From Bacteroidaceae bacterium (lineage in GTDB: Bacteria; Bacteroidota; Bacteroidia; Bacteroidales; Bacteroidaceae): a DNA stretch of 44,145 bases. The first letter of the stretch is position 1. Each line of letters starts with the position of its first letter. Position numbers and translations under genes: made by a program. The stretch covers positions 1-44,145 of the forward strand of contig JAFXZK010000119.1 in NCBI GenBank assembly GCA_017541265.1, in the 5' to 3' direction. Below are positions 1 through 44,145 of this stretch, one piece after another. The notes under the pieces were generated by a model that was not told where the DNA came from, made no database searches, and worked only from the letters and a program-made list of their open reading frames with translations.

Positions 1-382
1 CATCGAGGTCTTCCTTGACGATGTCATCCCCATTGAGGTATTTACGCTCTAAGATAAACCTGTGACGCTTCAAGCTTGGATTGTTCTTGATGCTTTGCGC
101 CATAAAGTCCAGAGCCTCCTTTTTGCTGGAACAAAAAATGTACTCACCCGGATCCATATAGGCGAATCCGATGCTTGTGGTCACATGCACATGGCTGTCG
201 ATGATGCCAGGCATGATGAACTTGCCACCAAGGTCGGTGACATCTCCCTCATACGCTGAAAGACCAGCCTCGTCGCCTACATAGATAAACTTGCCGTCCT
301 TCACTACCAGAGCGGTTGCCTGGAGATTGTCCTTGTTTGAAGTGAAAATCTTCGCGTTCTTAATAATCTGATCTGCTTTCAT
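1..382 (-). CDS. Amidohydrolase family protein, N-terminal part (cut by window edge)
   Basis: The reading frame starts at ATG 382 and runs off the left edge; about 127 residues are visible. It opens with MKADQIIKNAKIFT, then a short beta-rich region (ALVVKDGKFIYVG) and the metal-binding signature MPGIIDSHVHV, in which HVH is the first HxH metal ligand pair of the amidohydrolase superfamily. This N-terminal layout fits the YtcJ-like/imidazolonepropionase-like branch of metal-dependent hydrolases. No signal peptide is seen, so it is probably cytoplasmic. It begins 24 bp after the stop of the upstream carboxylesterase and is very likely co-transcribed with the two esterases, which suggests a shared catabolic or detoxifying role. 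The substrate cannot be read from this fragment. Confidence 0.8.
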   Translation of the reverse strand, partial: MKADQIIKNAKIFTSNKDNLQATALVVKDGKFIYVGDEAGLSAYEGDVTDLGGKFIMPGIIDSHVHVTTSIGFAYMDPGEYIFCSSKKEALDFMAQSIKNNPSLKRHRFILERKYLNGDDIVKEDLD

Positions 383-406
383 AATAGTTGTCTTTATTTT
401 AGTTAT

Positions 407-1993
407 TCAGGACATATAGTAGTTGGTTAAGAAATAAGTTCTTTCCCAATCCACAATCTTTAACTCAGACTCCTTAGCCGTATGGATGTCGAACTCGTCG
501 AGCACCATCACCTGCCTGTCCTTCAGATCGTAGAGCGGCCACTCCTTCGCCTTACCGTCGGGCGACTGGGCTGCGCTGAGTGACGGATTGCCGGTCTTGG
601 CAAACTGTACCCACATTTTGCGCATGGTCTTCGAGAAGGTTTCGTCGTATGCTCTTCCCGTGAACTCCTGGATCTCCGGATGGGCAAATACTACAGGCAG
701 CTCTGAGGCATGTCCGGCCTTGATGTATGGCTGGGAGGATTCAACCCTGTAGTAGTAGGTGTACGACGTGCCGCCAGCCTTGACCTGTTCATCCGACAGT
801 CTGATTTGCGGTGCAATAAACATCATCTGACTGTACAGGTTGACGGTAGCCTCGTAGTTTTCTCCCTTGATGTCGTTGAGGTAGCTCTCCACCAACGCAT
901 TCTCCTTGTCCGTCAGCTGGGCGAGTTTCTCTGCCGTGCGCTCTTTGGCCCACGCATTCCAAGCATCCACGCCAAGGGCTCCCATGAAGGTGTTCATTTC
1001 ATCCTTGTCGCAGCCCTGAAGGAAGTCGATGTCCTTGGCAGCACCGTTTGCGTAGGCCTCCCACGGATCAAGCGGCAGATAGATGCCGTCTCTCTCTGGG
1101 AATGTACGTATGCCGAGGGCACTATATAAGCCGAGAATGGGTGCCCATACTTTCATGATATCCTCGGCGCTGATTTTCTGCAGGTCGGCAACGGTCTTGC
1201 AGCCGAGTTTCTCCATCAGGCTGTTCGTGCATGCGATGGCTTGCTCCGCACTTCTCGTCTGGGCGGGAGCGCCACTTTGTGCGATGACGCGCTTGAAATA
1301 CTTGTGCGAACCCTTGATGAGCGGAAGCATGGTACAGCTCGCCGCACCGGCAGACTCACCCCAGATGGTCACATTGTCGGGGTCGCCACCGAAGGCTGCA
1401 ATATTCTCGTGAACCCACTTCAAGGCCATCAGCTGGTCCAAGAGACCCAGGTTCTGGGCGTCAGGATAGTCCTTGCCGTCGGGCAGGTGCGACAAGTGTA
1501 AGAACCCGAAGACATTGATTCTGTAATTAATTGTCACTACGATGACTTCAGGATTCTCGTTAAGGAAATTAGTGAGATCGTACATCGGGTCGGTCGCTCC
1601 GCCTACATCGTAAGCACCACCGTAAATCCATACGATAACCGGAGCCCCCTTCCCCGCTCCCCCCGTGAGGGGGAGAGCCGCCTCGTCTGCCTTCCAGACG
1701 TTCAGGTACAGGCAGTCCTCGCTGGTGCCATATTCGGCAGAAGGGTCGCCCGGCTCCTGAATGGGAGCCTTGCCATAGTAATAGGCCTCATAGACTCCGT
1801 CGTCCGGAGTAACATCCACTGGGGCTTTCCATCGCAGGTTGCCTACGGGCTGCTGGCCTACAAAGGGAATGCCCTTATAGGAAATGACGTTCTCCGCCTT
1901 CTTGCCGACGAAGGTTCCGTTAATACACTTGACGGCCAACGACTTGTCGTAATTGCCGTCGGTAATTATTTGGTTCTTTACGTACTGTTCCAT
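407..1993 (-). CDS. Carboxylesterase type B (alpha/beta hydrolase), downstream paralogue
   Basis: A 528-residue type-B carboxylesterase. The nucleophile elbow is GESAGAAS with Ser214; the catalytic acid is probably Glu332 in DKDEMNTF, and the His is His428 in AGHASELPVVF, so the Ser-Glu-His triad is complete. The oxyanion-hole strand reads YGGA (residues 124-127) instead of the usual HGGG, a real difference from its upstream paralogue. No signal peptide is visible, so it is probably cytoplasmic. A GC-rich hairpin repeat contributes the loop around residues 106-117 (LPLTGGAGKGAP). It starts 16 bp after the stop of the upstream esterase and precedes an amidohydrolase by 24 bp, so the three genes look like one operon. 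Substrate unknown. Confidence 0.93.
   Translation of the reverse strand: MEQYVKNQIITDGNYDKSLAVKCINGTFVGKKAENVISYKGIPFVGQQPVGNLRWKAPVDVTPDDGVYEAYYYGKAPIQEPGDPSAEYGTSEDCLYLNVWKADEAALPLTGGAGKGAPVIVWIYGGAYDVGGATDPMYDLTNFLNENPEVIVVTINYRINVFGFLHLSHLPDGKDYPDAQNLGLLDQLMALKWVHENIAAFGGDPDNVTIWGESAGAASCTMLPLIKGSHKYFKRVIAQSGAPAQTRSAEQAIACTNSLMEKLGCKTVADLQKISAEDIMKVWAPILGLYSALGIRTFPERDGIYLPLDPWEAYANGAAKDIDFLQGCDKDEMNTFMGALGVDAWNAWAKERTAEKLAQLTDKENALVESYLNDIKGENYEATVNLYSQMMFIAPQIRLSDEQVKAGGTSYTYYYRVESSQPYIKAGHASELPVVFAHPEIQEFTGRAYDETFSKTMRKMWVQFAKTGNPSLSAAQSPDGKAKEWPLYDLKDRQVMVLDEFDIHTAKESELKIVDWERTYFLTNYYMS
1641..1683. repeat. GC-rich hairpin repeat in frame in the downstream esterase
   Basis: In gene sense: CTCCCCCTCACGGGGGGAG, then CGGGGAAGGGGGCT, encoding LPLTGGAGKGA in a loop before the oxyanion strand. 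Confidence 0.75.
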
Positions 1994-2009
1994 ATAAATA
2001 TCTTATCAT

Positions 2010-3611
2010 TTAAAGCACATAATACTTGGTGAGGAAATAGGTTCTCTCCCAATCCACAATCTTTACCTCGGATTCTTTTGCGGGATGGATGTCGAACTCG
2101 TCAAGGACCATCACCCGCTTGTCCTTCAGGTCGTATAGCGGCCACTCCTTCGCCTTGCCGTCGGGAGAGAGGTCTGCGCTTAGCGAGGGATTGCCGGTCT
2201 TGGCAAACTGCACCCACATCTTGCGCATGGTCTTGCAGAAGGTCTCGTCGAATGACCGTCCCGTCTCGGCAGTAGCTTCCGGATGATTGAAAACTATCGC
2301 AAGTTCAATGGCATGACCGCACTTCATGATAGGGTCAGGAGACTCCGGCGTGAGGTAGTAGGTGAATGCTTTGCCTCCGCCCATCGTCTGGCACTCTGAC
2401 AGCTTGATGATAGCCGTATTAAACCACGCCTGGCTGAACAGGCGGCTGTCGGGCTCGTAGTAGTCACCCTTGACATCGTTCTTGTAGCTCTCTATCAGCG
2501 CCTTCTCCTCGGCCGGCAGTTGTGAGAGTTTACCCGCCTTGCGCTCGGCGGACCACTTGTCCCAGCCTTCCAATCCGAAGCTGGACACGAAGAAGTCCAT
2601 TTCATCCTTGTTGCAGCCCACAAGAATCTCTATATCCTTTGCTGCGCCGTTGGCATAGGCCTCAAATGTGTTTGTGGGCAGATGAATCCCGTCTCTTTCG
2701 GGGAATTGGAGCAGGAAGAGCACCGCAGAAGCTTCTAGTAGCTTTTCGGCATCAACCTTTATGAGGTCGCTGACGGTATTGCAACCGATCACTTCCATCA
2801 GTTTGTTAGTCCTCTCAACCGCTTCTTCTGGAGACCTGGTCAGATTGACCGAACCGCTCTCAGCAATGAGTCGGTTGAAATACTGGTGGGAGCCTGGGAT
2901 GAGCGGCAGCATGGTACAGCTCGCCGCACCGGCAGACTCACCCCAGATGGTCACATTGTCGGGGTCGCCACCGAAGGCAGCTATGTTCTCATGCACCCAC
3001 TTCAGCGCCTTCACCTGATCCAATAGTCCCAGGTTCTGTGCATCAGGATAGTCCTTTCCATCAGGCAGATGAGAGAGATGCAGGAAGCCCATCACGCCGA
3101 GCCTGTAGGCAATGGTGACAACGATGACATCGGGGTTTTCCTTCACGAGGTTGAAGCAGTCGAACATCGGGTCGATGGTACCGCCGGCCTCAAAGCCACC
3201 ACCGTGGATCCATACCATGACCGGAGCCCCCTTCCCCGCTCCCCTCGTGAGGGGGAGAGCCGCCTCATCCGACTTAAATACATTAAGATACAGGCAGTCC
3301 TCATCCATATAGTACAGGGAGCCTGTTTCTAATTGTGCATTGCCGTAGGCACTCTTGGCATTGTAATAGGCCTCATACACACCATTGTCGGGAACAACAT
3401 CCACTGGAGCTTTCCAGCGCAGCTCCCCGACAGGTTGTTTGCCGACATACGGAATGCCTCTGAAGACAGTGATATTCTCCGTCTTTCTGCCAACGAAAGT
3501 TCCGTTGACGCACTTCACAGCCAGCGATTTGTCATAATTACCGTCGGTAATCTGCTTGTTCTCGCCGCCGTACATCTCTTTCAGCGTCTCTCTAATCTCA
3601 TGTAATTCCAT
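2010..3611 (-). CDS. Carboxylesterase type B (alpha/beta hydrolase), upstream paralogue
   Basis: A 533-residue type-B carboxylesterase, closely similar to the adjacent downstream gene along its whole length, so the pair is a tandem duplication. It has the canonical oxyanion motif HGGG (136-139), nucleophile Ser226 in GESAGAAS, probable acid Glu337 in NKDEMDFF, and His433 in CGHAIELAIVF. No signal peptide is visible. The same GC-rich hairpin repeat found in the paralogue encodes its loop near residues 118-130, suggesting the repeat entered before the duplication. The gene is first in its operon: a -7 box lies 141 bp upstream of the start, and a palindromic 22-bp-period array lies further upstream. 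Confidence 0.94.
   Translation of the reverse strand: MELHEIRETLKEMYGGENKQITDGNYDKSLAVKCVNGTFVGRKTENITVFRGIPYVGKQPVGELRWKAPVDVVPDNGVYEAYYNAKSAYGNAQLETGSLYYMDEDCLYLNVFKSDEAALPLTRGAGKGAPVMVWIHGGGFEAGGTIDPMFDCFNLVKENPDVIVVTIAYRLGVMGFLHLSHLPDGKDYPDAQNLGLLDQVKALKWVHENIAAFGGDPDNVTIWGESAGAASCTMLPLIPGSHQYFNRLIAESGSVNLTRSPEEAVERTNKLMEVIGCNTVSDLIKVDAEKLLEASAVLFLLQFPERDGIHLPTNTFEAYANGAAKDIEILVGCNKDEMDFFVSSFGLEGWDKWSAERKAGKLSQLPAEEKALIESYKNDVKGDYYEPDSRLFSQAWFNTAIIKLSECQTMGGGKAFTYYLTPESPDPIMKCGHAIELAIVFNHPEATAETGRSFDETFCKTMRKMWVQFAKTGNPSLSADLSPDGKAKEWPLYDLKDKRVMVLDEFDIHPAKESEVKIVDWERTYFLTKYYVL
3223..3265. repeat. GC-rich hairpin repeat in frame in the upstream esterase
   Basis: In gene sense: CTCCCCCTCACGAGGGGAG followed by CGGGGAAGGGGGCT, encoding LPLTRGAGKGA. 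It occupies the same loop as in the paralogue. Confidence 0.75.
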
Positions 3612-3751
3612 AGTATCATATTTTTGTTTTCGGTCAACGATTCCTCTTCTACTTCCGTTACGAAGCAGGCCACAAGACCATAAATGATAAGTGACGGTGG
3701 GTTGTTTGTAGGTTTAATGTTCTTGGGGAGATGATATTAGGTTTTTCGAGA

Positions 3752-3759
3752 CAAAGATA
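3752..3759 (-). promoter_or_regulatory. -7 box of esterase operon promoter
   Basis: Read on the minus strand this is TATCTTTG, a perfect match to the Bacteroidetes -7 consensus TAnnTTTG. No clear TTTG is found at the -33 spacing. It would give a 5' leader of about 130 nt for the esterase operon. Confidence 0.6.
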
Positions 3760-3863
3760 CAAATTTTTTATGAAAGATGGGGCGGCGGGAACGATAAAAG
3801 CAACGAAAACATGCTAAAGAATACTTATAAGTTATGATTGCAGTTGAATTTTCCTATTGAAAT

Positions 3864-3943
3864 AAGTACATGTACTTGTCGCCGGAAGTACGTGTACTTA
3901 ATGCAATAAGTACGTGTACTTATCGACCGAAGTACACGTACTT
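3864..3943. repeat. Palindrome array 1: four 14-bp palindromes, 22-bp period
   Basis: Units at 3864-3877, 3886-3899, 3908-3921 and 3930-3943 read AAGTACATGTACTT, AAGTACGTGTACTT (twice) and AAGTACACGTACTT. The spacers are 8 nt each (GTCGCCGG, AATGCAAT, ATCGACCG). Palindrome plus spacer is exactly 22 bp, about two helical turns, so all units face one side of the DNA. Two more arrays of the same form occur at 21877 and 43091. This looks like a multi-operator or a dispersed structural repeat; it is too short and too regular to be CRISPR. Confidence 0.9.
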
Positions 3944-4002
3944 ATTTTATCCCCTTCCCAGAGAGAGAGGGGAAAAGCTATTCCTTGCAATAAAATTCGG
4001 CT

Positions 4003-5628
4003 CTATTTCACCTGCTTGATAACCCTACCGTCCGCTGTGCGGGTGATTACGAGCCCCTTGTGCTTTTGATTATTTGGCAATTTGCGCCCGCTCAGGTCAT
4101 AAGCCTCCCCCTTCCGAAGAAGGGGTGAATTAAAGTCCTTTCCTTCAGGAGAGGATTTAGGAGAGGCTATTCCGTCGCCCGTGAAGTAGTGGTAGCTGAT
4201 GTTTGAGCGACGCTCCTCGCCGCCGCCACGATAGATGGTCTGCACACCGAAGCGGTCGAAGCCCGTCTCGTAGAGATAGATGGCGTATGCCTTCTCGTAG
4301 ATGTTGGAGCGGCTGAAGGCTTCACTCATTGCTGCCGTGGTGAAGAGATAGGGTATCTCGTCGACGGGTTCGGTGAGGTATCGGTATTCGTCGGGATAGA
4401 GGGTAAAAGGCTCGTCATCGTCGAAGTAGAGCTGGTAGCTGACCTTGGAGGGGTCGAGGAAGCGTCCCTCGGTATCCTTGAGGGGAACATTGAGCATGAC
4501 GATGTTGAAGCCTGTCGACTCGAAATACATGTCGATGAAGCCAGATATAGAGGGGTCGGCAGGTGTAGCAGGCTGTTCTACGAAAGGTCGGAACAGGGGC
4601 GCATGGAACTTCTCGGCACGGTCGATGGCCTCGTCGGAATTGTTGACAAGCAAAGCCTGATTCGTCTTGAAGCTCTGCGTGGCGGCATCGTAGTCGAAGG
4701 TCGTGCTGCCGTCCGTCCAATTATAAACCCAGTCATAATAGCCTGTGTCGGTAAGCTTGTACTCTTCATCAGCGCCGCAGAAATAGAGGAGGTAAGTGGA
4801 GAGGCTGCCGCCAAACTGGAGGGGGAAGGTGAGGCGGTCGCCATCTATCCTGCCTTTCATCCAAGCCCGTGGAATATAGCTCTGCGAAACGCCCTGCACA
4901 TAGACATCGTCACCGTCGAAGCCAACACCGACGAGATGCCCGCTGTTCTCGTACTCCATAGAGTAGGTCACAGGCTGCAGGTCATCGGGCGGTGTGACGA
5001 CACTGACATCCTTGAAGGTCAGCACGGTGCCGTAGTCGAGATAATAGCTCCACTCGCCAGCGTATGGGGTGGTATAGACGAGGCCGATGCCGTCGAAGAT
5101 GTTGTTGTCCGGGTCGCCGCTGGTGTTGTTGAGGATGAGGTCGTCGCCGTCGATGGTGAAGGTGATTTTGCCTTGTGTTGTGACGGTGTAGTCAGTAATC
5201 GTGCCGTTGACCTTGACACGTGCCAGCTGCATACCGTAGTTGCCGTTGTCAAACCAATAGACGGTCTGTCCGAGGGCGATGGAGATGGTGTTGCCCGAGA
5301 CAGTGCCTTCCACCCACGAGCCAGTGGCGGCGTGCGAGATGATGTTCTTGAAGTAGGCCTTCGTGCCGTCGGGCGAGAAGACGACCTCGGCAGAGATACC
5401 GTCCTGCTGCTCTGCAATGAAATAGATGGGAGCGTATGTGGCACCGCCCGAACGGTTGTAGTGGCGCAGTTCACCCTCCGGCTGCTCGGTGATGATGCCG
5501 TGGGCATCGGCCCTCATCGGGGCAAGAGCAGGAGACGGACGCATCTGCTGGGCAAAGGCACTTGAAAAGCTGAAAAGCTGAAAAAGTGAAAAGGTGAAAA
5601 GGATGTAAAGTAGTATTCTGCGTGACAT
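4003..5628 (-). CDS. Secreted protein of unknown function with YDLSGRK-type C-terminal tail
   Basis: A 541-residue protein that I do not recognise. An N-terminal signal peptide (residues 1-26, ending AFA|QQ) is followed by beta-rich sequence in which a motif of the type F..DG..VY.....YIPRAW(M/V)KG..DG recurs, suggesting two related beta-sandwich halves (about residues 60-210 and 215-330). The C-terminus carries AYDLSGRKL followed by GLVITRTADGRVIKQVK, resembling the C-terminal tails of secreted Prevotella/Bacteroides proteins. Two repeat insertions are notable: an 8-bp tandem repeat encodes the signal-peptide core, and a GC-rich hairpin repeat (4103-4167) encodes a serine/proline/lysine linker just before the tail. 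It starts 22 bp after the Omp28-like gene stop, so the two are probably one operon. Confidence 0.85.
   Translation of the reverse strand: MSRRILLYILFTFSLFQLFSFSSAFAQQMRPSPALAPMRADAHGIITEQPEGELRHYNRSGGATYAPIYFIAEQQDGISAEVVFSPDGTKAYFKNIISHAATGSWVEGTVSGNTISIALGQTVYWFDNGNYGMQLARVKVNGTITDYTVTTQGKITFTIDGDDLILNNTSGDPDNNIFDGIGLVYTTPYAGEWSYYLDYGTVLTFKDVSVVTPPDDLQPVTYSMEYENSGHLVGVGFDGDDVYVQGVSQSYIPRAWMKGRIDGDRLTFPLQFGGSLSTYLLYFCGADEEYKLTDTGYYDWVYNWTDGSTTFDYDAATQSFKTNQALLVNNSDEAIDRAEKFHAPLFRPFVEQPATPADPSISGFIDMYFESTGFNIVMLNVPLKDTEGRFLDPSKVSYQLYFDDDEPFTLYPDEYRYLTEPVDEIPYLFTTAAMSEAFSRSNIYEKAYAIYLYETGFDRFGVQTIYRGGGEERRSNISYHYFTGDGIASPKSSPEGKDFNSPLLRKGEAYDLSGRKLPNNQKHKGLVITRTADGRVIKQVK
4103..4167. repeat. 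GC-rich two-hairpin repeat inserted in frame in a CDS
   Basis: The order is a CCCCTTC/GAAGGGG-type hairpin, then GTGAATTAAAGTC, then a CCTTC/AGGAGAGG segment and TTTAGGAGAGG. The same order is found intergenically at 41783-41858. In the minus-strand gene it is read through without a stop, encoding SPKSSPEGKDF and SPLLRKGEA. Confidence 0.75.
5563..5602. repeat. 8-bp tandem repeat (x5) encoding the signal-peptide core
   Basis: Five units TGAAAAGC, TGAAAAGC, TGAAAAAG, TGAAAAGG and TGAAAAGG run without gaps. On the minus strand they encode FTFSLFQLFSFS, the hydrophobic core of the signal peptide of the 4003-5628 gene. The 8-bp unit is not a multiple of three. Confidence 0.9.
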
Positions 5629-5650
5629 AGTATGGATTGTAGTTAAGTGT

Positions 5651-7501
5651 TCACTTCATTATTTTCTTATTGTCTTTGATGTATATGCCCCTTTGACGAG
5701 GCGAGCCGACACGCCGTCCACTGAGGTCATAGACAGCATCCTCATTATGAATTATGAATTGTGAATTATGAATTCCTTCAATGCCGGTAATCACATCCTC
5801 AAGTCCGCTGATGTTGGCTTTCTCGGCATTCACAGCTTCACCAGTGCGTGTGTCAATGAGGATAGCCACGACGCGGAGGTTGGCTCTGTTGTCGATGGGA
5901 TCCTCGGCAGGGTTGTTTAGGCACGTCTGAGTAAGTTTGTTACCAGCGACATCAAAGGTGTAAGTGTGAGCGTATGGTGTGTTCTCGACGATAGCATCCG
6001 GCAGACTGCCCTCAAGGGCGGCATCGCCATTGCAGGAGGTCTGTATAGCAACATCGTTGAAATGCAGGTTGGTGACCACGCCCGGCAGCGATACCCAAGG
6101 CGAGAGATACGGGTCGCTGCTGTAGCTGGTGTTGCCCGAAAGAGCGTTCTGCTGACTCCAGTAGCGTCCCTTACCATAGAGGTCGTCGGCCACAAGAACG
6201 TACGTCAGGCGGTAAGGGTTGTTGGGGAAGTTGCGGATGAAGGTGGCAGTGGCCGTCACGTCGATGGTGGTGCCTGATGTCCAAACGGCTTCGAGCGCGA
6301 GAGAGGCTGGAGCCATGATGGCTTGCCGCGCCTTCCAGTCGCTCTGGATGCCGAGGCTCGTACTGCCGGTGCCGTAGAAGGGACTCACCGCCTGCACACG
6401 GTCGAGGTAGGCGGCTGGATAGCCCGATGGGTTGGCTGGCGTCGATGTGATGACAGCCATCTCGTCTCCGTTATGGTAAGCTATGCCAATAAAATCGTCG
6501 GGGTGCAGGCTTGTCATTGCCTCCATAGCTGCCGTGCCCAAGGGACAGTACTGGCACCAGGCTCCCGTGTATTCCTCCATGAGGGGCTTGTGCTTGGGCA
6601 GCTCGGAGAGGAAAGGCATCTCGAAGCTGACGGAGGGCTGCTCGTCCTCGTTGTCAGAGCCGTTGACGGCGGTGATGCAAAGGGTGATGGTGCGTGTGCC
6701 GGGTGTCTGCACGGCAGGTATCGTGACGTTGATTTTCTTCTGCTGGCCGTAGTAGGCCGTGCCGAAATTGGTTGTGACGCGCTTCTGGGTGGTTTTGCCA
6801 TCTATCTCCAAGGTATAGGTGATGTTCTTGATGGGCACCGTGCCGTGACTGATGACGGTGAGGCTCACCGTTGTCTGCTTGCCGACAGAGGCGTAAGCCG
6901 CCAGGTCGTCAGGCAGCTGCAAAGAAGCGGCACGCTCATGTATGCCTTCGCCGCCCAGCCGCAACAGGAGTGCCGAGGTGCCAAGCGAGGGCGTGGTCAT
7001 CCACTTGCGATAGGTACGGGATGTGTGGATGTAGAGTCCCTCGCCGCCGTCGAAGCACATGAGAGGTGTCTGGTTGGCATCGCTCGTGGAGGTGTTTACC
7101 GTCGGCACCTCGAACGAGTAGCCGGCATAGAGACCCGCCTCGGTGATGACGTAAGGCTCGTCGAACGTCACGTCGGTCCAGCTGCCGGAGGGCGTGAAGC
7201 TGACGCAACGGATGTTGGGGACGTTCTGCTTGTTAGCGTCGAGGGTCAGTGCCGACGAGAGCCAAGCCTTGTAGTCCGTGGCATTCTGCGCCGCAGTGTT
7301 GATGGGAATGCGCAGCCCACGCACTTCCTTTCCCACGAGGAAAGGGTCGGCAAGATGAATGGCAACGTCGTAGGCTTCGGCCTTCTTTGTGCCTCTGGCC
7401 GTCGGAGTGCCGTTGCCCTGGTAAAGGCCATAGAGGAGGTCGTCGGCCTGAACCGTCCACGCCGCCATGAGTAAAGGTAATACGAGTAACAGTTTCTTCA
7501 T
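5651..7501 (-). CDS. Omp28-like secreted protein with thioredoxin-fold domain
   Basis: A 616-residue protein with a signal peptide (MKKLLLVLPLLMAAWTVQA). The middle contains EEYTGAWCQYCPLG with Cys316 and Cys319 in a CxxC pair, followed by a thioredoxin-like strand (DDFIGIAYHNGD) and SGYPAAYLDR, the pattern of the Omp28 family of Bacteroidetes outer-membrane-associated proteins. The N-terminal 300 residues are beta-rich, with an Ig-like stretch around 210-290. The C-terminus is AVYDLSGRRV...RGIYIKDNKKIMK, a secretion/anchoring-like tail. A 7-bp tandem repeat encodes NSQFIIHN directly before this tail. It is first in a two-gene operon and has a clear promoter at 7549-7580. Role in redox or adhesion is inference. 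Confidence 0.85.
   Translation of the reverse strand: MKKLLLVLPLLMAAWTVQADDLLYGLYQGNGTPTARGTKKAEAYDVAIHLADPFLVGKEVRGLRIPINTAAQNATDYKAWLSSALTLDANKQNVPNIRCVSFTPSGSWTDVTFDEPYVITEAGLYAGYSFEVPTVNTSTSDANQTPLMCFDGGEGLYIHTSRTYRKWMTTPSLGTSALLLRLGGEGIHERAASLQLPDDLAAYASVGKQTTVSLTVISHGTVPIKNITYTLEIDGKTTQKRVTTNFGTAYYGQQKKINVTIPAVQTPGTRTITLCITAVNGSDNEDEQPSVSFEMPFLSELPKHKPLMEEYTGAWCQYCPLGTAAMEAMTSLHPDDFIGIAYHNGDEMAVITSTPANPSGYPAAYLDRVQAVSPFYGTGSTSLGIQSDWKARQAIMAPASLALEAVWTSGTTIDVTATATFIRNFPNNPYRLTYVLVADDLYGKGRYWSQQNALSGNTSYSSDPYLSPWVSLPGVVTNLHFNDVAIQTSCNGDAALEGSLPDAIVENTPYAHTYTFDVAGNKLTQTCLNNPAEDPIDNRANLRVVAILIDTRTGEAVNAEKANISGLEDVITGIEGIHNSQFIIHNEDAVYDLSGRRVGSPRQRGIYIKDNKKIMK
5746..5773. repeat. 7-bp tandem repeat (x4) before the C-terminal tail
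   Basis: Four units TATGAAT, TATGAAT, TGTGAAT and TATGAAT. They lie in the 3' part of the Omp28-like gene, directly 5' (in gene sense) of the codons for the YDLSGRR tail. A one-unit change would shift frame into the tail. Confidence 0.9.
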
Positions 7502-7548
7502 AGTATCATACGTTTATATAGTCTTACATTAGTTTCCTAATTCCTTTG

Positions 7549-7580
7549 CAAAAGTAAAGATAAAAGTCGATTCTTCCAAA
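7549..7580 (-). promoter_or_regulatory. Promoter of the Omp28-like operon
   Basis: On the minus strand a -33 TTTG (7577-7580) and a -7 TACTTTTG (7549-7556) are separated by 20 nt, matching the Bacteroidetes sigma-ABfr consensus. The start codon at 7501 is 48 nt downstream of the -7 box. Confidence 0.7.
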
Positions 7581-7689
7581 TATCTTGAATGAATTATAAA
7601 CCAACATCAGTTCGACGCTTCAATACATTACATATAATTAGGCATTTCTGCCGCCATTATTTGTTTGAGGAAGTGCCCAAGTATGATTC

Positions 7690-7845
7690 TTAGAACCAAA
7701 CCTTGAGATACTTGCAGCCGTGTAAAGGTATTGTGCAGTTGAGTTCGTCGCCTTGCTTGAAACGCGCCTTGCTGACGTTTACGTTTTGAGCACTTACGCC
7801 GGCTGCCACAACAGCCATCAGCACTACGAGGATAGTCTTTTTCAT
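7690..7845 (-). CDS. Small secreted protein, 51 residues
   Basis: This short ORF runs from ATG 7845 to TAA 7690. It begins MKKTILVVLMAVVAAGVSAQ, a clean signal peptide, leaving a mature peptide of about 31 residues with two Cys (CTIPLHGC) and ending KYLKVWF. A -7 box TACCTTTG lies 24 nt upstream of the start at 7869-7876, supporting real expression. I do not recognise the family. The mature part could be the stub of a longer secreted enzyme, but no downstream continuation is seen in any frame. Confidence 0.65.
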   Translation of the reverse strand: MKKTILVVLMAVVAAGVSAQNVNVSKARFKQGDELNCTIPLHGCKYLKVWF

Positions 7846-7868
7846 AATGGTTTCTGATAGTTATGCAG

Positions 7869-7876
7869 CAAAGGTA
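7869..7876 (-). promoter_or_regulatory. -7 box before the 51-residue secreted protein
   Basis: The minus-strand sequence is TACCTTTG, matching TAnnTTTG, followed by GC and 24 nt to the start codon. A -33 TTTG is not evident. Confidence 0.5.
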
Positions 7877-7906
7877 CGACAAAAAACCGAGACTTCCATC
7901 ATAAAC

Positions 7907-7937
7907 GCAAAAAAACTCACGGACAAGCCGTGAGTTT
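7907..7937 (-). terminator. Rho-independent terminator after atpB
   Basis: On the minus strand a perfect 9-bp stem AACTCACGG / CCGTGAGTT with a 5-nt loop (CTTGT) is followed by a T run. It lies 33 bp after the stop of the V-ATPase B gene and closes the operon there. Confidence 0.9.
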
Positions 7938-7969
7938 AATTTATTTGTCGGAAAATGTAATGCTCTATC

Positions 7970-9295
7970 CTATTCCGTCCAGTAGATATCGGTGAACTCC
8001 TTCTTGATGTTCACCTCTTCAAGCTTGAAGTACTTGCGGAAGAGGCTCCATGTCACGTCGAGCATCTCTTCTGTATTGAGGTTGACGTCGATGGCGAGGA
8101 GTTTGCTCGAATAGTCCTTTGCGAAGTCGAGGCAACGGTTGTCGTAATCGGTGAGGTCGAAGCCGTTCTCCAGCTTTGTCTTGGCGTTGGCAGCATCAGC
8201 ATAAAGACGAATGGCTGCGTTCATCACCTGGCTGTGGTCCTTCCTTGTCTTCTTTCCTGCGACAAGTTGCTTCAGACGGGACAGCGAACGGAACGGATCG
8301 ACAATGACCTTGCCCACGTCACTATCGCGGCGCAGATAGAGCTGACCCTCCGTGATGTAACCCGTGTTGTCGGGAACAGCATGAGTAATGTCGCCACCTG
8401 ACAGCGTGGTCACGGCGATGATGGTGATTGAGCCGCCGCCAGCACTCTCGGGGAACTGCACAGCCTTCTCGTATATCTTTGCCAAGTCGGAATAGAGCGA
8501 ACCGGGCATTGAGTCCTTCGACGGGATTTGGTCCATACGGTTGCTCACGATGGAGAGTGAATCGGCATAGCTGGTCATATCGGTCAGCAGGACGAGCACG
8601 GTCTCGCGCTTCTCAACGGCGAAGTACTCGGCAGCCGTCAGCGCCATGTCGGGAATGAGGAGTCGCTCTACGGCAGGGTCTTCTGTGGTGTTGATGAAGG
8701 AGATGATGCGGTCGAGTGCGCCGGCGTTGGCGAAGGTGTTGCGGAAGAAGTAGTAGTCGTCGTTGGTCATACCCATACCGCCCAGAATAATCTTGTCGGC
8801 CTTGGCACGCATGGCAACGAGCGCCATGACTTCATTGAACGGCTGGTCGGGGTCAGCGAAGAAAGGAATCTTCTGACCAGAGACAAGCGTGTTGTTGAGG
8901 TCAATACCGGCAATACCCGTGGCGATGAGTTCGCTGGGCTGCTTGCGGCGGACGGGGTTCACAGAGGGACCGCCAATCGGCACTTCCTTTCCTTCAACCT
9001 CTGGGCCGCCGTCGATAGGTTGACCGTAAGCGTTGAAGAAACGTCCTGCCAGCTGTTCGCTGACCTTGAGGGACGGGCTCTTGCCGAGGAACACAACCTC
9101 TGCGTTTGTGGGAATGCCGCCAGTGCCTTCGAAGACCTGTAGTGTCACGTCGTCGCCCATAATCTTTACCACCTGTGCCAGCTTGCCGTTGATGGTTGCC
9201 AACTCATCATAGCCGACACCCTTCGCCTTGAGTGCACACGTTGCCTTCGTTATCTGGCTAATCTTTGTATATACCTTTTGAAATGCTGTTGCCAT
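7970..9295 (-). CDS. atpB: V-type ATP synthase subunit B
   Basis: A 441-residue non-catalytic B subunit of a V/A-type ATPase, part of the peripheral A3B3 head. The N-terminal barrel is followed by RFFNAYGQPIDGGPEV and the segment SGQKIPFFADPDQPF, which occupies the place of the P-loop in the A subunit but lacks GxxxxGKT, as expected for B. ARG-type interface sequence is present near the middle (LLTDMTSYADSL) and the C-terminal helices end in KKEFTDIYWTE. It is the last gene of the E-DUF2764-A-B operon and is separated from atpA by a 106-bp spacer built of 8-bp repeats. A terminator follows. The genes for D, I and K that normally follow are absent here. Confidence 0.97.
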   Translation of the reverse strand: MATAFQKVYTKISQITKATCALKAKGVGYDELATINGKLAQVVKIMGDDVTLQVFEGTGGIPTNAEVVFLGKSPSLKVSEQLAGRFFNAYGQPIDGGPEVEGKEVPIGGPSVNPVRRKQPSELIATGIAGIDLNNTLVSGQKIPFFADPDQPFNEVMALVAMRAKADKIILGGMGMTNDDYYFFRNTFANAGALDRIISFINTTEDPAVERLLIPDMALTAAEYFAVEKRETVLVLLTDMTSYADSLSIVSNRMDQIPSKDSMPGSLYSDLAKIYEKAVQFPESAGGGSITIIAVTTLSGGDITHAVPDNTGYITEGQLYLRRDSDVGKVIVDPFRSLSRLKQLVAGKKTRKDHSQVMNAAIRLYADAANAKTKLENGFDLTDYDNRCLDFAKDYSSKLLAIDVNLNTEEMLDVTWSLFRKYFKLEEVNIKKEFTDIYWTE

Positions 9296-9304
9296 AACTT
9301 GAAA

Positions 9305-9403
9305 GTTGAAAGGTTTTAAGGTTTCAGGTTTTGAGGTCGCTTCGCTTTCAGGTTCTGAGGTGGTAAAACCTCACAACCTTATAACCTCGTAACCTTATAA
9401 CCT
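9305..9403. repeat. 8-bp-phased repeat spacer between atpA and atpB
   Basis: From 9305 to 9360 seven 8-bp units run in phase (GTTGAAAG, GTTTTAAG, GTTTCAGG, TTTTGAGG, TCGCTTCG, CTTTCAGG, TTCTGAGG). After 3 nt, five units of the opposite polarity follow (TAAAACCT, CACAACCT, TATAACCT, CGTAACCT, TATAACCT; 9364-9403). The two arms are partly complementary (AGG-rich against CCT-rich) and could fold into a long imperfect hairpin in the mRNA. The last unit includes part of the atpA stop codon. Confidence 0.85.
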
Positions 9404-11144
9404 ATTTAATCATTTCTTCTATTTGCTTGATGTAGTCATAGTACTGCTCACTCTTGTACTGCGAGTAGTTCATCTGTTTGCAGAGGTTGATGAGCTTCTT
9501 GAAGTAGTCGATGACATCGAGGAAGATGTCAAACTGGTAGTCGTCCTTATCGCAGATCTTCGTGACGAGGTTCAGTATCTCTTCCTGACGTTCGAGAGGC
9601 GTCACGGCATCCACCTCGTCGAAAGCATCCTGCTGGAGGATGACATAGTCGATAACCTCGGACTTCCAGAAGACGATGTGATAATCAACAGGCACACCGT
9701 CGTCGCCCAAAATGTTGATTTGCTCGGCAATCTCCTTGCCGCGCTGCATACGCGTCTTCAACTTCATTATCTTCGGAATCCATTCCTCGTTGATGTGCTC
9801 CTTGATGTAATCGGCGAACTCTGGATATTCGAGGTACTTTGAGTAAGAGTCAATGGGGTTGACAGCCGGGTAGCGCTTCTTGTCGGCACGATCCTGTTCG
9901 AGTGCGTAGAAGCAACGCGCCACCTTCTTGGTGTTCTCCGTGACAGGCTCCTTCAAGTTACCACCGGCAGGCGATACCGTGCCGAGGAAGGTGACGGAAC
10001 CCACCTCGCCGTTGTTGAGATAGACATAACCGGCACGTCCGTAGAAGTTCGAGATGAGGGCACCCAAATCCATTGGGAAGGCATCGGGGCCAGGTAGCTC
10101 TTCCATGCGGTTCGACATCTCACGCAATGCCTGTGCCCAGCGGGATGTGGAGTCGGCCATCAAGAGGACGCGCAAGCCCATCGAACGGTAGTACTCTGCC
10201 ATCGTCATGGCTGTATAGACGGAAGCTTCACGGGCTGCAACAGGCATATTGGAGGTGTTGGCGATGATGATGGTACGCTCCATCAGTTGGCGGCCTGTGT
10301 GCGGGTCAACCAGCTCGGGGAACTCTGTGAAGATTTCCACGACCTCATTGGCACGTTCACCGCAGGCTGCAATCACCACGATGTCGGCCTCCGCCTGCTT
10401 CGATATAGCGTGCTGCAACACAGTCTTGCCTGTACCGAAGGGGCCTGGGATGAAGCCTGTGCCGCCCTCCACGATAGGATTGAAGGTGTCGATGGTACGG
10501 ACGCCTGTCTCCAGCAGTTTGAATGGACGCGGCTTCTCCTTGTAGTTCGTCATGGCGAACTTCACGGGCCAGTGCTGCACCATATCGACCTTGATGTCCT
10601 CACCCTGTTCGTTGGTCAGCACGGCGATGGTGTCATGTATCTTGTACTGGCCTTTCGCCACGATGCTCTTCACGATGGCTGTACCTTTCATCTGGAAGGG
10701 AGCCATAATCTTCAGGGGCTGATGGTTCTCTTCGACCTTGCCGAGCCAGTCGCTTGCCTGCACCTTGTCGCCAACCTTCACGAGCGGCTCAAACTCCCAG
10801 AGGCGTTCTGCGTCGAGCGGCTCGGTGTATTGTCCGCGACGGAGGAAGACACCCTCCATCTTGTCAAGGTCGTTTTGCAGGCCGTCGTAGTTGTGGCTGA
10901 GCATACCAGGACCGAGCTGAATCTCCAGCATGTGTCCTGTGAACTCTGCCTCGGCACCTACCTTGAGGCCGCGCGTGCTTTCGAAGACCTGCACATATAC
11001 GTCCTGACCGAGTATCTTGATAACCTCTGCCATCAGTCGGTCGCCGTCTGTTGTGATGTAGCATATCTCTCCTTGGAGCACAGGACCGTCAACCCTGAGC
11101 GTCACCATGTTGGAGACTACGCCACTTACAAATCCTTTTGTCAT
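9402..11144 (-). CDS. atpA: V-type ATP synthase subunit A (catalytic)
   Basis: A 580-residue catalytic A subunit. The Walker A motif GPFGTGKT lies at 234-241, and the catalytic glutamate is Glu263 in the CGER motif. A Walker B-like strand (LRVLLMADSTSRWAQAL) follows, then GPDAFPMDLGALISNFYGRAG. The long non-homologous insert typical of A subunits spans about residues 100-190. Length is normal for the family. The enzyme couples ATP hydrolysis or synthesis to H+ or Na+ movement when joined to a membrane rotor. It is third in the operon, 39 bp after DUF2764. The membrane and stalk subunits are not encoded in this window. Confidence 0.98.
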   Translation of the reverse strand: MTKGFVSGVVSNMVTLRVDGPVLQGEICYITTDGDRLMAEVIKILGQDVYVQVFESTRGLKVGAEAEFTGHMLEIQLGPGMLSHNYDGLQNDLDKMEGVFLRRGQYTEPLDAERLWEFEPLVKVGDKVQASDWLGKVEENHQPLKIMAPFQMKGTAIVKSIVAKGQYKIHDTIAVLTNEQGEDIKVDMVQHWPVKFAMTNYKEKPRPFKLLETGVRTIDTFNPIVEGGTGFIPGPFGTGKTVLQHAISKQAEADIVVIAACGERANEVVEIFTEFPELVDPHTGRQLMERTIIIANTSNMPVAAREASVYTAMTMAEYYRSMGLRVLLMADSTSRWAQALREMSNRMEELPGPDAFPMDLGALISNFYGRAGYVYLNNGEVGSVTFLGTVSPAGGNLKEPVTENTKKVARCFYALEQDRADKKRYPAVNPIDSYSKYLEYPEFADYIKEHINEEWIPKIMKLKTRMQRGKEIAEQINILGDDGVPVDYHIVFWKSEVIDYVILQQDAFDEVDAVTPLERQEEILNLVTKICDKDDYQFDIFLDVIDYFKKLINLCKQMNYSQYKSEQYYDYIKQIEEMIK

Positions 11145-11171
11145 GTTATCTTGCTGTATTTTGTTTAATCT

Positions 11172-11195
11172 TTCGTTATTACGTTATCTCGTCAT
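11172..11195. repeat. 8-bp tandem repeat (x3) over the DUF2764 stop codon
   Basis: Units TTCGTTAT, TACGTTAT and CTCGTCAT. On the minus strand the TAA stop of the DUF2764 gene lies within the middle unit, in the short spacer before atpA. Confidence 0.7.
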
Positions 11196-12056
11196 TCCCT
11201 TCTGCGCCATGTTTGGTGCGACGAATTCTTCAGGGACCTTTGCCTCGCTCCTTAAATCATCAATAATCTTTTGGAAAGTTTCCTTGCCTTGTTCTACATC
11301 GAGCTTTGCCCAGCGTTCCTGCATCTCAAGTTTGCAGAGATAGGCGAAAACGGCTTCCATGCTGAAGGGTTCGAAGAAGGTATGTTCGTCAAGCCATATC
11401 CATTTGAAGGCGTCGATCATCTTCTCTTTGCGGACAGGGTCTTCTTCATCGACAATCTTCATCAGCTGCGGGATGTAGTCGAACTCCAGGCCGAGGTTGA
11501 AGTCCTTTGTTTTGTTCTCGCGTATCATTTCCTGCACCTCGCCTTCGCCCTTGATGAAGTCGCCGACACTCCAACCCTGCCCGCGTGCCAGCATGGCAGT
11601 GAGGATGTTGGTAATGTCGAGGTTGAGCTTGTACCAGCGGCGCATCATGCGGCTAGGACAGGTCTGGATAGCATAATCCAAGAACTGGAAAGCCATCTCG
11701 TCTTCGGGGAAGTAGCCTGCCTTGTCCTTGTTGAAGGCGAATTCACGGGCGAAGATGCTCATGAAGGCTGGGTAGCGGTGGACGTTGAAGTTCAGCTCGG
11801 TAGCGCTCATGATGAGGTCGCGCAGCTGTTCGAGCGAGAAGTTGCCCCACTGGTCGATGGCTGCCTCGGAATCCTTCAAGAGCTTGACGAGATTGACGCA
11901 GTCGAAGTGCAGGAAGAAATAGAAGAGCAGCTTCCTATCCTTCGGCGTCAGCACCTCCTCGCACTGCTCCCGCATGTCCTCGATGCTCATACCGGGCTTC
12001 GTGTCCTGCAGGTCAATGTCCGGCAAGCCGGCTATCATGCAATAGTAATTGGCCAT
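11184..12056 (-). CDS. DUF2764 family V-ATPase-associated protein
   Basis: A 290-residue, mostly alpha-helical protein without signal peptide, starting MANYYCMIAGLPDIDL. This start and the position between V-ATPase E and A identify it as the DUF2764 protein of Bacteroidetes V-ATPase operons. In that position archaeal-type operons carry the C (d-like) subunit, so it probably has an equivalent role linking the head to the membrane rotor; that is inference from synteny and helical character. The start codon directly follows the stop of subunit E (1 bp between), implying coupled translation. Confidence 0.9.
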   Translation of the reverse strand: MANYYCMIAGLPDIDLQDTKPGMSIEDMREQCEEVLTPKDRKLLFYFFLHFDCVNLVKLLKDSEAAIDQWGNFSLEQLRDLIMSATELNFNVHRYPAFMSIFAREFAFNKDKAGYFPEDEMAFQFLDYAIQTCPSRMMRRWYKLNLDITNILTAMLARGQGWSVGDFIKGEGEVQEMIRENKTKDFNLGLEFDYIPQLMKIVDEEDPVRKEKMIDAFKWIWLDEHTFFEPFSMEAVFAYLCKLEMQERWAKLDVEQGKETFQKIIDDLRSEAKVPEEFVAPNMAQKGMTR

Positions 12057-12057
12057 C

Positions 12058-12645
12058 TCAGAAGAGCATCTCTATGAGTTGCGGACGCAGGAAGTTCTTG
12101 AAGTACGTCTCGAACTCCTCCTTGCCGAAGTTCACCTTGTAACTGCCGTCGGCGGGAGCGATGGTGAGCAGAGTGTCTTTGCCATTCACCTTGTTGATGG
12201 TCACGCCCTTGTCGAGGAGAGCCTTTGCCTTGGCGGCGAAATATGCCTTGAGGCTGTCGGCTTCGCTGGTGGAGATAACAATGGGTTCGTCGCTGCTCCA
12301 CTTCTCTGCCAGAGCAACAGCAAACTGTCCGAGGAAGTCGGGGCTTGCCTTCAAGCCTTCGACAGCCTCTTTGACGACACCGTCGGTCAGGACGTTGGTC
12401 ACTTCGCTCTTGAGGGCGTTCAAAGCCTGACTGGTATACAACTTGAGTTCGTTGCGAGTATTGGCATCTGTCTCGCTGGCTTTCTTCTGCGCCTGCACAG
12501 TGATTTCCTGTGCCTGCTGACGGGCATCCTGCAGAATCTTCTCTGCCTGCTGCTTTGCCTCCTGGATGATGCGGTCGGCCTCTGCCTGCCCTTTCTCCAC
12601 GCCTTCGCGAAGGATTTTTTCGGTGAGTTCTTGTATCTTTTCCAT
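12058..12645 (-). CDS. atpE: V-type ATP synthase subunit E (peripheral stalk)
   Basis: A 195-residue protein whose first 75 residues form a charged, Ala/Gln/Glu-rich coiled coil (KGQAEADRIIQEAKQQAEKI), followed by a compact alpha/beta C-terminal domain, the architecture of the V/A-ATPase E stalk subunit. It is the first gene of the operon, with a well-formed promoter 33 bp upstream. Sequence identity within this family is low, so the call rests on architecture and operon position next to DUF2764, A and B. Confidence 0.9.
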   Translation of the reverse strand: MEKIQELTEKILREGVEKGQAEADRIIQEAKQQAEKILQDARQQAQEITVQAQKKASETDANTRNELKLYTSQALNALKSEVTNVLTDGVVKEAVEGLKASPDFLGQFAVALAEKWSSDEPIVISTSEADSLKAYFAAKAKALLDKGVTINKVNGKDTLLTIAPADGSYKVNFGKEEFETYFKNFLRPQLIEMLF

Positions 12646-12677
12646 TAGCTATTTGTGTATTAAAGCAAATTACGGCG

Positions 12678-12708
12678 CGAAGATACAAAAAACCTTTGGA
12701 TTCTCAAA
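12678..12708 (-). promoter_or_regulatory. Promoter of the V-ATPase operon
   Basis: On the minus strand a -33 TTTG (12705-12708) and a -7 TATCTTCG (12678-12685; one mismatch to TAnnTTTG) are separated by 19 nt. The start codon of subunit E is 33 nt downstream. Confidence 0.7.
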
Positions 12709-12731
12709 GCAACGTCCTGAATTTTTCCTTT

Positions 12732-12851
12732 GTTCGGGCAGATTTGTAATCCGATCGCATTGAATATAGGGATTTGTAATCCCGCAATTTATATTTTATC
12801 GCATTACAAATGCTCATATCCAAAACTGACGGATTACAAATCCGCCAGGAC
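12732..12851 (+). repeat. Four-hairpin element, copy A
   Basis: A 120-bp element between the V-ATPase promoter and the 3' end of the fucosidase gene. It contains four small hairpins with 3-nt loops: AGATT-TGT-AATCC (12741-12752), GGGATT-TGT-AATCCC (12769-12783), GCATT-ACA-AATGC (12801-12813) and CGGATT-ACA-AATCCG (12830-12844). The ends are GTTCGGG and CCAGGAC. Same order and spacing as copy B at 22076. Confidence 0.9.
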
Positions 12852-12852
12852 T

Positions 12853-14244
12853 TCAATAGACGCCTACTTCCGCTATAGACAATTTGCCTTGATGTCGGAT
12901 GACGGCGACGCGGACACGGCCTGCCTTGACGGGCGGGAAGCGATGTTGCTTGACGCGGCATTCGGGAGCATCGCCCTCGAAGAGCGTATGCCAGAGCTTG
13001 CCGTCGCTATACTCCAGCCTGTATGCCTGCATGCAGCCCTTCTTTCCCTCAACAATCGTGACGAGCGAGATGCTTTTCGTGCCTTGGAGATCAACTTCCC
13101 ACCAAGGTTCGCTGACAGTTGGATGCGAAGTCCAGGCAGAAGAGAAGTCGTCGTCGTTGGCAAAGTCGCCAATGCCGTAATCGTAGCTCCAGCTGTATTC
13201 TGTGGGGCAGCGCTTGGCGATGTTGCATAAAGTGATGGGCGGGTCGCACTGGGGGACAGGCTTTGTCGGTCCTTCATGCTTCCAGAGCTGACCGATCTGA
13301 CGGAGTGCCTCGACGGCGTTGTCGTCCATCAAGCCCTCGCGGTTGGGGGCGACATTGAGGATGAAATTGCAATAGGCCTCGTTGTAGGGGCGGATGTTTT
13401 CCTCAACAAGCCAGCGGACATCCTTGAGCTGGTCGGTAGGCATCGACTCCTTCCAGAACCATGTGCGCTGTATGCTCAGGCAGGCCAGGGCAGGCAGACG
13501 GTTCTCCGAGGTACTTATCTTCTGTCCTGCACCCTGCTCGTACGACTTGATGTCGGTGTAAAAGAGCGCTTCGCGTGGGTACTTGGCGGCGTTGAGGTCC
13601 ATGAGCAGACAGTTGGGCTGCAAGCTCTTGACGTAATCATAAATTTCGGGGAACGATATCTCGTCGTAGGAAATGCGCGACCAGGGAGCGTCCCAGCCGT
13701 CGATAATGAGGGCCGTGATGTCGCCGTACTGGGTGAGCAGCTCACGCAGCTGCGCCTTGATGTAGTCTGTGTGTTTCTTAGGTTTGATATGTCCTGGGCG
13801 GATGCGGTGGTGTGTGTCGAGGATGCTGTAGTACAGCATCACGGCAAGCCCTTCCTGCCTGAAGGCATCGACATACTGGCGCACGACATCCACATGGGCT
13901 GGCGACTGCATGGAGTTGTAGTCGGTGGTCTTGGTGTCCCAAATGCAAAAGCCGCTGTGGTGCTTTGTGGTGAGACAGCCGTAGGTCATGCCTGCGGCCT
14001 TGGCAGCCTTGGCCCACTGGTGGCAGTCAAGGTGCGTCGGGGCAAAGGCGGAGACGGGCATGTCGGGGTCGGGCCAGTCTTCGAGGGAATAGGTGGGCAT
14101 GTTATAGTGGATGAACATGCCGAAGCGGAGATCGACGAAAGCCTGCTGCAACTCATGCAAAGGCTTCTGCTGGGCAGCCGCCAGAAGGGCTGTCAGCAGG
14201 AAAGAGAGGAAGAGAATGGCCCTTTCAGATCTTATAGGTCTCAT
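12853..14244 (-). CDS. GH29 alpha-L-fucosidase with C-terminal F5/8-type domain
   Basis: A 463-residue secreted enzyme with signal peptide (residues 1-24, ending LLAAAQ). The GH29 core shows RFGMFIHYNMPTYSLEDW, GMTYGCLTTKHHSGFCIWDT and LIIDGWDAPWS; Asp182 is the likely catalytic nucleophile. It releases alpha-linked L-fucose from glycans, probably in the periplasm or at the cell surface. Residues from about 370 onward (SSAWTSHPTVSEPWWEVDLQ) form a discoidin/F5-8C-like carbohydrate-binding domain. The gene lies 34 bp after the FAS1 lipoprotein gene; the spacer is entirely 9-bp tandem repeat and the ATG at 14244 lies inside a repeat unit. The stop is next to a four-hairpin element. Confidence 0.92.
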   Translation of the reverse strand: MRPIRSERAILFLSFLLTALLAAAQQKPLHELQQAFVDLRFGMFIHYNMPTYSLEDWPDPDMPVSAFAPTHLDCHQWAKAAKAAGMTYGCLTTKHHSGFCIWDTKTTDYNSMQSPAHVDVVRQYVDAFRQEGLAVMLYYSILDTHHRIRPGHIKPKKHTDYIKAQLRELLTQYGDITALIIDGWDAPWSRISYDEISFPEIYDYVKSLQPNCLLMDLNAAKYPREALFYTDIKSYEQGAGQKISTSENRLPALACLSIQRTWFWKESMPTDQLKDVRWLVEENIRPYNEAYCNFILNVAPNREGLMDDNAVEALRQIGQLWKHEGPTKPVPQCDPPITLCNIAKRCPTEYSWSYDYGIGDFANDDDFSSAWTSHPTVSEPWWEVDLQGTKSISLVTIVEGKKGCMQAYRLEYSDGKLWHTLFEGDAPECRVKQHRFPPVKAGRVRVAVIRHQGKLSIAEVGVY

Positions 14245-14275
14245 AAGTCTTATAGGTCATATAGGCCCTATAGGG
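14231..14275. repeat. 9-bp tandem repeat (x5) at the GH29 start
   Basis: Units CTTATAGGT, CTCATAAGT, CTTATAGGT, CATATAGGC and CCTATAGGG. They fill the gap between the FAS1 gene stop and the GH29 start and continue into codons 2-5 of GH29. On the minus strand the unit is GACCTATAA, the same 9-mer as at the RND/TolC junction at 31881. Confidence 0.9.
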
Positions 14276-14278
14276 GCT

Positions 14279-16432
14279 TTACCAGATGTCCTCCGGCTTC
14301 TCTGGGCTGTCATAGATTTCCTTCGGACAATACTCGAAGTAGTCGAGGTAGAGTTCCGGCCTTTGCATGTCGGGCTGCACAGACTTGAAGCGCACATAAT
14401 AGGTCTTGCCCGGTTCGAGCGTCTGGCGCACAATGATATGGCGGCTACAGTTCTCCTTGGCACGGGCTGTTGTAGAGTTCATCTCGGTCTCGTGCTTTGT
14501 TGCCTTCATCAGGCCGTGATTGCGGAGCTTGTGGTCGATATCGATGATTTCGTCCTCATCCTTGCCAGAGTCCGACAAATCACCCCATGTGGCGTTTTCA
14601 CCAAAGGTTTGAACCACACCGTGCGTCATGTTAATAGGAATGCCTGCCACAGGCAGTTTGTCCGGGTCGCTGCCAAAGTACACCTGCACGATGCCTCGCG
14701 CAGCAGTGGCAAGAAGCTTGTAGCGGAACTCATAGGTGTTGCTCTTGGGAACAGGAGGCAGCCTGAACCTCATGTCGAACTTTCCCCATGCCTTGTCTTC
14801 ATCCTGACAATAGTTCGCCCAAGCGGTCTTGTAGCCATTATAATGAATGAACTCCGTCTGGTTGTTCATGAACGTCATGTTGTTGAAGTACGGGTAGTTC
14901 TTGGGAATATAGACATGCTGCCACCTGCCCTGTGGGCTGTCGGCACGCCGGATGCCATTGGTGATAGCCTCGGGGAAAAGGGAGAAGAGGTCGAAGCGGA
15001 TGCGCTCCTTGCCCAAGTCCTCGCGCGTGACGTCGTTATAGCCCAGAGGCTTGTCGATAGGATAGATGCAGGCGTTCGCGATGTCGTTGACAACAGCCAT
15101 TTCGCTGCTCGTCTCAATGAGGACACCACGCTTGTCTGGAGCACAGTAGCTCTCGTGTCCCGTTCCTGCCACCATGTCCTGGACATCTCTTTCGGGGAAG
15201 GTGTTGAGATAAATGCCGTTGCTCTCTGCGCTTTCGTATATCTTTATCAGGCGGTCGCCCCCATACACAGGATACCACTCCATGACCGGAATCGAGTATC
15301 GGGAAGGCCTGCTGATGTTGTAGTCCAACTCGTTGCAGTGATAGACAAGCTTGTTGGCGGGAATCTTCATGGGCAGGATGTGGTACACGGTCCACTGGTA
15401 GAGCATGTTCTTGGGCGATGTGTAGTTGGCATCGGCCACATAGCCGCCGTCGCTGAGGAACATGTTTTTTGAGACGATCCAGTTCTGCAATTTCTCTATG
15501 GCATCGGAAGCCGCGGGGTCGATGCCTTGCGACTGCCAGAAGTCGTCCGTTTCGCAGAAGAACGTGAAGCCGTACTTGCGGTGCTCAGGAGCATAGGCAT
15601 TGGGGTCGCCACTGATACGCGACATGTCGCTGCCGCCCTTATCCTCGTAGTTCTCCATGTCAGGAATTTCGCCAGCCTGGTACATGGATTCATAAACATC
15701 GTCACGCACCTTGCTCAGCGTGTCGAGCAGTCCGCAGGCCTGTAGTGCCTTGGCAAACATCAGGTAGCCTTCGGTCTTCTTGTCCAGAATGTTCTGTATG
15801 TAGCGTGCGCAAGACTCGTCTTTGGGTGCGATGACCTTGTGCAGCTGGTGTAGGACACCGTTGATGAGGGGAATGTCGCAGTTTCTGGGGTCAATGGGAC
15901 AATCCTTGTCAAGTTTGATTGTGTCGCCACTGCTACTGCTGACAGTCATCTTATGGTCATTTATGTTGGGCAGAGGGAACTCTGCATTCTCTTTTCCGTT
16001 TCCGAATGAAGTGATGTCGGAGATTGAATATCGCTGGGCTTCCATGTCGCCGCCATCAATGATTGAATTAAGCACAATGACTTTGCGGATGGAGTCAAGT
16101 TTTTCGACATCGGTGAAAGCGTCCCACGAGGGTTCGCTGATCAAGCCCTGTTCTACCAGGTCTTGCAAATATTCGTCAATCGCCTTATTGGTGATGGCGA
16201 AGCATGTGTAGTTACCACGCGCCGTCAGGAGCTGGTAAACGGAAGACTGACTCCTTTTACTCACAGGCACCAGCTTCGTCAGTGCGACATACTGCGAGTA
16301 GTCCTCGTGTGCTTCAAGATAACTGGCAACAGTATATTCTGTGAACACATAGCGTGCGGAGGTGTCTATCTCCTCCGTACAGGAACAAATGACAAAGAAT
16401 AAAGTCGAAAGTGTAAGGATCAGCTTCCTCAT
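14279..16432 (-). CDS. Fasciclin (FAS1)-domain lipoprotein
   Basis: The start is placed at ATG 16432 because MRKLILTLSTLFFVICSC is a lipoprotein signal peptide (Cys16 or Cys18 is the lipidated residue); a longer in-frame start at 16489 has no such reason. This gives 717 residues. Residues about 31-203 match FAS1, including YTCFAITNKAIDEYL and the conserved NGVLHQLHKVIAP box near the end of the domain. The remaining 500 residues form a second large beta-rich region ending in a domain with YEFRYKLLATAARGIVQVYFG and TYYVRFKSVQ that looks like a carbohydrate-binding sandwich. Such FAS1 lipoproteins are usually surface-exposed parts of glycan-use loci. It precedes GH29 in an apparent operon. Confidence 0.85.
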   Translation of the reverse strand: MRKLILTLSTLFFVICSCTEEIDTSARYVFTEYTVASYLEAHEDYSQYVALTKLVPVSKRSQSSVYQLLTARGNYTCFAITNKAIDEYLQDLVEQGLISEPSWDAFTDVEKLDSIRKVIVLNSIIDGGDMEAQRYSISDITSFGNGKENAEFPLPNINDHKMTVSSSSGDTIKLDKDCPIDPRNCDIPLINGVLHQLHKVIAPKDESCARYIQNILDKKTEGYLMFAKALQACGLLDTLSKVRDDVYESMYQAGEIPDMENYEDKGGSDMSRISGDPNAYAPEHRKYGFTFFCETDDFWQSQGIDPAASDAIEKLQNWIVSKNMFLSDGGYVADANYTSPKNMLYQWTVYHILPMKIPANKLVYHCNELDYNISRPSRYSIPVMEWYPVYGGDRLIKIYESAESNGIYLNTFPERDVQDMVAGTGHESYCAPDKRGVLIETSSEMAVVNDIANACIYPIDKPLGYNDVTREDLGKERIRFDLFSLFPEAITNGIRRADSPQGRWQHVYIPKNYPYFNNMTFMNNQTEFIHYNGYKTAWANYCQDEDKAWGKFDMRFRLPPVPKSNTYEFRYKLLATAARGIVQVYFGSDPDKLPVAGIPINMTHGVVQTFGENATWGDLSDSGKDEDEIIDIDHKLRNHGLMKATKHETEMNSTTARAKENCSRHIIVRQTLEPGKTYYVRFKSVQPDMQRPELYLDYFEYCPKEIYDSPEKPEDIW

Positions 16433-16471
16433 TGTTGTAATGTGAATGTTTTTCGCTATTATGTTAAAGAT

Positions 16472-16508
16472 ATTCTCTTGGTCAGGCACGAAGCCTGACC
16501 AAGAGAAT
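16472..16508. terminator. Perfect 16-bp inverted repeat after the dockerin protein gene
   Basis: The arms ATTCTCTTGGTCAGGC and GCCTGACCAAGAGAAT are separated by ACGAA. It sits between the stop of the large dockerin protein gene (16532) and the FAS1 gene start (16432), on the minus-strand transcript. There is no strong T run after it, so it may be a weak terminator, an mRNA 3'-end stabiliser or an attenuator that lets some transcription pass to FAS1 and GH29. Confidence 0.7.
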
Positions 16509-16531
16509 TAAGAGAGTTATCTGGAAGATTA

Positions 16532-19500
16532 TTAATCATCTGCCATGAGAATCAGTACTTGCTGGGCGTCTGCAATATTGACAACACCATCGCCATTGAC
16601 GTCGTATTTCTTATCCTCTGTACCATCGGCCATACCGATGAGGACAGCCTGTGCATCTGCGACATTCAACAACTTGTCGCCGTTCACATCACCTTCAGGA
16701 GCGTTGATAACCTTACCGCCCTCGGCCTTCATCTGGGCCTTGGTTATGAAGTGGAAGTTGCGAGCGCTCAGGGTTAACTTGTCATCTGTGGTAGCATTGT
16801 AGTTGATGTACCAGCGGATACCATGGTCAACAGCTGTACCGAGACCGAGTTCCTTGACACCCCTCTTGACATTGACGTAAACGGTCGTCCAGTCTTCTGC
16901 TATAGGCATGGTGGCAAATTCTTCGACCACGTCTGTCATAAAGTTAGGCGTATTGTAATAAACCTTGCCATTCTCAATGTCCTTTTCTGACTTGTAGTCG
17001 AAGGTGAGGATTACCTCATCCTCTTCCAGAGGCTCATAGAGATTCTTCAGGTCAAGGTAAGCTCTACCACCTGTGGTATTAATATCATATTCAAAGGCCT
17101 GCTGATCAAATTCCAACTTGTTGGCAGTGGCAACCTCCAAGTAGTCGGGGAAGTCTGTATAAAGCTGAGCCTTGGCTGCCTTAGCTGCTTCTGCGTCATC
17201 GTAAACGCCTTGGTCTAGACCATCTCTAGTTTCGTAAACAGCAGTCTCTGCATCGTCAACTCCTGCTCTTTCAAACCATTTTCCATAAACCTTCTGGGAA
17301 GCATCAAAGAGAGCATTGTATGCCTGCTTGGTATAATAGATAGCCTTCATGGTCTCGCCGATGATCACTTCTGCCTCGTAGGTAGTCACGTCCTTATTCG
17401 CTACAAGCGTTGCCTTCTGGGCAGCACTGAAGTTGGGAGCATCGCTGTAATCCTCCAATTCATCTACATAAGACTCGTAAAGCTCTGTCAGGGTAATGAT
17501 GCGCTCGGCATTGTAATCGGCAACCTCGCCGAAGGCTTCTGCAAAGCCATCAGCTGATTCTTCACCCAGATAAACGAGACCGAAATTACCTACGGCAGTC
17601 CACTCGTTACCCTTCGTGCCTTCGTTCTTCACGCCGATGGTCAGTGTGCCGTCAGTTACCTTGGCAACCATCGTGATTGCATAGCGGCCCTGTGCAAATG
17701 CGTGGGCAGCACCTTCGCTACCCCAGATACCCCAACCGTAAGTCTCGGTAGAGTCTGCGCTGTAGATTTGCTTGTCGGGGTATGTGCCCTTCCAGGCTTC
17801 GTCTTCTGTTTCGGCAGCGTCTTCACGGATAACGGGAACATAGGTGGCAACCTCGTTGGCGTATGCCATAGCAGCGTAGTTGTAGCTCAGCATCTTGTCG
17901 TCGCCGTTAGCGCGATAGCCGGCATTGAGCGTTACCTTGTAGAAGCCATTCTTCAGGTCGGTGAGCGTCTGGCTGACGTCGAACTTTGCGTTCACGTTGC
18001 AGAACTCGGCTGCGAAGATGTCGTTGTCTTCAGCGCCATCGGAAGCGGTGCGGTAGATGTAGCCGTCCCAGCCTTCAGCCTCACGACCGATGTTCTCGTT
18101 CTTCTCGTTCTTCAGCATATCGCCAGCCTTTGCGAAGGTCGGGTTCTTGATGAGAGAAGTGATATCCATGCCAGGACCATAGCCAGCAGCTACAGCTGCA
18201 ACATGCATTTCCTCGAGGAAGGCAAGCTCAACCTGCATAACGCTGTCGTTCAGCACATGATTGTCAAGGATGTAGTTGGCATTGCCGTGAGGATAAGCCT
18301 CTGTGGGTTCAGCGGCATCACCGGTGATGTAACCCAGGAGCTTTGTGAGAGCTTCGCTTTCGGTCAGGCTCTTTGCTTCTTCTGCATACTCATTAGCCTT
18401 CGTTTCCAGTTCATCATAGAGAGCAGCACTTGCTTCGATGGCAGCGCGAAGGGATTCGAGCTTGTAATTCACAACGAAGAGAGCTTCCATGTTCTCGCAA
18501 CCGTCGATTTCGGGAACAGTGGCATTGTACTCCTCAATGAGAGACTGTTGAGCGCGGTATCCGTCAGCGTCGAAGTCGTCGGCGTTGTCTGTGTATTGTG
18601 ACTTGATGGCCTCGAACTCTTCGGGTGTGCCGAAGTAAATCTCGTTCATCTGAATAGCGTTGCCTTCGTAAGCCTTCGTTACCACTACCTTATAGTACAT
18701 GTACTCGGCTTGCTCCTCGCTGAAGCCGAAGTAAGAAGGTTCTGCGTTGACGGGATGCAGACGATCCTGGCCTACGTTCTCCTTCTTGTCGATGAGCGTC
18801 CAGCCTTCTGCGTCCTTGGTAGCGTCGGCGTCACCTTCGAAGTTAGCACCATAGATGTACCAAGTGCCCCAGTTACGACCCGGGAATCTGCCTGTGTCGT
18901 TGCCTGTGGTCAGAGTATAGAAGAACGGGCTGGTCTTGTCCTGCGTGCGGAAGATGATATAGGTGTTGCCATTGGGGTCAGCCTGGCCGCCCCACTTGGT
19001 GGCGTTGACTTCCTTCTCTTCGCCTGTCTCTTCGTCAATTTCTGTTGTGTTGAGAGCGATACCGTCGATGAAGTGGCCATAGAAGCCGTCGCCCCACTGG
19101 CCCACGGTGTTGCCGCCGAGCAGGATGTAGTGGCAGTCATTGTCGGGATTGACGGCATTGGCTATCCACTGGAGGTAATCCTTCTCTGCAACGATAGCAT
19201 TGTCGTCAAGAGTACCCAGACTGGTCTCTTCGCCGCCAGAAGTTATACCGATGATGTTGTCATGAGTACCACGGATATACTTGCTGCATGGAGCAACATT
19301 CTCGGTGCTATAGCCTTCCCACCATTCGGACAGGCTTTCAGACTCGATAGTTGCAGCGTCGAGTTCAAGGTATGCATCCTCGTAATCTACATACAGATCG
19401 CCGGAAGCATCAATCAGGCCCTGGAGGTCAACCAGTTCGTTCTTGAACTTCATCACATCAGGAGCATAGACTGTGGTCGTCAGCTCTTGGTACTTGCTCT

Positions 19501-21706
19501 CGTAGGAGAGGATGTATTCGCCGTATGCGACTCTCTCGCGGGCATCGTAGCCCTCGAATTCTTCTACGAAACCTTCGCGATACTCAAGCATGTTGCCTGT
19601 GTTGTAGAAGGTGAACTCGTTCATCTGCATGCCGCCCTGGTGGTAAACTTCAATCTTGAAGTACTCGTAAGGCTCTGCACAACCCTCGGAAAGGTAGATG
19701 TAGCTCTCGAAGCAGTTGGTGGTCTTGAGGATGTCGGTGCCTATATTCTCCTTCACGTCGATGAGCACCCACTTGTCAGACTCGCGCATAGCCTGCTTGC
19801 CTTCCTCTGTCTCTGTGTCAAACTCGCCCTCGTCGAAGTTGGCTGCCCAAATCTTCCAGTTCTTCCAGTTACGATCCTTGTAGGTATCGGTGTCACCACC
19901 TGTCACGAGGCCGTAGTATGTGGGCTGGATGGGTTCGCTTGACTTGAAGATGATGAAGCGGTCGCCACTTGTGCCAGTACCCCACTTGGTGGTCAGGGGA
20001 TCGCCGTCAATCAAGGATTCAGGACCTTCGGATGCATTCCAGTTGTCCGTAGTGCCAAAGAGGAACTCGTATGTAGCATAGATAGGCTCAATCTCTTCAG
20101 AAGAGTGATTGACAATATAAGCGTTGATACGCTTTGACTCGGCCTGAGCCTGTTCACCAGAAAGCAAGCGGTTGGCCACGATGTATGCATAGTTGCCACA
20201 GGGATACTCATCGTTGGGAGCAACGGCATCCGTTTCGCTTATCCAAGTCGTCAGGTAGGCTTTTGCCTCATCATTCACTTTGTTGTTCTCGATTGCAATG
20301 ATTGCCTGGTTGCGGGTGGTGATGAGTTCTTTATAGCAGGTTGCAGAAGCATTGATTTTTGCCAGCATCTCATCGACAGCTGTACTCAGCTCACTCAGCT
20401 GAATGGGATCGGTGCAGGCCCTGACTTGTGCGATGAGTTCTGCCATCTGGTCAAGCAGTGCCTTTTCTGCAATGAGGTTGGGGTCGAATTGCTCTTCTGC
20501 AGCATCGGCAATGGCTTTGCCCTGGAGGACAACAACATACTCGTCGCCGAAGGAAAGTTCTGCCATCTGCATCAGACCGCTTGACACTACCTGGTCAATC
20601 TCGACCTTGAAGTACCTGAACTGTGTGGGGTTTGCATCGGTGAGGGTGAAGTATGCCTGCGTGAAGTTGGCAGCAGGAAGTTCGTTCAAGCCTGTACCCG
20701 TGGGAACACCAGCTTTGCTGTCAATGAGTACCCAGTCCTCAGACTCGCGCGTCACAGCTTCCTCGTCGTAAGCGTTCATGCCATAAATCCGCCACTGCTT
20801 CCAGTTACGGCCTGGATTAGACTGCGTGTCGTTAGCCGTAGTCAGAGTATAGTAAGTGGGAGCGATGGGACGTGAAGCCTTGATAAGGACATAACCGCCG
20901 TTAGTGGTCTCGCCCTCGTTTCTGTTGGTAAAGCTGCAGCACCACTTTGTGTCGGTCTTGCCATCAAAGAGGTTGCCGATACCTTCACCGCCGAAGCCCT
21001 CAGGAGCACCGCCCTTGGAGAAATAGTTAATCGGCTCGTCGGTGCCTGTACCCTGGTCTTCCAACCACTTGAGATACTTCTGGAAGTCGCCGTAGGAACC
21101 AAGGCCCCACTCACTCATCTGGAGATAGATATCTGCATCGGCTACAGACTTGGTAATCTCTATCCAGAAGTACTGGAACTCGTCTGTGCCCATATAATCA
21201 AACTGGAGGTTTGTTTCAGCGAAATTCTTTGCAGGCAGAGGCTCGTCTACCTTGTCGTCGAGGAGCGTCCAGCCTTCGCCATTGCGCACGGCGTCTGCAT
21301 CATTTGCGAAGTTACCTCCGTAAATCTTCCATGATGCCCAGTTGCGCTCACCAGGATTGTCACCATTACCTGTATCGTTACCAGTAACAAGGAAGTACCA
21401 TTCAGGTACTACAGCCTTCTCTGCCTTCACGATGATCCACATGCGATTGGCAGACTCGCCTTTGTTGATAGGCCAAGCCTCTTCGTCAGAAAGTGCCGGA
21501 TTGAACCATCCGCCCCACTTGGTCTGGATATCTGCATCAACCAACTTGTCGTAGGTCTCGGCACCCAGGGCATTCTGCCCATAGGAGAGCATACCGTCGA
21601 GCGCAGTGAGCTTGACGTACTCAGCCCGTGCATTCTGCGAGGTCATCATTGCCAAAGCAACGAAGCACATCCACAGAATGCTTGAAGATGTAAACAGTTT
21701 CTTCAT
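16532..21706 (-). CDS. Giant surface protein with four discoidin-like modules and dockerin repeat
   Basis: The start is placed at ATG 21706, where MKKLFTSSSILWMCFVALAMM begins a signal peptide ending at ARA|E; an in-frame start at 21787 lacks this reason. The product is 1724 residues. Four copies of a discoidin/F5-8C-like module recur, centred on a motif RNW..W.IYG.N near residues 120, 300, 610 and 940, each followed by W.LID.K and ending in an M(N/A)E(L/I/F).FG-type strand. Alpha-helical linkers lie between them. A beta-sandwich near 1150-1280 (GFYKVTLNAGYRANGD) resembles a carbohydrate-binding module. Residues 1672-1724 carry two EF-hand-like loops, DVNGDKLLNVADAQ and DVNGDGVVNIADAQ, a type-I dockerin-like repeat. 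No catalytic domain is apparent. It probably binds glycan at the cell surface. Confidence 0.88.
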   Translation of the reverse strand: MKKLFTSSSILWMCFVALAMMTSQNARAEYVKLTALDGMLSYGQNALGAETYDKLVDADIQTKWGGWFNPALSDEEAWPINKGESANRMWIIVKAEKAVVPEWYFLVTGNDTGNGDNPGERNWASWKIYGGNFANDADAVRNGEGWTLLDDKVDEPLPAKNFAETNLQFDYMGTDEFQYFWIEITKSVADADIYLQMSEWGLGSYGDFQKYLKWLEDQGTGTDEPINYFSKGGAPEGFGGEGIGNLFDGKTDTKWCCSFTNRNEGETTNGGYVLIKASRPIAPTYYTLTTANDTQSNPGRNWKQWRIYGMNAYDEEAVTRESEDWVLIDSKAGVPTGTGLNELPAANFTQAYFTLTDANPTQFRYFKVEIDQVVSSGLMQMAELSFGDEYVVVLQGKAIADAAEEQFDPNLIAEKALLDQMAELIAQVRACTDPIQLSELSTAVDEMLAKINASATCYKELITTRNQAIIAIENNKVNDEAKAYLTTWISETDAVAPNDEYPCGNYAYIVANRLLSGEQAQAESKRINAYIVNHSSEEIEPIYATYEFLFGTTDNWNASEGPESLIDGDPLTTKWGTGTSGDRFIIFKSSEPIQPTYYGLVTGGDTDTYKDRNWKNWKIWAANFDEGEFDTETEEGKQAMRESDKWVLIDVKENIGTDILKTTNCFESYIYLSEGCAEPYEYFKIEVYHQGGMQMNEFTFYNTGNMLEYREGFVEEFEGYDARERVAYGEYILSYESKYQELTTTVYAPDVMKFKNELVDLQGLIDASGDLYVDYEDAYLELDAATIESESLSEWWEGYSTENVAPCSKYIRGTHDNIIGITSGGEETSLGTLDDNAIVAEKDYLQWIANAVNPDNDCHYILLGGNTVGQWGDGFYGHFIDGIALNTTEIDEETGEEKEVNATKWGGQADPNGNTYIIFRTQDKTSPFFYTLTTGNDTGRFPGRNWGTWYIYGANFEGDADATKDAEGWTLIDKKENVGQDRLHPVNAEPSYFGFSEEQAEYMYYKVVVTKAYEGNAIQMNEIYFGTPEEFEAIKSQYTDNADDFDADGYRAQQSLIEEYNATVPEIDGCENMEALFVVNYKLESLRAAIEASAALYDELETKANEYAEEAKSLTESEALTKLLGYITGDAAEPTEAYPHGNANYILDNHVLNDSVMQVELAFLEEMHVAAVAAGYGPGMDITSLIKNPTFAKAGDMLKNEKNENIGREAEGWDGYIYRTASDGAEDNDIFAAEFCNVNAKFDVSQTLTDLKNGFYKVTLNAGYRANGDDKMLSYNYAAMAYANEVATYVPVIREDAAETEDEAWKGTYPDKQIYSADSTETYGWGIWGSEGAAHAFAQGRYAITMVAKVTDGTLTIGVKNEGTKGNEWTAVGNFGLVYLGEESADGFAEAFGEVADYNAERIITLTELYESYVDELEDYSDAPNFSAAQKATLVANKDVTTYEAEVIIGETMKAIYYTKQAYNALFDASQKVYGKWFERAGVDDAETAVYETRDGLDQGVYDDAEAAKAAKAQLYTDFPDYLEVATANKLEFDQQAFEYDINTTGGRAYLDLKNLYEPLEEDEVILTFDYKSEKDIENGKVYYNTPNFMTDVVEEFATMPIAEDWTTVYVNVKRGVKELGLGTAVDHGIRWYINYNATTDDKLTLSARNFHFITKAQMKAEGGKVINAPEGDVNGDKLLNVADAQAVLIGMADGTEDKKYDVNGDGVVNIADAQQVLILMADD

Positions 21707-21800
21707 TTTGTTTGGTTTTTTGAAGTTAATAAATAAGTGAATTGATATGTTTTTCTCGTTTATGCTGTCAGGAAGGGCACACTCCATGCCTTTCCATGAG

Positions 21801-21808
21801 CAAAGTTA
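21801..21808 (-). promoter_or_regulatory. -7 box before the giant dockerin protein gene
   Basis: On the minus strand TAACTTTG matches TAnnTTTG. No TTTG is seen at -33. A palindromic array lies about 70 bp upstream. Confidence 0.55.
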
Positions 21809-21876
21809 AGGTTTTTTTACCTTTCTTTTTGCTTATGTTTGCACATATTTTACAACGGTTAACAACTTTTAACAAA

Positions 21877-21956
21877 AAGTCCCCGTACTTATGACGATAA
21901 GTACACGGACTTATGGGCATAAGTACAGGGACTTATGGCAATAAGAGCACGGACTT
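21877..21956. repeat. Palindrome array 2: four 14-bp palindromes, 22-bp period
   Basis: Units at 21877-21890, 21899-21912, 21921-21934 and 21943-21956: AAGTCCCCGTACTT, AAGTACACGGACTT, AAGTACAGGGACTT and AAGAGCACGGACTT. The 8-nt spacers ATGACGAT, ATGGGCAT and ATGGCAAT share the form ATGnnnAT. Length (80 bp), unit number and period are identical to arrays 1 and 3. Confidence 0.9.
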
Positions 21957-21992
21957 CTGGGAAGGTATCAATTCACCTCATGTTCTTGGGAT

Positions 21993-22083
21993 GTTAGGAT
22001 GTTCGGGCAGATGTCGGATGTTAGGATGTTCGGGCGTTAGGATGTTCGGGCGTTAGGATGTTCAGGCGTTAGGATGTTCGGGC
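21993..22083. repeat. 16-bp tandem repeat built from the end of the four-hairpin element
   Basis: The unit GTTAGGATGTTCGGGC occurs at 21993-22008, then four times head-to-tail at 22020-22083 (one copy has TTCAGGC). The last unit runs directly into the GTTCGGGCGG left end of element copy B. Confidence 0.88.
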
Positions 22084-22194
22084 GGATTTGCAATCCGCCC
22101 GTATCGAGTATAGGGATTTGTAATCCCGAAACATCTTTTTATCGCATTGCAAATGCTTATAATCTATACTGGCGGATTACAAATCCGCCAGAAC
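22076..22194 (+). repeat. Four-hairpin element, copy B (next to RAYT)
   Basis: A 119-bp element with hairpins GGGCGGATT-TGC-AATCCGCCC (22080-22100), GGGATT-TGT-AATCCC (22113-22127), GCATT-GCA-AATGC (22144-22156) and TGGCGGATT-ACA-AATCCGCCA (22170-22190). The outer ends are GTTC and GAAC. It lies 93 bp from the 3' end of the RAYT gene. Confidence 0.92.
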
Positions 22195-22271
22195 AAAGAA
22201 CAAGGAAATCCGCCAGAACGAGGGAACAAGGAAATCCGCCAGAACGAGGGAACAAGGAAATCCGCCAGAAC
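22182..22271. repeat. 25-26 bp tandem repeat built from the other end of the element
   Basis: The right end of element B, AATCCGCCAGAAC, is repeated four times at 22182, 22207, 22233 and 22259, joined by AAAGAACAAGGA- or GAGGGAACAAGGA-type linkers. It ends just before the RAYT stop. Confidence 0.88.
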
Positions 22272-22286
22272 GGGGGAACGGGGGCA

Positions 22287-22823
22287 TTACCGTGCAACGA
22301 TTACGTTCAAAAGACCACTCATGCCTGCATAATTGCGGGCAGAGCTATACAGATAGTCTTCCGCACGTTCAACTATCTCCTGTCTCACAGGATTCTGATG
22401 TATGTACTCAAGCTTTTGTCTATAGAAATCGTGGGTGTAGATTTGCTCCACATGATTATCCTCCTGCCAAAACTTGTAGCTCGCAACTTTCTTGTCATTG
22501 GCAGCACGGAAGCTACACCTGTCCAACATCCACTTTTGTCTGCTTTCCTGTATGTTCTCCTGAATAGACAATATAATGCTTTTGCTTGTAAACTTCTTGA
22601 AGTCACGAAGCACGTCGCCGATTGTATTGTCTCCTCTCACGCCGACAATCATGTGCAGATGGTTTGTCATCAACACCCACGCGTATATGTCAAGCCCCTT
22701 GTTCGCCTGGCAGAACTCCAACGACTCGACAACAATATGTTTGTACAGTGGACGGGTGAAAACATCCATCCAATCAACCACAGTGGAGGTGGTGAAGTAC
22801 AGTTCGCGTGTCAATGCTGGCAT
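22287..22823 (-). CDS. REP-associated tyrosine transposase (RAYT), IS200-like Y1 family
   Basis: A 178-residue protein of the Y1 transposase superfamily. The HUH metal-binding motif is NHLHMIV (His55, His57), preceded by YAWVLMT, and the likely catalytic tyrosine is Tyr140 in LEYIHQNPVR, followed by DYLYSSARNYAG, the signature order of RAYTs. The N-terminus LYFTTSTVVDWMDVFTR also fits the family. Such enzymes cut and join single-stranded DNA at REP hairpins. No IS-type terminal organisation is seen; instead the gene is bracketed by a full four-hairpin element (22076-22194) and a half element (22856-22912), the usual arrangement of a RAYT with its REPs. The frame is intact, so the protein may be active. 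Confidence 0.93.
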   Translation of the reverse strand: MPALTRELYFTTSTVVDWMDVFTRPLYKHIVVESLEFCQANKGLDIYAWVLMTNHLHMIVGVRGDNTIGDVLRDFKKFTSKSIILSIQENIQESRQKWMLDRCSFRAANDKKVASYKFWQEDNHVEQIYTHDFYRQKLEYIHQNPVRQEIVERAEDYLYSSARNYAGMSGLLNVIVAR

Positions 22824-22855
22824 AATGGTTTAGGAGATTGTCGTATTATTCTTAG

Positions 22856-22912
22856 TTTATCGCATTGCAAATGCTTATATTCGATGCTGGCGGATTACAA
22901 ATCCGCCAGAAC
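22856..22912 (+). repeat. Four-hairpin element, half copy C
   Basis: Contains only the right-hand two hairpins: GCATT-GCA-AATGC (22862-22874) and TGGCGGATT-ACA-AATCCGCCA (22888-22908), then GAAC. Same orientation as copy B and almost identical to its right half. It lies between the RAYT start and the 3' end of the CotH protein gene. Confidence 0.9.
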
Positions 22913-22931
22913 GGCGAACGGCTCGAAGGTA

Positions 22932-25900
22932 TCAATTCACCATTAATTTGGTGAGCAATACCAGGTCTTGGGCGTTGACTTTGCCGTCGCTGTTGAGGTC
23001 GGCGGCGGCTGGGACGAAGCCTTCAACCGGCTTGCCCACGATATAGAGCCTAAGTGCCTCATAATCGGCAGCATCCACCTCGCCGTCGCCATTCACATCG
23101 CCAGGAATAACCGGCTGCGGATAGCTGAAGAAGAAGTCGTAGGGCGTATAGTTGGTGGCGCCAAGGGTGGTGTCGTTCTCGCGGCGGTCGAGGAGTGTCC
23201 AGACTTTATCGTCGGGCACTTCGCTCTTGACTTTGCTGCCCAGCAGCGACCACGTCAATGGATTGCGCCCCGGGAACGTCTGCGTATCGGCGGCCGTGGT
23301 GATGCGATAGCCTGAAAGCTCGACCGTTTTGCCAGCATCTATATATATATATAATGTATTGTCGGCATCGAAAGCCGCGCAGTACTTCGTGGAGATGTCG
23401 TCGTCGAAGAGGTCGTCCGGGTCATGGTCCTTGATGTATGTACCCGTCCAGGCGTAAGTCGTGAGCGGTGTCACCTCGTTGCCGTCCTTGTCGAGGAGGT
23501 CGAACTCGCAGAACTGTATTGTAGGACCGCTGACGATTGCCTCAACAGCCAGCTGATAGTAACGGTGTCCGTCAACCGGGTCGGGTGCATGTGGGATGTA
23601 GAAGTCGTAGGGCGTGTAGTTCGTCGCCTCCATCGTCCAGTCGTCGTCGCGCTCGTCGATGAGCGTCCACCCCGTGTCGTCAGGGTCATCGAGCTGGACG
23701 TTGCTGCCGTAGAGCTTCCACGAGCTTGGGTTACGGTCGGGGCTGTCGTCTGTGTCGTTGGCAGTATAGATGCGGTAGCCGTAGGCATCCACCTCGCTAC
23801 CGGCATCGAAGAGGAAATAGGAATTCCCCGAGAAGGGACCGCAATACTTGGTATAGACACTACCGTCGGCAGCATTGCCCCAACCTTCTCTATAATAGGA
23901 TTCCTCGTACCCGCCATATACATAGAGGTCTGACACTTCTTCCAGCGACTCGTCCAGGATGTCGAACTCCGAGAACTGCAGGGAGCCTGTGTTGCCGCCC
24001 TGCACCTTCGTGATGACGAGGTTATAGTAGCGGAACCTCGTCGCCTCGCTGTTGAAGTTGGTGTAGCGTCCGTTCTTCTCATAGACCTTGCCGCTTGCCT
24101 TGCTCAGCACGGGCCAGGCGTCGTGCGGCTTGCCGTTGTCGAGGTTCTGGCGCCATTCGTCGCCATCGGCATTGTGGTTGAGCTGGTAGCAGAGATAGCC
24201 CTTGTCCACCTGGGTGGGTGTCATGTTGTTGGTCTGCGTGGAAGTGTAGTCCCAGCAGTTGTTGATGACGGTGCTCTTATCGGCGAAGGCGAACTCCTTG
24301 CCCTCTGTAGCACCAGTGACGGTACCGATATTGTAGCTGTTCTCCACCGTCAGCTTGCCGGCAGAGGAGCCGATGAGGCCTGCCGCATTCTCGCGGGCAG
24401 TGATGCTGCCTGTGTTGCAGCAATGTGTCACCTTGAATGTTGCCAACAGACGGCCAGCACCGACAAGTGCTCCGGCACAGCCCTCGCTGGCAGTCACCGT
24501 GCCGTGATTCTCGATGCCGGAGATGGTGACGGTGCCGTTACGTGCATATCCGGCAAGCATGCCGACGTAGTTCTTTCCCTCTACAGAGCATGTCTCGTCG
24601 AAGACGATATTGCTCAACGTGCAAGTCCCGGGATAGCCGAAGAGGCCGACTGCATCGCCGCCGCTGATGTGGAGGCCAGCGATGGTGTGTCCCTTGCCGT
24701 CGAAGCTTCCGGCAAAGGCCGATGACGTCTTATTGCCGATGGGCTGGAACTCATCACTATACTCCGTCATGTCAATGTCCGCGGTGAGCGCCGCTCTTGC
24801 GTTGGTCTCGCCCCCTTCGTTGACCATCTGGCTGAAGGTGCAGAGGTCGAGGGCAGAACCTATCTGATAGACACCGTTCTCCTGACGCAGCTTGCCGTAG
24901 GAGAGCATCTCGTCCATCCATGCCACACGATCCCTCACGAAGTCGCGCACACGGTCCACTTCCGCTTCCCACGAACCGGGGACGGCAGGGTTGAGCGAGA
25001 TGTATTGGGTGAGGTAAGGCCAGCGGATGAAGTTGAGGTTGGCGGAAGCGCGTATTTCATTGCGCAGCGAATCGACATCCGCCGCAACGTCTTCAGGCTC
25101 GAAGTTTCCCTTCCGGCGAAGCTTCGCCCACATCTCCTGCAAGTACGAGAATGCCGAGACGTCGGAAAGAACACGGCTGACAAGCGAACCGTAATTACCC
25201 GTCTGGCGAACCTTGTAAGTCCAGTCCATGCGCTCGTTGGCAGGATAGGTGGTCTCGTCGTTCTCGAGAGCAAGGTCTGCATCCCATATAGGGCCGGTAT
25301 AGAAATGGTTGTCGCCTCGCTCCTTAAATAGGAAGACCTGGCAGATCATGTCGGTGTTGCCATTGAACTCGCTGATCAGGAACCATCTGAAGAACGACTC
25401 AAGGTCGAGGACAGAGCGCATACCTCTCTCCTTATCGGTATAGTTTGCGCCGAAGAGGATGTTTTCCATGCTGTTCCAAGTGTTACGGATGTACTGGAAC
25501 TGCTCTGGCTGCATGACATCTTCGTCTGGTTCGTGTACGGACATGGTGTTGCCGTATGAAGACATGAAATGATAAGTCTCACGGCTATAGTTGTTGTCTG
25601 CCTCGACGAGATAGCCGCCGGTGATGTTCTCCTCGTCAACGTCATACTCGGTCATCTCGGTGATGTCGATTCGGTTCCTGTCCACAGAGACGGCATCCGC
25701 CAGGGTGTAGGTGCCGCGATAGTCGCCATTGACCACAAGGTCAACGACCTGGCTCCAAGGCGTCCACTCCTTTTCGCCGCGCTTCGACATGGCCCATGCC
25801 ACCGGGTTGCGCATCAGCGTTTTGTCGCGATAACTGTTGATGAGCACCCACTTCTTGCACTTGGTGGGCGACTCGTTGGCACTGCCCCTCATCATGTGGT

Positions 25901-26618
25901 GGCTCTTGTCGTCGTTGTACTTGATGCGGAAGGCTTTGTTCTCGTGCGTGGCAGAATAGTTGCCGCGCACACGGAACAGGACGGGGTACTCCTGAACGCG
26001 CGTCCCGTTGTCATAGATAAGCACCGACTGCGACTCGAAGTCCTCGCCACGGTTCACGGGCAGAATGTTGTCCACAACATGAATGCTGAGCGTCGGCAGA
26101 TTGGTAATCTGATAGAACTGGCTGTCGTCGCCCTCGCCTGCATGACCGTAGAACTTCAACTCGGCAACATTACAATAAGAACCTGTGCCGCCTACATAGC
26201 GGACGTAGCGGAAGCCACGGCTCACATTGATGTCGGCCCTTGTCTCTGTCCCGCTGGCTGGCTTGGAGCTGATGAGGAAAAGCGGCACGGCATCCATGAA
26301 GTCGGGACTATTGGCACCCTCGAAGAGGCTGAGCAGCATACGGTCTGCCCCAAGGCCGCCAGAAGCAGGCGTGTAGCCGACGCGGGTAATGACATGTGGC
26401 TCACCCAAGTCCAGCCCCACCCATCCAAACGCGCTTGAACTGGTGCTGTAGTAGGTCGATGTGTTATCGTCGAAAGCCAAGACCGCCTTCGACTCGGTGC
26501 CGGAATATATCAGCGTGCCTTCAAGAAGATGGTCAACAGTTTGGTCATAGGCATGAAGCATGACCGGAGCAAGCGATGCAAAGAGCAGGAAGAGAAGCCT
26601 GCGGGACAGATATTTCAT
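22932..26618 (-). CDS. CotH-kinase surface protein with GLUG, discoidin-like and dockerin repeats
   Basis: The start is placed at ATG 26618, where MKYLSRRLLFLLFASLAPVM begins a signal peptide ending near MLHA|YD; the longer frame to 26846 only overlaps the araC gene. The product is 1228 residues. Order: F5/8C-like domain (about 20-165); CotH-kinase domain (about 185-575; FRVRGNYSATHENKAFRIKY, INSYRDKTLMRNPVAW, GPIWDADLALEN); GLUG-like repeats (about 610-800; GKGHTIAGLHISGG); two discoidin-like modules (motif RN...W.L.GS near 963 and 1120); dockerin loops DVNGDGEVDAADYEAL and DLNSDGKVNAQDLVLL at the C-terminus. CotH homologues phosphorylate proteins; here it is probably extracytoplasmic. It lies 23 bp after araC on the same strand, so co-transcription is likely. 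Confidence 0.9.
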   Translation of the reverse strand: MKYLSRRLLFLLFASLAPVMLHAYDQTVDHLLEGTLIYSGTESKAVLAFDDNTSTYYSTSSSAFGWVGLDLGEPHVITRVGYTPASGGLGADRMLLSLFEGANSPDFMDAVPLFLISSKPASGTETRADINVSRGFRYVRYVGGTGSYCNVAELKFYGHAGEGDDSQFYQITNLPTLSIHVVDNILPVNRGEDFESQSVLIYDNGTRVQEYPVLFRVRGNYSATHENKAFRIKYNDDKSHHMMRGSANESPTKCKKWVLINSYRDKTLMRNPVAWAMSKRGEKEWTPWSQVVDLVVNGDYRGTYTLADAVSVDRNRIDITEMTEYDVDEENITGGYLVEADNNYSRETYHFMSSYGNTMSVHEPDEDVMQPEQFQYIRNTWNSMENILFGANYTDKERGMRSVLDLESFFRWFLISEFNGNTDMICQVFLFKERGDNHFYTGPIWDADLALENDETTYPANERMDWTYKVRQTGNYGSLVSRVLSDVSAFSYLQEMWAKLRRKGNFEPEDVAADVDSLRNEIRASANLNFIRWPYLTQYISLNPAVPGSWEAEVDRVRDFVRDRVAWMDEMLSYGKLRQENGVYQIGSALDLCTFSQMVNEGGETNARAALTADIDMTEYSDEFQPIGNKTSSAFAGSFDGKGHTIAGLHISGGDAVGLFGYPGTCTLSNIVFDETCSVEGKNYVGMLAGYARNGTVTISGIENHGTVTASEGCAGALVGAGRLLATFKVTHCCNTGSITARENAAGLIGSSAGKLTVENSYNIGTVTGATEGKEFAFADKSTVINNCWDYTSTQTNNMTPTQVDKGYLCYQLNHNADGDEWRQNLDNGKPHDAWPVLSKASGKVYEKNGRYTNFNSEATRFRYYNLVITKVQGGNTGSLQFSEFDILDESLEEVSDLYVYGGYEESYYREGWGNAADGSVYTKYCGPFSGNSYFLFDAGSEVDAYGYRIYTANDTDDSPDRNPSSWKLYGSNVQLDDPDDTGWTLIDERDDDWTMEATNYTPYDFYIPHAPDPVDGHRYYQLAVEAIVSGPTIQFCEFDLLDKDGNEVTPLTTYAWTGTYIKDHDPDDLFDDDISTKYCAAFDADNTLYIYIDAGKTVELSGYRITTAADTQTFPGRNPLTWSLLGSKVKSEVPDDKVWTLLDRRENDTTLGATNYTPYDFFFSYPQPVIPGDVNGDGEVDAADYEALRLYIVGKPVEGFVPAAADLNSDGKVNAQDLVLLTKLMVN

Positions 26619-26620
26619 AG

Positions 26621-26641
26621 TTCTGTGTTCTGTGTTCAATG
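26621..26641. repeat. 7-bp tandem repeat just upstream of the CotH protein start
   Basis: Units TTCTGTG, TTCTGTG and TTCAATG (minus strand GAACACA). They occupy the ribosome-binding region between the araC stop and the CotH start. Confidence 0.75.
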
Positions 26642-27517
26642 TTATTTTTTTCCTTCGCGGTATTGCTGCGGCGACAGACCCGTCTGCTGACGGAAGAAGC
26701 GCCCGAAGTGCGACTGGTTCTTGAAGCCCACCATTGCCGCTATCTGCTTGATGCTCTTGCTGCTGTCGCGCAATAGAATCTGTGCCGAGCGCACAATCTC
26801 CTCGCTGATGAGCTGGTTGGCAGTCCTGCCTGTGAGACGCTTGCAAATGCTGGAGAAGTACTTGGGCGTGATGCTGAAGAGGCTTGCGTACTCGTTGACG
26901 TTGAGATAGGGCTGTGCCGGGTCGTGCAGGTGCTGCATGAACTGGCGCAGAATGTTCTCGCTGGAGCTGTAGGTCTGGTGCATCAAATCCTCGTCCTGGA
27001 ACTTGTGAAGGTCGTGCAGGTCGTAAGCCATCGATGCGAAGAGCAGACGCAGGCTGAGTTCCTTATGCGGCGTTTCGGGACTGGAGAGATGGTTGCGAAG
27101 CAGGTCGAAATAAAGCCGATAGCGCGTCAACGCCACCTCATCGACATGGAGCACTTTGTGCGAGGAGGAGAACATGGAATGTGTCCACTCCATGCGCACC
27201 ATCTGCGAAAGCTGTGCCACATACTCCGGCGAAAGGAAAAGCACCAACGCATTAAAGTCCATGCTCATCATGCTCTTCTCGAAGATGTTGCGCGGCTTGC
27301 AAGTGATGATGTCACCCTCGCGAAGCTGATAGGTCTGCTCGTCGACCGAGAACTGTGCCTGCCCTCGTGTCACTACAGCAAAAAGGAAGCCTTCAATAAG
27401 GACATCCGAGATGTTAAGGTTACGCACCTCGTCGAAATCACAGAAGATGGCAATGTGGTCATTGCTGTGGAAATTCAGTTTGCTGTCGGCTATGGCTTGA
27501 AAATCGAGTTTCTCCAT
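26642..27517 (-). CDS. AraC-family transcriptional regulator
   Basis: A 291-residue regulator. Residues 1-150 form a cupin-like sensing domain (VTRGQAQFSVDEQTYQLREGDIITC is a typical beta-barrel segment), and residues about 195-290 the double helix-turn-helix, with SITPKYFSSICKRLTGRTANQLI and IKQIAAMVGFKNQSHFGRFFRQQTGLSPQQYRE. It is transcribed divergently from the RND efflux operon with a 195-bp shared region, so the pump is the likely target. The CotH surface-protein gene follows on the same strand, so it may also be linked. A -7 box TACCTTTG lies at 27543-27550. The inducer is unknown. Confidence 0.95.
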   Translation of the reverse strand: MEKLDFQAIADSKLNFHSNDHIAIFCDFDEVRNLNISDVLIEGFLFAVVTRGQAQFSVDEQTYQLREGDIITCKPRNIFEKSMMSMDFNALVLFLSPEYVAQLSQMVRMEWTHSMFSSSHKVLHVDEVALTRYRLYFDLLRNHLSSPETPHKELSLRLLFASMAYDLHDLHKFQDEDLMHQTYSSSENILRQFMQHLHDPAQPYLNVNEYASLFSITPKYFSSICKRLTGRTANQLISEEIVRSAQILLRDSSKSIKQIAAMVGFKNQSHFGRFFRQQTGLSPQQYREGKK

Positions 27518-27542
27518 CTATCCTTTTACCATTTATCGCCTG

Positions 27543-27550
27543 CAAAGGTA
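27543..27550 (-). promoter_or_regulatory. -7 box of the araC promoter
   Basis: The minus-strand sequence is TACCTTTG, matching TAnnTTTG, 26 nt upstream of the araC start. No good -33 box is seen at the expected spacing. Confidence 0.55.
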
Positions 27551-27653
27551 CAAAATAACTGTGAACTATGAGCCATTTCACCTCTTTTTGTTCTGTTTTT
27601 CGTCTTATTTTGAGGTTTGTGGAGAAATAGGACAAACTTTGCGCCGCTACATT

Positions 27654-27684
27654 ATTGATATTTGGAAAAAAAGTTGTTACTTTG
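27654..27684 (+). promoter_or_regulatory. Probable promoter of the RND efflux operon
   Basis: A -33-like ATTG (27654-27657) and a -7-like TTACTTTG (27677-27684) are 19 nt apart; each has one mismatch to consensus. The sequence CTTTGCGCC follows, and a second copy of it lies about 43 bp upstream (27638), in the araC-pump spacer. Confidence 0.5.
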
Positions 27685-27712
27685 CGCCCGCAATTTTAAG
27701 TAAAGAAGGAAA

Positions 27713-28756
27713 ATGAAGAAGAAAGTATTAGCTATCGCCATGCTGGCAACAGCCATTCTTTTCACTGCTTGCAGGAAAAGCGGAGAGAGCTACAAGGTGG
27801 AGGCGCTGAATGTCACCACCGAGACTGTCAGCGCAGGCAATGCCTGTGCCAGCAAGCATTATGTAGGCAAGGTGGAGGAAGAAAGCAGTACGCCTGTCAG
27901 CTTCACAGGCATGGGCACGGTCACCAGAGTGTGCGTCGAAGAAGGGCAATATGTGGCAAAGGGACAGCTCATCGCAGAGATGGACCCTACACAATGTGAG
28001 AACTCCCTTCAGGCAGCCAAGGCAACCCTGGACCAGGCACTGGATGCCCAAGAGCGTATGCAGGTGCTCCACGACTCACAGTCCATCTCCGACATCGACT
28101 GGGTGAATGTGCAGACGAAGGTACGCCAAGCGCAAGCCACCCTTGACATGGCAAGCAAAGCCCTGAAGGACTGCCGCCTGACAGCGCCATGCAGCGGCAT
28201 CATTGGCATGAAGGCAATGGAGAACGGCATGACAGCCCTGCCGTCGCAACCAGTCTGCACCATTCTGGACATCACGAAGGTCAAGGTCAAGGTGTCCGTC
28301 CCCGAAAAGGAGATTGCCCTCTTCAACCCCCAGCAGAGCAAAGGCAAGGGTGTGACCATCACTGCCGAAGCGCTCGGCGGCAAGACGTTCCGCAGCACAC
28401 AGTTCGTGCGCAGCGTTCAAGGCGATGCCCTGACACACACCTACGATGTCCGCTTCACCCTGCTCAACCCGGGTGGCGAACTGCTTCCGGGCATGGTGGT
28501 AAACGTCTCGACAGAGGATGACGAAGCCGCTGACGGACAAAGGACGCTGACGGTGCCCGTGCGCTGTGTGCAGCAAGGAGCCGAATGTCGACAGTTCGTC
28601 TGGCTTGCCAAGGACGGCAAGGCTTGCCGCCAAACGGTAGAGGTGGGTCAGACACAAGGCGACCGCATCAGCATCATTTCGGGCTTGGCTGAAGGTGACA
28701 AAGTAATTGTTGAAGGCTACCAGAAGGTCAGCGAAGGCTCGGAAATCAGGGATTAG
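27713..28756 (+). CDS. RND efflux periplasmic adaptor lipoprotein (MFP/HlyD family)
   Basis: A 347-residue membrane fusion protein. The lipoprotein signal MKKKVLAIAMLATAILFTAC has lipobox LFTAC with Cys20. The barrel-sandwich (lipoyl-like) halves are seen in VSFTGMGTVTRVCVEEGQYV and DCRLTAPCSGIIGMKAMENG, flanking a short alpha-hairpin (ENSLQAAKATLDQALDAQE), followed by a beta-barrel and membrane-proximal domain ending KVIVEGYQKVSEGSEI. It bridges the inner-membrane RND pump and the outer-membrane TolC channel encoded next. It is first in the operon, divergent from araC. Confidence 0.95.
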   Translation: MKKKVLAIAMLATAILFTACRKSGESYKVEALNVTTETVSAGNACASKHYVGKVEEESSTPVSFTGMGTVTRVCVEEGQYVAKGQLIAEMDPTQCENSLQAAKATLDQALDAQERMQVLHDSQSISDIDWVNVQTKVRQAQATLDMASKALKDCRLTAPCSGIIGMKAMENGMTALPSQPVCTILDITKVKVKVSVPEKEIALFNPQQSKGKGVTITAEALGGKTFRSTQFVRSVQGDALTHTYDVRFTLLNPGGELLPGMVVNVSTEDDEAADGQRTLTVPVRCVQQGAECRQFVWLAKDGKACRQTVEVGQTQGDRISIISGLAEGDKVIVEGYQKVSEGSEIRD

Positions 28757-28809
28757 AAATTTTGGCATATGAGCTATGAAGCTTTAGCTCGATGAAATCA
28801 ACTCTGGAT

Positions 28810-28830
28810 TATGAACTATGGACTATGAAC
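28810..28830. repeat. 7-bp tandem repeat (x3) over the RND pump start codon
   Basis: Units TATGAAC, TATGGAC and TATGAAC. Each contains an ATG, so ATGs occur at 28811, 28818 and 28825 in three different frames. Only 28818 opens the long frame; the other two stop after a few codons. Confidence 0.9.
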
Positions 28831-31800
28831 TGAATAAACATTGGTCTGCCGGGCCACTCAAGAACTGGGGCATCACGGCACTCATCACCATCATATTCCT
28901 TGCCTTCGGATTCTATGGATTGGAGCAGATGCCGAAGGACGAGTTCCCACCGTTCACCATGCGAATGGGCGTTATCGTGGCAGTTATGCCCGGAGCGACA
29001 AGCGAAGAGATAGAGGCACAAGTGGCACGTCCGCTGGAGCGCTACATCTTCACCTTCAAGGAGGTGGACCGTGCAAAGACGACCACACAGAGCATGAACG
29101 GCCTGTGCTTCATGAAAGTCTTCTTCGACCCGAAGCTCACCAACCTTGCACCTGTATGGAACAAGGTGAAGCATGGCGTCAATGCCTACAAGAGCCAGCT
29201 GCCAAGCGGTGTCGCGACAGTCATCGTCAAGGATGACTTCGGCGATGCCTCCGCCCTGCTCATCACGTTGGAGAGCAACCAGCGCTCCTATCGCGAGCTG
29301 CAGGAGTACAGCGACGAACTGGCAGACCGCCTGCGCCGCATCAAGAGCGTCAGCAACGTGCGCCAGTACGGTGAGACGAAGGAACAGCTGAGCATCTATG
29401 TGAACCGCGAACGCCTTGCAGCCTACGGCATCGGACAGGCAGCCCTCATAAATGCCCTCTCGAACGAAGGGCTTACGACCTTGAGCGGCAGCGTCAGCAC
29501 CGCATCGACCAACATTCCACTGCACCTCAGTACAACGCGCAACTCGGAGCAGGAGGTGATGGACTACATCATCTATTCCGATGCCAATGGCCAGGTGGTG
29601 CGGGTGCGTGACATTGCTGAGGTGCGGCGCGAGTACGACACCAGCGACAGCTACATCGAAAGCAACGGCAAGCGCTGCGTGCTGCTCTCGCTCGAAATGA
29701 CCGGGGGCTACAACATCGTACACTACGGCGAGGAGGTCAATCAGGTGATAAACGACTTCCGCAAGGAATACCTGCCCGCAGACATCGACGTGCTGCGCAT
29801 CACCGACCAGCCGAAAATCGTGGAGGATAGCGTGACAGATTTCCTCGTCAACCTCCTCGAGTCGATGGCGGTCATTATTCTGGTGATGATGATACTCTTC
29901 CCCTTGCGCAGTGCCATCGTAGCAGGCATCACCATTCCGCTTTCCACGTTCATCAGCGTGGGCATCATGTATATCTTGAGCATACCGCTGAACATCATCA
30001 CGCTGGCTTCGCTCATCGTGGTGCTTGGCATGATTGTGGACAACAGCATCGTGGTCATCGACGGTTACCTGGAGTACCTCAATGCCGGCATGAAGCGCAG
30101 TGATGCCGCCATCATGTCGGTCAAGCAGTACTTCATGCCCATGCTGCTTGCCACCGTCTGCATCTGCGCCATCTTCTACCCCATCCTCTTTACGGTGACA
30201 GGCGAGGCGGGCGATGTCATCGGCTACTTCCCTGCCACCATCACCATCTGTCTGATGGTTAGTCTGATTGTTGCCGCCTGCATCATTCCCGCCCTGAACG
30301 TACGCATCATCAAGAAAGCGCAAGAGAAGAAGCCCGACAAGCCCAGCATCACCGACCGCGTACAAGGCATCTACGACCAGGCACTGAAGTGGACGTTCCG
30401 CCATCCTTGGCTGACAATAAACGGCAGTGTGATACTGGTCGTACTCACCTCCCTCATCTTCCCGACGCTCAAGGTCCGGCAGTTCCCCTTCGCCGACCGC
30501 AACCAGTTTGCCTGCGAAATCTTTCTGCCACAGGATGCAGGCTTGGACGAGACACGCGCCATCACGGAAGCTCTGTGCGACTCGCTTTCCAAAGACAAGC
30601 GCGTCACAAGCGTCACAACATTCATGGGCTGCGCCTCACCGCGATTCCTGGTCTGCTATGAGCCGCAAATGGGTGGCAAGAACTTCGCACAGCTCATCGT
30701 CAATACGACAAGCATACAGACGACCTTCGACGTCCTCAACGAATATGCTCCACGGCTGAGCAACTTCTGGCCCGGCGCATACGTCCGCTTCAAGCAGATG
30801 GACTACCTGCCCGTGCCGACCTACGAGTACCGCTTCTATGGCAATGACATGGACAGCATCCAGCTTGCTGCTGAGCGTCTGATGGAACGTATGCGCCAGA
30901 TGCCAGAGCTGGAATGGGTGCATACCGACTACGACCAGCCATCGCCTATCGTGGACATCACACTCGACCCCATCGTCGCCTCACAGCTCGGCATCACACG
31001 CACCACGGCAGAGCTGCAGCTCGCCATGCAGACGGGCAAGACACAGGTGGCAACCATCTGGGAGGGTAACTACGAAGTGCCCGTTGTGCTGCGCGACAGA
31101 CAGGCGGAACAGATGCAAGTCAGCGATGTGGAGAACCTCTACCTCACGCCATTGACACAGCCCGCCGGCAGTGTGCCGCTCCGCCAAGTGGCAGATGTCC
31201 GCACGCGATGGACGCCCACCAGCATCATACACCGTAACGGCGAACGCTGCATCACGGTGACTGCCGAGAACAAACGCGGCGTGCTGGCTGCCACGGTACA
31301 GAACCGCATCAAGGACATTCTTAACAACGACTTCCAGCTGCCCTACGGCGTACGTTCTGAGATTGGCGGTGAGCCGGAGAAGAACCTCGAAACAGTGCCC
31401 GAAGTGAACTTAGGCATTGGCATTGCACTGGTCATCATATTCTTCTTCCTGCTTTTCAACTTCCGCCGCTTCGGGCTGACCGGCCTCTGCATGGCTGCCA
31501 TTCTGCTCTCTTTGCCAGGTGCCATGATAGGCTTGGGCATTGCCGACATCACGCTTGGCCTGACCAGTCTCTTCGGCTTCATCACGCTCATGGGCATCAT
31601 CATGCGCAACGAGATACTTATCTTCGAACATGCCGACCAGAAGATTGCCGAGGGCATGTCTGTGCACGACGCAGCCTTTGACGCCGGACGCCGACGCATG
31701 GTGCCTATCTTCCTGACAACCGCCACAACAGCTGTCGGTGTGATTCCCATGATACTTGGCAAGTCGTCGTTCTGGATGCCAGTCGGCATCACCATATTCG

Positions 31801-31889
31801 CCGGAGGCATCGGCACGCTCATCCTCGTCGTGACGGTGCTGCCCGTCGTCTATTGGAAGCTGAGCAATAAAAAACCACAAGACCTATAA
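28818..31889 (+). CDS. RND-family efflux transporter (AcrB-type inner-membrane pump)
   Basis: A 1023-residue RND permease of normal length. The N-terminal helix (ITALITIIFLAFGFYGL) precedes a periplasmic porter domain with VMPGATSEEIEAQVARPLE; a first membrane block (SMAVIILVMMILFPLRSAIV) contains the TM4 motif GMIVDNSIVVIDG, in which Asp408 is present and the neighbouring position is Asn, as in many Bacteroidetes HAE-type pumps. A second repeat contains GITRTTAELQLAMQTGK and GITLMGI-like FGFITLMGIIMRNEIL. It exports amphiphilic compounds by proton motive force. It lies between its adaptor and TolC genes; the ATG is inside a 7-bp repeat. Confidence 0.96.
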   Translation: MDYELNKHWSAGPLKNWGITALITIIFLAFGFYGLEQMPKDEFPPFTMRMGVIVAVMPGATSEEIEAQVARPLERYIFTFKEVDRAKTTTQSMNGLCFMKVFFDPKLTNLAPVWNKVKHGVNAYKSQLPSGVATVIVKDDFGDASALLITLESNQRSYRELQEYSDELADRLRRIKSVSNVRQYGETKEQLSIYVNRERLAAYGIGQAALINALSNEGLTTLSGSVSTASTNIPLHLSTTRNSEQEVMDYIIYSDANGQVVRVRDIAEVRREYDTSDSYIESNGKRCVLLSLEMTGGYNIVHYGEEVNQVINDFRKEYLPADIDVLRITDQPKIVEDSVTDFLVNLLESMAVIILVMMILFPLRSAIVAGITIPLSTFISVGIMYILSIPLNIITLASLIVVLGMIVDNSIVVIDGYLEYLNAGMKRSDAAIMSVKQYFMPMLLATVCICAIFYPILFTVTGEAGDVIGYFPATITICLMVSLIVAACIIPALNVRIIKKAQEKKPDKPSITDRVQGIYDQALKWTFRHPWLTINGSVILVVLTSLIFPTLKVRQFPFADRNQFACEIFLPQDAGLDETRAITEALCDSLSKDKRVTSVTTFMGCASPRFLVCYEPQMGGKNFAQLIVNTTSIQTTFDVLNEYAPRLSNFWPGAYVRFKQMDYLPVPTYEYRFYGNDMDSIQLAAERLMERMRQMPELEWVHTDYDQPSPIVDITLDPIVASQLGITRTTAELQLAMQTGKTQVATIWEGNYEVPVVLRDRQAEQMQVSDVENLYLTPLTQPAGSVPLRQVADVRTRWTPTSIIHRNGERCITVTAENKRGVLAATVQNRIKDILNNDFQLPYGVRSEIGGEPEKNLETVPEVNLGIGIALVIIFFFLLFNFRRFGLTGLCMAAILLSLPGAMIGLGIADITLGLTSLFGFITLMGIIMRNEILIFEHADQKIAEGMSVHDAAFDAGRRRMVPIFLTTATTAVGVIPMILGKSSFWMPVGITIFAGGIGTLILVVTVLPVVYWKLSNKKPQDL

Positions 31890-31916
31890 GACCCATAAGA
31901 CCCATGAAACCCATAA
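31881..31916. repeat. 9-bp tandem repeat (x4) spanning RND stop and TolC start
   Basis: Units GACCTATAA, GACCCATAA, GACCCATGA and AACCCATAA. The TAA stop of the pump gene is in the first unit and the ATG of the TolC gene in the third, so this junction is made wholly of repeat. Confidence 0.92.
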
Positions 31917-33256
31917 TCCTTTCCCTCGCCTTCCTTTTCTGCCTGGCTGCTTCTGCACAAAAGCTGACATTGGAGCAGTGCCTTGACCGCGCTAGGCAGA
32001 ACAACCACGAACTGCGCAATGCCGCGCTTGAGATTGAGGCTGCCACAGAGCAGCAGCGCGAAGCCTTCACCAACTACTTCCCGCGCATCAGCGCCAATGT
32101 CATGGCATTCCGTTTCTTCGACGAACTGATCAAGGCAGGCGGCACCATTCCGCAGGAGATTGCTCTGCTAAGCCCGCAGCTCGCGCCCTTCGCCGGCATG
32201 CCTGTCAGCATTGCAGGACTTAACTCCGGCTATTCTCTTTCGGCCACACTCATCCAACCCCTCTACTTTGGCGGGCAGATTGTCTATGGCAATAAGCTCA
32301 GCCGGGTGCAGCAGGATGTGATGACGCTCAAGGCGCAGCTGACGGAGAAAGAGGTGATGCAGAAGGTGACGGAATGCTACTGGCACCTGGCCTGCACATA
32401 CTACAACCTGAACACCATCGAGGCTTCCGAGAAGCAATTGGACGCCATGATGGCACAGGTGGAGCTGTTCCTGAAGGCGGGCGTCACCACACGCAACTCC
32501 GTACTGAAGGTGCGTCTGCGCCAGCAAGAGCTATCCAAGCAACGGCTCACGGTCGAGAATACTGGCCATGTGCTGCGCCTGTTGCTTGCACAGCAGATAG
32601 GCATCGCACCGGCAGAAGCGGACAAGAACTTCGACATCATCCTTGAGGACAAGGCGGTAGAGCAGCCTATCGAAGCAACAGAAGGAGCGTTGAACCTCTC
32701 ACCCGACCACCGGGAAGAGCTGCAGCTGATGGGCAAAGCTGTGGAGGCGCAGGCGCTGCAGGTGAAGATGCAGCGCGGCAAGTATCTGCCTCATCTGGGA
32801 GTCGGCGTGGGTGGTTATCATGCCGGCCTCGGCGGTTTTCCCAGCCTGCTCAAAAACTTCATGCCTTCCTGCATGAACAACGGTCTCGTCTTCGGCACCC
32901 TCTCTGTTCCGATTAGCGACTGGTGGGGCGGCAGTCATGCCATACGCAGGCAGAAAATCAAGCTCCAGCAGGCAAAGGCTGACCGCGACAATGCCCGCCA
33001 GATGCTGCAGATTGACATCGAGCGGGCTTGGACGACCTTGCAGGAGACCTACCGGCAGACACAGATTGCACAGACCAGTTGCGAAGAGGCCGCCGAGAAC
33101 CTGCGCATGAGCACAGAGCAATACCGCATGAGCACCTGCACGCTGACCGACCTCCTCGATGCCGAAACACTCAACCACCGGGCACAGAACGACCTTGCCA
33201 AAGCCAAGGCAAACTATCAGATTGCCCTTGCCGACTACCGCCGCAAGGCATTCTGA
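31904..33256 (+). CDS. TolC-family outer membrane efflux protein
   Basis: A 450-residue outer membrane factor with a signal peptide (MKPIILSLAFLFCLAASAQ). Paired long helical segments carry the expected family features: LTLEQCLDRARQNNHELRNA near the start and, at the end of the second repeat, NLRMSTEQYRMSTCTLTDLLDAETLNHRAQNDL with alternating Leu/Ala heptads and a conserved Asn-Tyr-Ala tail (ANYQIALADYRRKA). It forms the exit duct of the pump encoded upstream. The start codon is 15 bp after the pump stop, inside a 9-bp repeat array. It closes the operon. Confidence 0.95.
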   Translation: MKPIILSLAFLFCLAASAQKLTLEQCLDRARQNNHELRNAALEIEAATEQQREAFTNYFPRISANVMAFRFFDELIKAGGTIPQEIALLSPQLAPFAGMPVSIAGLNSGYSLSATLIQPLYFGGQIVYGNKLSRVQQDVMTLKAQLTEKEVMQKVTECYWHLACTYYNLNTIEASEKQLDAMMAQVELFLKAGVTTRNSVLKVRLRQQELSKQRLTVENTGHVLRLLLAQQIGIAPAEADKNFDIILEDKAVEQPIEATEGALNLSPDHREELQLMGKAVEAQALQVKMQRGKYLPHLGVGVGGYHAGLGGFPSLLKNFMPSCMNNGLVFGTLSVPISDWWGGSHAIRRQKIKLQQAKADRDNARQMLQIDIERAWTTLQETYRQTQIAQTSCEEAAENLRMSTEQYRMSTCTLTDLLDAETLNHRAQNDLAKAKANYQIALADYRRKAF

Positions 33257-33325
33257 GGGGACACTTGCCATAGGTAGTTATTTGCATTTTTTGCCTTAAC
33301 ATTAGGAGGGGATTGTTTTTTTTTG

Positions 33326-33333
33326 TAACTTTG
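33326..33333 (+). promoter_or_regulatory. -7 box of the glutaminase-family gene promoter
   Basis: TAACTTTG matches TAnnTTTG, after a T-rich run and followed by CAAG, 26 nt upstream of the start codon. No clear -33 box. Confidence 0.5.
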
Positions 33334-33359
33334 CAAGATGAAATCTATATTTTAGCTTT

Positions 33360-36032
33360 ATGAAAAGATTGTTTACAACTTTGCTCTGCCTTGTGTCCCT
33401 TACTTGCAGCGCACAAAACACTGAGTTCTTCACCCCCGTACACCAAAACGCGCTGCGGCTGCCTGCCGTGCCGCTCATCACGGTTGACCCCTACTTCTGC
33501 CTCTGGAGCAAGTACGACCACCTCTACGACGGCAGCGTCACGCACTGGAGCGGCGTGAAGAAGCCCCTCAACGGCGCCGTCTTCGTGGACGGCAAAGCCT
33601 ATCGCTTCATGGGCGAGAGCATGGAGGGCGTCCAACCCATGGCTTCTGAGAAGGCCTGGACAGGCAAGTATGTCACCAGCAAGCCTTCGGGTGCTTGGAC
33701 AAGTATCGACTACGACGATAGCAGCTGGCAGAGCGGCGAAGCCCCTTGGGGCGGCGGCGACGACGGCTACAACAGCAGCGTGAAGACTCCTTGGTCGGGC
33801 GGCAACGTCGATATTTGGGTGCGCCGCAGCTTCGACCTCGAGGAGATTGACGACAACGCACTATATTATGTAATGTATAAGCACGACGATGTTTTCCAGC
33901 TCTATGTCAATGGTACGCAGGTTGTCAGCACAGGCGAGACGTGGGATGTCCATGGCAAAGCCGCACTCATCGACAAGAGCCTGCTCCGAGTGGGAAGCAA
34001 CGTCGTGTCCTGCCACTGCCACAACACCACTGGTGGTGCGTACGTTGACATGGGCATCTATCTGAGCGTCCTCGAAGTGGCAGTGCAGAAGTCCTGCACC
34101 GTCACCGCCACCAGCACCTACTACACCTTCCAGTGCGGCGGCATCGACCTCGACGTGGTCTTCACCACACCGCAGGTGATGGACGACCTCGTGCTCTTCT
34201 CCACCCCCATCTCCTATATCTCTTACCAGGCCAAGTCCAACGACGGCCAGGAGCACGACGTGCGTGTCTTCCTGCAGACAAGTGCCGAGATGGCTGTCCG
34301 CACCGCAGCCCAAGGCACAGTTACCCGGCGCAAGGTTACGAACGGGAATATGTATTTCTACGGCGGCAACCAGAAACAAACTCCCCTGTCACACACCAAC
34401 GACCTCATTGACTGGGGCTACGTCTATGCCTTCAGCGACCAACAGGAGGGCCACAACCTCAGGCTTGGTGAGCACGATGCGATGCTGCGCGAGTTCGCCA
34501 ACACAGGCACCGTCACCAGCCCCGCCATCTCCAAGACAAGCCCCGGCGGCACATACTACAGCATTGTCTATAACGACAGCCTTGGCATCGTGAACACCGG
34601 CGGCAAGCGTTCCTTCGCCATGTTCGGCTACGACGACACCTACTCCATCCAGTACCACAGCGCCAACCGCAAGGGCTACTGGTCGAACAATGGCAAAAAC
34701 ACCATCACCTCACGCTTCGAGGACCTCTACGAGAACTACGAGGACATCATGGAGCGCTGCCGCAACGTGGACAGACAAATCTATAATGACGGCTACGACG
34801 TTGGCGGTGTCAAGTATGCAGAGATACTGGCGGCAGTCTATCGCCAGACCAATGCCGCCCACAAGCTCTTCACCGACACAAAGGGCAACCTCATGTTCAT
34901 GAGCCGCGAGAACAACTCCGGCGGCTTCATCAACACCCTCGACGTGACCTATCCCTCGCAGCCGCTCTATTGGATTTACTCTCCGGCACTCGCCAAGGCC
35001 ATGATTACACCGGTCTTCGAGTACAGCGCACTGGGTAAGTGGAACTATGACTTCCCCAACCACGACCTCGGACACTACCCCATCGCCAACGGCAACCACT
35101 ACGGCAACCCCAACGACGGCACCGGTAGCACGATGCCTGTCGAGCAGAGCGGCAACATGCTCACCCTCGCCGCCATCATCGCCACACAGGACGGCGACCT
35201 CGACTACCTCCGCAAGTACCTTCCCTACATGACCAAATGGGCGAACTACCTTGTCGAGAACGGCAAAGACCCTGCCAACCAGCTCTGCACCGACGACTTC
35301 ATGGGTCACAGCGCACGCAACACCAACCTGGCTGCCAAGGCCATCATGGGTGTGATGAGCTACAGCGAGATACTCCGCATGCTGGGCGACGACGAAGGGG
35401 CCGACGAGTACAAGGCAAAGGCTGAGGACATGGTTACGTTCTGGAAACAGAATGCCTACACCAGTAGCGGCAGCAGGCACTACCTGCTTAACTTCGGCGC
35501 CGACGGAGGGACATGGAGCACCAAGTACAATCTCGTCTGGGACAAGATATGGGGCTGGGACCTTATGAAGGATGTCCGCACAACAGAGATGTCCTACTAC
35601 ATGAACAAGATGAAGAACTACGGCCTGCCGCTCGACAGCCGTGGCGACCTCTGCAAGAGTGACTGGCAGATGTGGGTGATGGGCTTTGCCGACCAGCAGT
35701 CGCAACGCAACAAGCTCATCAACACGCTCTGGAAGTACATCAATGAGACGCCTTCCCGCGTACCCGTCAGCGACAATCACTATGCAAGTGGCGGCAGCAT
35801 GGCCATGTTCCAGGCCCGCAGCGTCGTGGGCGGCTATTGGATGCGCGTCTTCGTGGATCAGTTCATTGCCAGCGGCCGCACAGGAATATCCGAGCTTTCC
35901 GAATACTCTGATTACTCCGAATACTCTGATGCCATCTACGACCTCAGCGGCCGTCAATTGTCAAATCGTCAAATTGTGAAATCGTCAAATCCCCGCGTTT
36001 ACATCAAGAACGGCAAGAAAATCCTAAAATAG
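33360..36032 (+). CDS. Glutaminase-family secreted protein (DUF4964/DUF5127/DUF4965/DUF1793 type)
   Basis: An 890-residue protein with signal peptide (MKRLFTTLLCLVSLTCSAQ). The N-terminal RLPAVPLITVDPYFCLWSK, the later DDLVLFSTPISYISYQ and the helical C-terminal half (NTLDVTYPSQPLYWIYSP, GHYPIANGNHYGNP, EQSGNMLTLAAIIA, WMRVFVDQF) match the fungal/bacterial GtaA glutaminase-like family. Residues about 80-210 hold a galactose-binding-like domain (W..IDYDDSSW, YHDDVFQLYVNG-like KHDDVFQLYVNGTQVV), as in GH2 N-termini. The C-terminus AIYDLSGRQL...RVYIKNGKKILK is a secretion-type tail and is preceded by 9-bp and 8-bp repeats. Actual substrate is unproven. It is followed 28 bp later by GH31. Confidence 0.88.
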   Translation: MKRLFTTLLCLVSLTCSAQNTEFFTPVHQNALRLPAVPLITVDPYFCLWSKYDHLYDGSVTHWSGVKKPLNGAVFVDGKAYRFMGESMEGVQPMASEKAWTGKYVTSKPSGAWTSIDYDDSSWQSGEAPWGGGDDGYNSSVKTPWSGGNVDIWVRRSFDLEEIDDNALYYVMYKHDDVFQLYVNGTQVVSTGETWDVHGKAALIDKSLLRVGSNVVSCHCHNTTGGAYVDMGIYLSVLEVAVQKSCTVTATSTYYTFQCGGIDLDVVFTTPQVMDDLVLFSTPISYISYQAKSNDGQEHDVRVFLQTSAEMAVRTAAQGTVTRRKVTNGNMYFYGGNQKQTPLSHTNDLIDWGYVYAFSDQQEGHNLRLGEHDAMLREFANTGTVTSPAISKTSPGGTYYSIVYNDSLGIVNTGGKRSFAMFGYDDTYSIQYHSANRKGYWSNNGKNTITSRFEDLYENYEDIMERCRNVDRQIYNDGYDVGGVKYAEILAAVYRQTNAAHKLFTDTKGNLMFMSRENNSGGFINTLDVTYPSQPLYWIYSPALAKAMITPVFEYSALGKWNYDFPNHDLGHYPIANGNHYGNPNDGTGSTMPVEQSGNMLTLAAIIATQDGDLDYLRKYLPYMTKWANYLVENGKDPANQLCTDDFMGHSARNTNLAAKAIMGVMSYSEILRMLGDDEGADEYKAKAEDMVTFWKQNAYTSSGSRHYLLNFGADGGTWSTKYNLVWDKIWGWDLMKDVRTTEMSYYMNKMKNYGLPLDSRGDLCKSDWQMWVMGFADQQSQRNKLINTLWKYINETPSRVPVSDNHYASGGSMAMFQARSVVGGYWMRVFVDQFIASGRTGISELSEYSDYSEYSDAIYDLSGRQLSNRQIVKSSNPRVYIKNGKKILK
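35889..35933. repeat. 9-bp in-frame repeat (x5) encoding SEx/SDx triplets
   Basis: Units TCCGAGCTT, TCCGAATAC, TCTGATTAC, TCCGAATAC and TCTGATGCC encode SEL-SEY-SDY-SEY-SDA just before the YDLSGRQ tail. The 9-bp length keeps the frame. Confidence 0.85.
35958..35989. repeat. 8-bp repeat (x4) inside the C-terminal tail
   Basis: Units TTGTCAAA, TCGTCAAA, TTGTGAAA and TCGTCAAA encode LSNRQIVKSSN within the tail of the glutaminase-family protein. The 8-bp unit changes frame when gained or lost. Confidence 0.9.
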
Positions 36033-36056
36033 CCAAATAGTAAACTCGTAAATGGT
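36025..36056. repeat. 8-bp repeat (x4) at the glutaminase/GH31 junction
   Basis: Units TAAAATAG, CCAAATAG, TAAACTCG and TAAATGGT span from the TAG stop of the glutaminase-family gene to an ATG at 36052 just before the GH31 signal-peptide start. Confidence 0.75.
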
Positions 36057-36060
36057 TTAT

Positions 36061-39042
36061 ATGAAAACTTACACGTTTCTGCTCATTGCTCTGTTAGTCT
36101 CTGTTTTCGTGCCAAGCATGGCACAGGCAGAGGAAGTCTATCGCGACAACACAGTCCGCTTCACCCTCATCGACGAGGGTACCATCCGACTGGAATACGC
36201 ACCAGACGGCAAGTTCGTCGACAACAAAAGCTTCGTGGCTGTCATTCGCGAATATGGCGAAGTGCCGCACAAAGCCTCAACGAGCGGCGGCAAGGTGGTC
36301 ATCACGACTAGCAAGTTCAAGCTCACCTACCGCAAGGATGGCGCACCCCTCAGTGCCAAGAACCTCACCATCACCTCTGCCAAGACGCTCGACAAGCAGT
36401 TCACTTGGACGCCCGGCACAGAGCAGAAGGGCAACCTGAAGGGTACCTACCGCACGCTCGACGGCTACGACGGCGACACATATCAGTACAGCAACCCCAA
36501 GCACCCGATGCCTCTTGAGGACGGTTTGATTGCCACAGACGGTTGGACGCTCATCGACGACTCCAAGAATTACATCTTCGACGGCGCACAAGACTGGGAC
36601 TGGGTGACAGAGCGCAAGAGTGCCGAAGGCGCACAGGACTGGTACTTCATGGCCTACGGGCATGACTACAAAGGCGCGTTGAAGAGCTTCACGAAGTTTG
36701 CCGGCAAGGTGCCTCTGCCTCCCCGCTACACCTTCGGCTACTGGTGGAGCCGCTATTGGACATATTCCGACCAAGACCTGCGCGACCTCATCGAAAACTT
36801 CCACCGCCTTGACCTGCCGCTCGACGTGATTGTCATTGACATGGACTGGCACCCCAACACCAAGGAAAGTGGCGGTGGCTGGACTGGCTGGGACTGGAAC
36901 GAAAGCATCTTCCCCGACTACAGGAAGTTCCTCGCCTACCTCGACGAGCAGGGCGTAAAGACGACCATGAACCTGCATCCTGCCGACGGTGTGCGCCCCT
37001 ACGAAAAGAAGTATGGCGAGTTCATGCAGCGCTACGGCAAGAACGACGGCAAGACCTACGAGTGGATGGGCAGCGACAAGAAATACGTCAAGGCACTCTT
37101 TGACACCTACCTCCATCAGTATGTCGATGAAGGCGTTGACTTCTGGTGGCTCGACTGGCAGCAGTGGGAGAAGGACAGGACACTGACGAACCTCGACAAT
37201 GTATTCTGGTGCAACTACATCTGGTTCACTGACATGGAGAACAACGGCACGAAGCGTCCCCTGCTCTACCACCGCTGGGGCGGCCTCGGCAACCATCGCT
37301 ATCAGGTAGGCTTCTCGGGCGACTCCTACGCCACTTGGGAAAGCCTCAGCTTCCTGCCCTACTTCAACAGCACGTCCTCCAACGTCCTCTACGGCTACTG
37401 GAGCCACGACATCGGCGGACATCAAGTCAAAAAGTTTGGCATGGGTGTTGACAAAGAACTCTATACCCGCGCCATGCAGATGGGGCAATACCTGCCCATC
37501 CTCCGCACCCACAGCGCAAAAGACCCCACCCTCGACAAGGAGCCGTGGGCCTTCGACCAGGCAACCCAGCGTCGCCTCGCAAATGTCATCAACGGACGCT
37601 ACGCCCTTATACCTTATATATATACTATGGCGCGCCAGGACTACGAGACAGGCATCTCGCTCTGCCGCCCGATGTACTACGACTATCCGGAGGCAAAGGA
37701 AGCCTACGAGATGAAGGAGCAGTACATGTTCGGCGACAAGATGCTTATTGCGCCTGTCACCAAGCCCGTCAACCAACAGAGCGGACTTGCCACTGTTAAG
37801 GCTTGGCTACCCGAAGGACAATGGTTAGAGTACGAGACCGGCACGATGCTCCAAGGCGGACAGACCGTAGAGCGGCTGTTCTCGATGGACGAATATCCTG
37901 TCTATGTCAAGGCTGGCAGCATCATTCCCTACTACGGCAAGGTGAAGAACCTGAGCGGTACGGAACAGCCTGTCGTTGTTCGTGTCTTCCCCGGCGGCGA
38001 TAAGGACGAGTTCACGCTCTACGAAGACAACGGCGAGGACAAGAACTACGTCAATGAATATGCCACTACGCTCCTCTCCTACTCTCGTGAGGGCAGCAAG
38101 CTCACCGTCACCATCAATGCCCGCAAAGGCAGCTACAAGGACATGCCCGCACGCCGTGACTACACGCTTGCCTTGCCCTGCCAGAAGGCACCTGTCAGTG
38201 TTAGCATTAACGGCAAAGCACTCTCCCAAAGGGGGAGCGGGGATGGGGCTGACTTTGACGGCCTGAACCTCGAAGCTTCTATCGCCTTAGGCAAAATCGA
38301 CTGCAGCAAGGGCGCAACCATCGAAGTGACATTCCCCTCTGCCGACTATGCAGTGACGGACGGCGAGAAGGGACAGTTCCACCGCATACAGAATGCCGTG
38401 CACGACTATAAGCATCACGATGCCAACATGGTCTATACCGAGGACTTCGGCTACCTCGAAGCCGCGCCCCTGCGCCTCTCCTACCATCCCGAGGCACAGC
38501 AGGAGACGCTCGACCGCTTCCACCGTCTCTACAAGAAGCTGCCTGTCGTGCTCGTCGGACAGATGGGCAAGAACGACAACTTCGACCGCTTCCTGCACCA
38601 GGTCGGCGAGGACGGCAACATGCTCGGCGAGGTATCGCCTGAAGCTTTCAGCACCGCAGCTGGCACAGGCTTCGATGTCCGCTACTTCCCCAACATGAAG
38701 CTCGAAGGCGAGGCTAAGGCCAAAGGGCACTTGGAGAAGCTCGACTTCTTCCTCAGCGGCAGTCCTACGGAAGGCATTCCCGCCGACTACTGGAGCATGA
38801 TAGCGGAAAGCACCTTCACCGCCCCGGAGACAGGCGATGTGATGTTCATCGTGAATGGTGACGATGCCTATCGCCTCATCTTCGACGGCAAGGAACTCCT
38901 GAGCGATTGGGGCAACCACGCCGAGACAAGCCGCAACGCCACCGTCTCTGTCGAGAAGGGCAAGCAGTACAGCGTTCGCATCGAGTACTACGACAACGAA
39001 TACAACGGCATTCTTAGGTTGCAGACGTTGATGATTAAATAA
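36061..39042 (+). CDS. GH31 family glycosidase with C-terminal PA14-like domain
   Basis: I place the start at ATG 36061 because MKTYTFLLIALLVSVFVPSM begins a signal peptide; an in-frame ATG at 36052 adds only three residues. The product is 993 residues. The catalytic barrel shows PRYTFGYWWSRYW, VIVIDMDWH, FWWLDWQQW with nucleophile Asp365, and GFSGDSYATWES with acid/base Asp421, then WSHDIGG. The C-terminal part has a DUF5110-like beta domain (FTLYEDNGEDKNY) and a PA14-like domain (about 905-993; SMIAESTFTAPETGDVMFIV). Such enzymes act on alpha-glucosides or alpha-xylosides outside the cytoplasm. A GC-rich hairpin repeat is read in frame as LSQRGSGDGA at 38221-38252. It follows the glutaminase-family gene by 28 bp. 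Confidence 0.94.
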   Translation: MKTYTFLLIALLVSVFVPSMAQAEEVYRDNTVRFTLIDEGTIRLEYAPDGKFVDNKSFVAVIREYGEVPHKASTSGGKVVITTSKFKLTYRKDGAPLSAKNLTITSAKTLDKQFTWTPGTEQKGNLKGTYRTLDGYDGDTYQYSNPKHPMPLEDGLIATDGWTLIDDSKNYIFDGAQDWDWVTERKSAEGAQDWYFMAYGHDYKGALKSFTKFAGKVPLPPRYTFGYWWSRYWTYSDQDLRDLIENFHRLDLPLDVIVIDMDWHPNTKESGGGWTGWDWNESIFPDYRKFLAYLDEQGVKTTMNLHPADGVRPYEKKYGEFMQRYGKNDGKTYEWMGSDKKYVKALFDTYLHQYVDEGVDFWWLDWQQWEKDRTLTNLDNVFWCNYIWFTDMENNGTKRPLLYHRWGGLGNHRYQVGFSGDSYATWESLSFLPYFNSTSSNVLYGYWSHDIGGHQVKKFGMGVDKELYTRAMQMGQYLPILRTHSAKDPTLDKEPWAFDQATQRRLANVINGRYALIPYIYTMARQDYETGISLCRPMYYDYPEAKEAYEMKEQYMFGDKMLIAPVTKPVNQQSGLATVKAWLPEGQWLEYETGTMLQGGQTVERLFSMDEYPVYVKAGSIIPYYGKVKNLSGTEQPVVVRVFPGGDKDEFTLYEDNGEDKNYVNEYATTLLSYSREGSKLTVTINARKGSYKDMPARRDYTLALPCQKAPVSVSINGKALSQRGSGDGADFDGLNLEASIALGKIDCSKGATIEVTFPSADYAVTDGEKGQFHRIQNAVHDYKHHDANMVYTEDFGYLEAAPLRLSYHPEAQQETLDRFHRLYKKLPVVLVGQMGKNDNFDRFLHQVGEDGNMLGEVSPEAFSTAAGTGFDVRYFPNMKLEGEAKAKGHLEKLDFFLSGSPTEGIPADYWSMIAESTFTAPETGDVMFIVNGDDAYRLIFDGKELLSDWGNHAETSRNATVSVEKGKQYSVRIEYYDNEYNGILRLQTLMIK
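38221..38252. repeat. GC-rich hairpin repeat in frame in GH31
   Basis: CTCTCCC-AAAG-GGGGAG followed by CGGGGATGGGGCT. The same hairpin and G-rich tail, in the same relative frame, occur in both esterase genes (1641-1683 and 3223-3265). Confidence 0.75.
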
Positions 39043-39072
39043 TTAATGGAGTTAACTCCCAAAATTAGCAGC

Positions 39073-41736
39073 ATGAAAAAGTTCCTACTTGCAGCCTTGC
39101 TGCTCCTCTTCGCTGTTCCTGCCGGTTCCGTGCTCAAGGAGAAAGACCTGGCACGCACATTGGGTGTGCTCAAGGCCGAGCTACAGACCTCCTACGAGCA
39201 GCAGCAGGCTTTCATGCAAAGCTATGAGCAGCAGGGCATGCAGCAGCACAAGCAGCTCATCTGGTACATGCACCAGTGCGAACAGATAGGGCTGATGCTC
39301 TACTCGCAGTCCACCGACAACACCTTCGACATGGCGTATGCCTGCCAGCAGGCTGCAAACCTGAAGCGCGACCTCGACAACCGCAACAGCAAGATGCGGC
39401 AGTACGACAAGTTCATCGCCCGCCTGAAGCAGGAGATTGAGCGCACCGACCACCTCATCCGTTCGCTCAAGCGTATGCCGCCTGTCATCGATGCCGACAG
39501 CATCCTCAGCAGCAGCGACAGCATCCTCCTCCAGGCCATCGACTCACTGGCTGGCAAGAAGGACTCCCTGCTCATGGCACGCGAATCGATGGACGAAGAG
39601 ACCATCAACATCCTGGAAGAGAAAAACAACGAGATACCGGAAGAGGAGGAAGAGAATCTGGAACCGCTCTATCTGACGCGGGCGCAGCGAAGGGACCGCG
39701 ATGCCTGCCTGCTGTTTGCCGACACGATACGCACCAACATGCAGCGCTTCCTGGAGAGCCTTGAGGCAGAGAACGCCTACTACGAAAGTGTGCGCGACAA
39801 GGTGCGGGAACTCGACGAGTACGCCCAGAGCCGCTACCGCCTTTTGCAGGAGAACATCTTCCGCAACGGCAGTTCCAACTACTTCAGCGTCCTCGCCTCG
39901 CTGCCCATGCAGATCATGATGGTGAAGTCCTCCGTCGATATGAAGTACAAGCCTTTCGAGGGACATGACAGGCTCTACTCCGAGTGGCGCGGCGCAACGG
40001 TGCTCTTCATCAGCATCTTCCTCGTCTTCTACCTCGCCCTGGCACTCGGCATCAGCTATGTTGTGCTACGCTGGCTGCTGCCGAAGAAATGGCGCGGACC
40101 TGACTTCAAGGTGAAACGTGCAATGCTCAACAACGTGGTCGGCATCGCACTCTTCGCCATCATCGTCATGCTGGTCAGGACCTTTGCCCAGCGCAACTTC
40201 ATACAGATGGGCACAGGGCTTATCATCAACATTGCCTGGCTGATGGAAGCCATCTTCCTTAGCCTCTACGTCCGGCTCAAAGGCGAACAGATGCGCCACG
40301 CCGCCATCATCTACACACCGCTGATGGTGCTCTCGTTCATCGTCATCCTGTTCCGCATCGTGCTCATCCCCAATGCGCTGGTCAACCTCATCTTCCCGCC
40401 CATCCTGCTTCTCTTTACCATCTGGCAGCACATCGTGACAAAGCGCCACAGACAATACCTGCCGATGCTCGACAAGTGCTACACGCACATCACCAATATA
40501 GCCCTCATCTTCTCCTGCATCGCCGCATGGGTGGGCTACACACTGCTTGCCGTGCAGGTCATGATATGGTGGACATTCCAGCTGGCAGCCATCATGACCA
40601 TCACCTTCATCTACGACCTGACGAAGAAGTACGAGGCACGCTACCTGCTGCGACGCATCTGGAAGAATGAAGAATTAAAAATGAAGAATGAAGAAGTTGC
40701 TACCGCGCAGACATCTTCCGATAATTCTTCACTCTTAGCTATCAATTCTTCCATAAAGAAGGGCGAGTTCATCGACCAGACTTGGCTCTACGACCTCTTC
40801 TGCCGCACCATCGTGCCCATCCTGGCGGTACTTTCCGTGCTGGTGAGCATCTACTGGGCGGCAGAGGTGTTCGAGATGACAAGCCTTTGCAAGAAAATCT
40901 TCATGCGTGATATTGTCTATCAGACGAACTTCATACGCATCTCCATTTTCTGGGTTTGCATGGCGGCGGCCCTCTTCTTCATCTTCCGCTACATCAACTA
41001 TGCCGTGCGAAGCTTCTATCTGTTCTACCGCAAGCAGTTCAGCGATGACAATCAGGCCATCAACAAGACGCTGGCTCGCAATGTCATCGGCATCCTTTGC
41101 TGGGGTCTCTACATCATCATCGTGCTCATCATCTTCAAGGTGCCGAAGGACGGCATCAGCATCGTGGGCGCTGGTCTCGCCACCGGTCTCGGCTTCGCAA
41201 TGCAGAGCATCCTCGAGAACTTCTTCTACGGCATCAGCCTCATGTCCGGACGCATCCATGTGGGCGACTACATCGAGTGCGACGGCATAGCGGGCCGCGT
41301 GGAGAGCATCACCTACCAGAGCACGCAAATCATCACGACCGACGGCAGCGTGATTGCATTCCTCAATAGCGCCCTGTTCAAGAAGAATTTCAAGAACATG
41401 ACGCGCAACCACCGCTACGAACTCATCAAGATACCCATCGGCGTGGCCTACGGCACCGACGTGGAGCAGGTTCGCAAGCTCCTCATCGAAGCCATCACAC
41501 CCGTCTGCCAGGAGGTGAACGATGCCGGGCAGCCGCTCACCGACACCAGCATCCCCGTCAGCGTTGGCTTCAGCGACTTTGGTGAAAGCAGCGTGGACCT
41601 CAAGGTCGGTGTCTGGATGCTCGTCGAGGAAAAGTTCGCCCTCACCGCCCGCATCAAGGAAGTCATCTACAATACCCTCAACAAAAACAGCATCGAGATA
41701 CCCTTCCCCCAGCGCGACGTGCACATCCGCAACTAA
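39073..41736 (+). CDS. Large MscS-family mechanosensitive ion channel
   Basis: The start is placed at ATG 39073 because MKKFLLAALLLLFAVPAGSV is a signal peptide; an in-frame ATG at 39046 adds nine residues with no such feature. The product is 887 residues. A periplasmic coiled-coil region (about 20-290, rich in Gln/Glu/Arg) is followed by about eight membrane helices and the MscS pore helix GAGLATGLGFAMQSILENF near residue 698, then the cytoplasmic beta domain (GDYIECDGIAGRVESITYQS, FLNSALFKKNFKN). It releases solutes on osmotic downshock, like MscK/MscM-type channels. A lysine/glutamate/serine loop (about 530-560) is encoded by an AT-rich repeat. Confidence 0.93.
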   Translation: MKKFLLAALLLLFAVPAGSVLKEKDLARTLGVLKAELQTSYEQQQAFMQSYEQQGMQQHKQLIWYMHQCEQIGLMLYSQSTDNTFDMAYACQQAANLKRDLDNRNSKMRQYDKFIARLKQEIERTDHLIRSLKRMPPVIDADSILSSSDSILLQAIDSLAGKKDSLLMARESMDEETINILEEKNNEIPEEEEENLEPLYLTRAQRRDRDACLLFADTIRTNMQRFLESLEAENAYYESVRDKVRELDEYAQSRYRLLQENIFRNGSSNYFSVLASLPMQIMMVKSSVDMKYKPFEGHDRLYSEWRGATVLFISIFLVFYLALALGISYVVLRWLLPKKWRGPDFKVKRAMLNNVVGIALFAIIVMLVRTFAQRNFIQMGTGLIINIAWLMEAIFLSLYVRLKGEQMRHAAIIYTPLMVLSFIVILFRIVLIPNALVNLIFPPILLLFTIWQHIVTKRHRQYLPMLDKCYTHITNIALIFSCIAAWVGYTLLAVQVMIWWTFQLAAIMTITFIYDLTKKYEARYLLRRIWKNEELKMKNEEVATAQTSSDNSSLLAINSSIKKGEFIDQTWLYDLFCRTIVPILAVLSVLVSIYWAAEVFEMTSLCKKIFMRDIVYQTNFIRISIFWVCMAAALFFIFRYINYAVRSFYLFYRKQFSDDNQAINKTLARNVIGILCWGLYIIIVLIIFKVPKDGISIVGAGLATGLGFAMQSILENFFYGISLMSGRIHVGDYIECDGIAGRVESITYQSTQIITTDGSVIAFLNSALFKKNFKNMTRNHRYELIKIPIGVAYGTDVEQVRKLLIEAITPVCQEVNDAGQPLTDTSIPVSVGFSDFGESSVDLKVGVWMLVEEKFALTARIKEVIYNTLNKNSIEIPFPQRDVHIRN
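40662..40752. repeat. AT-rich direct/inverted repeat inside the mscS gene
   Basis: GAAGAATGAAGAA occurs at 40662 and 40683 (21 bp apart), and AATTCTTC at 40723 and 40744 (also 21 bp apart), giving inverted arms GAAGAATT/AATTCTTC. It is translated as KNEELKMKNEEV and NSSLLAINSS in a loop between membrane helices. Confidence 0.75.
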
Positions 41737-41782
41737 GGCAACGGAGCAGCATCCCACACGGCGTGCGCTTCCGAAAACGCCC

Positions 41783-41858
41783 CCCTCCGTCTCCCCCGAG
41801 GGGGAGTGAAAGTCGCTGCGAAGGAAGCCTCCCCTCGGGGAGGTTTGGAGGGGGTCTT
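41783..41858. repeat. GC-rich two-hairpin repeat, intergenic copy
   Basis: CTCCCCCGAGGGGGAG, then GTGAAAGTC, then CCTCCCCTCGGGGAGG and TTTGGAGGGGG. The order matches the coding copy at 4103-4167. It may also act as a transcription stop after mscS. Confidence 0.8.
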
Positions 41859-41904
41859 TGAAATAAGCACGAGGCGCTTCCAGAATAAGCACAGGGCGCG
41901 TCCC

Positions 41905-42024
41905 GTTCTGGCGGATTTGAAATCCGCCAGCACCGAATATCAGCATTTGAAATGCGAAACAACAATCGGTGCGGGATTCCAAATCCCTATATTCCACACA
42001 GCCGGATTACAAATCCGGCCGAAC
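41905..42024 (-). repeat. Four-hairpin element, copy D (inverted)
   Basis: A 120-bp element with hairpins TGGCGGATT-TGA-AATCCGCCA (41909-41929), GCATT-TGA-AATGC (41943-41955), GGGATT-CCA-AATCCC (41973-41987) and GCCGGATT-ACA-AATCCGGC (42001-42019). The ends are GTTC and GAAC. The order of the two inner hairpins is reversed relative to copies A and B, so the element is in opposite orientation. Confidence 0.9.
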
Positions 42025-42144
42025 AGGCGGTCAATTCCGGCCAAACAGGCGAATCCAGACACCTCAGAGGTAAGCCCTACTCCTGTCGAACTGCCGCTTC
42101 CCGGCACAAACAATGTTAAATAATGGAAAAAATCGCGCCGAAAG

Positions 42145-42175
42145 TTGGCGGTTCGCGAAAAAAGTCGTAATATTG
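42145..42175 (+). promoter_or_regulatory. Promoter of the 42206-43006 gene
   Basis: A -33-like TTGG (42145-42148) and a -7-like TAATATTG (42168-42175; one mismatch to TAnnTTTG) are separated by 19 nt. The start codon is 30 nt downstream. Confidence 0.6.
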
Positions 42176-42205
42176 CGGGAGAATAACCAATAAAAACTAC
42201 GTATT

Positions 42206-43006
42206 ATGAAACATTTTACTCTTCTTTTAGTGGCTGCAGCAACCTTCTGCACAAACGCCTTTGCACAGAGGCCAAAGAACATCTATACCAGTACAACTAA
42301 CCTCAACCTCGAGGTTCTGCAGAACCAGGCACAGCCCGTTGTGCTGAACCGCACGCTCTTCGCAGGCTACAACACCATCTGCCTGCCCATGAGCCTCAGC
42401 GCAGAGCAGCTGCAGGCTGCCGCCAAGGACGTTCAGATTGAGCGTTTCGCCGCCATCCGTCAGGAAGGCAGCACCCTGAACATGTACTTCCTCGACTGCA
42501 CGAACGAGGGCATCGAAGCTGGCGTACCCTACCTCATCTTCTCGCCCACCTTCCAGACACTCCATGCCAACACATCCGATGCTTCCGGCATCAGCACTGA
42601 GCTTCAGAGCGTCTGCAAGACCGACGGCGCAAACACCGTCACCTTCGGCAGCTCATGGGAAATGCTCAAGGTGGAAGGCCGCTACGGCATCCCCGCACAG
42701 CAGGACACCTACATCCTCGAGAGCATCCTGATCCGCACCGAGGGCGACAAGGCATTCCTGCCCACACGCTGCGGCTTCACATGGGACCAGCAGGCAACCT
42801 CTGCCTCCACCCTGGAAATCAAGCACGTCACCAGCCTCGACGATATAGAGACAAGCATTGAGAAACTCCAGGCCACTGGCGAAAAGGTTGATGTTTACAA
42901 CGCACAGGGCACACTGGTTCTCTCCGGAACCAGCATCACCGCCGCCAAGCAGAGCCTGCCACAGGGCATCTACGTTGTCAAGGGCCAAAAATTTGCGGTT
43001 AAGTAA
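42206..43006 (+). CDS. Secreted protein of unknown function with C-terminal tail
   Basis: A 266-residue protein with signal peptide (MKHFTLLLVAAATFCTNAFAQ). I do not recognise a catalytic domain. The segment FAGYNTICLPMSLSAEQL resembles a short motif seen in many Prevotella/Bacteroides surface proteins. The C-terminus VDVYNAQGTLVLSG...LPQGIYVVKGQKFAVK is of the type seen on type IX-like secreted proteins (strand, then GIYVV, then a basic end). It has its own promoter and is followed by a strong terminator, so it is probably monocistronic. Confidence 0.85.
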   Translation: MKHFTLLLVAAATFCTNAFAQRPKNIYTSTTNLNLEVLQNQAQPVVLNRTLFAGYNTICLPMSLSAEQLQAAAKDVQIERFAAIRQEGSTLNMYFLDCTNEGIEAGVPYLIFSPTFQTLHANTSDASGISTELQSVCKTDGANTVTFGSSWEMLKVEGRYGIPAQQDTYILESILIRTEGDKAFLPTRCGFTWDQQATSASTLEIKHVTSLDDIETSIEKLQATGEKVDVYNAQGTLVLSGTSITAAKQSLPQGIYVVKGQKFAVK

Positions 43007-43035
43007 TTTTACTCACATAGTCATTGACTTTCAGG

Positions 43036-43070
43036 AAGTTCCCCCATCAAAGGGGGGACTTCTTTTTTTA
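43036..43070 (+). terminator. Rho-independent terminator of the 42206-43006 gene
   Basis: The stem AAGTTCCCCC / GGGGGGACTT (one T-G wobble) with loop ATCAAA is followed by CTTTTTTTAT, 30 bp after the stop codon. Confidence 0.9.
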
Positions 43071-43090
43071 TATGCAGTCACATCGCAAAA

Positions 43091-43170
43091 AAGTCCCTGT
43101 ACCTATGCCAATAAGAACGTGGACTTATGGTCATAAGAACGTGGACTTATGACCATAAGTACGGGGACTT
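43091..43170. repeat. Palindrome array 3: four 14-bp palindromes, 22-bp period
   Basis: Units at 43091-43104, 43113-43126, 43135-43148 and 43157-43170: AAGTCCCTGTACCT, AAGAACGTGGACTT (twice) and AAGTACGGGGACTT. Spacers ATGCCAAT, ATGGTCAT and ATGACCAT follow the form ATGnnnAT, as in array 2. It lies after the terminator and before the dnaK promoter region, so it belongs on the dnaK side. Confidence 0.9.
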
Positions 43171-43228
43171 TTTTTCAATGGCAAGCGGTCTGTCCGTTTT
43201 TGTCACATTTTTGTCAGCCCGACATACT

Positions 43229-43250
43229 TTGGCACGGCCTTTGTATAATA
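43229..43250 (+). promoter_or_regulatory. Candidate sigma-54-like promoter of dnaK
   Basis: TTGGCACG (43229-43236), four nt, then TTTGTATAATA. This fits the sigma-54 -24/-12 form TGGCACGnnnnTTGCW except that the -12 C is T. A duplicated TTTTTGTCA lies just upstream (43197-43216). No good TAnnTTTG box is seen. The start codon is 83 bp downstream. Confidence 0.45.
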
Positions 43251-43265
43251 AGGGTGTCGTGAAGT

Positions 43266-44145
<880 letters not shown>

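Follow-up and report, generated by a model that had tools for sequence, protein, structure and literature searches.

Results

Three arrays in the window and their neighbors

The window, by which we mean the whole 44,145-nucleotide stretch of Bacteroidaceae DNA that was analyzed, carries three arrays of a short palindromic unit with AAGT/ACTT arms. All three were recovered where the initial annotation had placed them, with four units each at a 22-bp step. The features that concern us are:

2010-3611, minus strand: carboxylesterase ORF (Pfam COesterase)
3834..3989, minus strand: decayed RUG837-type MITE around array 1, by homology (nhmmer model positions 28-149, E 3.9e-27)
3864..3943, no strand assigned: array 1, four 14-bp units at a 22-bp step with 8-bp spacers
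21877..21956, plus strand: array 2, four units, with a single arm mismatch in the last
43035..43069, plus strand: hairpin resembling an ordinary intrinsic terminator, T-run included, in the gap that separates array 3 from the upstream gene
43091..43170, minus strand: array 3, four units, of which three have one arm mismatch each

The palindromes of array 1 had been described as perfect and the array as lying upstream of the esterase promoter. On reading, however, unit 1 (AAGTACATGTACTT) is the only fully self-complementary one, units 2-4 being mismatched at the center; the array sits 253-332 bp 5' of the first ATG of the carboxylesterase ORF (for which the simple gene caller favored a later start), and the stop codon of its other neighbor is only 59 bp away. 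Array 3, preceded by an A-run and followed by a T-run, is positioned 163 bp before an hsp70/dnaK ORF and 84 bp past the stop of another gene; the hairpin at 43035..43069 was detected by script, with its ends read by eye. Counting units with up to one mismatch, the window holds 25 matches vs. 12.5 expected, and 25 or more were reached in 0/100 shuffles. An Rfam scan of the window returned no match at gathering scores. As a separate observation, the adjoining minus-strand ORFs at 407-1993 and 2010-3611 look like a tandem duplication, with DNA repeats of 76-85% identity.

Census and placement of the arrays

The 3.24-Mb genome of the window (143 contigs) contains 134 exact adjacent unit pairs at 22-bp spacing, and 0 matches to a reversed control pattern. 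The exact-pair pattern matched 12 of 61 genomes (the window's own, 36 of the same genus and 24 from other families of the order), the own genome being followed by G005 (21 pairs) and G033 (7). The reversed pattern gave 5 matches in G013, against 4 forward ones, and 1 in G059, where the forward pattern gave none. Unit form was read from a 401-kb sample consisting of the window and 20 stretches of its own genome, 18 of them picked where exact pairs occurred, with arrays chained from units having at most one arm mismatch and a start distance of at most 48. Among the resulting 29 arrays, 82/84 unit intervals were 22 bp and 2/84 were 44 bp. The suggestion that the count is fixed at exactly four did not survive: by span, 2, 3, 4, 5 and 6 units were present in 2, 4, 17, 5 and 1 arrays, respectively, a range of 2-6 with four in 17/29. 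C6 and G9 were kept in 113/113 units, and positions 5/10 (A.G in 47 and C.T in 39 of the 113) were mostly unpaired; within this genome, unit pairs 5-10 and 7-8 are in most cases not complementary. Half-decayed relics, taken as at least 22/32 arm letters, were absent from the 401 kb outside the 29 arrays.

According to a simple in-house gene caller, every array was intergenic, 29/29 in the window's genome and 37/37 in the 355 kb sampled from RUG837; the coding fraction of the two samples was 0.83 and 0.84, respectively. For the 63 arrays with both neighbors called, the gene context was same-strand in 41, convergent in 12 and divergent in 10; the background of 265 gaps of at least 100 bp comprised 193 same-strand, 28 convergent and 44 divergent ones. 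Within same-strand gaps, 35/41 arrays were nearer the stop than the start (p 5e-6). The arrays had been proposed to lie upstream of genes as operators; given their occurrence in every gene orientation, including 12/63 between convergent genes, and their stop-side position, an operator role for the neighbors is unsupported. A control palindromic repeat (GGATT...AATCC clusters) was nearer the stop in 9/14 cases (p 0.42), so that a milder stop-side bias may be general to intergenic repeats, the control being small. The families of the 54 start-side neighbors were mixed, and no regulator gene beside the arrays was evident among the 25 shown of their 146 families.

The array as the core of a MITE in RUG837

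RUG837 (G061; contigs shared with G090, listed in the genus of the window) can be aligned to the window's genome over long blocks, the majority of the listed ones at 75-87% identity, and many of its arrays lie between constant flanks. Its 355 kb of sequence, in 20 stretches all picked where the TIR matched, held 24 inward TIR pairs, two of which (531 bp and 1946 bp) were not short elements. The remaining 22 measure 154-185 bp (10 of 163 bp, 3 of 185 bp) and comprise four units in 18 cases and five in 4. The inverted TIR ATGATAATCCGCAAA stands at both ends, usually with 52 bp from the outer end to the array on one side and 31 bp on the other. Agreement between the left and right neighbors of the elements peaks at 10 bp (z 6.7, with z 4.0 at 9 bp and z 2.4 at 11 bp), and at this length the neighbors are at least 80% alike in 9/22 elements. 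This target duplication of ~10 bp, whose exact boundary is uncertain by 1-2 bases, is the mark of transposition. The RUG837 element is thus a MITE: short, intergenic, in many copies, with TIRs and target site duplication and without a transposase gene. Among the roles first suggested for the arrays, that of a mobile structural repeat was borne out here, the array in RUG837 being the core of such an element. TIR matches with at most one mismatch numbered 60 in RUG837 vs. 3 in the window's genome, and 23/37 sampled RUG837 arrays lay within a recognized TIR pair.

No transposase was found between the RUG837 TIRs; DDE_Tnp_1 was absent from RUG837 and present once in the window's genome. A search for a parent by exact TIR across 121 genomes of the genus yielded only RUG837 itself and a single match in G068, and one RUG837 element copy had no match among plasmids and phages. 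The 1946-bp TIR pair was rejected as a parent element, as its left word is a chance word inside a called gene and the pair encloses a yicC-like gene.

Element ends and insertion sites in the genome of the window

With an nhmmer model built from 18 RUG837 elements, array 1 is shown, as judged by homology, to be a decayed copy of this MITE, with its leader on the right, its tail on the left and TIRs that are not recognizable; no target duplication was seen there by eye. Arrays 2 and 3 matched the model only in the array part (model positions 52-134 and 50-137), and we infer that they are older or divergent relatives in which only the array was kept. Since a TIR-like word within 250 bp accompanied only 4/29 arrays of the window's genome, and since the other leader, common to 10/29, came from flanks chosen by eye, the probable MITE status in this genome rests mainly on homology to RUG837. 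A model made from those 10 leader flanks detected no further strong copy in the sample.

At every site passing the both-flanks rule between the window's genome and RUG837 (6/6), the array of one species was absent in the other. One orthologous array beside a terminator (L107/L031) was common to both species; it had failed the rule with one flank aligned too briefly. Two side observations concern insertion sites and ends. The arrays at L019 6932-7011 and L064 965-1066 appear, by eye, to occupy the same intergenic region of the two species within different elements, as if from independent insertions. An intergenic repeat of ~250 bp (L018 ~12530-12830, L030 ~16700-16945, L032 ~13664-13900 and L033 ~14290-14620) has the common word GCTTAAATCGAA and ends in two or three AAGT units, accounting for four short arrays of the window's genome; the word resembles the 3' TIR given for P. 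gingivalis MITE239 (PMC4596501).

Form over sequence across genomes

A contig scan for three exact units returned at least 106 stretches. Among the 80 matches listed, the array carriers included RUG837 foremost, several rumen and horse MAGs, Prevotella bivia, P. dentasini, Phocaeicola sartorii, Xylanibacter rodentium and a Parabacteroides, and further Anaerophaga, a MAG named Kiritimatiellae and one Vibrio. Covariation was assessed on 78 of the at least 106 loci (28 were without genome label), skipping arrays with any non-22 interval; the 21 "genomes" in this set are accession prefixes and may take in unrelated repeats. The inner pairs 5-10, 6-9 and 7-8 were complementary in 0.60, 0.57 and 0.39 vs. 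an expected 0.31, 0.23 and 0.26, and co-varied with z 3.6, 4.9 and 2.1, compared to at most z 0.1 for six slid control pairs. The spacer likewise co-varied at 1-8 (z 3.6) and 3-6 (z 2.7), with no covariation at 2-7 (z 1.0) and 4-5 (z -0.2) over the same 21 genomes; this second dyad is expected, since the geometry of a periodic palindrome puts two dyads in each period. That form is conserved over sequence holds between species. As to whether unit changes are compensatory, the inner pairs do co-vary across the 21 genomes, but a compensatory reading of the units within the window's own genome breaks down at positions 5/10.

A sequence-blind scan found period 22 to be the commonest, in 39/59 tandem arrays of the window's genome and in 35/78 of other genus members, the latter a set of 40 loci with 11 picked for matches and 29 picked blindly. 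All period-22 arrays were intergenic and, relative to column shuffles, 30 of those in the window's genome and 18 in other genus members were palindromic; at periods outside 21-23 this applied to 3/20 and 3/35, respectively. In 20 blind genus stretches (374 kb), lag 22 occurred at 7 places, lag 21 at 6 and lags 14, 36 and 44 at 5 each, a narrow lead which indicates that the prominence of period 22 comes partly from the choice of stretches. An even-centered, palindrome-only test on 24 loci grouped as unpicked gave lag 22 at 1 or 2 places, and other lags at none or at 1 each for two lags. Other families contributed only 3 tandem arrays in 262 kb. A TIR scan around the arrays of other genus members, run without a null, gave mostly short matches, so that these arrays are only candidate MITEs. 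The palindromes seen include the unrelated AAGACGCGCGTCTT, GAGTCCATGTGCACGGACTC, ATGACCGGTCGTAT and AAATCC..GGATTT. Another species of the genus (G013) carries TTTTCA-N5-TGAAAA on a 21-bp step (L051 9514, L052 12409, L053 11405), and the step is therefore about two helical turns, not exactly 22 bp everywhere.

Constraint on spacing

In the 22 TIR-bounded RUG837 elements, which had been selected for their TIRs irrespective of the array, length had changed in 0/70 unit intervals vs. 9/44 flank segments. Pairwise divergence among the 18 four-unit elements was 0.013 in the arms, a low value on which the counting of units with at most one arm mismatch bears, and 0.099 in the inner six positions, 0.217 in the spacer, 0.196 in the last 20 positions of the leader and 0.152 in the TIR; the copies share ancestry, which can mimic constraint. 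Two further array sets, found via the spaced pattern, had identical units in 32/35 and distinct spacers in 26/27 (RGIG5050), and identical units in 27/33 with distinct spacers in 14/22 (Horse_feces34). When the gap was left free at 0-30 nt, a manual count of the 75 listed forward matches (11/11 of G149, 23/23 of G148 and 41/77 of G147) put 62 at 22, 12 at 44 and 1 at 36; in G146 the free-gap pattern gave 51 forward matches and 7 with the reversed control.

Discussion

We favor the view, to which we would assign a probability of about 0.6, that these elements are MITEs bearing a fixed-phase array of dimer sites for a putative protein. The arrays would form the core of mobile elements that are short and non-autonomous (MITEs), each 14-18-bp palindrome would be bound by a dimer of this protein, and adjacent dimers would be in contact, with a constant step near two helical turns and with the protein of each lineage having its own specificity; binding may be used in transposition or, once the element has inserted, in a structural role for the host. 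Such binding would account for the retention of palindromes and of their exact spacing through changes of letters and spacers. It is the combination of free spacer letters, fixed spacer length and self-complementary units that points to cooperative dimers, as a hairpin or terminator needs neither. A site for a global dimeric protein, among the roles first proposed, is putative but favored by the fixed spacing with free spacers and by palindrome covariation; the searches described above found neither a binding protein nor a parent transposase. Plasmid iterons comprise a few tandem protein sites at a step of about 22 bp, with a sequence specific to each system, and the arrays resemble them in all these respects; unlike iterons, they are palindromic and dispersed through the chromosome.

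A neutral origin would hold that the array is a minisatellite within a MITE, without a role of its own, with a 22-bp step that was inherited and copies that are young. Copies of one family do share spacer order by position, position was lost at 6/6 tested sites, BrickBuilt provides a precedent for tandem cores in MITEs (PMC4596501) and period 22 was only narrowly ahead in the blind genus stretches. We nevertheless consider this account doubtful, because spacers diverge as much as leaders while their length never changed, the same period recurs in unrelated palindromes of several species, palindromic pairs co-vary across genomes, and arrays are intact where TIRs are unrecognizable, with no half-decayed relics.

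Somewhat less probable, in our estimate, is a transcribed hairpin that acts as a mobile bidirectional terminator or 3'-end stabilizer. Both RNA strands fold beyond shuffles, with a median z of -7.3 over 58 strands in the window's genome and -4.4 over 74 in RUG837, but strong folding is partly automatic for a periodic palindrome. A T-run of five marks 24/58 strand ends in the window's genome and 18/74 in RUG837, as compared to a fraction of 0.0034 among 8-nt windows of the sample; these T-runs are, however, hardly commoner in the direction of read-through (13/28 stop-side vs. 11/28 start-side in the window's genome, 6/37 vs. 11/33 in RUG837). Likewise, the lean of same-strand arrays toward the stop (35/41) would suit such a function, but 10/63 arrays lie between divergent genes and a terminator-like hairpin is already present in 5/14 tested stop-side gaps of the window's genome and 3/29 of RUG837. 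A hairpin, moreover, needs no fixed spacing with free spacers. That the arrays are operators for a regulator of adjacent genes appears highly improbable: palindromic sites near helical phase do resemble operators, and array 3 lies 163 bp upstream of the hsp70/dnaK ORF, yet the arrays are nearer stops, occur between convergent genes in 12/63 cases, turn over between two species and adjoin genes of mixed families.

Among the matches listed from the open-access literature, the nearest described systems are BrickBuilt, PINSR and REP, with BrickBuilt the closest in kind. BrickBuilt, reported for P. gingivalis and P. gulae, is a MITE of intergenic regions built of a leader, a tandem-repeat core and a tail, with small TIRs, some copies being without leader or tail (PMC4596501); the elements described here have the same organization and a period near two helical turns, and some copies are also without leader or tail. 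The BrickBuilt core consists of 23-nt direct repeats without spacers, in 1 to 22.8 repeats with 0-6% indels within an element, and its TIR is of the GAGACC type, like IS5 elements (PMC4596501). In contrast, our arrays are made of palindromic units with 8-bp spacers on a 22-bp step, with 2-6 units and no length change seen, the RUG837 TIR is ATGATAATCCGC, and, unlike the BrickBuilt of two Porphyromonas species, unrelated sequences take this form in several species. Prevotella intermedia/nigrescens carry PINSR, a 188-bp intergenic repeat with 177 and 184 copies in two strains, about three quarters of its sites being conserved between strains, and with no TIRs according to its authors (PMC4755523). 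Compared by description and not by sequence, PINSR is similar to our elements in intergenic position, size and related genus, and differs from the RUG837 elements, which have TIRs.

REPs measure 20-40 bp, have variable partner spacing and belong mostly to GTAG- or CGTC-tagged families, while CRISPRs have 24-48-bp repeats with regularly sized unique spacers (both from PMC3733652). Like REP/BIME, the arrays are intergenic palindromes in many copies and clusters; unlike REP, they keep a fixed step. A REP/RAYT origin was rejected, as the palindrome on either side of the window's Y1_Tnp gene is a different one; the genome has 4 Y1_Tnp matches, at loci without an AAGT array except for array 2, ~330 bp from one. 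CRISPR was dismissed with units of 14 bp and spacers of 8 bp. Around the RAYT-like Y1_Tnp gene itself (22287-22823, minus strand) we noted flanking GGCGGATT...AATCCGCC palindrome copies (22075-22201, 22856-22919), short tandem repeats of ~16 and ~26 bp at 21987-22077 and 22198-22279 beside array 2 and the gene, and an aligned gap of 233 bp in RUG837 vs. 1210 bp, as if that genome lacked the gene, the repeats and array 2.

Extending the dimer-site reading, we speculate, and put forward only as a tentative possibility, that Bacteroidales may carry a diversifying family of DNA-binding proteins that recognize palindromes at a fixed 21-22-bp step, with letters changed per lineage and geometry kept, on platforms spread by MITEs and possibly organizing the nucleoid. 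If the dimer-site reading is right, what several gut and rumen Bacteroidales conserve in an intergenic element would be its geometry and not its sequence, and the arrays would offer a handle on the putative protein as well as on how mobile elements acquire host-facing arrays.
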